DNA from: Brevibacillus composti
GTDB taxonomy: Bacteria; Bacillota; Bacilli; Brevibacillales; Brevibacillaceae
Direction: 5' to 3'
NCBI RefSeq assembly: GCF_016406105.1
Contig: NZ_CP066308.1
Coordinates: forward strand, 3,335,501 to 3,399,500
DNA length: 64,000 bases
Under the pieces are notes generated by a model. That model worked only from the letters and a program-made list of their open reading frames with translations. It ran no database searches and was not told the DNA's origin. A program made the position numbers and the translations under genes. How positions within the stretch are numbered: position 1 is the first letter of the stretch; every line of letters begins with the position of its first letter. Shown piece by piece: positions 1 through 64,000 of the stretch.

Positions 1-1060
<1,060 letters not shown>

Positions 1061-1150
1061 CTAACAAAGGCATTGTGACATACTTTTTGAAAGATCTGAC
1101 AAGTATCGACTCCGCCTACGATTTTACCAGAATATCCGGCAAGAAGAAAG

Positions 1151-1182
1151 AAAAATACGCCCCCTGCTTTACAGGGAGGCGT
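1151..1182 (-). terminator. Rho-independent terminator of the accDA operon
   Basis: On the minus strand CGCCTCCCTG pairs with CAGGGGGCG around a short TAAAG loop and is followed by TATTTTTCTTT. The stem contains the accA stop codon (1169-1171), so the terminator begins inside the last accA codons. Confidence 0.85.
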
Positions 1183-2125
1183 AGGAACCGATCTGTTTGA
1201 ATTTTTGATAGCGATCCTGTATCAGTTCTTCCTCGCTCATCTGCTCCAACTGTTTCAGTCCCTCCAGCAGCTGGGCACGGACGAGTCCGGCCTGAAGGGT
1301 GACGTCGCGGTGGGCACCGCCAAACGGCTCCTCGATGATTCCGTCGATGACGCCCAGTTCCAGGAGATCAGGCGCGGTGATTTTCATCGTCTCCGCCGCC
1401 CGCATCGCCAGACTAGCGTCTCTCCAGAGGATCGCTGCCGCGCTCTCCGGCGCAATCACGGAGTAATAGGAATTCTCCAGCATGTAGACGCGGTTGCCTA
1501 CCCCGATCGCCAAAGCGCCGCCGCTGCCGCCTTCGCCGATGACGACACAGAGGACAGGCACGCGGAGTCTCGCCATCTCCAGCAGATTGCGCGCGATCGC
1601 TTCGCTCTGCCCCCGCTCTTCTGCCGCTTTCCCCGGATAAGCACCCGAGGTGTTGATAAAGCAGATGATCGGACGGCCGAATTTATCCGCCTGCTTCATG
1701 ATGCGCAGGGCTTTGCGGTAGCCTTCGGGATGAGCCATGCCGAAGTTGCGCTTGATGTTGTCCTTGGTGTCTTTGCCCTTTTGATGGCCGACGATGGTAA
1801 CCGGACGGCCATCCAGCTTGGCGATGCCGCCGACGATCGCCAGGTCATCTCCAAACAGGCGATCACCATGCACTTCTAAAAAGTCAGTAAAAATATGAGA
1901 AATATAGTCCAGCGTCGTGGGTCTCTCCGGATGGCGCGCGAGCTGCACCCGCTGCCACGGCGTCAGATTGCCGTAGATCTGCTGCGCCAGATCTTTTGCC
2001 TTTTGCTCCAGGCGCGCGACCTCATCGGAAAAATCGATGCCTTTTTCCTCGGTAAACCGGCGAAGCTCCTTGATTTTTTCCCGCAACTCCACCAGCGGTT
2101 TTTCAAAGGGAAGTTCGTTTGCCAT
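1169..2125 (-). CDS. accA: acetyl-CoA carboxylase carboxyltransferase subunit alpha
   Basis: Alpha half of the carboxyltransferase of acetyl-CoA carboxylase, which with AccD moves carboxyl from carboxybiotin to acetyl-CoA to make malonyl-CoA for fatty acid synthesis. At 318 residues it is the usual length. It has the family N-terminal coiled region, the [15 protein letters not shown] segment near residue 165, and the [12 protein letters not shown] glycine-rich oxyanion motif near residue 205. It starts 2 nt after the accD stop, with its SD (GGAGGGAG) inside accD, so the two subunits are translationally coupled. Its stop lies in the operon terminator. Confidence 0.98.
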
Positions 2126-2127
2126 GT

Positions 2128-3036
2128 CTATACTCCCTCCCGAATCGTGTGCATCTCGACCAGCTTCATCAGTGTCGCGCGCATGTCTTTGCGATGCACG
2201 ACCATATCGAGCTGCCCGTGATTCAGCAAGAACTCGGCTGTTTGAAAGTCTTTCGGCAGCTCCTGGCGGATGGTCTGCTCAATCACTCGTCTGCCGGCAA
2301 AGCCGATCATCGCCCCTGGCTCGGCGATATTGTAGTCACCCAGCGAGGCGAAGCTGGCGGAGACGCCGCCGTAGGTGGGGTTGGTCAGCACGGAGACGAA
2401 CAAAAGTCCCTCCCGGTCGAGCTGAGCCAATGCGGCACTGGTCTTGGCCATCTGCATCAGGCTGAGCACGCCCTCCTGCATCCGCGCCCCGCCGGAAGCG
2501 GAGAACAGGATAAACGGCAGCTTGCGCTCCACTGCACGCTCGATGGCGCGGGCAATTTTCTCGCCGACGACAGAGCCCATGCTGGCCATGCGAAAACGGG
2601 AATCCATCACACCGATGACGATGCGCTGTCCCCCCAAAAGTCCTTCGCCCGTCAGAATGGCCTCTTTGAGATTGGTCGCTTCCATGTCCTTTTCCAGCTT
2701 TTCCAGGTAACCCGGAAATCCCAGGGGATTGGCTGTCACGATGTCGGTATCGAATTCCTCCACCAGCGCGCCGTCGTCCAGAATCGATTGCAGGCGCTCG
2801 GGAGCCGACATCGAAAAATGAAACTGGCAGCTCTTGCATACCAGCAGGTTTTTCTCCAGGTCCTTGGAGTAATGGATGGTGCCGCAGTGGGGGCACTTAT
2901 TCATCAGGCCCTCGGGAACTTCCTTTCCCTTCGTCACAGGCTCGACCGTGCCGCTCGCGGCAGGTGTGGTGCGACTTAGGGTCTCCGAGGGGACTGTGGC
3001 AAATTTGCGTTTTTTTCCAAAGAGATCTTTAAGCAC
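2128..3036 (-). CDS. accD: acetyl-CoA carboxylase carboxyltransferase subunit beta
   Basis: Beta subunit of the carboxyltransferase. The four zinc ligands are visible as CPHC (residues 48-51) and CKSC (67-70). The crotonase-fold core follows, with [20 protein letters not shown] and [19 protein letters not shown]. The start is GTG with SD GAGGTG. At 302 residues it is slightly longer than the B. subtilis protein because of a Ser/Thr/Pro-rich linker (about residues 14-42) before the zinc finger. It is fourth in the unit malic enzyme - GntR regulator - small protein - accD - accA. Confidence 0.98.
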
Positions 3037-3057
3037 AGTAACACCTCACTTTTCTCT

Positions 3058-3240
3058 TCAGTGAAGGATCGTGCCGAGTATTTCCTGGACTTCATGTACC
3101 TCGCTCTCGGGGACGAGTATCTCGTACTGTTTGGAGACCTTCGCCTCGCGAACTTTTGCCAGGAATCCTTCATCTGTCAATCGTTGCTGTATCCGTTCCG
3201 CTATTTTTTCGCTGGGAGCGATATAGATGACCGTCCACAT
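3058..3240 (-). CDS. small conserved protein (DUF2007-like fold suspected)
   Basis: A 60-residue protein of unknown function. It starts MWTVIYIAPSEKIAERIQQ and has a beta-alpha-beta-beta-alpha pattern (VIYIAPS, helix with RIQQRLTDEGF, AKVRE, YEILVPESEVHEVQEIL). This is reminiscent of DUF2007-type domains, in which a helix and a strand present a ligand-binding surface. That assignment is by eye only. The SD AAGGAGG lies 9 nt before the ATG. It sits between the GntR regulator and accD on the same strand (84 nt and 21 nt gaps), so it is probably co-transcribed with acetyl-CoA carboxylase. The position suggests a role near fatty acid synthesis, but nothing in the sequence shows one. Confidence 0.7.
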   Translation of the reverse strand: MWTVIYIAPSEKIAERIQQRLTDEGFLAKVREAKVSKQYEILVPESEVHEVQEILGTILH

Positions 3241-3324
3241 GTTGGCTTCCTCCTTGATCGTCCAATACAGGTCTGCATCATCATATCACAGCCCAATAGC
3301 CGCCGCAAATGCGGGCAGGAGCAG

Positions 3325-3996
3325 CTAGAGCTTGGAATTTTCGAGATGCGCTCTCATCCGTTCTACCGCTTTTTCTTCGTCTCCTGCACGAATCGCTTCC
3401 ATGATTTGCCTGTGCTCCATGACAGCGGAGCGGGCGCGTCCCTCGCGAGCGAGCGATTCATTGCGAACGGAATTGCTGTACTCGACGAGCGGCGCCCAGA
3501 TCCGGTGCAGGATAGAATTGCGGCTGGAGCGGCAGATCACGCGATGAAACAGGTAATCCTCTTCGGTCGGGATCTCTCCCTGTTCGATCCGTTCCTCTGC
3601 AGCGGCCAGTATCCGCTCCATCTCCTCAAAATGCTTGGCCGTCGCTCTGCGGCAGGCCATCCGGACAGCGTCCAGCTCCAGCACTTTGCGCATCTCAATC
3701 AAGTCTTTTTTTGTCTTGTAGTCGCGGAGGATAAAAAATCCGAGTATATCGATTAAGCGGTTGTGGCGGTAATGCCTGAGAAAGGTGCCTTCCCCTCTGC
3801 GGGTCTCGATCAGACCGAGCAATTCCAAAGCACGCAGCGCTTCCCGTACAGAAGAACGGCCTGCTCCGAGCTGCTCAGACAGCTCCCGCTCCGACGGCAG
3901 CTTGTCGCCGGGGCGCAAGTTTTTCTCCTGAACGAGTTCATGGATTTGCAGGAGAATGCCTTCGTATACCTTTTTTTCCTGTAACGAATCAAGCAT
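3325..3996 (-). CDS. GntR family (FadR/FCD subfamily) transcriptional regulator
   Basis: A 223-residue regulator with an N-terminal winged helix (PGDKLPSERELSEQLGAGR, then SSVREALRALELLGLI and the wing RRGEGTF) and an all-helical FCD domain. In FCD proteins the metal/ligand site is built from Asp/His residues; here the DYLFHRVI and VMEHRQIMEAI segments are candidates. The ATG at 3994-3996 is chosen over an upstream start because GGAGGAG lies 10 nt before it. It lies 93 nt downstream of the malic enzyme and upstream of accDA. The perfect palindrome at 5397-5411 fits the TGGTCNGACCA operator type of this subfamily, so it probably controls its own operon. The ligand is unknown; an organic acid or an acyl/malonyl-CoA would make sense. 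Confidence 0.9.
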   Translation of the reverse strand: MLDSLQEKKVYEGILLQIHELVQEKNLRPGDKLPSERELSEQLGAGRSSVREALRALELLGLIETRRGEGTFLRHYRHNRLIDILGFFILRDYKTKKDLIEMRKVLELDAVRMACRRATAKHFEEMERILAAAEERIEQGEIPTEEDYLFHRVICRSSRNSILHRIWAPLVEYSNSVRNESLAREGRARSAVMEHRQIMEAIRAGDEEKAVERMRAHLENSKL

Positions 3997-4028
3997 CCTG
4001 AAGCTCCTCCTCCCTGATGGCCTTCCGT

Positions 4029-4070
4029 GAAGCACCCTCCGAGGGGCATGAGAGCTCCTGGAGGGTGTTC
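4029..4070 (-). other. intercistronic stem-loop between malic enzyme and GntR genes
   Basis: GAACACCCTC on the minus strand pairs with GAGGGTGCTTC across a 21-nt loop. No T-run follows, so it is more likely an RNA processing or stability element that sets the relative levels of the two cistrons than a terminator. Confidence 0.5.
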
Positions 4071-4089
4071 GTTAGGTTACGTCCGCACG

Positions 4090-5343
4090 TTACACTTGTT
4101 GATAAGAGATCGCCGTGAGTCTGGCTGTTTTTTCACGAATGGCTTCCGGATCGACAGACACCCGTGCCATTCCTGTCTCCATCGCCGCTTTTGCTACGGC
4201 TGCAGCTACCTGCGGAGCCACACGCGGGTCAAACGGTGCCGGAATCACCATCTCGGCGGACAGTTCCTCCTCGGAGATCAGATCGGCGATGGCGTAGACC
4301 GCTGCCAGCTTCATCTCTTCGTTAATGCAGGTCGCACGCGTATCCAGCGCGCCGCGGAAAATGCCCGGGAACGCCAGTACGTTGTTTACCTGGTTCGGGA
4401 AGTCAGAGCGGCCTGTACCGATGACGGCTGCGCCTGCTGCTTTCGCCTCGTCAGGCATGATCTCCGGAGTCGGGTTAGCCATCGCGAAGATGATCGGATC
4501 GCGGTTCATCGATTTGACCATCTCCTGGGTAACGGCCCCGGCGACAGAGACGCCGATAAATACGTCTGCCCCTTTGATCGCGTCAGCCAAGGTGCCTTCC
4601 AACTTCTCGCGGTTGGTGATTTTGGCCATCTCTTCTTTGATCGGGTTCATGCCGAAGGTGCGGCCTTCGTAGACGATCCCTTTGGTGTCGCACATGATCA
4701 CGTCTTTCACGCCCATGGACAAAAGCAGCTTGATGATCGCGATGCCGGCTGCGCCCGCACCGTTGGCGACCACGCGAATTTCGTCCAGGCTCTTGTTCAC
4801 CACGCGCAAGGCGTTGATCAGGCCGGCTGCCGTAACGATCGCGGTCCCGTGCTGGTCATCGTGGAAGATCGGGATATTGGTCTCTTTTTTCAGGCGCTCT
4901 TCGATCTCGAAGCAAGCAGGCGCTGCGATGTCCTCCAGGTTGACCCCGCCAAAGGTAGGCTCCAGCAGCTTCACGGTCTCGATGATTTTCTCGGGATCTG
5001 TCGTATTCAGGCAGATCGGGAATGCGTCCACTCCGGCAAAAGACTTGAACAGAACGGCTTTTCCCTCCATCACCGGCATCGCCGCTTCCGGTCCGATGTT
5101 GCCCAGACCCAGTACGGCCGTACCGTCGCTGACGACAGCCACGAGATTCCCCTTCATGGTATAGTCGTATACTTTCGCCGTATCATCAAAGATTTCCTTG
5201 CAGGGCTCGGCTACCCCTGGGGAATACGCGAGGCTCAAATCGCGCGCATTGCGTACGGGCACTTTCGTGACAGCTTCCAGTTTCCCCTGATGCTTGCGAT
5301 GCAGTTCCAGTGCTTCCTCTCTCAAATTAGACACATCTACCAC
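4090..5343 (-). CDS. malic enzyme (NAD(P)-dependent, YtsJ type)
   Basis: Oxidative decarboxylation of malate to pyruvate and CO2 with reduction of NAD(P)+. The 417 residues match the compact YtsJ/MaeB-type enzymes. Visible are the catalytic Tyr region (DYTMKGNLVAVVSDGTAVLG), the metal-binding FHDDQHGTAIVTAAGL and the Rossmann segment VVANGAGAAGIAIIKLL. In B. subtilis YtsJ is the NADP-linked member of its paralogue set; cofactor use here cannot be read with certainty. It heads a unit with a GntR regulator and accDA, suggesting joint supply of reductant and malonyl-CoA for lipid synthesis. Its promoter and operator lie at 5397-5456. Confidence 0.95.
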   Translation of the reverse strand: MVDVSNLREEALELHRKHQGKLEAVTKVPVRNARDLSLAYSPGVAEPCKEIFDDTAKVYDYTMKGNLVAVVSDGTAVLGLGNIGPEAAMPVMEGKAVLFKSFAGVDAFPICLNTTDPEKIIETVKLLEPTFGGVNLEDIAAPACFEIEERLKKETNIPIFHDDQHGTAIVTAAGLINALRVVNKSLDEIRVVANGAGAAGIAIIKLLLSMGVKDVIMCDTKGIVYEGRTFGMNPIKEEMAKITNREKLEGTLADAIKGADVFIGVSVAGAVTQEMVKSMNRDPIIFAMANPTPEIMPDEAKAAGAAVIGTGRSDFPNQVNNVLAFPGIFRGALDTRATCINEEMKLAAVYAIADLISEEELSAEMVIPAPFDPRVAPQVAAAVAKAAMETGMARVSVDPEAIREKTARLTAISYQQV

Positions 5344-5396
5344 TCCATTCCTCTTTGTTATGTATATGTTCGGATGAGCATACTGAACAAGCGCTT

Positions 5397-5411
5397 AGTG
5401 GTCTGACCACT
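5397..5411. promoter_or_regulatory. palindromic GntR/FadR-type operator
   Basis: AGTGGTCTGACCACT is a perfect 7-1-7 inverted repeat that matches the TGGTCNGACCA core bound by FadR/FCD-subfamily GntR proteins. It lies about 10-25 nt downstream of the predicted start of the malic enzyme transcript, a position expected for repression. The FCD regulator gene is in the operon controlled. Confidence 0.75.
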
Positions 5412-5428
5412 TTTTTAATTATGTTCTC

Positions 5429-5456
5429 ATTATAGCAAAACGCGTTCTCCTGTAAA
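5429..5456 (-). promoter_or_regulatory. promoter of the malic enzyme-gntR-accDA unit
   Basis: Minus strand TTTACA (5451-5456), a 16-nt spacer and a perfect TATAAT (5429-5434). It lies directly after the dnaE terminator. An AAGCGCTT palindrome (about 5390-5397) overlaps the edge of the operator and resembles only the core of a cre site. Confidence 0.75.
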
Positions 5457-5471
5457 CCCGCCGAAATCGGC

Positions 5472-5500
5472 AAAAAAGGGAGGACAACACTCATCCTCCC
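5472..5500 (-). terminator. dnaE terminator
   Basis: GGGAGGA and TCCTCCC pair on the minus strand and are followed by six T. The stem includes the dnaE stop codon and its terminal Gly codons. It separates dnaE from the malic enzyme unit. Confidence 0.75.
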
Positions 5501-8500
5501 CCGATTATGGGCAATTCTTTTTGAATTACGCTGTTAGGCCCCACAATTTCTCGCGCTAGCTCCAAAAATGAATCATTTACCTCTACCCGAAACGCGTCCG
5601 GAAGGCGAATTGTCTGTCTTTTCCCCTCATAGTACAAAACCACGGGAATCGTTCCTCTTTTTTCGACAAAGAGGCGCTGCAAACGGTGCAGCGTCGAATC
5701 CTGCTCCTGCTGCGGCGAAATTTTGACAAACAGCACCGGCTCCAGCTCAGGCTTGGGCAAGAGCGACGCGTCCCAGAAGCGGCTGGCGATCAGCTTCACG
5801 GCGTCGTCCTGATGATCGATGCGGGCCTCGGCCACCACGATTTTCTCTTCCCGGAGCAGCTCTGCATACTTGGCGTACACCTTTGGAAAGACGACCGTCT
5901 CCACTTGGGCGGTTTTGTCCTCCAGTTGGAGAAATGCCATCGGCTCTCCTTTTTTCGTCTGGATCCGTTTTTCCTGCGTAATCATGCCGACGACCTTGAC
6001 CGTCTGCTCGCGCGCAAGCTCCGGCAGCGACGCGATGGCCGGCACCTCCGGACGGTTGAAGAGATGCGCGTACTGGTCGAGCGGATGGCCGGACAGGTAG
6101 ACGCCGAGCAGATCCCGCTCTTCTTTGAGCTGCTGCGTGCGGGAAAAGGGCGGCACCTCCGGATATTCGGCCGGCTGGCGCACCGGGTCGGCTGTGCTGT
6201 CTGCGGCGAACAAATTGAGCTGATCCGCGTCCCGCTCCTGCCTTTTTCCCGTCGCCTTGCCCATCGCTTCATCGAGCAGCACCATCAGCTGACTGCGATG
6301 GCCGGGCAGCGAATCCAGCGCCCCGCAGAGAATCAGGGATTCGACCACGCGCCTGTTGACCAGCCGGCCGTCCACCCGTGCGCAAAAGTCAAACAGATCG
6401 CGAAACGGCCGGTTTTTCCGCTCGCGCACGATCGATTCAATCGCGCCGTAGCCGACATTTTTGACGGCGGCCAGTCCAAAGCGGATGGCATCTCCGCTGA
6501 CCGTAAAGAACGCTTCGCTCTCGTTCACATCCGGCGGCAGCACCTGCAGATGGAGGCGGCGCGCTTCCTCCGTGTATTCCGCGATGCGCGACTGGCTGCC
6601 GATGGAGAGCGAGAGCAGCGCCGCCATGAAGGCAAGCGGGTAGTTGGCCTTCAGGTAGGCCATCTGGTAGGAGATCATGCCGTACGCGACGGAGTGGGCT
6701 TTGTTGAAGCCGTAATCGGCAAAGCGGACGATCAGGTCGTAGATATCATGGCCCAGCTTCTCTCCATAGCCCTGCCGGATGCAGCCCGCGACGAACTTCT
6801 CCCGCTGCTCCGCCAGAAGCTCCCGTTTTTTCTTGCCGACCGCGCGCCGCAGAATATCCGCCTCGCCCAGCGTGAATCCGGCCAGCTTGGAGGAGATCTG
6901 CATGATTTGCTCCTGGTAGATCATAAACCCGTGGGTCTCGCGGAGGATCGGCTCCAGGTCGGGATGGGCGAACTCCACCGGCGTCTCCCGGTGCTTGGCC
7001 CGGATGTACTGCGGGATAATTTCCATCGGTCCTGGCCGGTAGAGCGCAAGCACGGCGATGATGTCGTCCAGTCCGGTGGGCTTCAGGTCGCGGAGCACGT
7101 GGCGAAAGCCGGCTGACTCCAATTGGAAGACGCCCGTCGTCTCGCCGCGGCTGAGCATCTGAAAGGTCTTCGGATCGTCCGTCGGGATCGTCTCCAGGTC
7201 GAGACCCACGCCCGCTTTCTCCAGATGGCGCAGCGTTTCCTGAATGATTGTCAGGTTGCGCAGGCCGAGGAAGTCCATCTTCAGCAGGCCGATTTCCTCC
7301 AGATCCTCCATCGGAAATTGCGTGAGCATCAGCCCTTCGCTGCCTGTCTGCAGCGGCACGTAGGCGGTCAGCGGCTCCGGCGCGATCACTACACCGGCGG
7401 CGTGCGTGGAGGCGTGGCGGGGAAGTCCCTCCACCCCTCTCGCGGCCTCGATCAACTGCCGCGCCTGGGCATTCTCCGCGCAGAGCTTTTCCAGATCGGG
7501 ATTCAGCTGAAAAGCCTTGTCGATCGTCATCCCCGGCGATTGCGGGATCATCCTGGCGACGCGGTCGATCAGCGCCATCGACAGTCCCAGCGCCCGGCCC
7601 GTATCGCGGACGGCCGCCCGGGCCGCCATCGTCCCGAATGTGATGATCTGCGCGACGCGGTCACGCCCGTATTTGTCCGCCACATAGCGGATCACCTCGT
7701 CGCGGCGCTCCACGGAAAAGTCGATGTCGATATCGGGCATCGTCACACGCTCAGGATTGAGGAACCGCTCGAAAAGCAGCTGAAAGCGGAGCGGATCGAC
7801 GTTGGTGATTTTGAGACAGTAGGCGACCAGACTGCCCGCAGCCGAGCCCCGTCCCGGTCCGGTCGGGATCCCCTGTTCGTGAGCAAAGCGCATAAAGTCC
7901 CAGACAATCAAAAAGTAGTCGGTAAAGCCTGTCCGCGTGATGACGGAAAGCTCGTGATCCAGCCGCTCCCTGATCTGTGGGGTAATCGCTCCGTACCGCT
8001 CGATGCAGCCCTGCTCGCAGAGCTCCCGCAAATAACGATCCGGCTCTGCGCCCGCCGGCAGCGGATAGGAGGGCAGAATATGCCGGCCAAAGGCGAGCTC
8101 CCACGTGCAGCTCTCCGCGATGCGGACCGTATTCTCCAACGCCTGCGGCGCATAGGAAAAGAGCTGGGCCATCTCCTCTGCGCTTTTCAGATAATACTGA
8201 TCCGTCTCATAGCGAAAGCGATTTTCTTCATCTATCGTCTTGCCCTCGCCGATCGCGAGCAAGATGTCATGCTCGCGGTGCTGCTGCTGGTAGACGTAGT
8301 GGACATTGTTGGTGGCAACCAGCGGCAGACCCGTCTCGTGACCCAGCCGCAGCAGCCGCTGATTCAGCCTGCGTTCCCGCTCCAGCCCGTGATCCTGCAG
8401 CTCCAGAAAAAAGCGATCCGGTCCATAAACCTCCAGGTACCAGCGGGCAGCCGCTTTCGCCCCCTCGCTGTCACCCGAAAGCAACAGGCGTGGCACCTCC

Positions 8501-8919
8501 CCTTCCAGGCAGCCGCTCAGCGCGATCAGTCCGGCGGCATGCTGGAAGAGCGCCTCCTTATTAACACGCGGCAGGATGTACGCGCCCTCCGTATTGGCGA
8601 TGGTCGCCAGCCGGAGCAGATTGGCGTAGCCCTGGTCATTTTCCGCCAGCAGAATCAAATGGCTGGGCGGCGGTGCGCTCCTCACCCGGTCCTGCAGATT
8701 GCCCTCCGTGACGTAGACCTCCATGCCGATGATCGGCTTGATCCCTGCCTGCTTGCACGCCTTGTAAAAAGGGACGGCCGCGTACAAATTGGCGTGGTCG
8801 GTCATTGCGAGCGCCTTCATGTTCAGCTCCGCTGCCCGCTTGACCAGCTCCTCGACGCGCGCCGCTCCGTCCAGCAGACTGTATTCCGTATGCACATGCA
8901 AATGCACAAAGGGGGTCAT
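5491..8919 (-). CDS. dnaE: DNA polymerase III subunit alpha (DnaE type)
   Basis: Replicative DNA polymerase of the DnaE class (1142 residues; B. subtilis DnaE is about 1115). In low-GC Gram-positives it extends RNA primers before PolC takes over. Domains in order: PHP domain (HLHVHTEYSLLDGAA at the N-terminus), palm with the catalytic aspartates in PDIDIDFS near residue 400 and KMDFLGLRN further on, fingers, tandem HhH region (NRRVVESLILCGALDSLPG), and a C-terminal OB fold (VKVVGMITQEKRIQTKKG). No 3'-5' exonuclease domain is present, as expected for DnaE rather than PolC. The B. subtilis neighbourhood (accDA, ytsJ, ytpI) is preserved. Confidence 0.98.
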   Translation of the reverse strand: MTPFVHLHVHTEYSLLDGAARVEELVKRAAELNMKALAMTDHANLYAAVPFYKACKQAGIKPIIGMEVYVTEGNLQDRVRSAPPPSHLILLAENDQGYANLLRLATIANTEGAYILPRVNKEALFQHAAGLIALSGCLEGEVPRLLLSGDSEGAKAAARWYLEVYGPDRFFLELQDHGLERERRLNQRLLRLGHETGLPLVATNNVHYVYQQQHREHDILLAIGEGKTIDEENRFRYETDQYYLKSAEEMAQLFSYAPQALENTVRIAESCTWELAFGRHILPSYPLPAGAEPDRYLRELCEQGCIERYGAITPQIRERLDHELSVITRTGFTDYFLIVWDFMRFAHEQGIPTGPGRGSAAGSLVAYCLKITNVDPLRFQLLFERFLNPERVTMPDIDIDFSVERRDEVIRYVADKYGRDRVAQIITFGTMAARAAVRDTGRALGLSMALIDRVARMIPQSPGMTIDKAFQLNPDLEKLCAENAQARQLIEAARGVEGLPRHASTHAAGVVIAPEPLTAYVPLQTGSEGLMLTQFPMEDLEEIGLLKMDFLGLRNLTIIQETLRHLEKAGVGLDLETIPTDDPKTFQMLSRGETTGVFQLESAGFRHVLRDLKPTGLDDIIAVLALYRPGPMEIIPQYIRAKHRETPVEFAHPDLEPILRETHGFMIYQEQIMQISSKLAGFTLGEADILRRAVGKKKRELLAEQREKFVAGCIRQGYGEKLGHDIYDLIVRFADYGFNKAHSVAYGMISYQMAYLKANYPLAFMAALLSLSIGSQSRIAEYTEEARRLHLQVLPPDVNESEAFFTVSGDAIRFGLAAVKNVGYGAIESIVRERKNRPFRDLFDFCARVDGRLVNRRVVESLILCGALDSLPGHRSQLMVLLDEAMGKATGKRQERDADQLNLFAADSTADPVRQPAEYPEVPPFSRTQQLKEERDLLGVYLSGHPLDQYAHLFNRPEVPAIASLPELAREQTVKVVGMITQEKRIQTKKGEPMAFLQLEDKTAQVETVVFPKVYAKYAELLREEKIVVAEARIDHQDDAVKLIASRFWDASLLPKPELEPVLFVKISPQQEQDSTLHRLQRLFVEKRGTIPVVLYYEGKRQTIRLPDAFRVEVNDSFLELAREIVGPNSVIQKELPIIGGG

Positions 8920-9006
8920 GTTTTTCCTCCCTCTCCTGCGATTCCGTCGTCTTTTCTTCCCCTTTCATTATACCGCAATCCTCGACAGGTTTTGATCTTC
9001 GCTGCC

Positions 9007-9036
9007 TTTACAAGCCGGAAAGCATTACGGTATAGT
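9007..9036 (+). promoter_or_regulatory. candidate promoter of an antisense RNA to the toxin gene
   Basis: Plus strand TTTACA (9007-9012), an 18-nt spacer and TATAGT (9031-9036). It points into the 3' end of the holin-like toxin transcript made from the other strand. It does not lead to any plus-strand reading frame of quality before ytpI. Confidence 0.5.
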
Positions 9037-9040
9037 GAAA

Positions 9041-9073
9041 GAAAAGGACCGAAGCGTTGCCGCGCTCCGGTCC
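9041..9073 (-). terminator. terminator of the holin-like toxin transcript
   Basis: Minus strand GGACCGGAGCG pairs with CGCTTCGGTCC (one mismatch) and is followed by TTTTCTTT. It lies 82 nt beyond the toxin stop codon and before dnaE. Confidence 0.75.
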
Positions 9074-9168
9074 ATGTACAATCGGTGCCAGCTTCTCAGG
9101 GGAGCGGCCCGCCCGGTGAAATGGCCGCCTTGCTCATTTCCGCTGCGAGGCAGGCTATTTCTTTTTGC
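9043..9168 (+). ncRNA. candidate antisense antitoxin RNA (RatA/SR4-like arrangement)
   Basis: Predicted from the promoter at 9007-9036 and a weak hairpin CTGC-GAG-GCAG followed by TATTTCTTTTT near 9142-9168. The RNA would overlap the last toxin codons and the whole 3' untranslated region, the geometry of convergent type I toxin-antitoxin pairs such as txpA/RatA and bsrG/SR4. No expression evidence; the 3' end is approximate. Confidence 0.4.
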
Positions 9169-9244
9169 TTGCATCATGGGTGACGAGGAGAACGACCAGG
9201 GAACCGAAAGACAGCATCAGACTGATAGCTTCAAATACAGTCAA
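9155..9244 (-). CDS. putative holin-like toxin (type I toxin candidate)
   Basis: A 29-residue peptide starting M(TTG)TVFEAISLMLSFGSLVVLL and ending in KKK. It consists of an amphipathic start, one hydrophobic membrane segment (about residues 6-22) and a basic tail. The MTV[FY]E start with the L-M-x-x-F-G-x-L-V pattern is the hallmark of Firmicute holin-like toxins (Hol_Tox family). The TTG is chosen because an AAGGGGG Shine-Dalgarno lies 7-8 nt upstream; a longer in-frame extension has no such support. It has its own promoter (9318-9345), a long leader and a terminator (9041-9073). It faces a candidate antisense RNA. Confidence 0.7.
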   Translation of the reverse strand: MTVFEAISLMLSFGSLVVLLVTHDASKKK

Positions 9245-9317
9245 CGCATCACCCCCTTTCCTCGGAAATGGGGATGAGCACGCCGCCCTGGAAAGCTGTC
9301 TTGGATTGTACAAGAAA

Positions 9318-9345
9318 ATTATACCACAAAGGATAACCAGAACAA
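9318..9345 (-). promoter_or_regulatory. promoter of the holin-like toxin
   Basis: Minus strand TTGTTC (9340-9345), a 16-nt spacer and a perfect TATAAT (9318-9323). The transcript would start near 9311, giving a leader of about 65 nt before the TTG start. Confidence 0.65.
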
Positions 9346-9425
9346 ACATTCCCATACATGAATTTGACCAGATTTGCAATCTTTAGTAGGATAATCCTAG
9401 TTTGGTAGAGAGGATGACTCCCTTT

Positions 9426-9737
9426 ATGTGGTTTGCTACCTATATGACCGGCGTGGTCGCTTCACTTGTCGCCAGCGTCTACTACAGTGTGACGGCTCGC
9501 CAGCGCGGCACCCACCCGCTCGCTTCCCGGATGATCCTGGGCAAGATGAATATATCGCTCGGGGTGCTGGTTTCGCTGTTTGGCCTGAACCAGTTCTCTT
9601 TTGACGATCTGGACACGATCCGGATCGTGGTGGGACTCTTGCTCCTTTTCGTGGGCGTGATGAATTTGGTGCTGGGGACCCGCAATTACTTGCGCTACCG
9701 CTCGGCCTGGATGGCGGAGATGAAAAAAAGCTCGTAG
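9426..9737 (+). CDS. ytpI: YtpI family membrane protein
   Basis: About 103 residues with three hydrophobic segments: the N-terminal FATYMTGVVASLVASVYY, a middle segment from MNISLGVLVSLFGLNQF, and TIRIVVGLLLLFVGVMNLVLG. The central LG-V-x-FG-x-NQF pattern and the position next to dnaE match B. subtilis YtpI, whose function is unknown. Start choice is uncertain: the ATG at 9426 has GAGAGG 11-12 nt upstream, while the in-frame ATG at 9414 directly abuts that SD and the TTG at 9402 lacks one. Confidence 0.8.
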   Translation: MWFATYMTGVVASLVASVYYSVTARQRGTHPLASRMILGKMNISLGVLVSLFGLNQFSFDDLDTIRIVVGLLLLFVGVMNLVLGTRNYLRYRSAWMAEMKKSS

Positions 9738-9797
9738 CGGGAATCATTTTCCTGGATTGGCAACTGTTTTTTCTGGCTAATCTTTTTTTGCCTACGC

Positions 9798-9867
9798 TAT
9801 AATGAGCGTGTGTGACATTCTATTTGCTTCAGACAACCGAGTGCAGTGCCGACGGTTGTCTTTTTTT
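9798..9867 (+). ncRNA. short transcript unit: TATAAT followed by strong terminator
   Basis: A perfect TATAAT (9798-9803) lies about 30 nt before a hairpin GACAACCG / CGGTTGTC (9832-9839 with 9853-9860) and seven T (9861-9867). No good -35 is visible. Either this is a roughly 60-nt small RNA, or the hairpin is simply the terminator of ytpI about 95 nt downstream of its stop. The terminator itself is well supported; the RNA is speculative. Confidence 0.4.
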
Positions 9868-10032
9868 ATGTTCGGATTCCTTGGAGAATAATGTTAGTTT
9901 GTATGCTGCTTTTTGAAAAATGCTAGGAAAGCGGCCGTGGGGGGAAGAAGCATGTTCCCCTGCTTGGCTCCGGGCTCCGCCCCGCAAGGGGTGTAACTGT
10001 CCGCTCCACCATCTTCTCTTTAATTAAGTACT

Positions 10033-10062
10033 GAAGGGATAGTGAAACTCCACCATCCCTTC
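10033..10062 (-). terminator. weak terminator/hairpin after the DUF3238-like gene
   Basis: GAAGGGAT-GTG pairs with CAC-ATCCCTTC across a 5-nt loop, just beyond the 10069 stop codon on the minus strand. The following tract (AGTACTTAATT) is only moderately T-rich. Confidence 0.45.
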
Positions 10063-10068
10063 AACATC

Positions 10069-11394
10069 TTATCTACCAAAATTAAAGAAGTGATCCAAAG
10101 GTGGAAACAAACGATTAAAATCTCGATGGGCAGTCGCATGCTTTATAACCCAACGATTACTCCCAGGCTCTATTATTGAAAATTCATGACTGGGAGCTAG
10201 GTCATTTCCTCCATCAACGGAATAAGTACCACCGCCCCAAAACCTACCGTGGTAATAGTAATCAATGTCCGGACCTGGTACTAATGGGTTACCTGCAGCA
10301 TGATCGAATACAAACTCTACCTTACCGTTTTTCTGGTCAACAATTGGTTCATATCGAAAATTAATATCTCCAGAACCTTCTCTTGAAACGGCAACCAGTT
10401 CTTTGTTTGAATCATAAGCTTTGGTTGGTGAAACGTCTATGCTTGTAATCCCAACTGATGCTCCAGTTCCATTGCTATTACAAAATATACATACCCTTAA
10501 TTCTGTATGTGTCCGATAACGATCATCGGCCGGATTAAAATCCCTATCACTCCCATCTCCACCAAAATATTCGTATTTATTGTCCAAATCAGGAAACGGA
10601 TTGGGTACCATATTCTCCGGTATAAATGTCCTATACCGCAGTTGCCACTTTTTGGGCACAGGTACAGTTGAATCCAACTCAATTTTTTCACCTAAATCTA
10701 TTTCACGTATTATAGTTATCGCTTGATAAAAAGTTTCCTCACTAGCTAAGTCGGTTGCTCCAAATCCACTTGATTTTATTTGACGAAGTATCTCGACTTT
10801 CTTTTCCTCACTGATCTGCCTCTCACCTTCAATACTATAAATATATTGGCTACCCTGTTTAACTCTTTTGTCTACAACTTTGCTTTCATTGGTTTCGAAT
10901 AGAAATTCGCCTTCACGAAATACTCGGTAATTGTTAACACCCTCGATATCTGGCCAATCAATTATTACCATTTTATTACTTGTAATGGTATCAATCTGTA
11001 AATCTGTAAGGGGATTTTCTTTCATTTTACTAACAGTTTCATTCGAAGCCTTCGAGAATAGTTCTGTATTCTCTTTGGGACGAGTCATGGTTTTTACGTT
11101 TACTTCATCAATAACTTCATCTTCTTTATTGAATGCTTTAATTAAATAACTATACGGTGTTGAATCATATAACTTTACATGTTTATAACTGGTGTCTTCG
11201 CCGTCATAGATTAATTCCCCATTTGAAAAAACTTGATAACGTTCACCAATCTTATTCCAGGAAAGCTCAATTTGGTTCTCCTTACTAATTACTGGTGCCA
11301 ACTCTAAGTGTTCAACATCTTCAGCATAAACGGGTGTGGATAATATCACTACTGATATTAAACCACTAAATAAACCCATTAATCTTTTCTTCAT
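10069..11394 (-). CDS. secreted protein with fibronectin-type repeats and DUF3238-like C-terminus
   Basis: A 441-residue exported protein. The Sec signal peptide is residues 1-24 (MKKRLMGLFSGLISVVIL then STPVYAED, cleavage after YA-E likely). Two beta-rich Fn3-like modules follow (about 30-100 and 130-200, with IELSWNKIGERYQVF and MVIIDWPDIEGVNNYRVF). The C-terminal half (about 250-441) starts RYRTFIPENMV and holds YEYFGGDGSDRDFNP and YRTHTELRV, which resembles the DUF3238 domain of Bacillus; that call is from memory. A Cys pair sits in CIFCNSN. SD CTGAGGGGAG. The gene is markedly AT-rich and uses A/T-ending codons, unlike its neighbours, suggesting acquisition. Function unknown. Confidence 0.75.
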   Translation of the reverse strand: MKKRLMGLFSGLISVVILSTPVYAEDVEHLELAPVISKENQIELSWNKIGERYQVFSNGELIYDGEDTSYKHVKLYDSTPYSYLIKAFNKEDEVIDEVNVKTMTRPKENTELFSKASNETVSKMKENPLTDLQIDTITSNKMVIIDWPDIEGVNNYRVFREGEFLFETNESKVVDKRVKQGSQYIYSIEGERQISEEKKVEILRQIKSSGFGATDLASEETFYQAITIIREIDLGEKIELDSTVPVPKKWQLRYRTFIPENMVPNPFPDLDNKYEYFGGDGSDRDFNPADDRYRTHTELRVCIFCNSNGTGASVGITSIDVSPTKAYDSNKELVAVSREGSGDINFRYEPIVDQKNGKVEFVFDHAAGNPLVPGPDIDYYYHGRFWGGGTYSVDGGNDLAPSHEFSIIEPGSNRWVIKHATAHRDFNRLFPPLDHFFNFGR

Positions 11395-11646
11395 AAATTT
11401 AATCTCCCCTCAGTTTAAATTAATTATAAAAATACAGTACCATATAATACATATATTGTAAAATATTGTATAAATCCAACGGATTTAATTGCATTTATCG
11501 ATAGTTTCAAGGTCTTAAAGATCCTGCTTTTTTGGCACTATCCAACTCCTTAGCAGGTGTCTCCCTCCGAATTTTGTGAGTGACTTTCTCGATGGGAATA
11601 TATAAATAAGCTTAAGGCGCATTTTCATTCCGGCGAACCTAGGTAA

Positions 11647-12081
11647 TTATATCCGGCGGTGACAGAATCGAAGTTGAACAGCACGAACCATCTCGTCTAC
11701 TCCCCAAAAGAGGAGGGAGTTGAATAGGACAGGTTTCCAAAAGGGGCTTGAGAACATCAGAAACAAGTGAAAATCAAGTTCGGTGCTGCGACGTAAATAC
11801 AATAATAATAGTGGGATTAACAGGATAGGCGTCAGGACCAGAATCGTTAGAAAGATTTGGATGAGAGCGGCAACCACCCACCTGATCTGCTTCATTCGTT
11901 CAGTGAGGACATCCGCCAGAAACGCAACGGGGATGGATACAGTAAAAAAGACAACGACGATCACGATGCTGTACACAAAGACGACCAGCACATGTTGATC
12001 CGGGTTCCTCCAGATGAAATAAAGAATAGAAACCAAAGAAGCAATCAGCAATGCGATATACCTTCCAAGCAAGGTATTCAC
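11647..12081 (-). CDS. small integral membrane protein, unknown
   Basis: 144 residues with four hydrophobic segments: YIALLIASLVSILYFIW, HVLVVFVYSIVIVVVFF, a long one around IQIFLTILVLTPILLIPLLLL, and a weaker one in WKPVLFNSLLFWG. It ends with basic residues (RFCHRRI). No family was recognised. It lies alone between the AT-rich secreted-protein gene and ytoI on the same strand, with gaps of about 190-250 nt on both sides. Confidence 0.6.
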   Translation of the reverse strand: MNTLLGRYIALLIASLVSILYFIWRNPDQHVLVVFVYSIVIVVVFFTVSIPVAFLADVLTERMKQIRWVVAALIQIFLTILVLTPILLIPLLLLYLRRSTELDFHLFLMFSSPFWKPVLFNSLLFWGVDEMVRAVQLRFCHRRI

Positions 12082-12220
12082 ACCCCCATTTCTTAGGAAT
12101 GCGATCAGACGCTATCGATAACCAATCCTAGAATTAGTTCCATATTTATCAAGACGATTTGCATGTATGAAAAGTCACTTCCTACCCGTCTTTCACTCCC
12201 CACTGCTCCCCACACCATGA

Positions 12221-12249
12221 AAAAAGCTGGGAACAATGACCCAGCTTTT
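12221..12249 (-). terminator. ytoI terminator
   Basis: AAAAGCTGGG / CCCAGCTTTT with an 8-nt loop, just beyond the ytoI stop on the minus strand. Confidence 0.85.
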
Positions 12250-12271
12250 GCTACGTACCTCTTCTTTTCAC

Positions 12272-13582
12272 TCACCGATCAATAATCTGCGCCGACACCA
12301 TCGCCTGGCCCACCAGGACGTCCCCCTGATAGACCGACACCTCCACCTTCCCGAAGCGGCGGCTGATATCCAAGAGGCGCGGCCGCACCTGGATCTTGCT
12401 CTCCATCTGTACCGGCTTCAAAAAGTAGACCGTGATATTTTCCGGCACCATATCGGCGCGGCGGTGATTGCGCAGCAGATTGCAGCCTGCCTCGGCCATG
12501 ACGGTGGTCATGATGCCGCTCGCGATCGTTCCCAGATGGTTGGTCATCTGCGGCGTAACCTCGCCGGTGTAGACCAGTTCATCTCCCTGCCGCTCCTCGC
12601 GGAAGTGGGACATGATCAGATTGGGGAACGTCTCGCTCATCTGCGGCTGTTTGGCCGTGTACTGCAAGGCTTTCAGCACGTCGTTGCGGCTCAGCACCCC
12701 GACCAGCTTGCGCTGATTGTCCACGACGGGCAGAAGCTCGATGCCCTCCCAGACCATCGTGTGCGCGGAGGAGGCGACAGAGACGCGCGGCGACGTGGTG
12801 ATCGGATTTTTCGTCATCACTTTTTCGACGGTGGCCGTCTCCTCATGTCCGATAATATCCTTGGAGGTGACGATTCCGATCAGTCTCATTTGCTCATCCA
12901 CGACGGGAAAACGGGTGTCGTGGTACAGCTCTGTATATTGATGCCATTTGGCTACGGGATCAGAAGGCAGCAAGACCGGCGTTTCCGCCAGCGGCTTGAG
13001 GATGTCTTCGACCATGACGATCTCTTTTTTGATCAGGCGGTCGTAGATGGCCCGGTTGATCATGGAGGCGACGGTAAATGTATCGTAGCTGGAGGAGATG
13101 ATCGGCAGGGCCAGACGGTCGGCCAGCTGCTTCACTTCTTCGCTGGTGTCAAAGCCGCCGGTAATCAGCACCGCCGCCCCCTGCTGCAGCGCGATCTTGT
13201 GCGCCTGAAAACGGTTCCCGACCAACAGCAAGCTGCCCGCATCGATATAGCGCATCATCGCTTCCAGCTGCATCGCGCCGATGACGAATTTGTTCAGCGT
13301 CTTGTGGAGTCCTTCGCGTCCGCCCAGCACGTGGCCGTCCACGATGTTGACCACCTCGGCGAAGGTGAGCCGCTCGATATTTTCCTTCTGCTTTTTCTCA
13401 ATCCGCACGGTGCCTACGCGCTCGATCGTGCTGACATAGCCTTGCGTCTCCGCTTCCTTGATGGCGCGGTAGGCCGTTCCTTCGCTGACATCGAGGTCTT
13501 TGGCGATCTGACGCACCGATATTTTGGAGCCGATTGGCAGTTTGTCTATATATTGAAGGATTTGTTCATGTTTGGTTGCCAT
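12272..13582 (-). CDS. ytoI: YtoI-type regulator: HTH, DRTGG, two CBS domains, hotdog fold
   Basis: 436 residues, matching B. subtilis YtoI (about 439). In order: an N-terminal winged helix (SVRQIAKDLDVSEGTAYRAI, residues 22-41), a DRTGG domain (about 70-180), two CBS motifs (about 190-310, with RFPVVDEQMRLIGIVTSKDI and LPVVDNQRKLVGVLSRNDV), and a C-terminal thioesterase-like hotdog domain (about 325-436, with NHLGTIASGIMTTVMAEAG). CBS pairs bind adenosyl nucleotides; the fusion suggests a DNA-binding sensor of nucleotide and perhaps acyl-CoA ligands. The target is not known. It ends at a strong terminator. Confidence 0.92.
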   Translation of the reverse strand: MATKHEQILQYIDKLPIGSKISVRQIAKDLDVSEGTAYRAIKEAETQGYVSTIERVGTVRIEKKQKENIERLTFAEVVNIVDGHVLGGREGLHKTLNKFVIGAMQLEAMMRYIDAGSLLLVGNRFQAHKIALQQGAAVLITGGFDTSEEVKQLADRLALPIISSSYDTFTVASMINRAIYDRLIKKEIVMVEDILKPLAETPVLLPSDPVAKWHQYTELYHDTRFPVVDEQMRLIGIVTSKDIIGHEETATVEKVMTKNPITTSPRVSVASSAHTMVWEGIELLPVVDNQRKLVGVLSRNDVLKALQYTAKQPQMSETFPNLIMSHFREERQGDELVYTGEVTPQMTNHLGTIASGIMTTVMAEAGCNLLRNHRRADMVPENITVYFLKPVQMESKIQVRPRLLDISRRFGKVEVSVYQGDVLVGQAMVSAQIIDR

Positions 13583-13660
13583 GTTTGTAGTGCCCCCCTC
13601 CCCTTTCTTCAGACCATCCGATAATTCCAGTCTCTTGCATCAATATACCCGATGGGCGGG

Positions 13661-13690
13661 CAAAAAAAAAGGGTAGCTTTTCGGCTACAC
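13661..13690 (-). terminator. yheB terminator
   Basis: Minus strand GTAGC-CGAAAA-GCTAC followed by CC and at least eight T, 108 nt beyond the yheB stop. Confidence 0.75.
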
Positions 13691-13797
13691 CGGCAGAAAG
13701 TATATCATTAAGGGGGTTTTCATCGTGCTTTTATCTTACCCCGGAAATATTACAGGACCATTACAACGGGTTTACAGTTTCGTTTCAATATCGCCGG

Positions 13798-14958
13798 TCA
13801 GGTGAACAGGAGAGCCAGCACGCCCTGCACCAGCCCGATAACGCCGCCCAGGATGAAGCCGAGGATCGTAATCATGCGAAACTCCCGTCCGGAAATGCCC
13901 ACGACCATCTCTTCGATCCGCTCGATCGGAAAGCTCTCCACTTGCCTGGTCACAATCTCGCGAATCGGCAGCTTTTCAAACAGCGCATCGATATTCGTCT
14001 CCAGCTTTTCCACCATCCACCTGGCGGCCTTCGGGATCAGCTCCGTGACAATCGTCTGGCGGAACGGAGCGAGCAGCTCGGACACCGGCTTGTCCGCCAA
14101 GCGCAGCGCTTCTTGCTCCAGCTTGGCGAAGATGGCCCTCGCCCAGGATTCCACCTGTTCGCTGCCCATCCATTCGACGACCTCACCGACAGTCTTGTGC
14201 AAGAGCTTGTCCGCCTCGCTGCTCAGCACTTGATGGATTTTCCCCGCAAGCGCCGGATTGCGCAGCAGCTCGTCGAGATGGGGCAGCAGCTTGCCGATGA
14301 TCTTGTCATCGCCGAGGAACATGCCCACCAGGCCGCCAAACATGCCGCCCCCGCCGCCGACCAGACCGCGAACCATCTGCTGCAGCGTCTCGACGCCTTC
14401 CTGTGAGCGCACGTACTCCCGCGCCTTCCCCAAAAAGAGACGGCTCACCTCAGCCATAGCCTCGTCAATCCGCTCCCGCCCGGAGGCAGGAAGCAGCTCC
14501 AGGAGAGGTCGGTCGCGGTACAAGTCGAGCTGTCCCGCCACCCACCGCTCCCATGCCTGCCGAAGCGGCTCGCGGATCTCCTCGCCCAATCGCTCCTCCC
14601 CCTCTTGAAAGAAAGAAGGCTTTACCACGGTCAGCCAGTGCCGGAGAGTGCGGCTGTCTGACAGCCACTCCTCCGCCGAGCGAGCCATCCATAGGGTCAA
14701 TTTTTGCTCCATCTCCCCGTGGGCAAGCGCCTTTTTTATCCCCTCGGTGGTCAAGAGGTGCTCCTCTACCAGACGGCCCATCTGGACAGCGATGTCATCT
14801 CTCCGCCTGGGGATCAAGCCTGGCGTAAAAGGCACTTGCCATCCGCCAATTCGCCATGGGCGATGAGGGCGGAAAAGCATTCGGATCGCCAGTTCATTGG
14901 TCACTCCGCCGATGACGGAGCCTACTGCAACGTTTACTGCCAACATCCAAAAATTCAT
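13798..14958 (-). CDS. yheB: DUF445 family membrane-anchored protein (YheB)
   Basis: 386 residues with a hydrophobic segment at each end (MNFWMLAVNVAVGSVIGGVT and ITILGFILGGVIGLVQGVLAL) and a long helical, mostly soluble middle, the DUF445/YheB architecture. The conserved N-terminal NELAIRMLFRPHRP and PFTPGLIPRRRDDIA motifs are present. In B. subtilis yheB adjoins yheC/yheD, and here it is divergent from an expanded YheC/D array, so the association is conserved. An upstream in-frame TTG (14970) is possible, but its SD would be directly adjacent; the ATG at 14956-14958 has GAGAGG 12 nt upstream. The function is unknown; a sporulation role is inferred from context. Confidence 0.9.
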   Translation of the reverse strand: MNFWMLAVNVAVGSVIGGVTNELAIRMLFRPHRPWRIGGWQVPFTPGLIPRRRDDIAVQMGRLVEEHLLTTEGIKKALAHGEMEQKLTLWMARSAEEWLSDSRTLRHWLTVVKPSFFQEGEERLGEEIREPLRQAWERWVAGQLDLYRDRPLLELLPASGRERIDEAMAEVSRLFLGKAREYVRSQEGVETLQQMVRGLVGGGGGMFGGLVGMFLGDDKIIGKLLPHLDELLRNPALAGKIHQVLSSEADKLLHKTVGEVVEWMGSEQVESWARAIFAKLEQEALRLADKPVSELLAPFRQTIVTELIPKAARWMVEKLETNIDALFEKLPIREIVTRQVESFPIERIEEMVVGISGREFRMITILGFILGGVIGLVQGVLALLFT

Positions 14959-14989
14959 TCTCTGTAACAACCTCTCTTTTCCTCATGGA

Positions 14990-15017
14990 ACCAAAGTATC
15001 TGCCTGCTCATAAAATA
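14990..15017 (+). promoter_or_regulatory. sigma-K-like promoter of the YheC/D array
   Basis: ACC (14990-14992), a 16-nt spacer and CATAAAATA (15009-15017). This matches the sigma-K pattern AC - N16/17 - CATANNNTA of late mother-cell genes. It lies 35 nt before the first array gene, in the space shared with yheB. Confidence 0.55.
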
Positions 15018-15051
15018 GACTAACTTCATGCCTGATGGGAAGGGGATTGCC

Positions 15052-16467
15052 ATGTCGTATGCTCCCATTACTTTGCAATCGTACGAACCCAAAACCGACA
15101 TCGACCTGTACCTGCCCCAGGCGCACATGCGCAAATGGAATCTGACACCGACTACCCTCACCGTTCAATTTGGCGGAAAAACGGCGCGAGCCCACATTCA
15201 AGGAATCAAACAAGGCCGATACGCCCTGATCCGGCCGTCTATGGCCAAGGCCCTCCATCTGCCCAAGGGAGTTCCTCTGCTGGTACGTTATCAAGCGAGC
15301 CAGCAGCGTCTTGTTTTTGGACCCTATCTGGGCATTCTCGTTTCCACGTATCTTGCCCAATATCCGCTGTCTCCTTTTGGCGGATTCACCGCGTTCTTCA
15401 ACGAGGTGACCGACAGCTGCCGCAAACGGGGAGGCATCGTCTGCGTCTTCCGGATGGAGGATGTCGATTGGGATGCGGGGATCGTCAAAGGCCTGGTCCG
15501 ACGAAATGGAGCCTGGCAGCCAACCGTTTTGCCGCTCCCGCAATGCATCTACAACCGCATGGTCTCCCGTCAGCGAGAACGGAGTGAAGCCATGGCCGCC
15601 TGGAAAGAGCGGTGCAAGGAGGCCAACATCCCGTTCTTTAATGAACAGTTCCTGAATAAGTGGCATGTGCATTCCGCTTTGGAAAATGAACCGGAAGCCG
15701 CCAAACACCTGCCCCGCACGATCCGTTACCTGGGGAAAGCCGATTTGGAAACCATGCTTTCCTCCTACAAGACGATTTACGCCAAGCCCGCAAACGGCAG
15801 CATGGGCAGAGGGATTGCACGCATACGCCGAGCAAGCAGCGGCTATCAATTAAGTCTCGCAGGCGGCAGTTCCACGGTGTATGGAAGCCTCGGCGACCTG
15901 CACCGCCAGCTGTCGCGACGGACAAAAGGAAAAACCTATCTGCTGCAGCAAGGTCTCCCGCTGATCGGAATCAATCAGCGCCCGACCGACTTCCGCGTAC
16001 TGGTGCAAAAAGACCGGCAGGGGAAATGGGGGGTGACCTCCATGGTGGCCCGACTGGGGCAAAACCGGATCGTCTCCAACGTCTCCCGCGGCGGCTCCAT
16101 GACCTCGCCCGCTTCCGCTCTCCGGATGTGCGGCCCCTGGATGACCAACATTCGTCCGAGCGTCCAGACCCTTCGCAGCGTTGCCTTGAAGCTGGCGCAA
16201 TTGCTGGAGCAGTCGCTCTCTGGCCATTACGCGGAATTCGGCATCGATCTGGGAGTAGACGTCCACGGACAGGTATGGCTCCTCGAGGTAAACAGCAAGC
16301 CCTCGAAAACCACTAACAGCCTCCCTGGTCAGGGCGGGGACCCTGAAACTCCTCGCCGGGTTCGGCCCTCAGTCTTGCAGATGCTGGATTACGCTTCTTA
16401 TCTGAGCGGATTTCCCCGCTCGCCCAAGCAGACAGCAGGGACGCGCAAGAAACCAAGACGAAGGTGA
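15052..16467 (+). CDS. YheC/YheD family ATP-grasp protein, copy 1
   Basis: 471 residues. An N-terminal beta-rich domain (about 1-110, ending FGPYLGILVS) precedes an ATP-grasp domain. Nucleotide- and metal-site motifs are intact: KPANGSMGRGIARI (P-loop-like lid, near 250), DFRVLVQKD (near 315) and the terminal magnesium motif EFGIDLGVDVHGQVWLLEVN followed by SKP (near 410). ATP-grasp enzymes ligate a carboxylate to an amine through an acyl-phosphate; the substrate of YheC/D is unknown. B. subtilis YheC/YheD are coat-associated sporulation proteins. The ATG at 15052 (SD AAGGGG) is preferred to the in-frame ATG at 15028. The stop overlaps the leader of copy 2. The C-terminus carries a basic tail (RKKPRRR) that the other copies lack. 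Confidence 0.9.
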   Translation: MSYAPITLQSYEPKTDIDLYLPQAHMRKWNLTPTTLTVQFGGKTARAHIQGIKQGRYALIRPSMAKALHLPKGVPLLVRYQASQQRLVFGPYLGILVSTYLAQYPLSPFGGFTAFFNEVTDSCRKRGGIVCVFRMEDVDWDAGIVKGLVRRNGAWQPTVLPLPQCIYNRMVSRQRERSEAMAAWKERCKEANIPFFNEQFLNKWHVHSALENEPEAAKHLPRTIRYLGKADLETMLSSYKTIYAKPANGSMGRGIARIRRASSGYQLSLAGGSSTVYGSLGDLHRQLSRRTKGKTYLLQQGLPLIGINQRPTDFRVLVQKDRQGKWGVTSMVARLGQNRIVSNVSRGGSMTSPASALRMCGPWMTNIRPSVQTLRSVALKLAQLLEQSLSGHYAEFGIDLGVDVHGQVWLLEVNSKPSKTTNSLPGQGGDPETPRRVRPSVLQMLDYASYLSGFPRSPKQTAGTRKKPRRR

Positions 16468-16472
16468 CACTT

Positions 16473-17552
16473 ATGACGGCAAACCAAAAAAGCCTAGGCA
16501 TCATCACGATATGCCGCGGCTCTTCCTTTCTTGAAAAAGCGTATTACAAAAAGCTGACATTGATTGGTCGCAAAAGCGGCATCCGTGTCTTTGTCTTTTC
16601 TCCGCGTGAAGTCGACTTTGACACACGCACCGTAAATGGCTTTGAATTTCGGGACGGCGAATGGCAGAAGCGGAATTTTCCGTTGCCTGCCTACATCTAC
16701 GACCGCTGCTTCGTCGGCCCGTCCTATCGCCACTATAAACCATTTGTAGAGAAGTTGCAAAACGATCCGGCGATCACCTTCCTCGGCCATGGCCTGTCGG
16801 GAAAATGGCAGGTTCATCAAATGCTGGTCAAATCACCGCTGCTGAAAAAATGGCTGCCGCCCACTGATCTGTACTCCTTTTCATCGCTCCAGCGCACGCT
16901 TCAGGCGCACGGCTCTGCCGTGATCAAGCCGATTGCCGGGACACATGGCATCGGGGTCGTTCGGATCGACAAGTCACCCGAGGGATACCGCGTGTCCGGC
17001 CGCAATCGGGAAAATCAGCCGTTCGAGAAAGCCTGCCGGGGCCAAACCGGGCTCAAAGCTTTCTTGGCCGGGTTTGTCGGCAGCCGGTCTTTCCTGGTCC
17101 AGCCGTACCTCTCCCTGCACACGCGGGACGGCACTCCGTTCGATGTCCGCGTCCTGGTGCAGAAAAACGGAGATGGCCAATGGGAGACCACGGGAAGAGC
17201 CGTCCGCCTCGGCGATAAGCGGAGCATCACATCCAATCTGCATGGCGGCGGAAAGGCCGTCTCCCTGAGCAGCTTTCTGGCCAATCACTATCCCGCCAAG
17301 ACGAGAAGCAAGATCGAGCAGCAACTGGATCGCCTGGTGGCAGAACTGCCTCCTTTTTTGGAGAGTGAACACGGCCGACTCTTCGAGCTTGGCATCGACG
17401 TCGGCATCGATACAGAAGGCAATGTCTGGATTATTGAAGTGAACAGCAGGCCGGGGCGAACCGTATTCAAAATGATTGATGATCCCCAAGCGCGCATCCA
17501 CTCCATCACCCAACCGGTCCGCTACGCCCGCTATCTCATGAAACATGCGTAG
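16473..17552 (+). CDS. yheC: YheC/YheD family ATP-grasp protein, copy 2 (short, YheC-like)
   Basis: 359 residues, close to B. subtilis YheC (about 363). It lacks the N-terminal beta domain of the other three copies and starts directly with the preATP-grasp part (LGIITICRGSSFLEKAYYKK). Motifs: KPIAGTHGIGVVRI (near 150), DVRVLVQKNGDGQWETTGRA (near 225) and ELGIDVGIDTEGNVWIIEVN then SRPGR (near 320). ATG 16473 has SD GAAGGTGA, which is also the end of copy 1. The 5-nt gap and shared strand indicate one operon. Catalytic residues look intact; substrate unknown. Confidence 0.9.
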   Translation: MTANQKSLGIITICRGSSFLEKAYYKKLTLIGRKSGIRVFVFSPREVDFDTRTVNGFEFRDGEWQKRNFPLPAYIYDRCFVGPSYRHYKPFVEKLQNDPAITFLGHGLSGKWQVHQMLVKSPLLKKWLPPTDLYSFSSLQRTLQAHGSAVIKPIAGTHGIGVVRIDKSPEGYRVSGRNRENQPFEKACRGQTGLKAFLAGFVGSRSFLVQPYLSLHTRDGTPFDVRVLVQKNGDGQWETTGRAVRLGDKRSITSNLHGGGKAVSLSSFLANHYPAKTRSKIEQQLDRLVAELPPFLESEHGRLFELGIDVGIDTEGNVWIIEVNSRPGRTVFKMIDDPQARIHSITQPVRYARYLMKHA

Positions 17553-17566
17553 GAGGTCATACAAGC

Positions 17567-18940
17567 ATGGAATCGATCAGAGTGCGGCTCCGCTTCCTTT
17601 CCTATCCCCATGTAGCCGGAATTATCCTGCCATCCCTGCTCTGTCAAAAGCTGCAGCTTCGCCCGCGGCAAAAAATCCGCATTTCTCTGGGAAAACGGGA
17701 AGTGGTGGCCACGATCTTTCAAGACCGTCGTAATCCCGAAAGCAATGTCATCAAAGCAACAAGCATGCTGAAAACGGACTTGGGCATCCCGCACGGTGGT
17801 CTGATTCAGATAAAAAAAGAAGGAGAAACCCTGCGGATTGGTCCCGCAATTGGTATCGTCACAACCGGTCTCAAGCCGTCTCCCCGCCAGCCTATCGGTC
17901 AGCGCACATCATTCTTCTATAATCTGCTGCAGGCCCAGGAAGGAAAAGGCGTGTTTTATTACATTTTCGCGCCAGGCGACATCGATTGGGAGACCAATCG
18001 GGTCAGGGCCTGGTTCCTCAGACGATCCAAACAGGGAGAGTTCGTCTGGAAAAAGATGATCGCTCCTTTGCCCGACGTCGTCTACGACCGGATACCGTCC
18101 CGGACTGCGGAACGCCATGAAGCCGTCCAGGAGTTCAAAACGAAGCTGGCCAATTACAGCATGCCGATGTTTAACCAGGGTTTTTTCAATAAATGGGGCA
18201 TACATCAGCTCCTCTATCCCAATCCCGAGGTAAACGAATTTATCCCGGAAACGTACACCTCCCCGACCCTGCAAACCGTCCGTTCCCTCTTGCGCAAGTA
18301 CCCGATCGTCTATCTCAAGCCGAAAAACGGGAGTCTGGGCTACGGCATTCTGAAAATTGTCTCCCTGTCGCCTGGCGGCTATGAGCTCTCCTATCACAGT
18401 GGAAGCGGCAATGTAAAACGTCGCTTCTCCAAGCTGTCCGCCCTCTACCAGCATGTCTTTCGCACGCGCAGGCCGAGCGCCTATCTGGCGCAGCAAGGCA
18501 TCTCGCTATTGACCTTCCAGGGACGTCCTTTTGACTTCCGCGTCCACCTGCACAAAAATCTGCAAAACGAGTGGGTCGTCTCCTGCATGGCCGCCAAGGT
18601 AGCCGGTTCCGGAAGTGTGACCACTCACGTCAGAACGGGCGGAACCGTGATCCCCGGCGACGAGCTGTTGACGTACCTCTTCGGCAAGCAGAAGGCCCTG
18701 ATGAAGGAGCGCGTCTCCCAAGCCGCTATCCGGCTTGCCACCTCCATCGAGCAGGCCAAAGGCATGGACCTCGGCGAATTGGGGCTGGATATGGGCATCG
18801 ACAAACACGGGCATGTCTGGATGTTTGAAGCCAACTCCAAGCCTGGCCGTTCGATCTTCAAGCATGCCCGGCTGAAACAGGCGGATCTGGAATCCCGCAA
18901 CTTGCTGGTTGACTACAGCTGCTATCTGGCCAACTTTTAA
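17567..18940 (+). CDS. yheD: YheC/YheD family ATP-grasp protein, copy 3 (YheD-like)
   Basis: 457 residues, near the size of B. subtilis YheD (about 453). A beta-rich N-terminal domain (residues 1-105, ending RIGPAIGIVTTG) precedes the ATP-grasp domain with KPKNGSLGYGILKI (near 255), DFRVHLHKNLQNEWVVSCMA (near 330) and ELGLDMGIDKHGHVWMFEAN then SKPGR (near 415). In this copy the usual VQK of the second motif is LHK. SD GTAGGAGG lies 10 nt before the ATG, and copy 2 ends 14 nt upstream. Confidence 0.9.
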   Translation: MESIRVRLRFLSYPHVAGIILPSLLCQKLQLRPRQKIRISLGKREVVATIFQDRRNPESNVIKATSMLKTDLGIPHGGLIQIKKEGETLRIGPAIGIVTTGLKPSPRQPIGQRTSFFYNLLQAQEGKGVFYYIFAPGDIDWETNRVRAWFLRRSKQGEFVWKKMIAPLPDVVYDRIPSRTAERHEAVQEFKTKLANYSMPMFNQGFFNKWGIHQLLYPNPEVNEFIPETYTSPTLQTVRSLLRKYPIVYLKPKNGSLGYGILKIVSLSPGGYELSYHSGSGNVKRRFSKLSALYQHVFRTRRPSAYLAQQGISLLTFQGRPFDFRVHLHKNLQNEWVVSCMAAKVAGSGSVTTHVRTGGTVIPGDELLTYLFGKQKALMKERVSQAAIRLATSIEQAKGMDLGELGLDMGIDKHGHVWMFEANSKPGRSIFKHARLKQADLESRNLLVDYSCYLANF

Positions 18941-18977
18941 CAATCAACCGTACCACCGTAAGGAAGGAGGAACACCC

Positions 18978-20291
18978 ATGCCTCAATTGCGCTCCGGGTG
19001 GTTGACGATCCTCCCCGGCGGCCGTTGGTATTTGCAAGTTCCGCGTCAACATCTTCTCGCCCTGCGCGGGCGGAAAAAACTGCGGGCCAGTTTGGGACCG
19101 TTTCAAACAATCAAACGGGTGTCCCTCGGCCTTCCCAAACAACAGCCTGGCCGTATCCGTACCCGGATCAATTGGAAAGTGGGCAATGACACATTCAAGC
19201 TGGGACCGCTGATCGGAATCTTGACCGTGGGAAAGGGTCAGCATTTTTTGGGCAATCGGGAAAACTTTAAAGACATCGCGCTCACGGGAAAAAAACTGGG
19301 CGCTCTCGTCTACGTCTTTACCCCTGAAGGAATTGACTGGAGTAAAAAAACAGTGCGCGGCTACCTCTACGATGAACAGCAAGGGCTTTGGCTCGAAGAG
19401 ATGCTGCCTTTTCCACATGTGGTCTACAACCGGATTCCTTCGCGGAAAGCGGAAAAACGGACCGAAGTCCAGGAAACGCTGAGCCAATTTGACAGTCTGC
19501 AAAATGTCACGCTGTTTAACCGCTGTTTTTTTGACAAGCAGAAGCTGTTCCATACGTTGGGTGAATATGAGGAAGTGACGCCTTATCTGCCTGAAACGGC
19601 AAAGCTGGATTCGCTGTCACGCTTCCGCCAGTTTTGCCATCAGCATCGCTACGTCTACCTGAAGCCCGTGCTGGGCAAAGCAGGGGAAGGAATTATGCGC
19701 GTCGAGCAAAAGAAAAACGGCTGGGTCGTACATCGGCTCAAGGAACAGAAGGCCATTACCCGCCGGTTTGTTACGCTGGAAGGGGTATGGAAGCACGTGA
19801 AGGGGCATGCGGGAAGAAAACGCTACATCATGCAGCAGGGCATCGACCGCGCGAAGTACATGGGGAAACCCTTTGATGTCCGCGTGCTCGTGCAAAAAAA
19901 CGGAAAGGGGGAGTGGGGGGTGACCGGCATCGGCATCCGCAGGGCGGGCTCGCAAAGCATTACGACCCATGTGCCCCGCGGCGGCTCCATCCATTCACTC
20001 GGAACTGTCCTGCAAGCGATTTTTAAAGGGGAGGCGGAAGCGATTGAAGCGAGCATCAAAGAAACGGCGCTGACCATCGCGAGCGCTTTGAATCAGGCCA
20101 TAGCCGGACTTGCCGAAATGTCGATGGATCTCGGACTGACAAAGGAGGGGCGCCTCTGGCTGTTTGAGGCCAATGCCAAGCCGGAGAAATTCGACGAGCC
20201 TTCGATTCGCCGCATATCCCTGTCCAACATCATCCACTATTCGCAATACGTCTCCCGTCTCCAGAGCGGACGGGGAGCCGCCTCGGGGTAA
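18978..20291 (+). CDS. YheC/YheD family ATP-grasp protein, copy 4
   Basis: 437 residues. The N-terminal beta domain (about 1-80, ending KLGPLIGILTVG) precedes an ATP-grasp domain with KPVLGKAGEGIMRV (near 233), DVRVLVQKNGKGEWGVTGIG (near 300) and EMSMDLGLTKEGRLWLFEAN then AKPEK (near 390). The most diverged copy: the metal motif has EMSMDLG where the others have EFGIDLG or ELGxDxG, and the usual SKPGR is AKPEK. Key Glu and Asn are kept, so it is probably still a nucleotide-binding enzyme. SD AAGGAGG lies 8 nt before the ATG at 18978, which is preferred to an earlier in-frame ATG inside the copy 3 end. Confidence 0.9.
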   Translation: MPQLRSGWLTILPGGRWYLQVPRQHLLALRGRKKLRASLGPFQTIKRVSLGLPKQQPGRIRTRINWKVGNDTFKLGPLIGILTVGKGQHFLGNRENFKDIALTGKKLGALVYVFTPEGIDWSKKTVRGYLYDEQQGLWLEEMLPFPHVVYNRIPSRKAEKRTEVQETLSQFDSLQNVTLFNRCFFDKQKLFHTLGEYEEVTPYLPETAKLDSLSRFRQFCHQHRYVYLKPVLGKAGEGIMRVEQKKNGWVVHRLKEQKAITRRFVTLEGVWKHVKGHAGRKRYIMQQGIDRAKYMGKPFDVRVLVQKNGKGEWGVTGIGIRRAGSQSITTHVPRGGSIHSLGTVLQAIFKGEAEAIEASIKETALTIASALNQAIAGLAEMSMDLGLTKEGRLWLFEANAKPEKFDEPSIRRISLSNIIHYSQYVSRLQSGRGAASG

Positions 20292-20297
20292 CCGGCG

Positions 20298-20768
20298 ATG
20301 AAGCTGTTCACCGTTTTCCCCCATCTGCTCCCCTCGATCAAGGCGACCCTGCTCCGTTTTGTCAGAAGGGAAGGCGAACGGCGCATCACGGTCCAATCCA
20401 GAGACTGGCTGGGAGAGCTTTCCCCGGAATCGCTGAAAAGCCGGGACACCCGCCTGCTGCTCGCGGTAGAGGGAAAGCGTCTGGTCGGCCTGTTTGCCGT
20501 CTCGGACTGCGGTCTCGGCCACGCGTTTCTGGTCGTGGACAGAAGGTACCGGGGCCGCGGCGTGGGCAAGGCTTTGGCCGCCCGAATGTGCCGGCTTCTG
20601 CCCAAACTGTATGTCCGTGTCGCCATCGACAATGAACCTAGTCTGACGCTCTTTCGCAATCTCGGCTTCCAACCGGTAAAGGCAAGTATCGGTCCGACCG
20701 GCAAACCCACCCTCTGGTTTGCCTTTGGCCAGTGGACTCCGGAGGATTTGCACGTATCCGCGCCTTAG
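20298..20768 (+). CDS. GNAT family N-acetyltransferase
   Basis: 156 residues. The acetyl-CoA pyrophosphate-binding motif A is VDRRYRGRGVGKALAARM (about residues 79-96), preceded by the beta4 strand GHAFLVV and followed by the beta5 YVRVAIDNEPSLTLFRNLGF. It starts 6 nt after copy 4 of the YheC/D array and ends at a terminator, so it is the last gene of that operon. An acyl transfer onto the same product as the ATP-grasp enzymes is a reasonable guess, but no substrate can be read. Confidence 0.88.
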   Translation: MKLFTVFPHLLPSIKATLLRFVRREGERRITVQSRDWLGELSPESLKSRDTRLLLAVEGKRLVGLFAVSDCGLGHAFLVVDRRYRGRGVGKALAARMCRLLPKLYVRVAIDNEPSLTLFRNLGFQPVKASIGPTGKPTLWFAFGQWTPEDLHVSAP

Positions 20769-20770
20769 CG

Positions 20771-20819
20771 GGTCTTCCAGGCACGCCATCTCGGCGGCAT
20801 CGCTTGGGGGACCTTTTTT
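20771..20819 (+). terminator. terminator of the YheC/D operon
   Basis: GGTCTTCCA pairs with TGGGGGACC (two G-T pairs) around a 25-nt loop and is followed by six T, directly after the GNAT stop codon. Confidence 0.7.
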
Positions 20820-20857
20820 CTATCCGCCGGCCTAACCAAGCTGATGGTCGACGGCCC

Positions 20858-20889
20858 GCTGGACTGCTGGACTGCTGGACTCCCGGACT
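20858..20889. repeat. 8-bp tandem repeat, four units
   Basis: GCTGGACT occurs three times in tandem and a fourth degenerate unit CCCGGACT follows. It lies in the 70-nt space between the YheC/D terminator and the end of a convergent gene, so unit changes would not hit coding sequence. Confidence 0.7.
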
Positions 20890-21416
20890 CACGATGAAGA
20901 GACGGCCTGAACCGCCTCGTACAACTCGTGCAGGGAGGCGAGACTTTTTTCATCTACAGTGAATAAAATTTCACCAAAGCGGTACTGATCTCGTTCCGCT
21001 CCCAGCCATGTCCGCCGCTCCTCGTCCCACTGGGCACGGACGCATTCCTCCGTTTGGTCCAAATGATGGCGGACCGTCACATGGGTCTGAAGCTCGCAGC
21101 CAAAACGCTGCATGATCCGGGCATAGCGCTCGTCTTCCCGGGCCAGACGGTACAGGGCCATTTCGATCTGCAGCCAGCAGGTGACGTAGAAGTGAAACTC
21201 CAAAAACAAGGTATGCAGCGCCCGCGCGATCTCCCGCCGGCTCTCTTCATCCGATGAGCCGCCCGCTTGAGCAAGCGCTTGTCGGACATCCGCTTTTTTC
21301 AGTTGAATCAGGTCGTAGTGGCTGACGGCCCCCCGGTAAAATTTCCGCACGATGCTCCGCAGCATCTCCGGCGTGCGCGGCGCAAGTCCGCGGTATCGAT
21401 TCGGTACATCCCGCAT
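20889..21416 (-). CDS. hypothetical helical protein
   Basis: 175 residues, predicted mostly alpha-helical, with no signal peptide or membrane segment. It starts MRDVPNRYRGLAPRTPEML, a region rich in Arg, and has Glu/Arg/Leu-rich helices (ALHTLFLEFHFYVTCWLQIE). No domain was recognised. The SD is weak (GAGAG). It lies between the YheC/D operon (convergent) and the peroxiredoxin operon, whose terminator is at 21483-21516. Confidence 0.6.
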   Translation of the reverse strand: MRDVPNRYRGLAPRTPEMLRSIVRKFYRGAVSHYDLIQLKKADVRQALAQAGGSSDEESRREIARALHTLFLEFHFYVTCWLQIEMALYRLAREDERYARIMQRFGCELQTHVTVRHHLDQTEECVRAQWDEERRTWLGAERDQYRFGEILFTVDEKSLASLHELYEAVQAVSSS

Positions 21417-21482
21417 GCTTTCTCTCTCGCTTTCCCGCAGAAATCACGATTTTTCCCTCCATTGTACTCCATACACGGAAAC

Positions 21483-21516
21483 GAAAAAAAGCCTGCTGAT
21501 GGCGGTCAGCAGGCTA
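21483..21516 (-). terminator. terminator of the peroxiredoxin operon
   Basis: Minus strand AGCCTGCTGA / TCAGCAGGCT with a 6-nt loop and a run of seven T. Confidence 0.9.
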
Positions 21517-21540
21517 TTAAAGCATCGTATCGCGATTGTT

Positions 21541-22101
21541 TTACAAGGTTTTCATGCCAGGCTTCCAGTTCGCCGGGCAGAGACCGCCCGCTTGCAGGGC
21601 TTGCAGGATGCGCAGCGTTTCGGCTACGCTGCGGCCCACGTTCATGTCGGTCACGACTTGATAGCGCAGGATGCCTTCCGGGTCGATGATAAACAGTCCG
21701 CGGTGCGCGGCTCCTGTCTCTTCATCCAGCACGCCGTAGGCTTGTGCCGTTTTCTTGGTGATGTCGCTAGCCAGCGGGAAATTCACCTCGCCGATGCCTT
21801 GCTGGTCGCGGGGGGTGCGGATCCACGCGCGGTGCACGTGTACGCTGTCTACGGAGACACCCAGCACCTCGCAGTCCAAATCCTGGAATTCCTCGATGCT
21901 GTCGCTGAAGGAGGTCACCTCTGTCGGGCAGACGAAGGTGAAGTCGAACGGCCAGAAGAACAGGATCAGCCATTTGCCTTTGTAATCCGCCAGCGTCGCG
22001 CGCACATCCAGCGTCTCCAGATTTTTGGTCGTCACCATGTCGAAATCCGGTGCCGGTTTGCCGACTTGCAGTTGTACTCGATCGTTTGTATGGATGGTCA
22101 T
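21541..22101 (-). CDS. typical 2-Cys peroxiredoxin (AhpC/Prx1 family)
   Basis: 186 residues reducing hydrogen peroxide and organic peroxides. The peroxidatic Cys lies in FDFTFVCPTEV (near residue 58), and the resolving Cys is in GGLCPANWKPG (near 176). Thr and Arg partners of the active site (PTEV, and the Arg in the later helix) appear conserved. It is last in an operon after a reductase and a glutaredoxin-like protein, which together form a complete peroxide-reduction chain. A PerR-type operator pair precedes the operon. Confidence 0.95.
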   Translation of the reverse strand: MTIHTNDRVQLQVGKPAPDFDMVTTKNLETLDVRATLADYKGKWLILFFWPFDFTFVCPTEVTSFSDSIEEFQDLDCEVLGVSVDSVHVHRAWIRTPRDQQGIGEVNFPLASDITKKTAQAYGVLDEETGAAHRGLFIIDPEGILRYQVVTDMNVGRSVAETLRILQALQAGGLCPANWKPGMKTL

Positions 22102-22128
22102 GGTCGTTTCTCCTCTCGTGTTTACGCT

Positions 22129-22374
22129 TTATTCGGCGGCTTCCAGGGCAGCCAGTGCTTTTTTGATGCGGTTGGGATTGAAGCCGAGGATCTGCTTTTC
22201 GCCGATCACGGTCAACGGAACCGACATCATGCCGAGGCGGGCGAGTTCTTCGCGATACGCTTCATTCTCGTCGATATTGCGCTCCTCGTAAGAGATGTTC
22301 TGCTCCTCCAGATAGCCTTTCAATTGCTTGCAGAAACCGCAGTTGGTGCTGGAATAAACGATAGCTTGTGCCAT
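22129..22374 (-). CDS. glutaredoxin-like protein
   Basis: 81 residues with a CxxC active site, SSTNCGFCKQLKGYL (Cys near residues 12 and 15; the motif CGFC differs from the classic CPYC). A cis-Pro follows in MMSVPLTVIGEKQILGF. It is the NrdH/glutaredoxin size class. The second ATG (22374) is chosen because GGAGAG lies 8 nt upstream; the ATG two codons earlier is too close to the SD. Placed between reductase and peroxiredoxin, it probably carries electrons from one to the other. Confidence 0.92.
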   Translation of the reverse strand: MAQAIVYSSTNCGFCKQLKGYLEEQNISYEERNIDENEAYREELARLGMMSVPLTVIGEKQILGFNPNRIKKALAALEAAE

Positions 22375-22398
22375 GATCATACTCTCCTTTATACGCGA

Positions 22399-23322
22399 TT
22401 ATTTGTATTGCGGAACAATCTTGCTCCGCTTGTTGATGTACCGGTCCACAGCCATGGCGGCAATCGCTCCGTCTGCCGCTGCCACGACCGCCTGTTTCAC
22501 TGGCGTGCGCCGCACCTCGCCGGCGCCAAACACGCCAGGGACAGAGGATTGCATGTACTCGTCGAGAATCATGAAGCCTTCCTCATCGAGTGGCACCTGA
22601 TCTTCCAGAAAATCGGTACCCGGCTTGCTCCCCGACAAAAAGACGAACACCCCATCGACGGTGATCAGCTCCTCGCTGCCATCGGGATGGCGGACCTGCA
22701 CGCCTTGGACAGACTGTTCCCCGACGATCTCCACGGGACGCGTGCGGAACAAGAACTGCGTCTTCGGCAGCTCAGGCACTTCCTCTACGCCCTGCAGGTC
22801 CGGCCGCGGAACAATGAACACAATCCGATCGGCAAATTTGGTCAGAGCGTGGGCTTCCTCCAGTGCTTCTTCATTATCGCCGATGACCGCTACAGTTTTG
22901 CCTTCGTAAAAAGCGCCATCGCATGTGGCACATGTGCTGATGCCTCGCCCCAGCAGCCGTTCCTCTCCGGGCAGCATGCGGTTGCGCCCTTTGGAGCCGG
23001 TCGCGATGACGACCGCTTTGGCCTCGAAGGTTCCGTCCGCCGTGTAGACGCTTTTGACTTCATCCTCGACATCTACAGCGGTAATCGTGGTCTGGAGGAA
23101 TTCAGCGCCAAAACTCTCAGCCTGTCTGCGCATGATCTCGAGCAGTTCTTTTCCGGTACGCTCTCCTTCGGCACCGGGATAGTTGGCAATTTTATGAGTC
23201 AGGGCCAGCGCTCCCGTTCCGGGCGCTTTGTCGATGACCAGCGTTTTCAGGTTGCCGCGTGCTGTATAGATAGCGGCAGATGCACCTGCCGGTCCGGAAC
23301 CGATGATAATGACATCGTACAT
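22399..23322 (-). CDS. thioredoxin reductase-like flavoprotein with atypical NAD(P) region
   Basis: 307 residues. The FAD-binding start is GSGPAGASAAIYTARG, the redox-active pair is CATCDG (near 133-138), and the C-terminal FAD motif is GVFGAGEVRRTPVKQAVVAA. This is the low-Mr thioredoxin reductase fold. Where NADPH-linked enzymes carry GGGDSA and HRR, this protein has IGDNEEALEEA and VPRPDLQ, so the usual 2'-phosphate contacts are missing. It may use another donor (NADH, ferredoxin or a flavodoxin). First gene of the operon with glutaredoxin and peroxiredoxin. SD GGGGGA. Confidence 0.9.
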   Translation of the reverse strand: MYDVIIIGSGPAGASAAIYTARGNLKTLVIDKAPGTGALALTHKIANYPGAEGERTGKELLEIMRRQAESFGAEFLQTTITAVDVEDEVKSVYTADGTFEAKAVVIATGSKGRNRMLPGEERLLGRGISTCATCDGAFYEGKTVAVIGDNEEALEEAHALTKFADRIVFIVPRPDLQGVEEVPELPKTQFLFRTRPVEIVGEQSVQGVQVRHPDGSEELITVDGVFVFLSGSKPGTDFLEDQVPLDEEGFMILDEYMQSSVPGVFGAGEVRRTPVKQAVVAAADGAIAAMAVDRYINKRSKIVPQYK

Positions 23323-23352
23323 GCAGGTATCCCCCTCTCAGTGGACTTCTTT

Positions 23353-23367
23353 TTAAAATGATTATTA
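23353..23367. promoter_or_regulatory. PerR/Fur-family box, proximal
   Basis: TTAAAATGATTATTA matches the 7-1-7 PerR consensus TTATAATNATTATAA at 12 of 14 positions. It lies 31 nt upstream of the reductase start codon, just downstream of the predicted transcription start. Confidence 0.55.
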
Positions 23368-23383
23368 ACTAGGAACTATTATT

Positions 23384-23411
23384 ATTTTACTTAATACAAT
23401 CTGAAAGTCAA
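23384..23411 (-). promoter_or_regulatory. promoter of the peroxide-reduction operon
   Basis: Minus strand TTGACT (23406-23411), a 16-nt spacer and TAAAAT (23384-23389). It is bracketed by two PerR-like boxes. Confidence 0.65.
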
Positions 23412-23417
23412 TATCTT

Positions 23418-23434
23418 TTTAAAATCATTTTAAA
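23418..23434. promoter_or_regulatory. PerR/Fur-family box, distal (perfect palindrome)
   Basis: TTTAAAATCATTTTAAA is a perfect 8-1-8 inverted repeat. Its inner 15 bases match the PerR consensus at 12 of 14 positions. It lies immediately upstream of the -35 element. Confidence 0.55.
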
Positions 23435-23537
23435 AAAGAGGCAAATGACTCTTGCTTCTTTTCTTCAGATGCTTTACATTTTGTACAAGGAAACTCTTTT
23501 GAGGCACCCTCACATATCCGTACCCTTTGGAAAGAAT

Positions 23538-23559
23538 GCTGCCGCTGCTGGCAGCTTTT
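23538..23559 (+). terminator. hairpin with short T-run in the czcD leader
   Basis: GCTGCC / GGCAGC with a 6-nt loop and four T, 58 nt before the czcD start. It could be an attenuator or a weak terminator. No known metal riboswitch (such as yybP-ykoY) was recognised in the leader. Confidence 0.35.
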
Positions 23560-23616
23560 GTGCTTTATAGGCGGTGAGACCGTTTCTCAAATTCATGCGA
23601 GAGGAAGGTTGATCAG

Positions 23617-24588
23617 ATGAAAAAGGTAGACTTCCACCATCTGGATCACGTGAAAGATCAACAGACGTCGAAGAGAACGCTGTGGATTACTTTGTTTATT
23701 ACCTTGTTCTTTACCATCGTGGAGATTATCGGGGGGCTGCTCTCCAACTCCCTGGCCCTCCTGTCCGACTCGGCTCATATGATTTCGGACGTGCTCGCCC
23801 TGGGACTGAGCATGATCGCCATCTACATGGCCTCGCGGAAACCTAACAGCCGCTTCACCTTTGGATATCTGCGCTTTGAAATCATTGCCTCTTTTCTAAA
23901 TGGTCTGGCGCTGGCTGTGATCGCGGTGGGGATTTTCGTGGAGGGGATCAAGCGGATGATCACGCCGCAGGAGGTGGATCTGAAGCTGATGCTGACGATC
24001 GCCACGATCGGTTTGATCGTCAATATTGTGCTTACCGTGATGCTCCACCGCAGCACCAAGGAAGAGGAGAACCTGAACATCCAAAGCGCCTTGTGGCATT
24101 TTATCGGCGATTTGCTCAGCTCGGTCGGGGTCATCGTTTCCGCCATCATTATTTTTTTCACCGGGTACCTCGTGTTTGACCCGCTGATCAGCATGGTGAT
24201 CGGGGGCATTATCTTCACCGGGGGAGCCAAGATTATCCGCGCTTCCTACCTGATCATCATGGAGTCGGTCCCGGAAAAATTTGATCTGGAAGAAATCCGC
24301 CAGGACATCGCCAGCGTCGAGGGCGTGGAGGACGTCCATGAGATGCACCTCTGGGCGATTTCGACGGACCACTATTCGATCACCGCTCACGTCTTTGTGA
24401 GGGAAGACATCCAGCCCTTCTGCGTCATTCTGGCGGTGAACGAAACCTTGAAGAGCAAATACGGCATCAATCACTCCACGATACAGGTGGAGCACGCCCA
24501 ATTCCACGACCACGGGGAGTACGGCAAGCAGTTTTTGCAGCAGCGGGAAAGCTCCTCTCTCCCGCAGCCGGACCCGACAGCGGAATAA
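23617..24588 (+). CDS. czcD: cation diffusion facilitator (CzcD-like zinc/cobalt exporter)
   Basis: 323 residues with six membrane segments and a cytosolic C-terminal domain. The two transport-site His/Asp pairs are visible: SDSAHMISDVLAL in TM2 and WHFIGDLLSSVGV in TM5. A short N-terminal His/Asp stretch (DFHHLDH) and a C-terminal QFHDHGEYG may bind metal. It exchanges Zn2+ (or Co2+, Cd2+) for protons. SD GAGAGGAAGG. It is divergent from the peroxide-reduction operon across a 294-nt region and ends at a strong terminator. Confidence 0.93.
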   Translation: MKKVDFHHLDHVKDQQTSKRTLWITLFITLFFTIVEIIGGLLSNSLALLSDSAHMISDVLALGLSMIAIYMASRKPNSRFTFGYLRFEIIASFLNGLALAVIAVGIFVEGIKRMITPQEVDLKLMLTIATIGLIVNIVLTVMLHRSTKEEENLNIQSALWHFIGDLLSSVGVIVSAIIIFFTGYLVFDPLISMVIGGIIFTGGAKIIRASYLIIMESVPEKFDLEEIRQDIASVEGVEDVHEMHLWAISTDHYSITAHVFVREDIQPFCVILAVNETLKSKYGINHSTIQVEHAQFHDHGEYGKQFLQQRESSSLPQPDPTAE

Positions 24589-24598
24589 GCAGGCACAG

Positions 24599-24652
24599 AA
24601 AAAAGAGGCGGCCCCGCACGCAGATGACGCTGCGGCATGGGCTGCCTCTTTT
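24599..24652 (+). terminator. czcD terminator
   Basis: AAAAGAGGC-GCCC pairs with GGGC-GCCTCTTTT; an inner CGCAG/CTGCG stem closes the loop. The outer A/T arms make it usable from either strand. Confidence 0.85.
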
Positions 24653-24814
24653 CACATTGTTTACATAATTATTTTGCGATTTCGAATACAAGCGAATGGA
24701 TTGACGAGTCTCGCCATTCCAGCTACAGTAGCCCTATCGCTTCACTGCCAAAAAGCATCAAAGCCAAGTCGCAGAAAAGCGGAGATGCATATACAGCTAG
24801 GAGTTGTAGTCCAC

Positions 24815-26161
24815 ATGAAACCATCCGTGACGTTTGGGCGAAGTCTTTTTCTTTTGCTCATCGTCTTTTCCATCCTCTTCCCCGCCTTGTTCTGGGGAAA
24901 AGCCGAACCCCATATGCCGCTGCTGGCCGCACTGGTCGCTTCTGCCGCGCTGCTGCGGCTGTACGGCGTAGCATGGAAAGAGATCGAAGGCGGCATGATC
25001 AAAGGGGTGCAAGCCGCCGCTATGCCCCTGTTGATCCTCGCTTCGATCGGCATCCTGATCGGCGTCTGGATGATGAGCGGCACCGTCGCCACCATACTCT
25101 CCTACGGAATCCGCTTCATCGATCCGGCGTATTTTGCGGTCAGCGCCCTGTTTCTCACCATCCTGGTCTCCACTGCCACAGGCAGCTCTTTTACGACCGT
25201 GAGCACTGTCGGCGTCGCATTGATGGGAATCGCCACCGCCCTGGGCATCGATCCGGTGCTGACGGCCGGCGCCGTCATTTCGGGCGCATGCTTTGGCGAC
25301 AAGATGTCCCCGCTCTCCGACACGACCAATTTTTCCGCGGCGGTAGCCGATGTCCCGCTCCTGACGCATGTGGCGTATATGACGAGGACGACGGTGCCGG
25401 CCATCTTGTTGACCGCGCTGTTTTTTGCCTTTCAAGGGCAGCCCGGCACGGTGCAGCTGACTTCGATCGCTCTGATCCAAAGCGAGCTGCAGTCGCATTT
25501 TGCGATCTCCGGGTACACCCTGCTGCCCGCGCTCGCCGTCATTCTCTGCTCCATCCTGCGCCAGCCGATTCTGCCCACCCTGATCGCCGGAATCGGCAGC
25601 GGGATCGTCATCGCGGCCACCGTGCAAGGAGTCACCTCCCCGACCGTCTGGCTGTCCGTCATGCAAAACGGCTATGAGCAGACGTTCACCAGCGAGATCG
25701 TGCAGTCGATCATGAACCGGGGCGGACTGATGTCCATGACCTGGTCGATGACGCTGATCCTGATCGCCCTCTGTCTGGGAGGAATGCTGCAGCACACAGG
25801 CGTCTTTCATGCCTTGTTCGCTGCCACGCTCACCAGGACCAAGCGGGACGGCAGCCTGATTGCGCTGGCCGGCTCCTCCTCGATCCTGGTAAACGGGCTG
25901 ACGGGCGAACAGTACATGTCGATTCTGCTGCCCGGACAGATGTTTCGGGAGGTATTCAGGCAGCGGGGGATCGCTGCCAAGCGTCTCTCCCGCACCCTGG
26001 AGGACTGCGGCACCTTGGTCAATCCCTTGATCCCCTGGGGAGTCAGCGGCGCCTTTTTCACGTCGACCCTGGACGTCGCGACGCTCGACTACCTGCCGTA
26101 TGCCCTGTTCCTCTGGCTGTCCCCGCTGTTTACCTTCTTGTTGGCCTGGACAAAAAGGTAG
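24815..26161 (+). CDS. nhaC: Na+/H+ antiporter, NhaC family
   Basis: 448 residues and about 11-12 hydrophobic segments, typical of NhaC antiporters that extrude Na+ in exchange for H+. Family segments visible include ATGSSFTTVSTVGVALMGIA, GACFGDKMSPLSDTTN and the later CGTLVNPLIPWGVSGAFF. The start is uncertain: ATG 24815 has AGGAG 11 nt upstream; an in-frame ATG at 24785 would add 10 residues. The 3' end overlaps the convergent GGDEF gene by 32 nt, so the two transcripts are partly antisense. Confidence 0.93.
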   Translation: MKPSVTFGRSLFLLLIVFSILFPALFWGKAEPHMPLLAALVASAALLRLYGVAWKEIEGGMIKGVQAAAMPLLILASIGILIGVWMMSGTVATILSYGIRFIDPAYFAVSALFLTILVSTATGSSFTTVSTVGVALMGIATALGIDPVLTAGAVISGACFGDKMSPLSDTTNFSAAVADVPLLTHVAYMTRTTVPAILLTALFFAFQGQPGTVQLTSIALIQSELQSHFAISGYTLLPALAVILCSILRQPILPTLIAGIGSGIVIAATVQGVTSPTVWLSVMQNGYEQTFTSEIVQSIMNRGGLMSMTWSMTLILIALCLGGMLQHTGVFHALFAATLTRTKRDGSLIALAGSSSILVNGLTGEQYMSILLPGQMFREVFRQRGIAAKRLSRTLEDCGTLVNPLIPWGVSGAFFTSTLDVATLDYLPYALFLWLSPLFTFLLAWTKR

Positions 26162-27386
26162 GCAATAGCGAACAGCTCGCGCCATATACGGTGGTACAGT
26201 TCTTGCCGCTGTTTTTGGAGAGGTACAGCGCTTCGTCCGCAGCCCTTTTCAGCCCGTCGGCACTGTCGGCGTGATCGGGGAAAAGGGCGATGCCGACGCT
26301 GACATTGGCAGGAATCACCCGCCCCTGGTAGGTCAGCGGGTGTCTGTTCAGATAGTGGCGGATATGATGTACCTTGTTCATCACTTCAGGAAGCGTAGCC
26401 CGGGGCGTGAGAAACATGAATTCATCGCCAGCGTACCGATACGCACTTTCCCCCGGCTCCGTATTCTTCTTCAGCGCCTCTGCGATCCGGCAGATCAGCG
26501 CGTCTCCGACGTGATGCCCGTATTGATCGTTTACGGTTTTCAAATGGTCCGAATCGAGCATGATGAGCGCAACAGATGGCTGCTTTCCTTTCAGGAGATC
26601 TTCCAGATCGCGGTGAAAGGCCCGATAGTTCAAGATTCCGGTCATTTCATCGCGAAAAGACATCTGGTACATCCGGTCGTACAGTCTGGCCGTTTCCACT
26701 GCGCTCGCCACCTGGGAGCCGATGATCTTGAGCAGTTCCTCATGCTCTTTTTTGTATGCAAACTCTTGGTAGGACTGCGCTGAGATGACCCCCTTCATCT
26801 GATTGCCCAGCATCAGGGGGACGAAAATACAAGTGTTGGTGTCGCTCTCCGGATTCCCCCATCGAACGTAGGATGCTCCCTCCGTGTCATCCCGGGAGGT
26901 GCGCAGGTGGACGGTTTCCCTGGTGGCAATCACCTTGGAGATGATCCCTTCTCCGAAAGGCAGCGTCAATGGACCGTAATTGACGCCATTGTCAATGCTG
27001 ATGGGGATGTGGATTTCACTGTCTCCCTCGTCGTAGAGCGCAATGAAGAACGCATCGGTGCGCATCACCCGGGAGACCAGCTCAAAGGCTTTGGTGAGGA
27101 ATTCCTCTTCCTCGTAGGTTCGCGAAAAGATATGGCTGAGATCGTGCAAGATCTTCAGATGCTCGGAAAGCCATGACAAATGTGCCACTTTTTCGTTTAG
27201 TTTGACAATATTTTCGAGAATCTGCGCGTGCGTCTCCTGATCGGGAATATCCCGCAATTCCCCCAGCTCCCGGGAGAGGGAGAATACCTCCTCCGGGTCT
27301 ACCGATTCGATATGGGTGAGCCAGTGATTGTAATGCTGCAGCAATTGCTTGACGAACTCTTCCCTTGGCGTCGCTTTGTCTACCAT
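26130..27386 (-). CDS. GAF-GGDEF diguanylate cyclase-like protein
   Basis: 418 residues: an N-terminal helical region (1-85), a GAF domain (about 90-235, with IPISIDNGVNYGPLTLPFG and FVPLMLGNQMKGVISAQSYQ) and a GGDEF domain (about 245-400, with MLDSDHLKTVNDQYGHHVGD and YRYAGDEFMFL). The signature is AGDEF, a change tolerated in several active cyclases. The RxxD inhibitory site is not seen at its usual place five residues upstream. It probably makes cyclic di-GMP in response to a GAF ligand. The tail is Arg-rich (LSRPTRR). SD GAGGGGG. It overlaps nhaC convergently. Confidence 0.9.
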   Translation of the reverse strand: MVDKATPREEFVKQLLQHYNHWLTHIESVDPEEVFSLSRELGELRDIPDQETHAQILENIVKLNEKVAHLSWLSEHLKILHDLSHIFSRTYEEEEFLTKAFELVSRVMRTDAFFIALYDEGDSEIHIPISIDNGVNYGPLTLPFGEGIISKVIATRETVHLRTSRDDTEGASYVRWGNPESDTNTCIFVPLMLGNQMKGVISAQSYQEFAYKKEHEELLKIIGSQVASAVETARLYDRMYQMSFRDEMTGILNYRAFHRDLEDLLKGKQPSVALIMLDSDHLKTVNDQYGHHVGDALICRIAEALKKNTEPGESAYRYAGDEFMFLTPRATLPEVMNKVHHIRHYLNRHPLTYQGRVIPANVSVGIALFPDHADSADGLKRAADEALYLSKNSGKNCTTVYGASCSLLPTFLSRPTRR

Positions 27387-27447
27387 GTAGAACCCCCTCG
27401 TACCAATCGGTCAATCCACTCTTGATGACAGACCTTTTAAGGCGGGA

Positions 27448-27780
27448 TTAGGACTGCCTTTTTTTCTCGGCAAAGCGTTCGACCGCTGCTCGAATAGCCT
27501 GCAATACAGCCCCCTGCCCGGGAGCCAAAAAACGATTTTGCACCACCTGTGTGATCTCCGACATCCCGCCAGCGACGGATCTTCCCCGGAGCAGCCCCGC
27601 TAAAAATTCGCTTGTCTCCTCCATGTAGAAAGTAAAGCTGGCGTCACAAATCACTTCCTTCTCTACATCGATGATGAGTACGCAGCCAACCACTGTAGAC
27701 ACCTCGTACAGCGTGGTTCCCTTCGGAATCTGGGCAAATCCCGCTGTCAGCACTGTATTTTGTTGTGACCAATCCGTCAT
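27448..27780 (-). CDS. DUF3870 domain protein
   Basis: 110 residues matching the DUF3870 pattern: an N-terminal GFAQIPKGTTLYEVSTVVGC, LIIDVEKEVICDASFTFYMEE and a C-terminal NRFLAPGQGAVLQAIRAA. Family members are usually found next to regulators or enzymes of purine or amino-acid catabolism and have no established activity. SD GAGGAGG lies 8-9 nt before the ATG. It lies 60 nt upstream of the GAF-GGDEF gene on the same strand and may be co-transcribed. Confidence 0.8.
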   Translation of the reverse strand: MTDWSQQNTVLTAGFAQIPKGTTLYEVSTVVGCVLIIDVEKEVICDASFTFYMEETSEFLAGLLRGRSVAGGMSEITQVVQNRFLAPGQGAVLQAIRAAVERFAEKKRQS

Positions 27781-27995
27781 GAGCGTCTCCTCCTCAATCC
27801 TCGTATTGACTGTTTATAAGAGAATACGAGAAACGGCTACTTCTCATTCGGGAAATAGCCATTGTTGTTCTCATCTGCTATGTACAAACATATTACTCCA
27901 TTCGCCTATTTCTTACCATCCCTCTCTGCCCTTTTTGCAAAGAAAATTTCCAAATAACGGGTTTCCTGCGATGTATGGTACCAGCCGGGAGATAG

Positions 27996-28021
27996 AAAAA
28001 GAGATACCCCAAAGGTACCTC
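27996..28021 (-). terminator. terminator of the MurNAc operon
   Basis: Minus strand GAGGTACC / GGTATCTC with loop TTTGG, followed by TTTTTC. It lies 30 nt past the murQ stop. Confidence 0.75.
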
Positions 28022-28050
28022 CTGTCCACCTATTCTCCAGCGGGCAAGGC

Positions 28051-28953
28051 TTACGCATCCCCGATCGCGAGCCGCAGCTTGCCCCCCGCGCGGATCAACC
28101 GCTCCCGAGCATCTGCTGCCGCCAGCCCCGTCCGCTTCATCACAATCGCCACCCGGGCATCGCCCGACGCCAGCGCGAGCAGCCGGCCGGCCTCGTCGTA
28201 GTCTGCGCCCGTCACCTCCATCACGATGTGCTTGGCCCGCTCCTGGAGCTTGCGGTTGGTCGCCTGCACATTTACCATCAGATTGCCGTACACCTTGCCG
28301 AGATGCACCATGCTGGCCGTGGTGAGCATGTTCAGCACCATTTTGGTGGCGGTTCCCGCTTTCAGCCGGGTAGAGCCTGTCACCACCTCCGGGCCCACCA
28401 CGATATTGATCGACACATCCACCCCCTGGGCGATATCCGGGGCAGGGTTACACGACAGCGATACCGTTTTCGCCCCGCGCGCTTTTGCCTCCTCCAGCGC
28501 TCCGATGACGTACGGCGTTCTGCCGCTGGCGGCGATCCCCACGACGATGTCTCCCGCGCGGACGCCGCTCCTCCTGACATCCTCCTTGCCCAGTTCCGCC
28601 GAATCCTCGGCTCCCTCGATCGCTTCGATCAAGGCATCCGCCCCTCCGGCGATCACTCCCTGCACCAGCTCAGGATCGGTCCCGAATGTCGGCGGGCATT
28701 CGGCGGCATCCAGCACGCCCAGCCGGCCGCTCGTGCCGGCGCCGAAATAGAAGAGCCGGCCGCCTCCCTCCAGGGCATGGGCAATCAAATCGACCGCATG
28801 AGCGACTTCCGGCAATACCTGCTCGACGGCATGGGCCACTTTTTTATCCTCTTCATTCATGAGCGTTATCATTTCCAGACTGGTCATTTGATCGAGCGAC
28901 AAGCTCGCCTGATTGCGCATTTCCGTGGTCAATTCATGCAAGTTCTCCGCCAT
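28051..28953 (-). CDS. murQ: N-acetylmuramic acid 6-phosphate etherase
   Basis: 300 residues. It cleaves the lactyl ether of MurNAc-6-phosphate to GlcNAc-6-phosphate and lactate in cell-wall recycling. It is a SIS-domain protein with FYFGAGTSGRLGVLDAAECP (sugar-phosphate site) and the catalytic-Glu region IEAIEGAEDSAELG; the C-terminal helical bundle contains VNVQATNRKLQERAKHIV. SD GAGGAGGAC. It overlaps the upstream kinase gene by 20 nt, as expected for enzymes of consecutive steps. Last gene of the operon. Confidence 0.97.
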   Translation of the reverse strand: MAENLHELTTEMRNQASLSLDQMTSLEMITLMNEEDKKVAHAVEQVLPEVAHAVDLIAHALEGGGRLFYFGAGTSGRLGVLDAAECPPTFGTDPELVQGVIAGGADALIEAIEGAEDSAELGKEDVRRSGVRAGDIVVGIAASGRTPYVIGALEEAKARGAKTVSLSCNPAPDIAQGVDVSINIVVGPEVVTGSTRLKAGTATKMVLNMLTTASMVHLGKVYGNLMVNVQATNRKLQERAKHIVMEVTGADYDEAGRLLALASGDARVAIVMKRTGLAAADARERLIRAGGKLRLAIGDA

Positions 28954-29932
28954 GAGCGTCCTCCTCTACTCCGTCTGTTTGCAAAACCGCAAGTCCGGCT
29001 CTCACCTGTTCATCCATTGGCAGCCCGGCCCGCATCATCGCGGCGGCCAGGCAGCCGGCCACAGGTGCCGCTTGCGGCCGTCTCACCTCGAAGCGAGCCG
29101 ATTCGAGCAGACATCGCCGCAAAAGAGTATCGGCTGCCAGCATGCCGCCCGCAAGGACTACGGGCAGATCGCTTCCCGCCCTGGCCCTGCAGCTCTCGGC
29201 CAGCTCCAACAGCGATGCTGCCGCCTGTTTGATCAGCCGGGCAGCGACGGCATCGCCCGCCCGTGCCGCCGATTCGACGAGGACGCTTGCCTCGGCCAGC
29301 ATTTTTCGCGGATTGGAGGTACCGTATACGCGGGCAATCAGTTGATCAGGCCGGTCGATCCCAAAGTGGCCAGTGACGAGCTCGCTCAGCTCCGTCGGCT
29401 CGCCCCGTCCGTCCCACGCCCGCAAGACGGAGATGACAGCCTGCCTGCCCAGATCAAACCCGCTGCCCTCGTCTCCCAACAGATAGCCCCAGCCGCCCGC
29501 CCGATGGCGCTGGCCGTCCGCGGTCACCGCGTAGGCGATCGAACCGGTTCCCGCGATCAGGACGATGCCGGGGGCGCCCCACGTCCCGGCATACAGCGCG
29601 GCGAGGGCGTCATTGTCGATGTGGAGCCGCTCTCCCCAGCTCGGGCGAAAGGCTTCCTCCACCCTCGTCCGCACCTCCGGACGGTCCGCTCCCGCCATGC
29701 CGAGGAAAAGCCCCTGCACCTCGCCGGGATCTGCCCCCGCCTGCCTGCATACCTCGCCGACCAGCGCCCGCAGCGTCTCTTCGACCTCCGGCCACGGACG
29801 GGAGAGAGGATTGCTGCCATCCCCGGCGGCGCGCCCCTGCACACTGCCCGAAGAATCACAGATGGCCGCCTCCGTCTTGGTCCCTCCTCCGTCAATGCCG
29901 ATAAACCAGTTTCGCGTATTATTTAACTGCAC
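28934..29932 (-). CDS. murK: BadF/BadG-type amino sugar kinase (MurNAc/GlcNAc kinase)
   Basis: 332 residues of the ASKHA fold: the phosphate-1 motif GIDGGGTKTEAAI (residues 12-24), IVLIAGTGSIAYAV and GGWGYLLGDEGSGFDLG, and the adenosine motif VLAGGMLAADTLL. This is the N-acetylglucosamine/N-acetylmuramate kinase family (MurK in Clostridium). Next to murQ and an ABC importer, it would phosphorylate imported MurNAc, taking the place of the PTS step. The start is GTG 29932 and overlaps the permease gene by 14 nt; AAGGG lies 10 nt upstream. Confidence 0.9.
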   Translation of the reverse strand: MQLNNTRNWFIGIDGGGTKTEAAICDSSGSVQGRAAGDGSNPLSRPWPEVEETLRALVGEVCRQAGADPGEVQGLFLGMAGADRPEVRTRVEEAFRPSWGERLHIDNDALAALYAGTWGAPGIVLIAGTGSIAYAVTADGQRHRAGGWGYLLGDEGSGFDLGRQAVISVLRAWDGRGEPTELSELVTGHFGIDRPDQLIARVYGTSNPRKMLAEASVLVESAARAGDAVAARLIKQAAASLLELAESCRARAGSDLPVVLAGGMLAADTLLRRCLLESARFEVRRPQAAPVAGCLAAAMMRAGLPMDEQVRAGLAVLQTDGVEEDAHGGELA

Positions 29933-30743
29933 CAGCGGTCAACCCTTCCATAAATTGCCTGGATGCGAGCAGAAAGACGGCGATCATCGGCAAAGCGGAC
30001 AGCGTCAGTCCGGCAAACAGCAGGCTCCAGTCTGTTTCATACTCGCCGAACAGCACCATCATGCCGACCGGTATCGTTTTCAAGGCCTCTTCCTGGATAA
30101 AAATCAACGGGAAGAAAAAATCATTCCAGGCGCTGATAAAGTTAATGATCACAACCGTTCCGAGAGCGGGCCTGATCAGTGGAAGCAGCACTTTCCAGAA
30201 CACCTGGAAGTGATTGCAGCCATCGATTCGGGCCGCTTCCTCCAGCTCGACCGGCAGCGTCCGGAAAAAGCCGGTCAAGATAAAGACCGAGATCGGTATG
30301 CCGCTCGCCGTATAGATGAGGATCAGCGACCAGAGCGAATTTAAAAGCCCCAGCTTTTTCATCAGCAGAAAGAGCGGAACAATCCCCAGCTTTACCGGAA
30401 TCATCAAGCCGAGGATGAAAAAGAAGTAGAGCACCCCCGTCCACCGATAGGAAAAGCGAGCCAGATAAAAAGCCGCCATGGCTGAGGTGACCGCGATCAA
30501 AAGCACGGAGGTGACGCTGACGATGATGCTGTTCATCAGAAAATCGGCAAACGGCACGGCTTCCCACAGCTTCCGATACGTGTCCAGCTGAAAGGACTTC
30601 GGAAAAGAGAGCGGATTCGTAAATATCTCCACATTTGATTTAAACGACGAGCCGATCATGAGCACGATCGGGTACAAGGCTACAAGCACGAACAGATAGG
30701 CGAAAAGATACTGCAAGGAACGAGTGCCGATCTTCATCTTCAC
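29919..30743 (-). CDS. carbohydrate ABC transporter permease (MalG type)
   Basis: About 274 residues and six membrane segments, CUT1 family. The EAA loop, which docks the ATPase, is ELEEAARIDGCNHFQVFWKV with LLPLIRPAL after it. Start choice: a GTG at 30743 lies 8 nt after AGGAGG; the GTG at 30752 is too close and the ATG at 30737 is 14 nt away. Second permease of the MurNAc importer. No ATPase gene lies in the operon. Confidence 0.92.
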   Translation of the reverse strand: MKMKIGTRSLQYLFAYLFVLVALYPIVLMIGSSFKSNVEIFTNPLSFPKSFQLDTYRKLWEAVPFADFLMNSIIVSVTSVLLIAVTSAMAAFYLARFSYRWTGVLYFFFILGLMIPVKLGIVPLFLLMKKLGLLNSLWSLILIYTASGIPISVFILTGFFRTLPVELEEAARIDGCNHFQVFWKVLLPLIRPALGTVVIINFISAWNDFFFPLIFIQEEALKTIPVGMMVLFGEYETDWSLLFAGLTLSALPMIAVFLLASRQFMEGLTAGAVK

Positions 30744-30793
30744 CCCGCTCACCTCCTTTTTGTAGAAGACGCCTCTTCAAACGTTAGCCGCGC

Positions 30794-31747
30794 TCAGTGC
30801 TGCACCTCACGCTTGCGCATCAGCTTGAGCGAGATCGCCGAGACGGAAGCGACGATGACGAACAGGACGACGGCCAGAGCCGAGCCAAGGCCGATGGACA
30901 CATCGCCTGCCCCGCCGGAACCGCTGAAGGCCAGACGGTAAAAGTAGACGGCGAGCGTATCCGTAGAGCGGAAGGGTTCTCCCTGCGAGCCCTGCATCGC
31001 GTAGACCAGCTCGAAGGCTTCAAATGCCTGGATAAAGGTGAAAACGGTCATAATCGTGATCGAGGGCATGACCAGCGGCAAAATGATCCGGAAAAGGAGA
31101 GTCGCCCCCCGCGCTCCGTCCAGTCTGGCGGCTTCGATCAGCTCCTCCGGGATGGACTGCAGTCCGGCCAGAAAGATCAGCATGGCAAAGCCGATGCCGA
31201 ACCAGCAGTTGACCAGGATGATCGCGAGCAGGGCCGTATCCGGGTCCCCCAGCCAGGGCTTCGCCCATTCCTCCAGCCCCAGCTTGCCCAGGAGCGTATT
31301 TAGCGCGCCGTAATTGGGGTTGAGAATCAGCTTCCACAAAAATCCGACGACGATGACCGAGAGGAGCCGGGGCATGAAATAGGCAATCTTGAGAAATCCC
31401 GATCCTCTGATTTTGCGGTAAATCAAAAAGGCGAGGGCAAATGCGATGCCATTCTGGACGATCATTTCGACGACAAAATAGATCACATTATGGCCGAACG
31501 CGTTCCAGAACATTTTGTTAAATGGTTCCACTTGAAACAGAGTCAGGAAATTATCCCATCCGACAAAAGCGCCCCGGGCAATCCCTTTCCACTCGTACAT
31601 GCTATAGGTAAAAGCAGAGAATATCGGATAGACCACAAACATGACATAGATCAACAGGGCAGGAAGGGGAAACAGATGAAGCAGCCATCGCGATTTTCCT
31701 CTTTTTTTCATGCCCTCCTGCTGCCTCCCGGGTGCGCCTGTGCCCAT
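30794..31747 (-). CDS. carbohydrate ABC transporter permease (MalF type)
   Basis: About 317 residues and six membrane segments. The EAA loop is EELIEAARLDGARGATLLFRI with ILPLVMPSI after it. A basic N-terminal part (KKRGKSRW) precedes TM1. The ATG at 31747 is 8 nt after GGGAGG; a GTG three codons upstream is the alternative. Forms the membrane channel with the MalG-type partner and is fed by the lipoprotein at 31778-33106. Confidence 0.92.
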   Translation of the reverse strand: MGTGAPGRQQEGMKKRGKSRWLLHLFPLPALLIYVMFVVYPIFSAFTYSMYEWKGIARGAFVGWDNFLTLFQVEPFNKMFWNAFGHNVIYFVVEMIVQNGIAFALAFLIYRKIRGSGFLKIAYFMPRLLSVIVVGFLWKLILNPNYGALNTLLGKLGLEEWAKPWLGDPDTALLAIILVNCWFGIGFAMLIFLAGLQSIPEELIEAARLDGARGATLLFRIILPLVMPSITIMTVFTFIQAFEAFELVYAMQGSQGEPFRSTDTLAVYFYRLAFSGSGGAGDVSIGLGSALAVVLFVIVASVSAISLKLMRKREVQH

Positions 31748-31777
31748 CGCAGCCACCTCCCTGCGCGTCGTTTTTTT

Positions 31778-33106
31778 CTACTTTTTAAATGGCGGGAACC
31801 AGCTCGCCGCCGATTTCTGCACTTCATCGACCACCTGCTCCGGCGTCAGCTTGTTCAGATACATCCCTTGCAGCGCATTCTCCAGCGTCTGCTTGGTCGT
31901 CGGGTTGCCTTCCGCAAAGTGGACGACCATCAGGTATGGCGTGGCGTTGCTCTGCGACAGCTCCGCCATTTTGTTGACGAGCGGATCGCTCGTTTGGACA
32001 CCCGGCACTGCACTGATCCGTTTGAACTCATTTGCAAAAAGCTCCCCGAATTGCTTGGTGGCCATAAACTCCAGGAATTTGAGCGCTTCCGCTTTATGCT
32101 TGGCCTTGGAATTAACCGCGTAGGAGCCGTCTACCCAGGTAGTCAGCACGGTGTTTCCATCCTCGGTCGGCATCGGGAAGAAGTCGATGGCCAGATCGGG
32201 ATTCATCTTTTGCAGTCCTTCCAGCTCAAAGCTGCCATTGATAAACATGGCCGCCTTTTCAGTAAAGAACAGCGTGCGGGTATCGTTCAAATCAAGGCCG
32301 GCGAAATTTTCCGGGAAATAAGGCACGAGCTCCTGCATCCTTTGGATGGATTGGACGAACTCTGGACTGGTAAAATCAGCCTGCCCTTGCAATATTTTGT
32401 TTACAAAAGCATTCCCGTTGTAGGTGCCGGGAGCGATGACGCCGTGGCTCAGCGAGAGCAGCCAGCCTTCTTTGGCGCCAAAGGCAAAGGGGATAATGCC
32501 TTTTTCCTTGAGCGTCTTGGCCGTGCCGATCAGGTCGTCCCATGACTTCGGCTCAGAGAGGCCGTGCTGTTCGAACAGCTTCTTGTTGTAGTAGATTTGG
32601 GTCGAATTGAGCGAAAGGGGGACGCCGTATACCTTGCCGTCTTTTCCGGTGGCGGCGGCCAGCACGTCTTTGGAGAAGTTTTGGATGCCCGGCAGATTGT
32701 CCAGCGGCTCCAGATGTCCGGCCTCTGCCAGGGATACGCCGGGCGCATACGGCCGCAGCTGCAGGATGTCCGGCCCGCTCTCGCTCTGCAGGGCGGTATT
32801 GAGAATCGTGTTGTACTCAGTCGCCTTGAACGGCTTGAAGTCGATCTTGATGTTGGGGTTCTCTTTCTCAAAAGCCTCAATGATCTTTTTGTACCCCTCG
32901 GCGTCTTCTACGCGCCAGCTGTGCATCGAGACGGTGACTTGCTCGCCGCCGCCTGTGCTCCCGCCGGCACTGCTGCCGGTTTGCCCGCTCTGACCCGTCT
33001 GCCCGCTGTCAGCCGGCGAGGGACCGGCATTGCCGCTGCAGCCCGCCAGCAAGAGCAAGCCCGCCAGCATCATAGACCCAAACCTGTGTATTCGGAACCT
33101 CCTCAT
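31778..33106 (-). CDS. sugar-binding lipoprotein of the MurNAc ABC importer
   Basis: 442 residues. A lipoprotein signal with lipobox LLAGC (Cys near residue 22) is followed by a Ser/Gly/Thr-rich linker (about 24-54) and a CUT1-type binding protein (SBP family 1) with VTVSMHSWRVEDAEGYKKII at its start. It is anchored outside the membrane and captures the amino sugar. The ATG at 33104-33106 (SD GGGGGAGAG) is preferred to a TTG one codon upstream. Ligand inferred from operon context only. Confidence 0.93.
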   Translation of the reverse strand: MRRFRIHRFGSMMLAGLLLLAGCSGNAGPSPADSGQTGQSGQTGSSAGGSTGGGEQVTVSMHSWRVEDAEGYKKIIEAFEKENPNIKIDFKPFKATEYNTILNTALQSESGPDILQLRPYAPGVSLAEAGHLEPLDNLPGIQNFSKDVLAAATGKDGKVYGVPLSLNSTQIYYNKKLFEQHGLSEPKSWDDLIGTAKTLKEKGIIPFAFGAKEGWLLSLSHGVIAPGTYNGNAFVNKILQGQADFTSPEFVQSIQRMQELVPYFPENFAGLDLNDTRTLFFTEKAAMFINGSFELEGLQKMNPDLAIDFFPMPTEDGNTVLTTWVDGSYAVNSKAKHKAEALKFLEFMATKQFGELFANEFKRISAVPGVQTSDPLVNKMAELSQSNATPYLMVVHFAEGNPTTKQTLENALQGMYLNKLTPEQVVDEVQKSAASWFPPFKK

Positions 33107-33154
33107 CAAAACTCTCCCCCTCTTTTTTCTTCTGCCCGCAGGCAGTGATTTATG

Positions 33155-34195
33155 TCAGGCTCTGTTTAGCTGAGCCGTGACAGCGTCGTGAAGGATCGGG
33201 CGCAGCTGGCGCAGGCGATGATCGCGCCCGAGATGGACGGCGTTTGTCAGAAAGACCACGGCCAGCTCCTGCTGCGGGTCGATCCAGAGACTGGTGCCCG
33301 TGAATCCCGTATGGCCGTAGCTGCCCGGGAAGAAGCCGGAGCCGCAGCTGCTGCCCTCCGCCGCACCCTTGATCTCCCAGCCCAGTCCGCGCCAGCCCCC
33401 CCGTCCCTCGGTCCGGCATTGGGTGGCCCGGCTTCTGATCTCCGGCGAGAGCAGCGGCGGCGATCCGGTCAGCCACATCCGGGCGTAGCGGCAGAGGTCG
33501 TCCGCGGTCGCAAACAAGCCGGCATGCCCGGCGACACCGCCCATGGCATACGCCTTTTCATCGTGAACCTCTCCGCTGATATAGCGCTGGGTCAGCTGGC
33601 AATACTCCGTAGACGCAATATTCGCATAACTCTTTTGAGACGGACAAAAACAGGTCTGTTTCATCCCGAGCGGCCCCCACACACTGCGCTCCAGAAACTG
33701 CGCAAGAGGCTCTCCGGCTGCCTTTTCTGCCAGCAGCCCCAGCCAGATCATGCCCATATCGCTGTAGACGACCCGCTCTCCCGGCGCATGCTGCAGCGGA
33801 AGCGCGTAGAGCAGTTCCGGCAATCGGAGGAGGCTGTCACGCCGCCGCTCGGCGAGATCGGCGGGGAGGCCCGAGGTGTGAGTCAACAGCTGCAAAATGG
33901 TGATCGAACGCTTCTCCTCCGGGCAATCGGGGAAAAAGCGGGAGAGCGGATCGTCCTCGCGCAGCGCGCCCGCCTGCATGAGCAGCAGCAGAGCCGGCAA
34001 AGTGGCCGCCACTTTCGTCAGCGAGGCCAGGTCAAACAGGGTATCTGCTGTAACCGGCAGGCCGTCCGCTTCCAGGCTGGTCCGCCCCGCATCACATGCG
34101 AAGATCACTTCTCCTCTGTGCATGATGCGCAATGATGCACCGGGGACGAGTCCTTCGTCGATCCATCCCCGCAATAGCTGCCCAACCGCTTCCAT
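33155..34195 (-). CDS. serine hydrolase, AmpC/YbbE (AmiE) type
   Basis: About 346 residues of the class C beta-lactamase/penicillin-binding protein fold. The SxxK motif is LFDLASLTKVAATLP (catalytic Ser near residue 65), the YxN-like triad partner is VVYSDMGMIWLG (Tyr-Ser-Asp), and a C-terminal GHTGFTGTSLWIDP replaces KTG with HTG. This resembles B. subtilis YbbE/AmiE, which sits in the MurNAc operon and removes peptides from muropeptides. No signal peptide is seen after the ATG at 34195 (SD AAGGGG); the in-frame TTG at 34276 would add 27 residues without making a signal peptide. Confidence 0.82.
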   Translation of the reverse strand: MEAVGQLLRGWIDEGLVPGASLRIMHRGEVIFACDAGRTSLEADGLPVTADTLFDLASLTKVAATLPALLLLMQAGALREDDPLSRFFPDCPEEKRSITILQLLTHTSGLPADLAERRRDSLLRLPELLYALPLQHAPGERVVYSDMGMIWLGLLAEKAAGEPLAQFLERSVWGPLGMKQTCFCPSQKSYANIASTEYCQLTQRYISGEVHDEKAYAMGGVAGHAGLFATADDLCRYARMWLTGSPPLLSPEIRSRATQCRTEGRGGWRGLGWEIKGAAEGSSCGSGFFPGSYGHTGFTGTSLWIDPQQELAVVFLTNAVHLGRDHRLRQLRPILHDAVTAQLNRA

Positions 34196-34328
34196 TCCGC
34201 TACCCCTTCCCTCTTGTCCCGAATCGCCAGCTGTTTCCGCGAACGGCTGGCCATGCAGGATGACGTGGTGATTCAAGTACGCTTGATTGATTCAGATCAG
34301 CGAGCTAGTTTCAGAAACCGCTGCTCAT

Positions 34329-35186
34329 TCAGGAACGCTTGTTGCGGCTGACGGCCAAACGCGTCTTTTCCAGCAGCGGGATCACTTCCTCCTGCCGCCT
34401 GCTGACCAGCGTGATAAACAGGATGTCGATCACATTGAGCTGGGCGATGCGGGAAGCCATCGCGCCGCTGCGGATGCTCTTTTCCACGGAACTCGTGTAC
34501 AGCCGGATATCCGCCAAATCAGCGACCGGCGAGGGGCCGAATTTGGTCAGGGTGATAATCGTCGCCCCCTGCTGCTTCGCTTCCATCAGCGACTGGATAA
34601 TGTCCTCGGTCTGGCCGGAGTACGATATGCCGAAGGCCACATCCCGCTCCTTCAACGTCACGGCCGAAGTCAGCTGGGCGTGGAAATCGGAGTAAGCCTC
34701 GCACCAGAGATTGATCCGGGAAAATTTTTGCCGAATATCCGCTGCGATCACCGCGGATGCTCCGACCCCGTACACGTCGATTTTTCGCGCACGGGCCATG
34801 GCCTCGGCAGCGCGGGCGACCTCCTCCCCGGAGAGGACGGACAAGGTATCCTGAATCGACTGGATGTTGTTCCAGCTGACTGCCTGCATGATGGACTCGA
34901 CCGAGCCTTCCATCATGATTTCCTGGTAGCTGCCCATGGACGTCTGTTTGTTCAGATCGCCCGCGATGCGCAGCTTGAGCTCCTGAAACCCCTTCATATT
35001 GAGCGAGCGGGTCAGCCGGATGATCGTCGCTTCCGACACACCGCTCAGGTCCGCCAGTTTCTGCACCGACAGCTTGACCACCTCTTCGGGATGAGCCAGG
35101 ATAAACTCCGCCGCTTTCCTCTCGGATGGCTTCAATTCTTCAATGATGGCCTGTATACTGACGAGACCTCCGTGTAGCATCCTCAC
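34329..35186 (-). CDS. murR: RpiR family transcriptional regulator (MurR-like)
   Basis: 285 residues: an N-terminal HTH_6 domain (about 20-85, with KLADLSGVSEATIIRLTRSL) and a C-terminal SIS sugar-phosphate-binding domain (about 130-260, with YGVGASAVIAADIRQKFSRI and FGISYSGQTEDIIQSL). In E. coli and B. subtilis MurR senses MurNAc-6-phosphate. First gene of the salvage operon, so it is probably autoregulated. The start GTG 35186 has AAGG 5-6 nt upstream; ATG 35180 is an alternative. Confidence 0.88.
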   Translation of the reverse strand: MRMLHGGLVSIQAIIEELKPSERKAAEFILAHPEEVVKLSVQKLADLSGVSEATIIRLTRSLNMKGFQELKLRIAGDLNKQTSMGSYQEIMMEGSVESIMQAVSWNNIQSIQDTLSVLSGEEVARAAEAMARARKIDVYGVGASAVIAADIRQKFSRINLWCEAYSDFHAQLTSAVTLKERDVAFGISYSGQTEDIIQSLMEAKQQGATIITLTKFGPSPVADLADIRLYTSSVEKSIRSGAMASRIAQLNVIDILFITLVSRRQEEVIPLLEKTRLAVSRNKRS

Positions 35187-35212
35187 ACCGACCTTCTTCC
35201 AATACTTTCCTC

Positions 35213-35264
35213 AATATTATGAAATTTTATTTCCCTCGTCAATTATCTGATGGTAAATAATATT
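35213..35264. promoter_or_regulatory. inverted repeat overlapping the murR operon promoter
   Basis: AATATTAT (35213-35220) and ATAATATT (35257-35264) are inverted copies bracketing the promoter; the left arm covers the -10. A good candidate for the RpiR-family binding region. Confidence 0.45.
35214..35242 (-). promoter_or_regulatory. promoter of the MurNAc salvage operon
   Basis: Minus strand TTGACG (35237-35242), a 17-nt spacer and TAATAT (35214-35219), followed by the murR start about 28 nt later. Confidence 0.7.
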
Positions 35265-35423
35265 ACGACAAGAAAGAAAAATGCCAGCTTCGGGCTCCAT
35301 ACTCTTTCGACATTTGCCCGCTTGACCTTTCCGTCACGTCAGCCCTTACACTGAAAGCCGCAGCACGGTTAGAAAGATGGAAAAACTGCCTGCCATAGCG
35401 GAAAAGAAAGGGAGGAAGCAAGG

Positions 35424-36716
35424 ATGAAACGTATGTTAATCAAACACGGAACGATTCTGACGATGCGGGAGGGCGAGCAGCCGATTGCCGGAGACCTGCT
35501 GATCGAGGGAGACCGGATTCTGGAGGTGGCGCCCTTCATCGAGCAGCCGGCCGACCTGGTGATTGAGGCGAGAGGCATGGCCGTCATACCGGGCCTGATC
35601 AATGCCCATAATCACGGGGCGATGTCGCTGTTGCGCGCTTTTTCCGACGATCGCAAGCTGATGGATTGGCTGGAGAAAAAAATGCTTCCGGCCGAAGCGC
35701 GGATGACCGAAGAGGACGTCTACTGGGGAACCCAGCTGGCCATTGCGGAAATGATCCGCTCGGGCACGACATCGTTTGCCGACATGTACGTCTACATGGA
35801 TGCGGTCGCACAGGCCGTGCTGGACAGCGGGATGCGCGCATCGCTCACACGCGGGCTGGTGTTCCTCGAAGATGACGGCGGCAAGAGAATGCAGGAGGGG
35901 ATCGACCTCATCGAAAAATGGTCGGGTGCCGGGGAGGGACGGATCACGACGATGCTGGGACCGCATGCCCCGTACACCTGCCCGCCTGAGCCGCTGCACG
36001 ATGTGATCGCCCTCGCCCGGGAACGCGGGATCCCCCTGCATATTCACCTCGCCGAGACCAAAGAAGAGATCGTAAAAATCAGGGAAAAGTACGGGCAGAC
36101 TCCAACGGAATACCTGTATCATCTCGGGATGTTCGAGCAGAGCCACGTCCTGCTCGCCCATGCCGTACATTTGACCCGCCGGGATCTGGGCTTCCTTCGC
36201 GGCATGCGCGGCGGCGTCGCCCATAATCCGGTCAGCAATCTGAAGCTGGGCTGCGGCATCGCCCCGGTCATGGAGATGAAGAAGCACGGCATCACCGTCG
36301 GTCTCGGCACCGATGGGGCAGGCAGCGCCACGACGCTGGACATGTTCGCCGAGATCAAGGCCGCGACCTGGATGCAAAAGCTGGATACTGGCGATCCCAC
36401 CCAATTGTCAGCAGAGGAGGCCCTGCGCATGGCCACCATCGAAAGCGCCAAGCTGCTGGGGATTGACCATGAGGTAGGGACCCTGGAGGCGGGCAAAAAA
36501 GCGGACGTGATCCTGATCGACCTGAATCAGCCCCACCTCCAGCCGGTCCATAACCTCGCCTCGCTGCTCGCATACAGCGCCAATGGCTCCGATGTGGACA
36601 CAGTGATCGTCAATGGCAAAGTCCTGATGAGAAAAAGACAATTGACGACTCTCTCCTGGGAGGAAGTGCAGAAGGAAGCTGCGGGCAGGGCCGCCCGATT
36701 GGTTCACGGTTTATAG
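35424..36716 (+). CDS. amidohydrolase, 5'-methylthioadenosine/S-adenosylhomocysteine deaminase family
   Basis: 430 residues, metal-dependent amidohydrolase fold. Metal ligands: NAHNHG (HxH, near 61-66), IHLAET (third His, near 210) and AHAV (fourth), plus GLGTDGAGSA (Asp). The subfamily deaminates adenosine-like compounds such as SAH or MTA, or other cytosine-like substrates; the exact substrate cannot be assigned. SD AAGGGAGG. Divergent from the murR operon across a 237-nt region. Confidence 0.88.
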   Translation: MKRMLIKHGTILTMREGEQPIAGDLLIEGDRILEVAPFIEQPADLVIEARGMAVIPGLINAHNHGAMSLLRAFSDDRKLMDWLEKKMLPAEARMTEEDVYWGTQLAIAEMIRSGTTSFADMYVYMDAVAQAVLDSGMRASLTRGLVFLEDDGGKRMQEGIDLIEKWSGAGEGRITTMLGPHAPYTCPPEPLHDVIALARERGIPLHIHLAETKEEIVKIREKYGQTPTEYLYHLGMFEQSHVLLAHAVHLTRRDLGFLRGMRGGVAHNPVSNLKLGCGIAPVMEMKKHGITVGLGTDGAGSATTLDMFAEIKAATWMQKLDTGDPTQLSAEEALRMATIESAKLLGIDHEVGTLEAGKKADVILIDLNQPHLQPVHNLASLLAYSANGSDVDTVIVNGKVLMRKRQLTTLSWEEVQKEAAGRAARLVHGL

Positions 36717-36736
36717 TTCCGCTTTGATCCGCACAG

Positions 36737-36764
36737 AAAAAAGCCCCTGTACAATCACAGGGGC
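36737..36764 (-). terminator. terminator of tspO (usable on both strands)
   Basis: GCCCCTGT / ACAGGGGC with a 6-nt loop; on the minus strand six T follow. It lies between two convergent genes. Confidence 0.8.
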
Positions 36765-36859
36765 TTGGCGCGGCTGCCTGACTGATTCGGGCTACGGGCG
36801 CATCGCCGTTCGGGCACAACGCATCTCCCTGATTCCTGCAAGCCATCGGGAGACGTCCG

Positions 36860-37318
36860 CTACCGATTCAGCAGGTAGATTCCCCAGGCCGTATAGGTGG
36901 CGTACAGATCCCAGAGCAAATAGGGAACCAAGAGATAAGCCGCGACCGGAAGGCGAGGCTGCAGCACCCGGATCAATAGCCAGGTGGAATAAGCCACGAT
37001 GAACGTATCCACTGCCGCCGGAAGCAGCAAGTGTTCTTCCAGGAACAGCCAGGTAAAAGCTTGATTGGCCGCCCAATTGATCGTGAAAAACAAAAGCACT
37101 TCCCCGTGCAGCTGCCGCTGACGAATGACTTGCACAATTGATAAGGATATCAGTCCATATAAAATTCCCCAAATGATTGAGAAAAGTCCGGCAGGCAGAG
37201 TGCCTGGCGGTTTGACCAATGCGTCATACCATGCTCCACCCTCGGGATACAGAAATCCAGCCAATGAGTACAGTGCGTAGACAGCGAAAAACAACAGCGC
37301 GGAGGTCCCGATTTTCAC
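36860..37318 (-). CDS. tspO: TspO/MBR family membrane protein
   Basis: About 152 residues with five membrane segments. Family motifs: WYDALVKPPGTLPAGLF (the WYxxLxKP loop), IIWGILYGLI, INWAANQAFTWLFL and the C-terminal LLVPYLLWDLYATYTAWGIY. TspO binds porphyrins and related tetrapyrroles and is linked to stress responses. The GTG at 37318 gives the family-like start VKIGTSALLFF and has GGATGGGA upstream; the ATG at 37351 would add 11 residues without an SD. Confidence 0.9.
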   Translation of the reverse strand: MKIGTSALLFFAVYALYSLAGFLYPEGGAWYDALVKPPGTLPAGLFSIIWGILYGLISLSIVQVIRQRQLHGEVLLFFTINWAANQAFTWLFLEEHLLLPAAVDTFIVAYSTWLLIRVLQPRLPVAAYLLVPYLLWDLYATYTAWGIYLLNR

Positions 37319-37399
37319 CGCACATCCCATCCTTTGACCATGTCTTGCCATAGTTTATGAGACATGCTGTGCTTTCATCACGGTTTTGTCCGAGGATCC

Positions 37400-37798
37400 C
37401 TAGCGAGCACCGGCTTTGGCAAGCATCTCCGCGATCTCCTTGTACCCGCGCTGTTTGGCATGCTGCAGAGGGGTAACCCCGTCCTTGTCGGGGATATTCA
37501 CATCGGCCCCGTGCTCGATTAACAGCTGCACGATCTCTTGGTGCTTCCGCCCGCCGTCGCTGAGCACAATCGCCTCCATCAAGGCCGTCCAGCCCAAATG
37601 GTTGATATGGTTCACGTCCACGTCCGAGTTTGCCAACAGCTCCCGGACGATTTCGACATGTCCCCGTTCCGCCGCAGGGATCAGCGCCGTCCCGCCGTAA
37701 CGGTTGGTCAACTTCGTATCGGCTCCCGCCGCGATGACCAGCTTCAAAATCTCCAGCCGTCCCTCGGCCCCTGCGTACAGCAGCGGATTGTCAAGGCT
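37400..37798 (-). pseudogene. ankyrin-repeat protein, 5'-truncated remnant
   Basis: Ankyrin-repeat coding sequence (GGTALIPAAERGHVEIVRELL, then LGWTALMEAIV and GVTPLQHAKQRGYKEIAEML) runs to a stop at 37400. Reading upstream the frame continues as a typical repeat (LDNPLLYAGAEGRLEILKLV) but meets a TGA at 37799-37801 with no start and no signal peptide or first repeat. The only possible start is an internal TTG at 37747 without SD. Directly upstream lies the terminator of ytkL. It is best read as the 3' half of a lost gene. Confidence 0.7.
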
Positions 37799-37840
37799 TC
37801 ACAAATAGTTATCGTCCGGCGAGTGTCCTCGTAACCGGAC

Positions 37841-37893
37841 GAAAAAAGAAGCCATCGGGGCGGCGGTTGACCACCGCGATTCCCCGTGACTTC
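37841..37893 (-). terminator. ytkL terminator
   Basis: Minus strand GAAGTCACGGGG pairs with CCCCGATGGCTTC (with mismatches), an inner CGGT/ACCG stem, then TTTTTTC. A second short stem CGTCCGG / CCGGACG lies at 37813-37841. Confidence 0.75.
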
Positions 37894-37915
37894 TCCCTGT
37901 TTTATGTGCACCGGA

Positions 37916-38611
37916 TCACGACAATCGGGTCGTTTCCCCCGGCTTTAGCGCTGCTCCGTTGATTCCTTTTTCCTTCAGACTGCTTACAAACGCCTCCCCA
38001 TCCTGTTGGATCGGCGGGAATGTATTGTAGTGAATCGGGACGACGAGCTTGGGCTTCACCCATTCCGCGGCAACCAGAGCATCCTTTGGCCCCATCGTGA
38101 ATACATCGCCGATCGGCAGGAAGGCCGCATCGATGTCATGGCGTTCGCCCAGTATTTTCATATCCCCGAAAAGGCCGGTGTCTCCTGCATGATAGACGGT
38201 TTTTCCGCCCATCGTGACGATGAAGCCGCCGGGCATCCCCAGGTAGACGATCCGCTGATCTTCGTCATACACCATGCCGGAGCTGTGGAAAGCCTGGGTC
38301 ATTTTTACCCGGCCAAACGGAAACGCGGCGGAGCCTCCCAGATTGAGCGCCATCGTCTTCGCCCCTTGCCAGCCGAGGTAGTTCGCCAGCTCAAAGGTCG
38401 CGATGATGGTCGCGTCATTCTGCTTGGCCAGTTCGACTGCGTCGAGAATATGATCCTGATGGCCGTGCGTCAAGAGAATGTACTGCACCCGAATATCGGA
38501 CAGCTTCGTGACCGCTTGCGGGTTCCCCGAAATAAACGGATCGATGATGATCGAATGTCCTTCGCTGGTCAGCTGGACACAGGAGTGACCGTGATACTGG
38601 ATCTCCAACAT
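37916..38611 (-). CDS. ytkL: UPF0173 metal-dependent hydrolase (YtkL)
   Basis: 231 residues of the metallo-beta-lactamase fold: YHGHSCVQL at the start, the metal-binding [17 protein letters not shown] (HxHxDH) and a later [12 protein letters not shown]. The family length is about 225-230, which fits the ATG at 38611 (SD GGAAGGGG); longer upstream starts add an unrelated stretch. UPF0173 proteins have no agreed substrate. In B. subtilis ytkL lies near ytoI; here 24 kb separates them. Confidence 0.93.
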
Positions 38612-38736
38612 GTGCATCCCCTTCCTTTTCACAACAATCTCTCTGTTTTGATGATAGGTGGGAAATCTGCCCATGTCAAATGATCAACTGCCCGCCATCA
38701 AAACGGACAGAACCGCATCAATGGAAGAGCACGGCA

Positions 38737-39375
38737 TTAGTCGAACAGCACGGCAAAAGCGCGGGTGAACGCTCCGTCGCTGCCCTTGATAGCAAGAGGC
38801 GCGGCCGCAAAAAAGACGCGCTCGCGGTCAATCAGCTCCAGATTTTTCAAGTTCTCCACGATTCCCAGCCGATTTCCCAGAAAGATATGGTGAGCGGGAT
38901 AGCTGTCCGTCTCGATCGGATCAGGCGAGATAAAGTCAAGGCCGACCGCGCGTACCCCTCGCTCCACCAGCTCCCTGGCCAACTCTTCGCCGAAGTATGG
39001 AAAGGCGGTCTCGTATGCTTCCGTCCCCCATTTTTGGCTAAGCCCGCTGCGGAACAGGACGATGTCGCCCGGGCGAATATCCGCTCCCGCCAGCACAGAC
39101 GGGCCCATCTCCCGCTGACCGTCCGGCAGCCGGACATCCACGATGACGGCTTCCCCCACGAAACGCTCCAACGGAATCGACTCGATCGTCTCGCCGCCCT
39201 CGATAAAATGGGCGGGGGCGTCGCAATGTGTACCGACGTGCACGACAGCATGAAAATCCGTAACCTGGTATCCGTCTGACTGCACCTGTGCCACTTGCCT
39301 GAACACCGCATCCGGCTGTCCCGGATACTGGGGCATGCCTGTTTCCAGCACCTGAGAAAGATCAATGATTCGCAT
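38737..39375 (-). CDS. cyclase family protein (kynurenine formamidase-like)
   Basis: 212 residues of the cyclase/KynB-like fold: RIIDLSQVLETGMPQYPG at the N-terminus and the metal motif HVGTHCDAPAHFI (HxGTHxDxPxH, near 50-60). KynB hydrolyses N-formylkynurenine; many relatives act on other amide or lactone substrates, and no other kynurenine-pathway gene is nearby. The ATG at 39375 has AAAAGGAGG 4-5 nt upstream. Downstream on the same strand is ytkL (125 nt gap). Confidence 0.85.
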   Translation of the reverse strand: MRIIDLSQVLETGMPQYPGQPDAVFRQVAQVQSDGYQVTDFHAVVHVGTHCDAPAHFIEGGETIESIPLERFVGEAVIVDVRLPDGQREMGPSVLAGADIRPGDIVLFRSGLSQKWGTEAYETAFPYFGEELARELVERGVRAVGLDFISPDPIETDSYPAHHIFLGNRLGIVENLKNLELIDRERVFFAAAPLAIKGSDGAFTRAFAVLFD

Positions 39376-39528
39376 AGAGCCTCCTTTTCCCATCTAACAA
39401 GTAGGATTAGTGAGTATTTTTCTATGATTATCCAATACCTCTCTCTCAGGCGCAAGCACTTTTTCTATGTAAGCAAAGGCTGCCGGAGCCGACAGCCCAA
39501 GGAAAAAAAGAGGGGACTCGAGGTGTTG

Positions 39529-39723
39529 TTATTTATGGTGATCTTTGATTCCGATAACCGCAATGATCTCGGAATCGCGGATAATGGTGCGGCGTCCTTC
39601 ACTGTCACGTAAAATCAGCGTGGAGCTTTTGACATCGACCAACCGTCCGACGTAGCTGCCATTCACTGTATCAACCCTCACCTTTTCTCCTTCCAGTTTT
39701 TCTGCCTGATCGCGAAATCCCAT
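39529..39723 (-). CDS. small Sm-like/DUF2642-like protein
   Basis: 64 residues starting MGFRDQAEKLEGEKVRVDTV. A helix precedes a five-strand pattern (VRVDTV, YVGRLVDVKSSTLILRD, RRTIIRDSEIIAVIGI) typical of small SH3/Sm-like barrels; DUF2642 proteins from spore-formers look similar. This is an eye match, not a verified hit. The ATG at 39723 has AAAGGAGGGA upstream. It lies alone between the cyclase-family gene and the MerR-like gene. Confidence 0.65.
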   Translation of the reverse strand: MGFRDQAEKLEGEKVRVDTVNGSYVGRLVDVKSSTLILRDSEGRRTIIRDSEIIAVIGIKDHHK

Positions 39724-40010
39724 GGTTGATCCCTCCTTTCTCTGCATCCTATGTACATGCAGAGCCAATCAACCAAAACAAACGTGGAGATTGCTTGAAA
39801 ATGTGTCACTACCCTCGGGAAAAAACCTAGGGGATCAACGCTTTTTCATGATGCGACGGGACATGACCCCATCTCTCTTTTTCCAACAAACGCTGCTGGA
39901 AATTGTCGCACGGTTGGCAACAGGAGTTTCCCTCGCCCCAGCGAAAAGTCTACTTACAATCTATTCAAATCGTTCGGAACCATTCTTTTTTCGAAACGGG
40001 GGGATCGCCG

Positions 40011-40781
40011 ATGAAAAATGTGATCGAACTGGTTGCCATGGAGAAAACCTACTCCGGGCGCGAACTGGCAGAGATGCTCGGAGTCGGAGCCAGCACCTTG
40101 CGGAAATGGAGCATGCTGCTGGAACAGCAAGGCTACTGGTTTCAGCGCGACAACCAGAACCGAAGAGAGTACAGAGGAGCCGATGTCACGGCTTTGCGCA
40201 GATTTTACCATTTGACCAAGGAACAGATGACGCCGCTGGAGGATGCCGCCAGGATCATTGCCGGCCAAGCCTCGCCCGAAATGGCAAAAAGGGGGGCAGC
40301 CGCCGCAATCAGTCTCGCTCCTCCCCCTGTCTCGACCGCCCACCCAACTCCGCACCAGACCTCCCACCAGGCCTACCACCAGGCCTACCAACAACCCTAC
40401 CAAGCAAACACCCATCCGTCTCCATACCCTGCATCTGACATCAGCCCGACGCTTGCCCAGCGGCCATCCCCCCATCCGGCGGCCGTGGAATCGGCAAATA
40501 CCGCTGCTGCACTGGCCTTGCGCACCAGCAGTCACGTCGATGCGCTGGAGGAAAAGCTGCTCGCTCTCGCCCAGCACGTCCAGCAGCAAGATTCGGTGCA
40601 AACGTCCCTGATGGAACAGCTCGAGCAGCAGGGAGCCTATATTCGCAACAGTCTGAAGGAGCGCGACCGCCGTTTGAGCAGCGCCATGAACGAGATTTTC
40701 GAGATGAAGAAACAACTGGCCCGGCTCCAGGACAAGCAGCGCAAGACCTCGATCTGGCATCGCCTGTTCCGGATCGACTGA
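40011..40781 (+). CDS. MerR-like HTH protein with His/Pro/Gln-rich linker and coiled coil
   Basis: 256 residues. The N-terminal MerR-type HTH is SGRELAEMLGVGASTLRKWS (about 15-34) with a wing around YWFQRDNQNRREYRG. The linker (about 105-165) is low complexity, rich in His, Gln, Pro and Tyr, with HQAY repeated. A long C-terminal coiled coil (about 170-245, VDALEEKLLALAQHVQQQ onwards) ends in a basic patch (RKTSIWHRLFRID). HTH plus coiled coil is the layout of RacA, which anchors chromosome origins to the pole in sporulation, but RacA is shorter and lacks this linker. No effector domain is seen. SD GGGGGGA. Confidence 0.8.
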   Translation: MKNVIELVAMEKTYSGRELAEMLGVGASTLRKWSMLLEQQGYWFQRDNQNRREYRGADVTALRRFYHLTKEQMTPLEDAARIIAGQASPEMAKRGAAAAISLAPPPVSTAHPTPHQTSHQAYHQAYQQPYQANTHPSPYPASDISPTLAQRPSPHPAAVESANTAAALALRTSSHVDALEEKLLALAQHVQQQDSVQTSLMEQLEQQGAYIRNSLKERDRRLSSAMNEIFEMKKQLARLQDKQRKTSIWHRLFRID

Positions 40782-40792
40782 GCGAGCAGCAC

Positions 40793-40841
40793 GAAAAAGG
40801 GCTGTCCCGAGCGGAATACTCCTCCTGCTCGGAACAGCCCT
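40793..40841 (-). terminator. terminator of the M20 hydrolase pair
   Basis: GGGCTGT-CCGAGC pairs with GCTCGG-ACAGCCC; on the minus strand TTTTTC follows. It lies between two convergent genes. Confidence 0.85.
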
Positions 40842-40858
40842 GATCTTATTGGCGACGG

Positions 40859-42040
40859 TTAAGCCATGACCACTTTGCGCGCCGCACCTACAAACATTTT
40901 TACGCCCACTTCCAGCGCATCCTCATCGACGGTAAAGCGAGGGTGGTGATGCGGATGCACGATCCCCTTCTCCTTGTTCCCGGCTCCGACGTAGAAGAAG
41001 CAGCCCGGCGCTTTTTGCAAAAAGGCCGAGAAGTCCTCCCCGCCCATGTTGGGCTTGATCCGCTCTACCCACTCTTCGCCCAGCGACTCGACGACGACGC
41101 TCTCCATCAGGCGCGTCACTTCTTCATCGTTGATCACCGGACGGTAGCCGAAGTTGTACGAGAATTCATAGCTGGCCCCGTGGGCTTCCGTAATCCCCTT
41201 GACGACGCGCTCCATCAAGGCAGGCACAGACTCGCGCAGCTTCTGGTCAAAGCTGCGGACGGTACCGCCGATGCTCACCGAACCCGGAATCACATTGTAG
41301 GCCGTGCCGCCGACGAACTGTGTCACGGACAGGACCAGATTATCCAGCGGATCGGTATTGCGCGAGACGATATGCTGCAGGTTGGTTACCACCTGGGCGG
41401 CAATCGCGATGCTGTCGATCGTCTGATGCGGCAGGGCGGCGTGCCCCCCTTTGCCGGTTACGGTGATCGCGAAGCTGTCCGGCGCTGCCATCATCGGCCC
41501 CGGGCAAATCCCCACTTTTCCGTAGTCCGTCGTCGCCCACAGATGGGCCCCGATCACCAGATCCACGCCGTCCATCACGCCTGCCTGCACCATCTCCTCG
41601 GCGCCGCCCGGGTAGATTTCCTCCGCATGCTGAAAGAAAAAGCGAACCTCGCCTTTGATCTGGTCTTTCATACCGGACAGGATCTTCGCTGCCCCGAGCA
41701 GCATCGCCGTATGGCCGTCATGCCCGCAGGCGTGCATCACACCCGGCTTTTTCGAGGCGAATTCAAAATCATTCTCCTCGGTAATCGGCAGCGCATCCAT
41801 ATCGGCGCGCATCGCCAGGACGCGTCCCGGCGCGGAACCGATCAGCCTGGCCACGACGCTGGTTTTGGTCGGTCTCGACACTTCCAGGTTGCCAAAGGAG
41901 ACCAGCGTATCATAGACGAATTGGGCGGTCTCTTCTTCTTCAAAAGAGAGCTCCGGATTCTCATGCAAGTAACGCCGCCATGCGATCACCTGCTCCTTGA
42001 TCTGTTCTGCTTCCTGATTGAGTGCGGCTGTCGTCGTCAT
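40859..42040 (-). CDS. M20 family amidohydrolase (hippurate/N-acyl-amino acid type)
   Basis: 393 residues, di-metal M20D peptidase/amidohydrolase. Metal ligands: RADMDALPI, MHACGHDGHTAML, QHAEEIYPGG (the catalytic Glu) and the C-terminal NMGGEDFS. The dimerisation domain starts at DSFAITVTGKGGHAALP. It removes acyl groups from N-acylated amino acids. SD GGAGGG. It lies 24 nt downstream of a second M20-type hydrolase on the same strand, so they are probably co-transcribed and process related substrates. Confidence 0.93.
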   Translation of the reverse strand: MTTTAALNQEAEQIKEQVIAWRRYLHENPELSFEEEETAQFVYDTLVSFGNLEVSRPTKTSVVARLIGSAPGRVLAMRADMDALPITEENDFEFASKKPGVMHACGHDGHTAMLLGAAKILSGMKDQIKGEVRFFFQHAEEIYPGGAEEMVQAGVMDGVDLVIGAHLWATTDYGKVGICPGPMMAAPDSFAITVTGKGGHAALPHQTIDSIAIAAQVVTNLQHIVSRNTDPLDNLVLSVTQFVGGTAYNVIPGSVSIGGTVRSFDQKLRESVPALMERVVKGITEAHGASYEFSYNFGYRPVINDEEVTRLMESVVVESLGEEWVERIKPNMGGEDFSAFLQKAPGCFFYVGAGNKEKGIVHPHHHPRFTVDEDALEVGVKMFVGAARKVVMA

Positions 42041-42064
42041 GCTCTTGCCCTCCTTGTCATTCGT

Positions 42065-43294
42065 TTACGCTTTTTGCGCCAGAGAAAGTACGGTATGATA
42101 CAGGACATTTGCCCCGTTTGCACAGTCTTCTTTGGTGGTATATTCAGCCGGATTGTGGCTGATGCCCTTCTGTGAGCGGGCAAAAATCATGCCGACCGGG
42201 CAGAGGCTGGTCAATTGCATGCAATCATGTCCGGCTCCGCTCGGAAGGGTAAATGGTTCAAAACCGAGCAATTCGCAGGCGTTCCGGGCAGCCAGTTGGA
42301 TTTCTTCGGAACAGACAACGGGCGGGATACGCTGCAAGAGCTCTATTTTGTAAGAGATGCCTCGTTTTTCGCAAATTTTCTCGGTCATGTGATGAATCTC
42401 GGCTTCGACCTGATCGAGGATGGCCTGATCGACATCGCGCAGATCGAGGGAGAACTCGACCCGTCCGGGGATGACGTTCACGCCGCCCGGGAATACCTGC
42501 ATCTGACCCACCGTCCCGACAGCCGCATCGGTTTTGCCCGCCGCCGCTTCGATGGCCAGCATGATCTCGGCTGCCGCCGCCAGCGGATCGCGGCGGAGTG
42601 ACATCGGCGTCGCTCCCGCATGACCGGCTTCGCCTTCGAGGATAAATTTGACCCAGAGGGGGCCTGCTACGCCGCTGACGACGCCCACGGAGAGACCGCG
42701 GGACTCCAGCACCTTGCCCTGTTCAATATGAAGCTCGACATAGGCCTTGACGCTGCCTTTGGGGCGTGCCGCCTCGTGGATGGCATCGGGGTCCAGACCG
42801 CTTTGCCGCATCGCCTCCGCGATCGAGATGCCCTCATCGTCGCGATGCTCCAGCTCGCTTCGCTCCAGGATGCCGGCGATGCCGCGGCTTCCGATCATGC
42901 CGTAGCGAAAACGCGTCCCCTCTTCGTCGGTAAAGGCGATTACTTCGATCGGGTGTTCGGTCACGACATTTTGTTCGGCCATCGCATGGAGCATCTCCAC
43001 TCCTGCCAGCACTCCCAGCGGGCCGTCAAAATTGCCGCCGTTGTAAACAGAATCGATATGCGAGCCGACCAGGACGACCGGCGCCTCCGGATTCCGTCCC
43101 TCCCGTCTGCCGATCAGATTGCCTACCGCATCTTCACGAACAGCGAGACCCGCCTCTTCCATAAACGAGCGAACGAGGTCTTTCGCCGCCCTCTCCTCCG
43201 GGGTGAAGCTCAGCCTCGTGATGCCGCCCGACTCTTGCTTTCCGAGTTCCCCCAGACGCATTAACCGATCCCACAAACGCTCCGGATTGATCAT
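42065..43294 (-). CDS. M20 hydrolase, allantoate amidohydrolase/N-carbamoyl-L-amino acid hydrolase family
   Basis: 409 residues. The subfamily signature [20 protein letters not shown], the FTDEEGTRF motif (catalytic Glu and metal ligand), HIEQGKVLE and the C-terminal [10 protein letters not shown] are all present. These enzymes hydrolyse carbamoyl or ureido groups (allantoate, N-carbamoyl amino acids); the precise substrate is not evident and no allantoin or hydantoin gene is nearby. SD AGAGGTGAG. First gene of a two-gene unit. Confidence 0.93.
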
Positions 43295-43356
43295 ACGCTC
43301 TCACCTCTTTTTCTGTTGTTGGTATGCTCTATTTGATTAACGGTTGATTTACGGTC

Positions 43357-43572
43357 GTGTCCAAATTGTATAATAGTCCGGGAATTTTGAAAAGATCGTT
43401 ATCATCAGTATATAAGAAAAGCCCCTTCCTGAAAGGATGCGGTTATATACGAGGCCGTGGGGAGAAGAATACTGGATCTGAAGATGATTGTTACGGTACA
43501 AGTTCGTATATTGTATCTGGAAGCAAAGGTTACCAAACAAATACCACTGGCGAAGTAGACTTTCGCTGGTAA
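43357..43572 (+). pseudogene. fragmentary AT-rich reading frame before the SurA-like gene
   Basis: Open frame of 71 codons from a GTG without SD. The last 28 residues (from DCYGTSSYIV through GSKGYQTNTT to FRW) are rich in Gly, Ser, Thr and Tyr like the end of an exported protein; the N-terminal half has no pattern. A TATAAT at 43368-43373 lies inside its start. It may be the 3' remnant of a lost gene. The downstream SurA-like gene begins 25 nt after its stop. Confidence 0.3.
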
Positions 43573-43596
43573 TGATGAGGGAGGTAAAAATCGGGT

Positions 43597-44256
43597 ATGA
43601 AAAAACTAGCTATTTCCCTTTCCGTAGTTGCTTTAGTAGGCTCAGCTCTGGCGTTCTCCTCTTTCGCAACTGATGAGCAGACCGACATATTTCGTTCACT
43701 TAAAGCTGAACTCATGGATATAAACGCCACCAAAGAAATGAGCTTAGCGCAGGTTGAAAATGAAGATATCACGAATAAAGAATTTCAGATCTACAAAGCG
43801 TACATGAATGCTAATCTAAAACTCAATAACATCCAAGGAAAATTGTCAGATAGTGAGTTGTTGAAGGATTTGGTAATAGATAAGCTGCTTGTTCAAGAGG
43901 CCGAAAATCAAGGTGTAGCTGTTAGTTTAAAGGATGCAGAAGTACATTCCCAAGAGATGAGAAAAATATTGGAGAATACAGACGATGAAAAAGCAAAAGA
44001 TTTCCAAAAGAATGTCATCGAGGTAACTGGTTTAAGTGAGGAGGAGTATTGGAAAAAACATGCTCCAAACGCTTACAGAAATCAGCTCAGCATCGAAAAT
44101 TTGATTGAAAAACTTGTTCAAGACGGAGTACTTCCGAATGCGACTGAAGATCCTGACTCCTTTGACAAGGCATATCGGAATTACAAAGAAGATCTGTACG
44201 AAAGCCACTCTAAAAACGTGAAGATTTTTACCGATGAAATCCAATTAAAAGACTAA
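43597..44256 (+). CDS. secreted SurA-N-like protein
   Basis: 219 residues. A Sec signal (MKKLAISLSVVALVGSALAF, cleavage near A-T around residue 24) precedes an all-helical domain resembling the SurA/PrsA N-terminal chaperone region (VENEDITNKEFQIYKAYMN, and LLKDLVIDKLLVQEAENQGV). No parvulin PPIase domain follows, so it would be a chaperone-only or orphan form. Codon use and base composition are AT-rich compared with neighbours, like the fragments on both sides. SD GGGAGG 13 nt upstream. Confidence 0.75.
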   Translation: MKKLAISLSVVALVGSALAFSSFATDEQTDIFRSLKAELMDINATKEMSLAQVENEDITNKEFQIYKAYMNANLKLNNIQGKLSDSELLKDLVIDKLLVQEAENQGVAVSLKDAEVHSQEMRKILENTDDEKAKDFQKNVIEVTGLSEEEYWKKHAPNAYRNQLSIENLIEKLVQDGVLPNATEDPDSFDKAYRNYKEDLYESHSKNVKIFTDEIQLKD

Positions 44257-44271
44257 ATGTAAATAGTCCCG

Positions 44272-44315
44272 TGACCGCTCTTGAGCTTTGGATGGCTAAG
44301 GCGGTCATTCTTTTG
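44272..44315 (+). terminator. terminator of the SurA-like gene
   Basis: TGACCGC / GCGGTCA with a 22-nt loop, followed by TTCTTTTG. Confidence 0.7.
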
Positions 44316-44317
44316 TA

Positions 44318-44563
44318 TTGAGTCCCAATAATAAACATCAATGGGACATCAGATATACAAGTACTACTGATGATTCTTTTATACACCTTTCTATAACTCA
44401 AGGTGATAATGGAATCATGGGGAACAGCGAAAAGTTTGAAATTAACGGTAATAAAGCTGAATTTCAAGAAAACGAAAAATTCATCACGTTATCCTGGAAG
44501 CATAAAGGAGTTAGTTATTTCTTAATTGCACGCACATCTGATAAATTATCTAAAGATAAGTAA
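44318..44563 (+). pseudogene. DUF4367-like C-terminal fragment
   Basis: 81 codons from a TTG without SD. The stretch EKFEINGNKAEFQENEKF then ITLSWKHKGVSYFLIA and DKLSKDK resembles the C-terminus of DUF4367 domains, where a sensor-like beta domain ends in W-x-x-xGxxY. Neither a start nor the usual N-terminal part is present, and the family's last helix is cut by the stop. It directly follows the terminator of the SurA-like gene. Read as a remnant. Confidence 0.55.
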
Positions 44564-44586
44564 GTTTGCTAGCTCTATTAAATAAA

Positions 44587-44611
44587 ATCCCCCGAAAAGG
44601 GGGTATTTTTA
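44587..44611. terminator. bidirectional terminator
   Basis: CCCCC-GAAAA-GGGGG followed by TATTTTT on plus and ATTTTATTT on minus, placed between the DUF4367-like fragment and the small membrane protein gene read in the opposite direction. Confidence 0.8.
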
Positions 44612-44788
44612 AATATGTGGGTTGTTAATATCGTTACGCACTTCATTCAAATACGTCTCTGTATACATAATTTGAGAGCTGCTTAATTCTTTCGGAATCG
44701 TCTTTTTCCGTTTTTTCACTTGGTCATAAATCACAGCAAACGTCATCAAACCACCAACAATCGTTAAAAGGAAGGCCCACATTGGCAT
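44609..44788 (-). CDS. small single-span membrane protein, unknown
   Basis: 59 residues: MPMWAFLLTIVGGLMTFAVI forms one membrane segment from the start, then a strongly basic turn (VKKRKK) and a polar cytosolic tail with LSSSQIMYTETYLNE. A strong SD (GAGGAGGGA) lies 5 nt before the ATG at 44786-44788. The stop is inside the bidirectional terminator. No family was recognised; small basic-flanked single-span proteins are common in spore-formers as regulators or coat/membrane factors. Confidence 0.7.
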   Translation of the reverse strand: MPMWAFLLTIVGGLMTFAVIYDQVKKRKKTIPKELSSSQIMYTETYLNEVRNDINNPHI

Positions 44789-44931
44789 ACAATCCCTCCT
44801 CAGCTCACTTTATATATAGACGAATTTTTCTTTAGAATGTTGCCCTCCCCATGTGGAAAATTGTGCCTCTTCCTGCTTATCCAGCCATACTTTGCTGCAT
44901 CCCACAGCTCATCTGAAACTGAGCCACCCGT

Positions 44932-45714
44932 TTACCCCGTAATGAGAGACAGCAGTGTCATAATCAGATGCGCCACAGCATGGGCGATCATCGCTGCCTC
45001 CAGGCTTTTTTTCCAATACAGCCAGCCAAAAATAATTCCGCCAACGGCATTCAAGAGAATCGTCCGCAGGATCAGCATCGGAGTCAGCGGGGCAAGTATG
45101 GCCACTGCCCCGAGATGGCCGATCCCAAACAGGACTGCACTGATCAAAAGAGCCGCCGCGAACACAGCACCTCCAGGCCGATCCCCGCCACGCTGAAACA
45201 GACGCCAGCCTGCCCAGGCCAGCACCGACATCATGCCCCAGCGCAGCAGCAACTCCTCGGTAATCCCCCCGTACAGCATCGCCCCGGCGGTAAAGACGAG
45301 ATCACGCGGCGGCGCTTCGGTCGAAAAGCTCGCGGGGAGCCAGGGCTGAAAGAAAAGATCGAGCAGAGGCAAAGCGACGGCAGCGGTAATGCCCGCGATG
45401 AGGGCGGCAGGCAGCTGCGCACGCAGGCGGCTCCGGAGCGGCGCTCCGCTGGTCAGCTTCTCCGCGATCAAAGAGGTAAGGCCGACCCGAGGGGCCATCC
45501 AAGTACCCAAGGCGACGGCGATCACCAGCAAGATCATGGGCTGCAGGACAGAGAGGAAAACCAGCAGCCCAAAAGGCATCTCCGGCAGCCCTGGAATGCT
45601 TTGCAGCTGTTTGACAGCAGTAGGCACGAGGGCGATCACCCCGATCAGCCCTGCCAGCAAGAGAACGAGAAAAACCTTGCCATAGCTGGATTTACGCGGC
45701 ATTTCATGTTTCAT
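44932..45714 (-). CDS. CPBP family intramembrane glutamic endopeptidase
   Basis: 260 residues and about 6-8 membrane segments. CPBP motifs: EELLLRWGMM (EExxxR, with the catalytic Glu), FGIGHLG (FxxxH) and AMIAHAVAHL (HxxxH/N). The ATG at 45712-45714 shares its first base with the last base of the upstream sdpI-like stop region, and GGAGGAG lies 8 nt before it, so translation is coupled to sdpI. CPBP proteins often serve in bacteriocin self-immunity, which fits the SdpI neighbour. Confidence 0.85.
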   Translation of the reverse strand: MKHEMPRKSSYGKVFLVLLLAGLIGVIALVPTAVKQLQSIPGLPEMPFGLLVFLSVLQPMILLVIAVALGTWMAPRVGLTSLIAEKLTSGAPLRSRLRAQLPAALIAGITAAVALPLLDLFFQPWLPASFSTEAPPRDLVFTAGAMLYGGITEELLLRWGMMSVLAWAGWRLFQRGGDRPGGAVFAAALLISAVLFGIGHLGAVAILAPLTPMLILRTILLNAVGGIIFGWLYWKKSLEAAMIAHAVAHLIMTLLSLITG

Positions 45715-46356
45715 CAGCGAGACTCCTCCACTTTTCGATAGACCAGGTACGAGTACCCGACAGGGATAATCGCGGAGATGAGGAGGAGGATCAGCATCGG
45801 CCAGCTGCTCCCGCGCCCAAACGGCAGGAAGGCCGAGAGAATCATCAGTCCCCCCGCGATCACCCAGATCGGGCCGGAAATGCGGTGTGTTTTGCGCCAG
45901 ACCTCGGGATGCGCCAGGGTCCAAGGCGTCCGGATGCCCAGAAAATAGTTGCTCCGCAGCTGCGGCAGATAATTGCCGATGACCAGCCAGGCCAGGCCCA
46001 GCAGCAATTTGGCAAACACTTCGGCTCCCACCGGTTTGATGCCCAGATTATACAGCAGCAGATGGGTGAACGTGCCGCCGAGGATCAGGGCGACCAGCAC
46101 CTGGATCATGCTGTAGGCTTTAGCAAACTTCGCGTAATTTTCTTTTTTGGGATCGATCTTCCGGGCCAGCGGCAACCCCCATCACGATCGCGCTGAGCAG
46201 CACATAGGCCGGAAAAAAGGTTTGTTTGCTCTGATAGCCGTCCGGCTCTCCAGTGGGGCCAAAGTGGATCGCCAGCTGGTCAGGCAAATCCTGATAGGCA
46301 TAGATTCCCATCAGTATGGGGACGAGCAGAATTACCAGCGCAATGATTCGATTCAT
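45714..46356 (-). pseudogene. sdpI: SdpI-type immunity protein gene, interrupted by a frameshift
   Basis: An N-terminal DUF1648 half (MNRIIALVILLVPILMGIYA, and the signature LPDQLAIHFGPTGEPDGY) is in one frame. The SdpI C-terminal half (PLARKIDPKKENY, then LRSNYFLGIRTPWTL, the family signature) is in another. The frames meet at a run of five C on the plus strand (46176-46180); one base less would give VMGLPLARKID and a single protein of about 213 residues, the normal SdpI length. SdpI gives immunity to the SdpC cannibalism toxin in B. subtilis and sequesters SdpR. Could be a real mutation, a phase-variable tract or a sequencing error. The start overlaps sdpR by 4 nt (ATGA). Confidence 0.82.
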
Positions 46357-46637
46357 TTTTGTTCATTCCCCCCCATGCTTTTCCCGTCGATAATCTCCAG
46401 AAACCAGCCCATGACATCCTGGACCACCGTCGTATTCAGCGAGTAGATGATATTTTGCCCCTGACGCTCATCGAGCACGAGCTTTGCCTGCTTGAGCGTA
46501 TTCAGATGATGGGAGATGCTGGGCTTCGTCATCGCGAAGTGTTCGGCAATTTCCCCCGCGGTGAGATCTCTCTCCTTCAGCAGCCGGATGATCTGGCGGC
46601 GCGTCGGGTCAGCCAGGGCCTTGAACGTATCATTCAC
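46353..46637 (-). CDS. sdpR: ArsR family regulator, SdpR-like autorepressor
   Basis: 94 residues, winged-helix ArsR fold: ADPTRRQIIRLLKERDLTAG, then IAEHFAMTKPSISHHLNTLKQ (recognition helix) and a wing QGQNIIYSLN. No metal-binding Cys pair is present, which fits SdpR rather than a metal sensor. The 4-nt overlap with the sdpI-like gene reproduces the B. subtilis sdpR-sdpI operon, where membrane SdpI sequesters SdpR when toxin is present. A symmetrical operator lies upstream (46695-46726). Confidence 0.85.
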   Translation of the reverse strand: MNDTFKALADPTRRQIIRLLKERDLTAGEIAEHFAMTKPSISHHLNTLKQAKLVLDERQGQNIIYSLNTTVVQDVMGWFLEIIDGKSMGGNEQK

Positions 46638-46694
46638 AGCATCACAACCTTTTGCCTCACGATCATCCCGGAGAAAAAGACGGGATGATCGGTA

Positions 46695-46726
46695 TTAGAT
46701 ATTTAGAAAAATGTCTAACTGTCTAA
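46695..46726. promoter_or_regulatory. symmetrical SdpR/ArsR-type operator
   Basis: TTAGA occurs at 46695 and 46703 and its complement TCTAA at 46714 and 46722; all four half-sites are symmetric about 46710.5. This 8-nt-spaced nested repeat lies 58 nt before the sdpR start and should overlap its promoter. Confidence 0.65.
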
Positions 46727-46766
46727 GAAAAAAGTACGCCCTTTTCGGGGCGTTGTCAACATTTTT

Positions 46767-47192
46767 TTACCGTTCTCCCCGTTCTCTTTTTTGCACGGAG
46801 TGAAGCAGGAGGTAACCGAGCACAAACCCGCAGATGGGCCGAACCGGGCTATTCTCGGTCAGAATCGCTTGCGGCAAAGGAAGATATACCCCGACAGGGC
46901 TGTAATAGAGCCAGGCGTAAGCTGCCCCGATCAGTGCCGGAATTCCCACCGCCAGGATCGCTGCCCAGTCATACCGCCAGCTTCCCCTTGCCCTGAACAT
47001 CCGGACCAAATGGGGGACAGCCGCCAGCAGACCCAGAATGACGGACAGCACCGTCGAATAGATCATGTAGGCCAGAGGGCGATAGGTGGCGGCGGCCTGC
47101 TCCCGGAGCAGTATCTGCACTTCCAACAGCTGCCAAAAAACGAGTCCGTAGATGATCGCGTACCCGAATAATGCGAGAAAGCGGTTCCGCAT
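46767..47192 (-). CDS. small integral membrane protein, unknown
   Basis: 141 residues with four membrane segments (LALFGYAIIYGLVFWQLL, AYMIYSTVLSVILGLLAAV, WAAILAVGIPALIGAAYAW and a C-terminal ICGFVLGYLLLHSV), a basic loop (RMFRARGSWRYDW) and a charged tail (KRERGER). No family recognised. SD GGGAAGGGAG. It lies 52 nt downstream of the atypical regulator gene on the same strand and may share its transcript. Confidence 0.65.
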   Translation of the reverse strand: MRNRFLALFGYAIIYGLVFWQLLEVQILLREQAAATYRPLAYMIYSTVLSVILGLLAAVPHLVRMFRARGSWRYDWAAILAVGIPALIGAAYAWLYYSPVGVYLPLPQAILTENSPVRPICGFVLGYLLLHSVQKRERGER

Positions 47193-47244
47193 GCAAGCGC
47201 TCCCTTCCCGGCTATTGTTTACAGTTCGATGCGATATACCTTGT

Positions 47245-48540
47245 TTACAGCTCGATTCGATACACCTTGCGCGGCCTGCCGCGCGGATGAGGGCTTTCTT
47301 CCCCGCTTACCCGCGCGATCCCTTTGGCCTCCAGCTCGATCAGGATGCGGCGGGCGCTTCGCGGCAGGATCTGCATATGCATGGCCAGCTCATGCGCATT
47401 GATTTCGGCGGACCCGCGCTTCTTCAGAATGGACTTGAGCTTGCTCAGCGTCTGGACGCTGAGCGAGGTGTGGCGGCTCAGTTCCCGAAGCTGGTCGGAA
47501 GCGCCGCTAAACGTGATTTGCTCGCCTTTTCCCAAAGGTCCGGCAATTCGCTTGTCATCGAAGAACACCATCCAGGAGCCCGGTCCGCTCTCCTTGGCGT
47601 GCAGAAGGGCCGTCCCCGCGTGGATCTCTGCCTCGCCCGCCGTCCTGCCGATCCCGATGCCGCAGGTAAACCGCCCGTCCGCAAACCCCGCCAGCTCCTC
47701 CGGCCGGGGCGCCGCCGAAAAATCGCAGGTCCATTCCCGCAGGATGCCGCGCGTCGTAAAGATGACGTAGCGGCCGGTTCCGGCTGTCTTCAGCGATCCG
47801 TGCAGCTGCTTGGCGTAGCGGAGCAGCTTTTCCTCGATGAGCTCCAGGACGCCCCCCTCGCTCGGGTCGGCAGCCTCGCCCCCGGTCATGCCCGGCGTTT
47901 CCAGCTCGATCATCTGTACGGCGATCTGCGTGTCCTTGAACTGGAGCATCTCATGTGTCCGCAGCAGCATGCCGATGACCGACTCGACACCTGCGCGAGT
48001 CGGCAGCACGCGGTATACAGGGACGCCCCGCCGTTTCAATTCCAGCTGTGCCGTCCTGAGGCAGGTCACCGCGGCTTTTGTCTTGCCCTCCCGCCAGAGC
48101 GCTTCATGATAATCAGCCAATTCGTCCGCACTGATGGCCCCTTCATACGATTTCAGCCAGAGGCGGCCCGCCGCGATTCCTGCTTCTTCCAGCATATGCG
48201 CCAGTTCGCCCGGCGGGATGGTGTCATAGCTGAGCTCATCTGCCGCCAGCTTTTTCTCATGGGAGAGGTGCAGCAGCGTGCGGTAGAGACTGGCCCCGGT
48301 ATGGGGCACATAGGCCATCGGCTTTTTGATCCGGCCCCACTCCTTCACCATGGCGTAGGGCACTTGGCCGGAAAACAGCCACATGTCCGCCTCATCGGCA
48401 TGCGGGCCGAGCCGCTCAAAAATTTCTCCCTCCGCATCGTAGACGATCGGCAGGCATTCGATCTCCGGATAGGCATGGACAACGGACAGGATGAGATCCA
48501 GGGTGTCATCCGCTCCGAGGATTCCCAATCGCATCTTCAC
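47245..48540 (-). CDS. putative regulator with C-terminal HTH, unusual architecture
   Basis: About 431 residues. The N-terminal part (MRLGILGADDTLDLILSVV, ending WLFSGQVPYAMVKEW) has alternating beta/alpha like a ligand-binding or receiver-type domain. A middle part (about 230-330, with RYVIFTTRGILREW and CGIGIGRTAGEAEIHAGTAL) resembles the degenerate GGDEF-like domain of PucR/CdaR regulators. The C-terminus holds a winged helix (LSRHTSLSVQTLSKLKSIL and PRSARRILIELEAKGIARVSG). No exact family was recognised. Start: GTG 48540 has GAGGG 9 nt upstream; ATG 48534 is possible. It is divergent from the trpS T-box. Confidence 0.65.
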   Translation of the reverse strand: MKMRLGILGADDTLDLILSVVHAYPEIECLPIVYDAEGEIFERLGPHADEADMWLFSGQVPYAMVKEWGRIKKPMAYVPHTGASLYRTLLHLSHEKKLAADELSYDTIPPGELAHMLEEAGIAAGRLWLKSYEGAISADELADYHEALWREGKTKAAVTCLRTAQLELKRRGVPVYRVLPTRAGVESVIGMLLRTHEMLQFKDTQIAVQMIELETPGMTGGEAADPSEGGVLELIEEKLLRYAKQLHGSLKTAGTGRYVIFTTRGILREWTCDFSAAPRPEELAGFADGRFTCGIGIGRTAGEAEIHAGTALLHAKESGPGSWMVFFDDKRIAGPLGKGEQITFSGASDQLRELSRHTSLSVQTLSKLKSILKKRGSAEINAHELAMHMQILPRSARRILIELEAKGIARVSGEESPHPRGRPRKVYRIEL

Positions 48541-48645
48541 TTGTGTGTTCCCTCTTTCGTGCTGACAGTTCTTACTAATTACCTTAGCAAATTCCGGAGC
48601 AGAAGGGAATGAAGGCCTGCCGGAAGTCTCTGTCATTTTCACCAG

Positions 48646-48674
48646 TTGATTTCTGCACTCGCAGGGAGTAAAAT
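48646..48674 (+). promoter_or_regulatory. promoter of the trpS T-box transcript
   Basis: TTGATT (48646-48651), a 17-nt spacer and TAAAAT (48669-48674), followed by the T-box leader about 30 nt later. Confidence 0.65.
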
Positions 48675-48701
48675 AATCTCTCAAAGGAAGACAACACGGC
48701 G

Positions 48702-50014
<1,313 letters not shown>

Positions 50015-50029
50015 TCCGCAAACCGATAC

Positions 50030-50098
50030 AGGGCTGCCCCTTCTAAAGGACGCTGCGACCTTGCGCCGCGGCCTTCTGGGAGGGTCGGCCCTCTTTTC
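50030..50098 (+). terminator. trpS terminator
   Basis: AGGGCTGCCC pairs with GGGTCGGCCCT (one or two mismatches) across a long, internally paired loop, followed by CTTTT. Stem length is good, T-run short. Confidence 0.6.
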
Positions 50099-50304
50099 AT
50101 GCGCGCGGGTTCCCACTGGGCGTTTTTTCACAAGAAAGTAGGCTTTTCAGGGCTTGTGGCCGGTCGCCTCGCTGTACTACGATGGAAAAAATTTGCCGCA
50201 CTCTGCTGGCTGGCAGTCATTCCCGGTTGGCCGCCGGCTGGCCGGTGCGGCTGATTTTCTCTGTATGACAAGCATACATGGCGATTCTTGATGGAGGAAC
50301 GAAC

Positions 50305-52026
50305 ATGAGACTGACTCGCTTTTTGTACGTGCTGCTCTGTCTGGGGGCTGGACTCCTCGCCGGCTTTTCGTCCCCGGAGAAAACGGTCAAAGCCACCTGG
50401 ATCTGGCAGGCGGAGCTGGCTGGCGACCGGCAGCAGGAAATTTTGCAATTCGCCGAGCAAAACGGGATCAATACGATTTATCTGCGGGTGGACAAAGCGC
50501 TGCCGTTTGCCCACTACTCCCCCTTTATCCAAGCGGCGGGACGCATGGGCATCGAGGTGCATGCGCTGGGCGGACACCCGGCCTGGGCGCTCTCAGGCCA
50601 CCGTCAGCGCATGCTGGAGCTGGTCTCCTGGGTCCATGCCTACAACAGCCAAAGCAGTGAGGATGCCCGATTCGCCGGTCTCCACCTGGATATTGAACCG
50701 TATCTTCTGCGCGAGTGGGAAACAGAGCAAGCCGAGGTCTTGCGCCAATGGACGGCCAACATGAAAAGCTTTGCCGACGCAGCGAGACGGGAGCCCGGCC
50801 TGCAGGTCAGCGCCGATCTGGCCGTATGGCTGGACCGCACCGACGTGCCGGGGGAAGGCGTCACCGTAAGCGAATGGATGATCGACATCTTTGACCACGT
50901 GACCCTGATGGCCTATCGGAATCGCGTCGACGGTCCCAATGGGATTGTGGCATTGGTCAAGGACGAATTGGCGGCAGCCGACCGGCTGGGCAAACAGGTC
51001 GTCGTCGCGGTGAACGCCAAGGAAATGCCCGGGGAGCCGCATACCACGTTTTATCATGACGGGGAAACGGTCATGCAGCAGGTGCTGGCCCAGGCGTCAG
51101 AACGCCTCCGGCTCCACTCTTCCTTTGCCGGTACGGCCATCCACGACTACCGTTACTGGCAAGCCCTGCGCAATGGAGAGAGTCCGAACGCCCCGCAGCC
51201 GGCGCCGCCGCCGTCTTCCCATACGGCCCCTCTGCTCGGGACCTACATATGGCATGCGGAGGCGGCCATCGAGGAAGCGGATGAGATCGTGTCGTTTGCC
51301 AAACAGGAGGGACTCAACCTCCTGTATGTCAGACTCGATCTGGAACAGCCCTTCTCCGTCTATCGCGAGCTGGTCGGGAAAGCAGCTGACGCGGGCATCG
51401 AGGTGCACGCCATGGGAGGCCATCCGCTCTGGGCGCTGGACTCACACAGGGAGCGGATGCTGAGGCTGGTCCGCTACGTAAAAAGCTACAACAGCCGCGC
51501 CGAACCGCGCGAGCAGTTCCGCGGCATCCATCTGGACATCGAGCCTTATGTTCTCCCCGTATGGAGGCAAGACCCGGAGCTGGTTCTGCGGCAGTGGAGA
51601 GACAATATCCGGGCATTCGTGGCGGAAACCAAGCGGGACAGCAGCCTGCAGACGAGCAGCGACCTGGCTGTCTGGCTGGACCGCTACGATGTGCCCGGTG
51701 AACCCGGCACTTCCTTTAGCAAATGGATGATTGCGCAGCATGACCACATCACACTGATGGCCTTCCGCGACCGGGCGGAGGGACCCGGCGGCATCGCGGC
51801 GATCTCGCAGGACGAGCTGCGCTTTGCCGGCGAGCTGGGCAAAGAAATCCTGATCGCCGTGGAGATGAAGCAAAGCGGCGAAGGGGATTACGTCTCTTTT
51901 CACGAAGAGGGAAAAGCGGAGATGCGCCGGCAGCTCGGCATGCTCCCCCGCCTGCTTGCGGACCACCCCTCCTACAAAGGGAATGTGGTCCACGCCTACG
52001 AGTATTGGAAAGAGGCAAAAGAGTAA
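50305..52026 (+). CDS. secreted protein with two homologous TIM-barrel-like domains
   Basis: 573 residues. A Sec signal peptide (MRLTRFLYVLLCLGAGLLAG, cleavage near A30) precedes two repeats of about 260 residues (about 30-285 and 305-573), joined by a Pro-rich linker (PNAPQPAPPPSS). Both carry the same landmarks in order: TYLWxxE-like start (TWIWQAE / TYIWHAE), GIEVHAxGGHPxWAL, HLDIEPYxL, SDLAVWLDRxDVPGE and HxTLMAxRxRxxGP. The D-I-E-P acidic pair sits where barrel hydrolases such as GH18 carry the catalytic Asp/Glu, so a hydrolase acting on a cell-wall or polysaccharide substrate is plausible. No established family was recognised. SD GGAGGAAC. Confidence 0.82.
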   Translation: MRLTRFLYVLLCLGAGLLAGFSSPEKTVKATWIWQAELAGDRQQEILQFAEQNGINTIYLRVDKALPFAHYSPFIQAAGRMGIEVHALGGHPAWALSGHRQRMLELVSWVHAYNSQSSEDARFAGLHLDIEPYLLREWETEQAEVLRQWTANMKSFADAARREPGLQVSADLAVWLDRTDVPGEGVTVSEWMIDIFDHVTLMAYRNRVDGPNGIVALVKDELAAADRLGKQVVVAVNAKEMPGEPHTTFYHDGETVMQQVLAQASERLRLHSSFAGTAIHDYRYWQALRNGESPNAPQPAPPPSSHTAPLLGTYIWHAEAAIEEADEIVSFAKQEGLNLLYVRLDLEQPFSVYRELVGKAADAGIEVHAMGGHPLWALDSHRERMLRLVRYVKSYNSRAEPREQFRGIHLDIEPYVLPVWRQDPELVLRQWRDNIRAFVAETKRDSSLQTSSDLAVWLDRYDVPGEPGTSFSKWMIAQHDHITLMAFRDRAEGPGGIAAISQDELRFAGELGKEILIAVEMKQSGEGDYVSFHEEGKAEMRRQLGMLPRLLADHPSYKGNVVHAYEYWKEAKE

Positions 52027-52071
52027 AGAGGGCCCCCCGTCTGTCCGAGACGGGGACGGCCCTCTCTTTTG
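52026..52071. terminator. terminator between two convergent secreted-protein genes
   Basis: AAAGAGGGCC pairs with GGCCCTCTCTTTT (inner GTCT/AGAC). T-rich on plus, and A-rich 5' arm makes it T-rich on minus. Confidence 0.85.
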
Positions 52072-52090
52072 ATGAACACTCCATCTTCGC

Positions 52091-55000
52091 CTATTTCTTT
52101 TTCACAGATACTTGTACCTTGGCGGTCTTTCCGCCGTAAGTAATGGTGATGACCGCCCTGTCTTTCTCCGTCGCTTTGCTGGAGACGCGGATCACGCCGT
52201 CCGCGCTGACCGAGAACAGCTCGGGGTGGTCGGATTCATAGGTGATCCCCTCGGCACGGGTCACGTCATGCTTTCCGCCATTGCCCAGATTGGCGGTGAC
52301 CTCGATTTGGGCCTCCTCGCCCGGCTTCAGCTTGAAGTGGCGGTCTTTGATGATCAAGGCGCGGACAGGGGGCTGCTCTTCCTGCTTCTTCTCCTGGCCC
52401 AGTACGATCGGACCTGTCTGGGCTGCGGCAAAGCGGGCGATGCCTTGGGCCACATCTACTTTGATCGGATCGCCTGCTTCATCCTCCAGCGTCCTCCACT
52501 TCTTGCCGTCATGCCAGAATACAGTGAGATTCCGTGAATCCGCGTCGCTCACCGGGATGCCGAGCTGCGCTTCGGCTCCCTCGATTTTTTTGACTAGCTC
52601 TCCCTCCGCGAGCAGCTTCCAGTCGTAGACGGAGCTGAACGGCTCCAGCTCCCCGGAAACGGCGGGATCATCTGCCGGCTCCAGCGTGATGCCGAGCGCT
52701 TCCTCTACGAAGCTGCCGAGCGCTTCCGCCGGCAGGAGCACCCACGCTCCCGCGGCTTCCTCCAGCCGTACCGCCGCTTCGATCTCAGCCAGACGGCTGG
52801 TTACCTCTTCGCTGAGCACCGCAGCAGACTCCGCCGTGTGATCCCCCGATGCTTTTACCCGGATAGAGAACAGCGGCTCGTATTCTACCGGGCCGTCTTC
52901 GAATGCTTCTGTCAGTGCTTCCAGAACCGAGAGCACCAGCTCCGCATGGGAATCTCCCTCGTCGATGATCGCTCCCCGCGGTACACTCAGGGCGCCGCCC
53001 ATATCGAGCAATTTTTCAGCTGCGGCTTGCAGCTCTTCTAGCAATTCTGCGGGTCGCTCGTCTTCATCCAGCGGGAGCACCGCTGTTTGCAGAAAAGCCT
53101 CCAGAGCCGACAGCGCTTGACCGCTGACATCCTCGCCGGCAAGTCCGGCAGCGCGGATGGCTTCGCTGATGGCCTCCTTCAGAAAATCGGTGGCCAGCGC
53201 AGCCAGAGCGGCTTCCGTCACAATCCCATCCTCCGCCTGTTCGGCTGCGGCAGCCAGCACGGTTTCGATGGTATCGGCGATCACGGACCATTTGTCCCAT
53301 GCAGAGACCTGGTCTGATTCAATCAATGTTTTCAAGCTCGTGAGGATTGCATCAAATTGATGGAGAACTGTCGCTTCGTCAGTGGCTGCACGGATCTTTT
53401 CGGCAGCCTTGCGGTTTTGCTCGCGCTGTTTCTCCGGCGTGATTTCACCGGGCCATGGCTCCGTGCCAGCCGACAGCTTGATTTTGGCCACGAGCGGATC
53501 ATGGTCGCTCACACGTCCGTCCGCTTCCGTAAAGTCCGCGTTGATGTGGACGATATCCAGCTCCGACCGGTCCGCCAGATGGTTGCTTACGAGAATATGA
53601 TCCAGCGCTTGGGCGTTTCCTTGGTAATTGTAGGTGTACTGCTCACCTGGAGACAGCGTCTCGACCAGATTGGTCAATTCCTCTCCCGCCAGTATGCGCA
53701 GCGGGCGCGAGAACTGAAAATCATTCAGGTCGCCCAGCACGATGACATTGGCGTCCGGCTGGGTTTCCGTGATCTCTTGGACAAAATCGTTCACCACCCT
53801 GGCAATTTCCACGCGCTGCGGCTCGCTCGCCAGCACCGGCGGCTGTTGTTTGCCGTAGAGGCCGTCATCTCCGCCTTTGGAATTAAAATGGCCTGCGATG
53901 ACAATCACCGACTCATCGCCAAACAGAAATTCCGCTGCCAGCGGCTTGCGGCTGTCGGTAAAGGCAGGATGAAGCGGGTCGATCCGGCCGGGATTGAGCG
54001 AAAGCTGGGCCTTGCCGTCCGTGCTCACGACCCTCACCGGCGTCACCGCATCTCCTGCCGGGCGATCGGCCAGACTCACCCGTGCGGGATTATAGAGGAA
54101 CCCGACGCGGATATTGCCTCCCGGCTGCCCGCCGTCGCGTTTGTTCTCCGGAGCGATGTCCACGTAGCGGTAGCGCTCCCCGCCTTCGCTGATGATCGCG
54201 TCGATCAGCACCTGGGCGGACTGATTGGCATCGGTTACGCCGTTGTCCTGCGGACCGTTATTGTCTTGCATCTCGACGACGGCGACGATGTCAGGCTGCT
54301 GCATATGGTGCACGATGGACGCGGCAAGTCCCGATACCTTTTCAGCCGCGGCCCGCGCAGAGAAGTTCTCGATGTTGTAGGTGGCGACAGTCAAGTGATC
54401 CTCGTCCCCTGCGATCTCCGTCACTTCCCGCTCAAAGCCGCTGTCGACCACATCCGGCAACGGCGCGGTGTTGTACAGCTTGAAGTTGGTAAAGCTGTAG
54501 TCAATGACGCCCACGATCGGCCCGTCAAAGCGGTCGCCTACCTTCACTTCCGGCGCTCCGGCGACGAGGCGGTCACCGACGATGATCCGCTCCGGATTGT
54601 AATTGTCTTCTGCGATCGCCACCCCGCCCAGAGGCGTCCTCGCTTTGTCCGGATCTGCCTCGTCGGAGATGATCACAAACTCGACGCTGGGCGGATTCGC
54701 AAACGTCCGCGTCCCTCCGACGACACGCGGCTGATTCACCTGCACCAGCATGCCCTCCAGGCTCTCCCAGAAATCAATCCCGTCTTCGCTCGGGTCGAAG
54801 AGGGCGAAGCTGTCGTTATCAATCACCTTCGCGGGGTACACGTAGTCTCCTTCGCCGAGAGTCACCGGTTCGGGAAGCGGCAGGTTTCGCGCCTTGACGA
54901 CAACCCCCGCAGCGTCAATCTCTGTCAGCGTCAGATCGGTTGCTTCCCGGCTTTTCGTGACGTATTCCTTGACCACTCCGCTGACCTCGACGTGATCGCC

Positions 55001-56512
55001 GGCCCGGACAGGCGCATTGGGCTCGTATACATAGATGCCTTCTGAGGTAAGTGGATCGTCATCGGGAGTGGGGTCCTGCATATAGAATCCCGCCGTGCCC
55101 GTTCCGCTGGGCACGACAGCCGTGACGATGCCCTCGACCATTGACACCATGGCATTCTCATAGGGCGAGCGATGTCCCTTTCCCTGAATATCGCGAATGT
55201 GCAGCTTATCCGGCTGGCTTCCGCCTTCCCCGATCACATCTTGAGCAAAGCGGGGGACCAGCTTGTATTCATTGAAATCATACGTGACCACCCCGGTCAG
55301 CCGCTCATAGGTGGCCCCCGGCTTCAGCAGCGCCGCGTCAAAGGGCTTTGCGAGAAAGCTGCCGTACTGGTCCTGAAGGGTGACATTGCCCCGCGAATCC
55401 CGCGTCAGCGCGGTGACATTTTCGATGGTCACCAGCTCCGCTTCGAACGCTTCCCCACGGGCTAGAGAGAAGTCAGCCGAGGTAACCGGCTGCGGAACCG
55501 GTGCGCCTGCCTGTTTCTCCGTAATCGCCACATCGCCCGCTTTGGCTGGCTCCAGCTGGGGGAGGCCGTAGTAATCATTCACGCTTCCCGTCGCCTTGAT
55601 TTTATCCCCGATCTGGACGATGCTTCCGAGTCCGGCGGCCCGCACCAGCATCCCGGCGGTCTCGTCCTGCAGATAGACATTGGTCTTGCCGCCCGCTTCA
55701 AAAGCTGCGATGACGATGCCCTCGATCGTGGCCTTGGTTCCGCCCGCCATATTTCGCACTTCGCTGATCGGCCTTGCATCCGGCCATTCCCCGCCTGGCG
55801 GCTGCCCGTCGTCTTCTCCGGGCGGTTCTGCCGGGCTCATGCTGTTTTGCGGCTGAGGGTCCATGGCGAGAAAATCGCTCTCGTTGCTGTCGCTGTCCCA
55901 GGCGCTCCCCCTTCCAGGCACCACGCTGTCGGCATCGCTCTTTCTGACGATGCTCTTCGCCGCGGACGGAGCAGATGCAGGACCGGCTCCCTCATAGGCA
56001 TTCGCCGAACCGTAGCCGACAAAATCGACTACATTCTGGTCGGTGACCGGATTTCCGCTCAGAGCTGTCGCATGTTTGACCAGAGCCAGCTTGCCGCGGG
56101 TGGCGGAGATATTGGTCCCGCCCGTCGCATCTGCTGCAGGCAGCCCCGCCCCGATTGTCCCGCCGCTTGCCAGCCGGACGAGGTAATAGCCGTGTGCGGG
56201 AATGCTGCCGGACAGCCTGGTGACCAGCCAATTTTCCCTGTCGGCCGCGGCGTACTGCACAGACCAGCCGTCTACGCTTGCGGCCTCGCTGCCGGGATTG
56301 TACAGCTCTACGTAATCATGCTGATAGACCGCTCCCGCATTGCCGCCAGCGCCGTAGATTTCGCTGATCACGACATGGTCCGCTACGGCGGCATAAGCCT
56401 GGGGCACAAGTCCAACCGGCAGCACCGCAGAAAACATCACTGCCGCGGCCAGCCCCAGATTTCGCAAGCTCTTCCGCCAGCCTTGCCTCCGGCTTTTTTG
56501 GGTCAACTTCAT
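52091..56512 (-). CDS. large secreted nuclease-type protein (ExeM/NucH-like)
   Basis: 1473 residues, exported (signal peptide 1-41, cleavage near AYA). Domains in order: lamin-tail domain (44-190, with HDYVELYNPGSEAASVDGWS), an OB-fold module (about 255-330, GIVIAAFEAGGKTNVYLQDE), a second (about 440-530, IYVYEPNAPVRAGDHVEVSG) and an endonuclease/exonuclease/phosphatase domain (about 695-1010, with TYNIENF, VVEMQDNNG, GHFNSKGG, LGDLNDF and VSDHDPLVA, the metal and catalytic His/Asp set). A long helical region follows (about 1030-1300) and a Big-like domain at the end (about 1385-1473). It would degrade extracellular DNA or nucleotides. No sortase motif. SD AAGGAGG. Confidence 0.93.
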   Translation of the reverse strand: MKLTQKSRRQGWRKSLRNLGLAAAVMFSAVLPVGLVPQAYAAVADHVVISEIYGAGGNAGAVYQHDYVELYNPGSEAASVDGWSVQYAAADRENWLVTRLSGSIPAHGYYLVRLASGGTIGAGLPAADATGGTNISATRGKLALVKHATALSGNPVTDQNVVDFVGYGSANAYEGAGPASAPSAAKSIVRKSDADSVVPGRGSAWDSDSNESDFLAMDPQPQNSMSPAEPPGEDDGQPPGGEWPDARPISEVRNMAGGTKATIEGIVIAAFEAGGKTNVYLQDETAGMLVRAAGLGSIVQIGDKIKATGSVNDYYGLPQLEPAKAGDVAITEKQAGAPVPQPVTSADFSLARGEAFEAELVTIENVTALTRDSRGNVTLQDQYGSFLAKPFDAALLKPGATYERLTGVVTYDFNEYKLVPRFAQDVIGEGGSQPDKLHIRDIQGKGHRSPYENAMVSMVEGIVTAVVPSGTGTAGFYMQDPTPDDDPLTSEGIYVYEPNAPVRAGDHVEVSGVVKEYVTKSREATDLTLTEIDAAGVVVKARNLPLPEPVTLGEGDYVYPAKVIDNDSFALFDPSEDGIDFWESLEGMLVQVNQPRVVGGTRTFANPPSVEFVIISDEADPDKARTPLGGVAIAEDNYNPERIIVGDRLVAGAPEVKVGDRFDGPIVGVIDYSFTNFKLYNTAPLPDVVDSGFEREVTEIAGDEDHLTVATYNIENFSARAAAEKVSGLAASIVHHMQQPDIVAVVEMQDNNGPQDNGVTDANQSAQVLIDAIISEGGERYRYVDIAPENKRDGGQPGGNIRVGFLYNPARVSLADRPAGDAVTPVRVVSTDGKAQLSLNPGRIDPLHPAFTDSRKPLAAEFLFGDESVIVIAGHFNSKGGDDGLYGKQQPPVLASEPQRVEIARVVNDFVQEITETQPDANVIVLGDLNDFQFSRPLRILAGEELTNLVETLSPGEQYTYNYQGNAQALDHILVSNHLADRSELDIVHINADFTEADGRVSDHDPLVAKIKLSAGTEPWPGEITPEKQREQNRKAAEKIRAATDEATVLHQFDAILTSLKTLIESDQVSAWDKWSVIADTIETVLAAAAEQAEDGIVTEAALAALATDFLKEAISEAIRAAGLAGEDVSGQALSALEAFLQTAVLPLDEDERPAELLEELQAAAEKLLDMGGALSVPRGAIIDEGDSHAELVLSVLEALTEAFEDGPVEYEPLFSIRVKASGDHTAESAAVLSEEVTSRLAEIEAAVRLEEAAGAWVLLPAEALGSFVEEALGITLEPADDPAVSGELEPFSSVYDWKLLAEGELVKKIEGAEAQLGIPVSDADSRNLTVFWHDGKKWRTLEDEAGDPIKVDVAQGIARFAAAQTGPIVLGQEKKQEEQPPVRALIIKDRHFKLKPGEEAQIEVTANLGNGGKHDVTRAEGITYESDHPELFSVSADGVIRVSSKATEKDRAVITITYGGKTAKVQVSVKKK

Positions 56513-56561
56513 TTCTTATCCCTCCTTTGGAGTTTGCACTTTCCTCCCTGTATTTCCTGAT

Positions 56562-56599
56562 TTTATAAGACATGTCTAAATGTTATGTGAATGTTACAT
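56562..56599 (-). promoter_or_regulatory. Pho-box-like repeat and -10 of the nuclease gene
   Basis: On the minus strand TAACATT is repeated with an 11-nt period (56590-56596 and 56579-56585), and TATAAA at 56562-56567 lies about where a -10 should be. Tandem hexamers at 11-nt period overlapping the -35 are the pattern bound by phosphorylated PhoP/PhoB. The match is to spacing and type, not to a verified consensus. Confidence 0.45.
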
Positions 56600-56629
56600 A
56601 AATTTTTGCACACTCCTCCTCTGATCAGC

Positions 56630-56671
56630 AAAAAACCGCCTAAAGCCATGGAAAGGCTCTAGACGGTTAAG
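56630..56671 (-). terminator. terminator of the ferritin-like gene
   Basis: Minus strand ACCGTCTAGAGCC pairs with GGCTTTAGGCGGT (two mismatches) with a TTTCCAT loop and six T. Confidence 0.8.
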
Positions 56672-56769
56672 ACTGTGGCCCTATCTGTCCTGTCTCTCCC
56701 CCCTGTCTTGCGTGACAAGAATGCTTCTCGCCATCTGTTACCAATGGCGGAGCGGGACGAAGGCCGCTT

Positions 56770-57258
56770 TTATTTATTTTTGGCGTACAGCCAATTGTAG
56801 TAGCTGGCATGCTTTAATTCATCGGTCATGATTTCAAAGAGGGTGTCCCGGTACTGCTGCGGGATGTGGCGGTAAATCGTCCGATATCGCTCAAAGGCTT
56901 TCAACTCGCCCATCAGCGCTTGCTCGATCCCGGACAGGTAGCTGGCTGGACGCTGAAAAGCCTCCCCTTCCTCCGCCGCGCCCGGACGCTGTCCCGTGAG
57001 CTGCGCATACAGCTGCCGGAACAGGCGCCGATGCTTCCGCTCATCATCGCGAATGCTGGTGATGACGTCCTTCTCCTGTTGAGTCGGGGCGACGCTGATC
57101 AGGTAATCGTAGAACAGCTCGTCAGATCGCTCGCCGGCGATTCCTTCCCGAATCATCCCGGTCACGACATCCAGGCGATCATCATAGCGGTCCATCGATA
57201 CAGGCTTGATCGGCGTATACGTGGAATAGCCATAGGGTCCGTACCAATATCCATTCAT
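56770..57258 (-). CDS. ferritin-like protein (YhjR-type, probable spore protein)
   Basis: 162 residues. A Tyr/Gly/Pro-rich N-terminus (MNGYWYGPYGYSTYTPIKPV) of the sort found in spore proteins precedes a four-helix bundle. The metal-binding pattern is IAGERSDELFYDYLI, IRDDERKHRRLFRQLY, GELKAFERYRTIYRHI and MTDELKHASYYNWLY (two E-x-x-H helices). Resembles B. subtilis YhjR, a spore coat-related ferritin-like protein. The ATG at 57258 has CAGGAGGAG upstream. A CATATCCT sequence about 40 nt upstream resembles a mother-cell -10 but has no firm -35. Confidence 0.82.
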   Translation of the reverse strand: MNGYWYGPYGYSTYTPIKPVSMDRYDDRLDVVTGMIREGIAGERSDELFYDYLISVAPTQQEKDVITSIRDDERKHRRLFRQLYAQLTGQRPGAAEEGEAFQRPASYLSGIEQALMGELKAFERYRTIYRHIPQQYRDTLFEIMTDELKHASYYNWLYAKNK

Positions 57259-57342
57259 CGATTCTGACTCCTCCTGCTTTTTCCCTGTCAGGATATGCAC
57301 CCACCCATCAAATGATGCATGTCTGCAAGAGCACAGCCGGAG

Positions 57343-58725
57343 TCAGACCATCCTCTCCGGCCGCAGCGCCTGCTCGATCTCCGCCGTCCAAAGCCCGGCC
57401 TCCCTGATCACTTGCTCCAGCGTTTTGTCCTCCGAAAAGGCTTGCTTGGCCAGCGCCGCCGCCTTGTCGTATCCGATCAGCGGATTGAGCGCCGTCACCA
57501 GGGACAGGCTCGCCGCCATCCACTTGGCGCACTGGGCCTCATTCGCTTCCAGTCCGACCAGACATTTTTCCCTCAGCACATCCAGCATGCTGGACATGAT
57601 CAAGAGGGACTGCAGCAGATTGTACGCGATGACCGGCATCATCACGTTGATCTCCAGCTGACTGCCGCATCCGGCCAGGGTGATCGTCGCGTCATTGCCG
57701 ATCACCTGCGCGGCCACCATATACGACATCTCCAGGATGACGGGATTCACTTTTCCCGGCATGATCGACGAGCCCGGCTGGACGGCGGGAAGCTGCACTT
57801 CGGCCAGCCCCGTCCGGGGACCGGAGCTGAGGAGCCGCAGGTCGCTCGTGAGCTTAATCACGTGAACGGCCAGCTCTTTTACCGCCGCGTGCACCTCCAG
57901 CGCCGCCGACGTGTTCTGCATGAAGGCGAAGCGGTTGCGCGGCGGGACGAAAGGAAGACCGGTGCGGCGGGCGATCTCCTGAATCGCCCGCTCGGCGTAC
58001 TCCGGATGCGCATTGATCCCGGTGCCGACGGCATTTCCGCCCAGCCCGATTTCATACAGGCGGGCGGAGCTTTGACGGATGCGTTCCGCCGCGCTCGCCA
58101 GCGTCTGGGCATAGCCGGAAAATTCCTGTCCCATCCGGATCGGGACGGCATCCTGCAAATGGGTGCGGCCCGCCTTGATGATCGGCATGAACTGCTCTGC
58201 CTTGCTCCACAGCACCTGCACGGTTCTGTCGAGGACGGGCAGCAGCACGTGATGCACCAGCTCGGCCCCGGCGATGTTGATTGCGACGTGAATGGTATCG
58301 TTCGTGGATTGGGCCATGTTGACATGATCATTGGGATGGACCAGCCCCTGATCGATCTGTCCGCCCAGAAGCTGTGTCGCCCGATTGGCGATCACTTCAT
58401 TGGCATTCATATTCTGCGAAGTCCCCGCTCCTGCCTGAAAGGCATCGACGACGAACTGATGGTCCCACATCCCGTCGATCACTTCCTCCGCCGCCTGGAT
58501 GATGGCCCGGGCCTTTTGCTCGTCCAGTTGGCCGGTCACCATATTGGCGTAGGCAGCAGAAGCCTTGATCAACCCTTGCGCCCGGATAAAAGCCCGCTGC
58601 AGCCTGAGGCCGCTGATGGGAAAATTCTCGACGGCCCGCTGCGTCTGCGGCCCGTACAGGGCATTGGCCGGAATCCTCACTTCCCCCAGGGTATCTCGTC
58701 CGATGCGTACTGCCTGATCGTTCAC
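57343..58725 (-). CDS. aspartase/fumarase superfamily lyase
   Basis: 460 residues with the superfamily signature GSSIMPGKVNPVILEMSYMV. The other active-site segments are AGTSQNMNANEVIANRA and STNDTIHVAINIA. AGTS-x-NMN-x-NEVIAN is the aspartate ammonia-lyase style, while the G of MPGKVNP and NPLIGYDKAAALAKQA are the fumarase C style, so aspartase versus class II fumarase is not decided here. Start GTG with SD AAGGGGG. It lies between the ferritin-like gene and a purine-type permease. Confidence 0.92.
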   Translation of the reverse strand: MNDQAVRIGRDTLGEVRIPANALYGPQTQRAVENFPISGLRLQRAFIRAQGLIKASAAYANMVTGQLDEQKARAIIQAAEEVIDGMWDHQFVVDAFQAGAGTSQNMNANEVIANRATQLLGGQIDQGLVHPNDHVNMAQSTNDTIHVAINIAGAELVHHVLLPVLDRTVQVLWSKAEQFMPIIKAGRTHLQDAVPIRMGQEFSGYAQTLASAAERIRQSSARLYEIGLGGNAVGTGINAHPEYAERAIQEIARRTGLPFVPPRNRFAFMQNTSAALEVHAAVKELAVHVIKLTSDLRLLSSGPRTGLAEVQLPAVQPGSSIMPGKVNPVILEMSYMVAAQVIGNDATITLAGCGSQLEINVMMPVIAYNLLQSLLIMSSMLDVLREKCLVGLEANEAQCAKWMAASLSLVTALNPLIGYDKAAALAKQAFSEDKTLEQVIREAGLWTAEIEQALRPERMV

Positions 58726-58879
58726 TATACTTTCCCCCTTCGGTACGTTCGCATTGTCATACAGGACTATTTTTCCCAGCGCTCCCGTTTCCAGTCATCT
58801 GCCAGGAGCAGGGGGCGTGGAGAGAGGCTGCTAACGGATCCGGCGGGATGGTCTTTTTGCTGGGCCTTGCGGGCGTGGC

Positions 58880-58913
58880 AAAAAGCCCCCTCCGGCGCAG
58901 CTGTGCGCCAGAG
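58880..58913 (-). terminator. terminator of the NCS2 permease gene
   Basis: Minus strand CTC-GGCGCA / TGCGCC-GAG followed by GGGGGCTTTTT. The T-run is offset from the stem by six bases. Confidence 0.55.
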
Positions 58914-58942
58914 ACGGCTCACTCGATCGCGGCAGCCGTCCG

Positions 58943-60238
58943 TCATGCCAGGATCGGCAATACCATATTGAGCAAAAACAGGCCGGCGACGACATACAGG
59001 AGTGCCGGCACTTCCTTTCTCTTTCCGAGCGCGAGCTTCAGCAGCGGGTAGGCGACAAAACCGAAGGCGATGCCGTCTACGATGCTGTACGACAGCGGAA
59101 TCAGGGCGATAATGAGAAAGGCGGGGAATCCTTCGGTAAAATCCCGCAGGTTGATATTCTGCACATTTTGCAGCATCAATGCCCCGATGATGATCAGGAC
59201 CGGAGCAATCGCACTGTCCGGGATCATCCTCATCACCGGCAGAAAGAACAGCGACAGCAGAAACAACAGGCCCGCCACGAGCGAGGCAAGTCCTGTCCGG
59301 GCCCCGGCCGCGATTCCCGCCGCCGATTCCACGGTGGATACCGTCGGACTGGTGCCGAAGATACCGGACAAAGCCGTCGAAATCGCGGTGGCCTGCAGAC
59401 TGCGCCGAAATTTTTCCGGCTGCCCCATCATCTCCGTATGTCCGTGCACCAACCCGATATTTTCAAAAACAATCACCATGGTCAGGGAAAACGTAGCCGC
59501 CCAAAAAGGCAGGGTCGCCATCTGGCTGAAGGAAAAACCGGCAAACACCTGGCCGTAGGTATCCAGCGAAATCCCGCTCGCTCCCTGACCCGGCTCGATG
59601 AGACCCAGCAGCCACGCGAGACCGGTCCCGGCCCCGATCCCGATCAGAAAATGGCCCGGAACGCCGCGGACGAACAGCACCACGGTGACGGCCAGCGCTG
59701 CCAGCGTCACCCATACTTCGGGACTGGCCAAATCGCCCAGCGCCAGATAGGTCGTCGGATGGGTAACGACCAGTCCCCCTTTTTGCAGGCCGATAAACGT
59801 GAGAAACAGGCCGATTCCGACCGTAATCGCTTCTTTCAGCGAATGCGGGATGGCAGCCGAGAGCAATGCCGCCGCCCGAGTAAACGCCAGGACGGTAAAA
59901 ATGACGCCGGACAGAAAAACGGTGGCCAGCGCCTCTTGCCATGGCAAGCCCATCGTCTGACACAAGGTATACGTAAACAAGGCATTGATTCCCATCCCCG
60001 GCACCAGCAGGATGGGGGCATTGGCCCAAAAAGCCATTAGCAGCGATCCCGCAAAGGCAGTCAGGACCGTCGCCAAAATCCCCGCTTCCAGAGGGATGCC
60101 GGCATCCTCCAGAATCGAAGCGTTCACCGCGACAATGTAGACAATCGTAATAAAGCCGATCATTCCGGCAATAACTTCTCTTTTTACAGTGGTTTCTCCA
60201 GCACGAAGCTGAAAGAGCCTCTCCAGCAAACTGCGCAC
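58943..60238 (-). CDS. NCS2 family (AzgA-like) purine permease
   Basis: 431 residues and 12-14 membrane segments. AzgA/PbuG motifs: REVIAGMIGFITIVYIVAVN at the start, APILLVPGMGINALFTYTL, and FGTSPTVSTVESAAGIAAGA. This subfamily imports adenine, guanine or hypoxanthine by proton symport. The start is GTG 60238 with SD AAGGGA. It is divergent from a LysR regulator, which is the likely regulator; no purine riboswitch was seen in the leader. Confidence 0.93.
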   Translation of the reverse strand: MRSLLERLFQLRAGETTVKREVIAGMIGFITIVYIVAVNASILEDAGIPLEAGILATVLTAFAGSLLMAFWANAPILLVPGMGINALFTYTLCQTMGLPWQEALATVFLSGVIFTVLAFTRAAALLSAAIPHSLKEAITVGIGLFLTFIGLQKGGLVVTHPTTYLALGDLASPEVWVTLAALAVTVVLFVRGVPGHFLIGIGAGTGLAWLLGLIEPGQGASGISLDTYGQVFAGFSFSQMATLPFWAATFSLTMVIVFENIGLVHGHTEMMGQPEKFRRSLQATAISTALSGIFGTSPTVSTVESAAGIAAGARTGLASLVAGLLFLLSLFFLPVMRMIPDSAIAPVLIIIGALMLQNVQNINLRDFTEGFPAFLIIALIPLSYSIVDGIAFGFVAYPLLKLALGKRKEVPALLYVVAGLFLLNMVLPILA

Positions 60239-60314
60239 GCATCTGTCCCTTCTTTCTCTCCTATCTATCTCTTGATTTTGACAACGAGACTTATGCTATC
60301 ATAGGTTTATCAAT

Positions 60315-60334
60315 ATAAAAAATATTTGTTTTAT
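60315..60334. promoter_or_regulatory. candidate LysR operator between permease and regulator
   Basis: ATAAAA - N8 - TTTTAT (60315-60320 and 60329-60334), an inverted repeat in the divergent intergenic region. It is longer than the minimal T-N11-A but of LysR type. Confidence 0.45.
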
Positions 60335-60377
60335 CTAAAAATCATATCGTTTCCCTATGAAAGAGAGGAATACCTGC

Positions 60378-61265
60378 GTGGATATCAGGCAACTTCGTTA
60401 TTTTATCGCCATCGCAGAGGAAGGCCAGATTACAGGAGCCGCCCGCCGATTGCGCATGGCACAGCCTCCGCTCAGCCAGCAGTTGAAGCAGATGGAGGAA
60501 GAGCTGGGAGTAGAACTGGTGGAGCGGGTGGGCAAAAAAATTGCGCTCACGCAAGCCGGCCAGACCTTGTACAAACAAGCCCTCAATATCGTACACCAGA
60601 TGGAGGAAGCGCTAGCCGAAGTAAAAGAGACGGGGGATGGCGTGCGCGGGACGCTCTCGATCGGGGTCAGCGCGCTCTCTTCGTACCGGCTGCCGGACCA
60701 TATCCGTCAGTTCCAGTCGCGCTATCCCCTGATCACGTACAAAGTGTGGAAAGGAGACACCCAGCTCCTCAGCCAATGGCTGGATCAGCGCACCATCGAA
60801 GTCGCCGTCGTCCGCCTTCCCCACTCGCTGACCAACTGCACCACCATCCCGCTTTTGGAGGAGCGCTTTGTCCTGATCGTCCCTGCCGCGTCGCCGCTGT
60901 TCGGCCAGTCCAGCATCCCGATGCAGGAGATCGCCCGCCACCCTCTTATCATGCCCAGCACGCCCGGTCTTGGCATCTATGAACTTTTGAACAAAGAGTT
61001 CGCCCGGCTCGGCGTCACGCCGAACGTCATCTGCGAGTGCCCGGACCTGCCGCTGATCGTCAGCATGGTGAGAGCCGGGGTGGCTGCCGCGATCGTCCCC
61101 CGTTCAGCATGGGAGACACAGCCGCAGGCAAACATCGGCTGCCTCGACATCACCGGCACCTCCATCAGCTCCTCCTCCGCCATCGTCTGGCAGACAGAGC
61201 GCCACCTCTCCAAAGCCGCCCTCCGCTTTATTGACATGTTCGCCTTGGGAGAAATCGAGCACTGA
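60378..61265 (+). CDS. LysR family transcriptional regulator
   Basis: 295 residues: an N-terminal HTH (RQLRYFIAIAEEGQITGAAR, RRLRMAQPPLSQQLKQMEEEL) and a type 2 periplasmic-binding-like effector domain (about 88-290, TLSIGVSALSSYRLPDHI at its start). The GTG at 60378 gives the standard MDIRQLRYF start with GAGAGG 8-9 nt upstream; an ATG seven codons earlier is unsupported. Divergent from the NCS2 permease, so it probably controls purine uptake and itself. The effector is unknown. Confidence 0.9.
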   Translation: MDIRQLRYFIAIAEEGQITGAARRLRMAQPPLSQQLKQMEEELGVELVERVGKKIALTQAGQTLYKQALNIVHQMEEALAEVKETGDGVRGTLSIGVSALSSYRLPDHIRQFQSRYPLITYKVWKGDTQLLSQWLDQRTIEVAVVRLPHSLTNCTTIPLLEERFVLIVPAASPLFGQSSIPMQEIARHPLIMPSTPGLGIYELLNKEFARLGVTPNVICECPDLPLIVSMVRAGVAAAIVPRSAWETQPQANIGCLDITGTSISSSSAIVWQTERHLSKAALRFIDMFALGEIEH

Positions 61266-61505
61266 TTGGTGAGGCGTGTGCAGCCTCCGAGTTCGGGACA
61301 GACGACCGAAGAGGCCTCTGGAGGCTCCATTCCGAGTGGGAAATGGACGGGTTCCTCGGTAGCTCCGCTCCGGAAGTGAAGAGAGAGAAGGGCGGCCAGC
61401 CATCCGCCGCGCCTCTTGCGGAGCGGAGGGAACAGCCGCCTATAGAATCGCGAAAGCCCTGCGCATAGAATGTCACGATTGACTGGACGGAAAGGAGGTG
61501 AATGC

Positions 61506-62645
61506 ATGCGAATACTGGTCATCGCACCAGAGCAGCTCCCCGTCCCCCCGATCAAAGGGGGCTCGGTCGAGTCCGCGATCTACAACATCTTTCGGCGCAT
61601 GGCAGAGACGGATAAAGTCGTCCTGATCAGCCGCTCCCACAGCCGTTTGCCGCGTACCAGCAGCTCGCTGGGAGGCAATCTGAAATTCATCCGGATCTCT
61701 ACCGGCAACAGGGCGGCTTATATTCACAAAGCGATGCAGAGCGTCTCCGGCCAGCATTTCGATGTCATCCAGATTGAAAATCGCCCCACCTTTGTCCCCA
61801 TCGTTCGCCGCTATTTTCCGCACACCCCCATCCTGCTGTCGCTTCATTCCTTGACCTTCATGTCATTCCTGTCACGCGAGAGAGCCCATTCCATTTTGCG
61901 TCAGGTCAACGGGGTCACCTCCGTCGTCTCCTTTGTGACCCACACCATGAAAAGGCGCTATCCCCGGTACGCCCATAAATTTCGGACAGCTACCCTCGGC
62001 TGCGACACGGCCAAATTTCGGCCCCGCTCCCCGTCCGAAAAGCAGCAGATCCGCAGAAGATGGGGGGTGGCAGGTTCGTTCAACGTGCTGTTTGTCGGCC
62101 GAATCATCTATAAAAAAGGGCTGCACACCATCGTCCGCGCCGTGGCCCTGCTGAGAAAGAAGCATACGCGCATGCGAATCGTCGCAGTCGGCTCCTCCTG
62201 GCCGGGAGTGAGACGGCAGACGCCGTACATGCGCCACGTCCGCAGCCTGGCCTCCCGTCTGCGCGTCCCGATCCGCTTTACCGGCTACATCCCGCCCGCC
62301 CATGTCCACCGTATGTACCATCTCGGCGATGTCTTTGTCTGTCCGACCCAGTTCCGGGAAGGTTTCGCCACCGTCAATTCGGAAGCGATGGCATCCGGCA
62401 TCCCGCTGGTAGCCTCCAGCCGGGGAGGGGTTCGCAATGTAGTCACGCATGGCAGAAGCGGTCTGCTCGTCCATGCCTATACAAGCCCCGCTGCCTTTGC
62501 GCGCGCCATCGGCAAAATCATGGCTTCCCCCGAGCTGAGAAGGCGGCTGGCTCACGGCGGAAGACAGGGAATCGTCTCCTCTTTCAGCTGGCACCGCACT
62601 GTACATCAGTTAAAAAGGCAGTATCGACAGATTGGTTCTCGATAG
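61506..62645 (+). CDS. GT4-type glycosyltransferase, CotSA-like spore coat protein
   Basis: 379 residues, the length of B. subtilis CotSA (377). A GT-B fold: the N-terminal donor-free half begins MRILVIAPEQLPVPPIKGGS, and the C-terminal half contains NVLFVGRIIYKKGLHTIVRA and the nucleotide-sugar motif CPTQFREGFATVNSEAMASG (E-x7-E type). CotSA is a coat glycosyltransferase; the match in start motif and length supports that family, but other GT4 enzymes cannot be excluded. SD AAAGGAGG. A CATAGAATG sequence about 40 nt upstream only partly resembles a sigma-K -10. Confidence 0.82.
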   Translation: MRILVIAPEQLPVPPIKGGSVESAIYNIFRRMAETDKVVLISRSHSRLPRTSSSLGGNLKFIRISTGNRAAYIHKAMQSVSGQHFDVIQIENRPTFVPIVRRYFPHTPILLSLHSLTFMSFLSRERAHSILRQVNGVTSVVSFVTHTMKRRYPRYAHKFRTATLGCDTAKFRPRSPSEKQQIRRRWGVAGSFNVLFVGRIIYKKGLHTIVRAVALLRKKHTRMRIVAVGSSWPGVRRQTPYMRHVRSLASRLRVPIRFTGYIPPAHVHRMYHLGDVFVCPTQFREGFATVNSEAMASGIPLVASSRGGVRNVVTHGRSGLLVHAYTSPAAFARAIGKIMASPELRRRLAHGGRQGIVSSFSWHRTVHQLKRQYRQIGSR

Positions 62646-62674
62646 ATGCCCCATGTATCCGTGTCCATGGCCAT

Positions 62675-62726
62675 AAAAAAAGAGGCCGCCCCTCCGTCTG
62701 CAAATCAGACGTTTGGGACAGCCCCT
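62675..62726 (-). terminator. coaA terminator
   Basis: Minus strand GGGGCTGTCCC pairs with GGGCGGCCT (imperfect) plus an inner GTCTG/CAGAC stem, followed by TTTTTTT. Confidence 0.75.
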
Positions 62727-62739
62727 TCTCCTATTTCCC

Positions 62740-63675
62740 TTATAATTTTCGCAAGCGAACAGTCTGAATCATATGATCCTCGCCCTTTTCCAGGATGAGG
62801 CGGGCTCGTCCACGCGTCGGCAGGATATTATTGCGCAGATTGATCCCGTTAATCTCGTTCCAGATGCCGGTCGCCACCTCGATGGCTTCTTCATCCGACA
62901 GGCTGGCGTAGCGCCGGAAATAGGAAGCCGGATTGGAGAAGGCCGTCTGGCGCAGCAGCTTGAAGCGGTCGATATACCACTTTTTGATCGCTTCCTCGTC
63001 GGCATCCACGTAGATGGAAAAGTCAAAGAAATCAGAGACGAACACTTCCGACAGCCGCCGCTGCTTCTCATCCACCGGAGTCTGCAGGACATTGAGGCCC
63101 TCGACGATCAGGATGTCCGGCTCGCGCACCAGCTGCCATTCATCCGGGACGATGTCGTAGACCAGGTGGGAATAGACGGGGGCGGCCACTTCCGGGACCC
63201 CTGACTTTACATCGCATAAAAAGGAGATCAGCCGCCCGGTGTTGTAGCTTTCCGGAAAGCCCTTGCGCTTCATCAAGCCGCGCTCTTCCAGTACGCGGTT
63301 GGGATAGAGAAAACCGTCCGTCGTAATCAGATCCACTTTGGGATGATTCGGCCAACGGGATAAAAGCGTTTGCAAAATACGGGCTGTTGTGCTCTTGCCG
63401 ACGGCGACGCTGCCGGCAATCCCGATAATAAAGGGCACCTTCTTTTCCAGATTGCCCAAAAATGTATGTGTGGCCTGATACAGCTCCTGCGTGGCGCCTA
63501 CATGCAGATTAAGCAGCCGGGAAAGCGGGAGATAGATATCAGCCACTTCCGAGAGGGAGAGCCTTTCATTCAATCCCTGCAAGTACGCCAGTTCTTCATC
63601 GGAAATGGTGAGCGGTGTGGAAGCCCGCAGTCCTCTCCACTGCTCCCTACTGAAGGTAACATAAGGTGATGCCAT
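62740..63675 (-). CDS. coaA: type I pantothenate kinase
   Basis: 311 residues. It phosphorylates pantothenate, the first step of coenzyme A synthesis. The P-loop is [17 protein letters not shown] (near 100-116). Later motifs are [14 protein letters not shown], the substrate region KGFPESYN and the C-terminal [21 protein letters not shown]. This is the E. coli CoaA/B. subtilis YqjS class. The ATG at 63675 is chosen by alignment with the family; its SD (GGAAAGGA) is 15 nt away, longer than ideal. Read as its own transcript with a terminator. Confidence 0.95.
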
Positions 63676-63770
63676 CGGAACCGTACATCCTTTCCTCGGT
63701 CGAATCCTCTCTTCCGGTAATCCCCCCATAGTGTAACACCTGCATTTGCTCTTGCAAACAATTTTGATGC

Positions 63771-63810
63771 AAAAAACCCGTCGCCGGTGTTTTCGGCATA
63801 CGGGTTTTTT
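63771..63810 (-). terminator. dps terminator
   Basis: Minus strand AAAAACCCGT...ACGGGTTTTTT with an inner CCG/CGG stem, 25 nt past the dps stop. Confidence 0.85.
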
Positions 63811-63834
63811 CGCGTCTTTTTTGCGGGGATACTG

Positions 63835-64000
63835 CTAGCGGGAGCCAGCCATAACCGGCGTGCGGCGCGGCGGTTCCACGGCCTCTTTGCCCAAAAAAGC
63901 CTGCAGCATCCAGACGTGCTTTTGCAGACTGCCGCTGATTCCGACGAACATGTCCAGGGTCGGCTGGTCATTTTCCTTTTCCGCAACCGCCATGCCTTCC
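63835..64000 (-). CDS. dps: Dps/ferritin-like DNA-protection protein, C-terminal part only
   Basis: The last 55 codons of a gene that continues past the window edge. The protein ends LDMFVGISGSLQKHVWMLQA, FLGKEAVEPP, then PVMAGSR. The LFVGIxxSLQKHVWMLxAF signature is that of the last helix of Dps proteins, dodecamers that oxidise and store iron and protect DNA. The terminator is at 63771-63810. Confidence 0.85.
   Translation of the reverse strand, partial: EGMAVAEKENDQPTLDMFVGISGSLQKHVWMLQAFLGKEAVEPPRRTPVMAGSR

Follow-up and report, generated by a model that had tools for sequence, protein, structure and literature searches.

An operon of four YheC/YheD-type ATP-grasp ligases and a GNAT acetyltransferase with a probable link to the spore coat in Brevibacillus composti

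Operon layout and enzyme families

In the window, i.e., the whole 64,000-nucleotide stretch of DNA analysed here, a tight operon was confirmed at 15052-20768. It comprises four YheC/D-type ATP-grasp genes, designated c1 to c4, and a GNAT gene, all on the plus strand. The c1 gene (15052..16467) encodes a YheD-type ligase of 471 aa with an N-terminal domain, c2 (16473..17552) a YheC-type ligase of 359 aa without this domain, and c3 (17567..18940) and c4 (18978..20291) YheD-type ligases of 457 and 437 aa, respectively. The GNAT acetyltransferase (20298..20768) has 156 aa. All five genes start with ATG, and the intergenic gaps are 5, 14, 37, and 6 nt. The first-pass annotation had described four ATP-grasp paralogues and a GNAT gene in one operon, and the lengths, gaps, and matches to PF14398 and PF00583 agree with it. 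The copy that it reported to lack the N-terminal domain is c2, whose N-terminus aligns at about residue 79 of c4.

A yheB-type gene (DUF445; 13798..14970, minus strand; PF04286, E 7.1e-59) is the divergent neighbour outside the operon, and it was placed identically in 26/26 loci of the genus, the window counted. Downstream of the GNAT gene, the terminator that had been annotated was recovered as an intrinsic terminator (20770..20819, plus strand), i.e., an outer stem of 13 pairs and then a T run. The fold at 20766-20822 had an energy of -26.2 kcal/mol (z -4.4), which was equalled by 0/200 shuffles. This terminator was found by RNA folding and was not picked up by a simple pattern scan.

In profile search, c1-c4 matched PF14398 with E values of 1.7e-73 to 2.8e-83 (247-280 bits, cut-off 26.8), and the GNAT matched PF00583 (E 6.9e-9; 36.4 bits, cut-off 20.7). 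The cut-off of PF03133, TTL, was also exceeded by c1 (24.3 vs 20.1 bits), and that of PF14397, sugar-transfer-associated ATP-grasp, by c2 (36.1 vs 31.4 bits); the PF14397 matches of c1, c3, and c4 were below the cut-off. The RimK family TIGR00768 (rimK_fam, cut-off 143.4) was reached neither by c1 (19.9 bits) nor by c2 (15.5 bits), and c3 and c4 had no match. By their sequences, c1-c4 are not filed in the RimK family, though they may work like RimK. The GNAT was below the cut-off of the RimI family TIGR01575 (23.4 vs 86.4 bits). A defence system was also considered and rejected, the PADLOC matches being marginal only, for c4, with E 0.0046 or worse. In the whole assembly, 11 PF14398 matches were found, and around the seven YheC/D genes outside the operon, where ORF starts were assigned by eye, no neighbour gave a clear hint of a substrate.

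Seven residues, i.e., Lys, Lys, Asp, Arg, Asp, Glu, and Asn, which we take to be catalytic or metal-binding from the ATP-grasp superfamily, were all present in c1-c4 of the window. They were kept in 226 sequences with four exceptions, i.e., 3/63 c2 at Glu and 1/53 c1 at Asn. The metal motif of c4 had been considered diverged, but it is intact, with D384, E397, and N399 in the window copy and equivalents in 56/56 c4 sequences. These intact residues rule out decayed active sites. Clade-fixed differences, e.g., Ser-Asn in c1/c2 and Thr-His in c3/c4, were found in a loop that is placed beside the acceptor site; this comparison set aside 15 loci, of which seven (L063-L069) come from the window's genome and carry a single gene and eight are of the cotE type, and it counted 8 additional c2-like genes separately.

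The c3 model (pLDDT 94), searched against the PDB with residues 91-457 in the matched rows, was closest to RimK (Z 22.0), followed by LysX/ArgX (20.5), glutathione synthetase (20.2), and TTLL6 (19.0). D-Ala-D-Ala ligases and the graspetide ligase PsnB were also close in fold. The N-terminal domain had no significant PDB match, and its only other match, to CDC48_N, was at E 0.16. The top fold scores of the GNAT model (pLDDT 94) were protein N-terminal acetyltransferases, i.e., NatC (15.7) and RimI (15.6).

Age and conservation of the array

The paralogues c1-c4 share 28-34% identity. A phylogeny, which had been proposed as a check, placed the array members of each copy in a conserved clade of their own, and the four Bacilli-wide clades c1-c4 had SH-aLRT values of 98, 99, 98, and 93 in quick tree searches with SH-aLRT support only and several long branches flagged. 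Each clade also contains non-Bacilli members with the same gene order. Rows from cotE-type and single-gene loci, labelled by best profile, fell partly outside the four clades, and each of the two trees required 8 label changes where 3 would be the minimum. Recent tandem duplication is ruled out by the low identity and the four old clades. The first-pass annotation would have given up its reading for recent duplicates with decayed sites; the copies found are old and their residues intact.

Outside the genus, the order c1-c2-c3-c4-GNAT was found in 27/50 loci. These were picked among the highest-scoring PF14398 matches, with each family code contributing one or a few, and therefore rates over them are not unbiased. 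The conservation of the array outside the genus rules out a genus-specific expansion. The four copies, read earlier as an expansion relative to B. subtilis, are not unusual, and the four-copy state looks ancestral.

Whether the GNAT gene is conserved with the array has a divided answer. Where it was found it sits with the array: in a GNAT-based scan of named genomes, with patterns built from array-linked GNATs, it followed c4 in 48/48 loci. It is absent, though, from 11/38 c1-c4 arrays outside the genus and from 11/26 genomes of the genus, 9 of which keep recognisable remnants. The GNAT is dispensable and was lost in these 11 genus genomes.

Promoter and association with sporulation and coat genes

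Upstream of c1, a motif scan found a sigma-K-type promoter (14988..15017, plus strand) with GAACC at -35 and CATAAAATA at -10, and a gap of 17 nt from AC to CATA. The pattern searched for, i.e., AC at -35 and CATANNNTA at -10 with the right spacing, whose letters we presume to be those of the sigma-K consensus, is present in the window and in 52/63 other loci. A strict match was found upstream of c1 in 53/64 loci, compared with 3/745 control starts, which include non-gene frames, and 1.8% of shuffles. The 64 regions had a c1 score >280 (or belonged to the genus) and enough upstream sequence, and 35 came from one family. By family code, at least one match was found in 13/17, with f8, f12, f33, and f39 missing. 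In locus L088, the match lies 9 nt inside the estimated start. Sigma-E promoters showed no clear excess (at most two mismatches in 38% of upstream regions vs 27% of shuffles), and sigma-70-type promoters were ruled out, being as frequent as in shuffles.

YheC/D co-occurs with SpoIVA. Among 121 Bacilli, 87 had both, 24 had neither, and 3 and 7 had a single one (Fisher p 5e-16). Judged from the upstream motif, the operon is probably turned on late in spore formation. The block sizes and gap of the promoter agree with those given in passages of PMC517825, in which the B. subtilis yheC and yheD genes are described as mother-cell sporulation genes that depend on sigma-E and are raised by SpoIIID. 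According to parts of PMC7911427, YheD surrounds the spore as a shell and is a coat-associated protein with function unknown on record; the two-hybrid screen described there gives a strong self-interaction of YheD only and none with coat morphogenetic proteins.

In other genomes, YheC/D genes share a neighbourhood with cotE and with PF14395, a second ligase. This grouping was found in 8/50 loci outside the genus (Bacilli) and 9/13 non-Bacilli loci, the latter picked as strong clusters, and the order cotE-c1-PF14395-c2-c3-c4-GNAT was found in four loci. In the window's genome, cotE is about 1.34 Mb from the array, beside the PF14395 gene, and the 25 other loci fetched from the genus all lack cotE.

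CotE tails are acidic, with at least 10 Asp/Glu within the last 25 residues in 16/21, compared with 0/216 background ORFs, which include non-gene frames. An excerpt of PMC11980541 reports that, in B. cereus, assembly of the meshwork is under the control of the acidic CotE tail. That an acidic tail marks the array is not supported: 20 genomes with PF14395 and the array (in G110 the array was not read, and G147 has no c3) did not differ from 14 without PF14395 (p 0.38), with six genomes, L224-L229, excluded from the test (1, 3, 11, 11, 6, and 10 acidic residues). Eight genomes with PF14398 and no PF14395 comprised three with c1-c4 and no GNAT (L090, L091, and L094), two reduced (L096 and L097), and three unread. 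Acidic tails are equally common without the array or PF14395, and therefore such a tail is not specific to the system.

Proposed function and comparison with known systems

It is slightly favoured that the operon is a late mother-cell, i.e., sigma-K, operon whose enzymes attach amino acids to acidic proteins of the spore coat, with the CotE tail as lead acceptor. The products of the four genes would be RimK/LysX/TTL-type ATP-grasp ligases without mutual redundancy. Each would form an acyl phosphate from a carboxylate and couple this to an amine, and amino acids would thereby be added to a coat protein. All four are very probably active amide ligases. A role in the coat has good support, and it is probable that they act on coat material. 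That each ligase adds a different residue is tentative. So is the role of the GNAT, which would acetylate the amine of the product, e.g., as chain capping. As lead acceptor we propose the C-terminal tail of CotE, which is acidic; cotE is genetically linked to the ligases and PF14395 in other genomes. This acceptor is rather doubtful and has one negative test against it. The first-pass annotation had suggested an undescribed pathway of ligases and an acyltransferase. The amide-ligase type and coat link are upheld by cotE synteny, the sigma-K-type promoter, SpoIVA co-occurrence, and the RimK/LysX-like model, but "undescribed" is not supported for the coat link, as a coat prediction at the family level reportedly exists.

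The best-surviving alternative is a free small molecule or peptide, i.e., a spore metabolite, built with one amino acid per ligase, tailored by the GNAT, and deposited in or around the spore. Four non-redundant ligases with an acyltransferase resemble an assembly line, and the fold closeness to D-Ala-D-Ala ligases and PsnB points the same way. However, this is unlikely, because what recurs with the ligases in other genomes is CotE, a structural protein of the coat, and no exporter or tailoring enzyme was common to the arrays among the best 25 neighbour clusters of 33 loci. An intergenic scan of the same number of loci found no graspetide precursor gene beside the array; the median gap between array genes was -4 nt, and no short intergenic ORF family was shared by more than 6/33 loci. 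That no precursor peptide had been seen at first thus holds in and beside the operon, although a precursor gene may lie at a distance. The terms YheC, YheD, and spore were absent from the graspetide survey PMC8939145.

Somewhat less likely still, the ligases would cross-link coat proteins, or couple a coat protein to a cell-wall peptide or polysaccharide, rather than add single amino acids. PF14395, found with cotE, is named COOH-NH2 ligase, and c2 exceeds the PF14397 cut-off, with the other three matching below it, but the enzymes nearest in fold attach single amino acids, either to a protein or to a small acceptor. A mainly structural role, in which YheC/D proteins are coat components polymerising around the spore and catalysis is vestigial, would fit the shell and strong self-interaction of YheD (parts of PMC7911427) but is improbable, because it would not require catalytic residues at or near 100% in four groups (226 sequences).

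Returning to amino-acid addition on coat proteins, a bolder and unlikely version can be formulated. The acidic CotE tail would be extended by four dedicated RimK-like ligases and the COOH-NH2 ligase and acetyl-capped, tuning coat meshwork assembly; this would have been set up before Bacilli diverged, and lineages that lost the COOH-NH2 ligase would carry encoded Glu at the very end of CotE instead. If true, it would be a bacterial counterpart of tubulin-tail polyglutamylation. Literature searches found no paper on enzymatic activity of any YheC/D protein and none combining "polyglutamylation", "spore coat", and "Bacillus". Through the CotE link, an enzyme family that has long gone unexplained acquires a specific, testable target. 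YheD, so far an unknown coat protein, would become part of an enzyme pathway that can be tested and has a named substrate candidate and, if true, an enzymatic modification would act on the spore-coat morphogenetic protein CotE.

B. subtilis has two genes, yheC and yheD, and no GNAT is known to accompany them. The Bacillus-type locus L096 has the order yheB-c2-c3, and from this order and the lengths of the proteins, YheC presumably corresponds to c2 and YheD to c3. The two genes suggest that B. subtilis is a reduced model of this coat layer. The B. subtilis pair shares the PF14398 family and a mother-cell sporulation role with the window operon (passages of PMC517825), and differs in being under sigma-E with SpoIIID, whereas the window operon has a sigma-K-type promoter.

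RimK is the best fold match of c3, and TTLL polyglutamylases are represented by TTLL6 in the fold search and by the PF03133 match of c1. RimK builds poly-alpha-glutamate on ribosomal protein S6 and, like the TTLL enzymes, acts on an acidic C-terminal tail. Identity to the RimK rows of the fold search is only 15-17%, and c1-c4 are far under the rimK_fam cut-off. Unlike RimK and TTLL, c1, c3, and c4 have an extra N-terminal domain, and four paralogues stand in a row. LysX/ArgX, also close to the c3 model in fold, extend a carrier protein by an amino acid at its C-terminal Glu. A neighbourhood of YheC/D, CotE, and COOH-NH2 ligase, with a predicted role in coat or wall modification, was reportedly described by Iyer et al. 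2009 and also in a Pfam note. The three families and the coat or wall role are shared with that prediction. Beyond it would be the definition of four orthologous ligases and their fixed order, a fifth gene for the GNAT, the sigma-K-type promoter, and the proposal of the CotE tail as acceptor.

Operon structure and distinctness of the four ligase copies

The operon (15052-20768) consists of four YheC/D-type ATP-grasp genes, designated c1 to c4 in window order, and an acetyltransferase gene (GNAT), all in the same direction and each started with ATG. The products were 471, 359, 457, 437, and 156 aa, and the intergenic gaps were 5, 14, 37, and 6 nt, respectively. By Pfam profiles, c1-c4 were assigned to PF14398 and GNAT to PF00583; c1 and c2 additionally passed PF03133 (TTL) and PF14397, respectively. 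The 3' end is a hairpin followed by a T run. The divergent neighbor is a DUF445 gene of yheB type, and behind it lies a gene for an SpxR-like regulator (411 bits, below the model cut-off of 600). A convergent ORF without Pfam match (20889-21416, minus strand, 175 aa) was kept in 26/26 genus loci.

The pairwise identity among c1-c4 was 28-34%. In all 26 genus genomes, counting that of the window, the four genes were found in order, and the best match of each was its own counterpart (63-89%). In a Bacilli tree of 97 proteins, the array members split into c1, c2, c3, and c4 clades (SH-aLRT 98, 99, 98, and 93); rows partly outside the clades were single genes and those of cotE-type loci, i.e., YheC/D genes together with cotE and PF14395 (COOH-NH2 ligase), labelled by best profile. 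The four groups persisted in a 93-protein tree with non-Bacilli loci added. There, YheC/D genes 1-4 of four loci (L180, L181, L184, and L187) grouped with c1-c4, respectively, as sisters of the Bacilli members, so the four-gene order is older than the lineage split or was transferred as a single block. Judged by these comparisons, c1-c4 are ancient and mutually distinct copies. Two Bacillus-type loci were reduced, i.e., yheB-c2-c3 (L096) and c1-c3-c4 (L097), which suggests that the B. subtilis pair may be remnants.

The ATP-grasp catalytic and metal residues, as matched in c3 numbering, were K209, K251, D323, R325, D408, E421, and N423. All seven were present in each of c1-c4; the metal motif of c4, described as diverged in the first-pass annotation, therefore has its full residue set, and that description was wrong. 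Among 226 aligned sequences, only four exceptions were found (E421 in 60/63 c2, N423 in 52/53 c1, others complete). One loop was clade-specific, with Ser-Asn in c1 and c2 and Thr-His in c3 and c4, and more clade-fixed positions were found besides. By analogy with RimK, this loop would be placed on the acceptor side of the ligase, and its differences may reflect different specificities.

Other YheC/D-type genes were also observed. The whole assembly had 11 PF14398 matches, four of them in the operon. Three single members elsewhere in this genome (L063, L064, and L066) belong to a further YheC-like clade, which adjoins the array after GNAT in L070, L083, L085, L098, L105, and L106 of several families (L105 and L106 by profile only). 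Split genes, each of two ORFs, were c4 in L075, c2 in L090, and c1 in L108, as frameshifts or sequencing errors. The non-Bacilli locus L175 had eleven YheC/D-type ORFs within about 17 kb, with low scores against all four profiles.

Linkage and loss of the acetyltransferase

The window GNAT was 61-76% identical to the GNATs of ten Brevibacillus records. GNAT was present in 15/26 genus genomes, and broken remnants followed c4 in nine of the 11 others. Outside the genus, c1-c4 stood in order in 38 of 50 loci, and GNAT then followed in 27/38; three ordered arrays had one gene split in two, two of them among the 27. The remaining 12 loci were two with GNAT but without c3, eight of cotE type, and two reduced.

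A GNAT-alignment scan of named genomes gave 48 loci, and GNAT followed c4 in all of them. The full order was kept in 45; the other three were two Aneurinibacillus loci without c3 and one cut contig. The genera were Brevibacillus, Ammoniphilus, Aneurinibacillus, Thermoactinomyces, Laceyella, Shimazuella and similar genera, Paenibacillus, Caldalkalibacillus, and Vulcanibacillus. Strong GNAT matches (E 5e-27 or better; next-best 1e-6) were detected in 41/121 Bacilli genomes. Of these, 36 were inspected in the window or in fetched loci, always with GNAT after c4; in the remaining five, a PF14398 match stood on the same contig, no more than about 1.4 kb away. GNAT is part of the system, yet it can be lost. 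The five-gene set is a real, old, and widespread system and not a local oddity.

Spore linkage and predicted promoter

Among the 121 Bacilli genomes, PF14398 and SpoIVA were both present in 87 and both absent in 24, with PF14398 alone in three and SpoIVA alone in seven. CotE was found in 94. PF14395 was found in 77, including all 41 strong-GNAT genomes, and SpoIVA and PF14398 were present in all 77. The distance from cotE to PF14395, from domain start to domain start, was within 3 kb in 54 and 3-8 kb in 22, and one draft had them on different contigs. In the window's genome, cotE and then the PF14395 gene (L188, G000 C1:2007306-2009270) lie about 1.34 Mb from the array, and the other 25 loci fetched from the genus contained neither. 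The cotE-type locus L100 has the order miaB-like, ymcA-like, cotE, three YheC/D genes, PF14395 ligase, and mutS-like, where all names except those of cotE and the ligase were given by eye. In 13 non-Bacilli loci, picked as strong clusters with Pfam checks on some, cotE and PF14395 occurred together in nine, and two of the other four had PF14395 without cotE. The order cotE-c1-PF14395-c2-c3-c4-GNAT was found in four of the 13 (two family codes). YheD is known to form a shell round the spore (PMC7911427). Together with the linkage to spore genes and cotE, this gives good support to a coat role, and the system likely acts in the spore coat.

SpoVR-like genes were seen near the array in 7/33 representative loci (L072, L077, L078, L084, L085, L087, and L095; Pfam check on L078), and a small acid-soluble spore protein-like ORF, by eye, near five Bacillus-type loci.

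An AC-N17-CATANNNTA element ends 34 nt 5' of c1, inside the 81-nt space after yheB. Its letters fit the sigma-K promoter consensus. Strict matches were found in 53/64 upstream regions, versus 3/745 control starts and 1.8% of shuffles; the AC-CATA spacing was 17 in all matches listed, and 13/17 family codes carry the element. Its block sizes and gap match those given in PMC517825. The element is a predicted promoter of sigma-K form. Within 300 nt upstream of cotE, it was found in five of 12 cotE genes checked, and that of the window's genome had none.

Predicted chemistry, candidate acceptor, and known systems

The c3 model (41 sequences, pLDDT 94) was closest in fold to RimK (Z 22.0, rmsd 3.3, 275 aligned), followed by LysX/ArgX (Z 20.5), glutathione synthetase (20.2), and TTLL6 (19.0), where rows at most 1 unit apart are tied. 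These enzymes join amino acids to small acceptors or to the tails of proteins. Amide-ligase-type chemistry is likely for c1-c4. The closest folds to the GNAT model (pLDDT 94), among the matches listed, were NatC (Z 15.7) and RimI (15.6); all 50 listed matches fell within 1.8 units, so fold scores do not settle its substrate class.

At least 10 Asp/Glu in the last 25 residues were counted in 16/21 CotE (20 from loci with YheC/D genes and one from the window's genome), versus 0/216 background ORFs. The five CotE below 10 were one in L177, one in L179, both in L178, and that of L183. In B. cereus, the tail of CotE carries 15 negative residues and keeps the meshwork from forming until Ca2+ is added (PMC11980541). 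From these tails and the ligase-type folds, the acidic C-terminal tail of CotE is proposed as a candidate amino-acid acceptor of the ligases. However, acidic residues averaged 12.0 where PF14395 and an array were both present (20 genomes), 13.4 where PF14398 was present and PF14395 absent (eight), and 8.5 where both were absent (six). The tails were no more acidic in the first group than in the other two (p 0.38), and tails equally acidic without PF14395 count against CotE as acceptor. In the L190-L217 set, 13 of these 20 genomes encoded a CotE ending in DDLD or DELD, and all eight of the PF14398-only group encoded one ending in two Glu (EEE, PEE, or DEE). Because the eight may be one lineage, this difference in the very end is a lead only. 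Five genomes of family code f3 (L221-L225) had Ser-rich, acid-poor CotE tails and few or no PF14398 genes.

A literature search covering few subscription papers found nothing on YheC/D protein activity or on spore-coat polyglutamylation. We found no description of four clades in a fixed order, of their association with GNAT, of a conserved promoter of sigma-K type, of non-Bacilli arrays that begin with cotE and include GNAT, or of the CotE-tail hypothesis. Iyer and colleagues (2009), and also the Pfam text on PF14395, reportedly noted the association of YheC/D, CotE, and COOH-NH2 ligase, with modification of the coat or wall as the predicted role. The system is a variant of this already predicted kind. 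The yheC and yheD genes of B. subtilis depend on sigma-E, with stimulation by SpoIIID (PMC517825), whereas the array here has a sigma-K-type promoter sequence, so the timing appears to differ.
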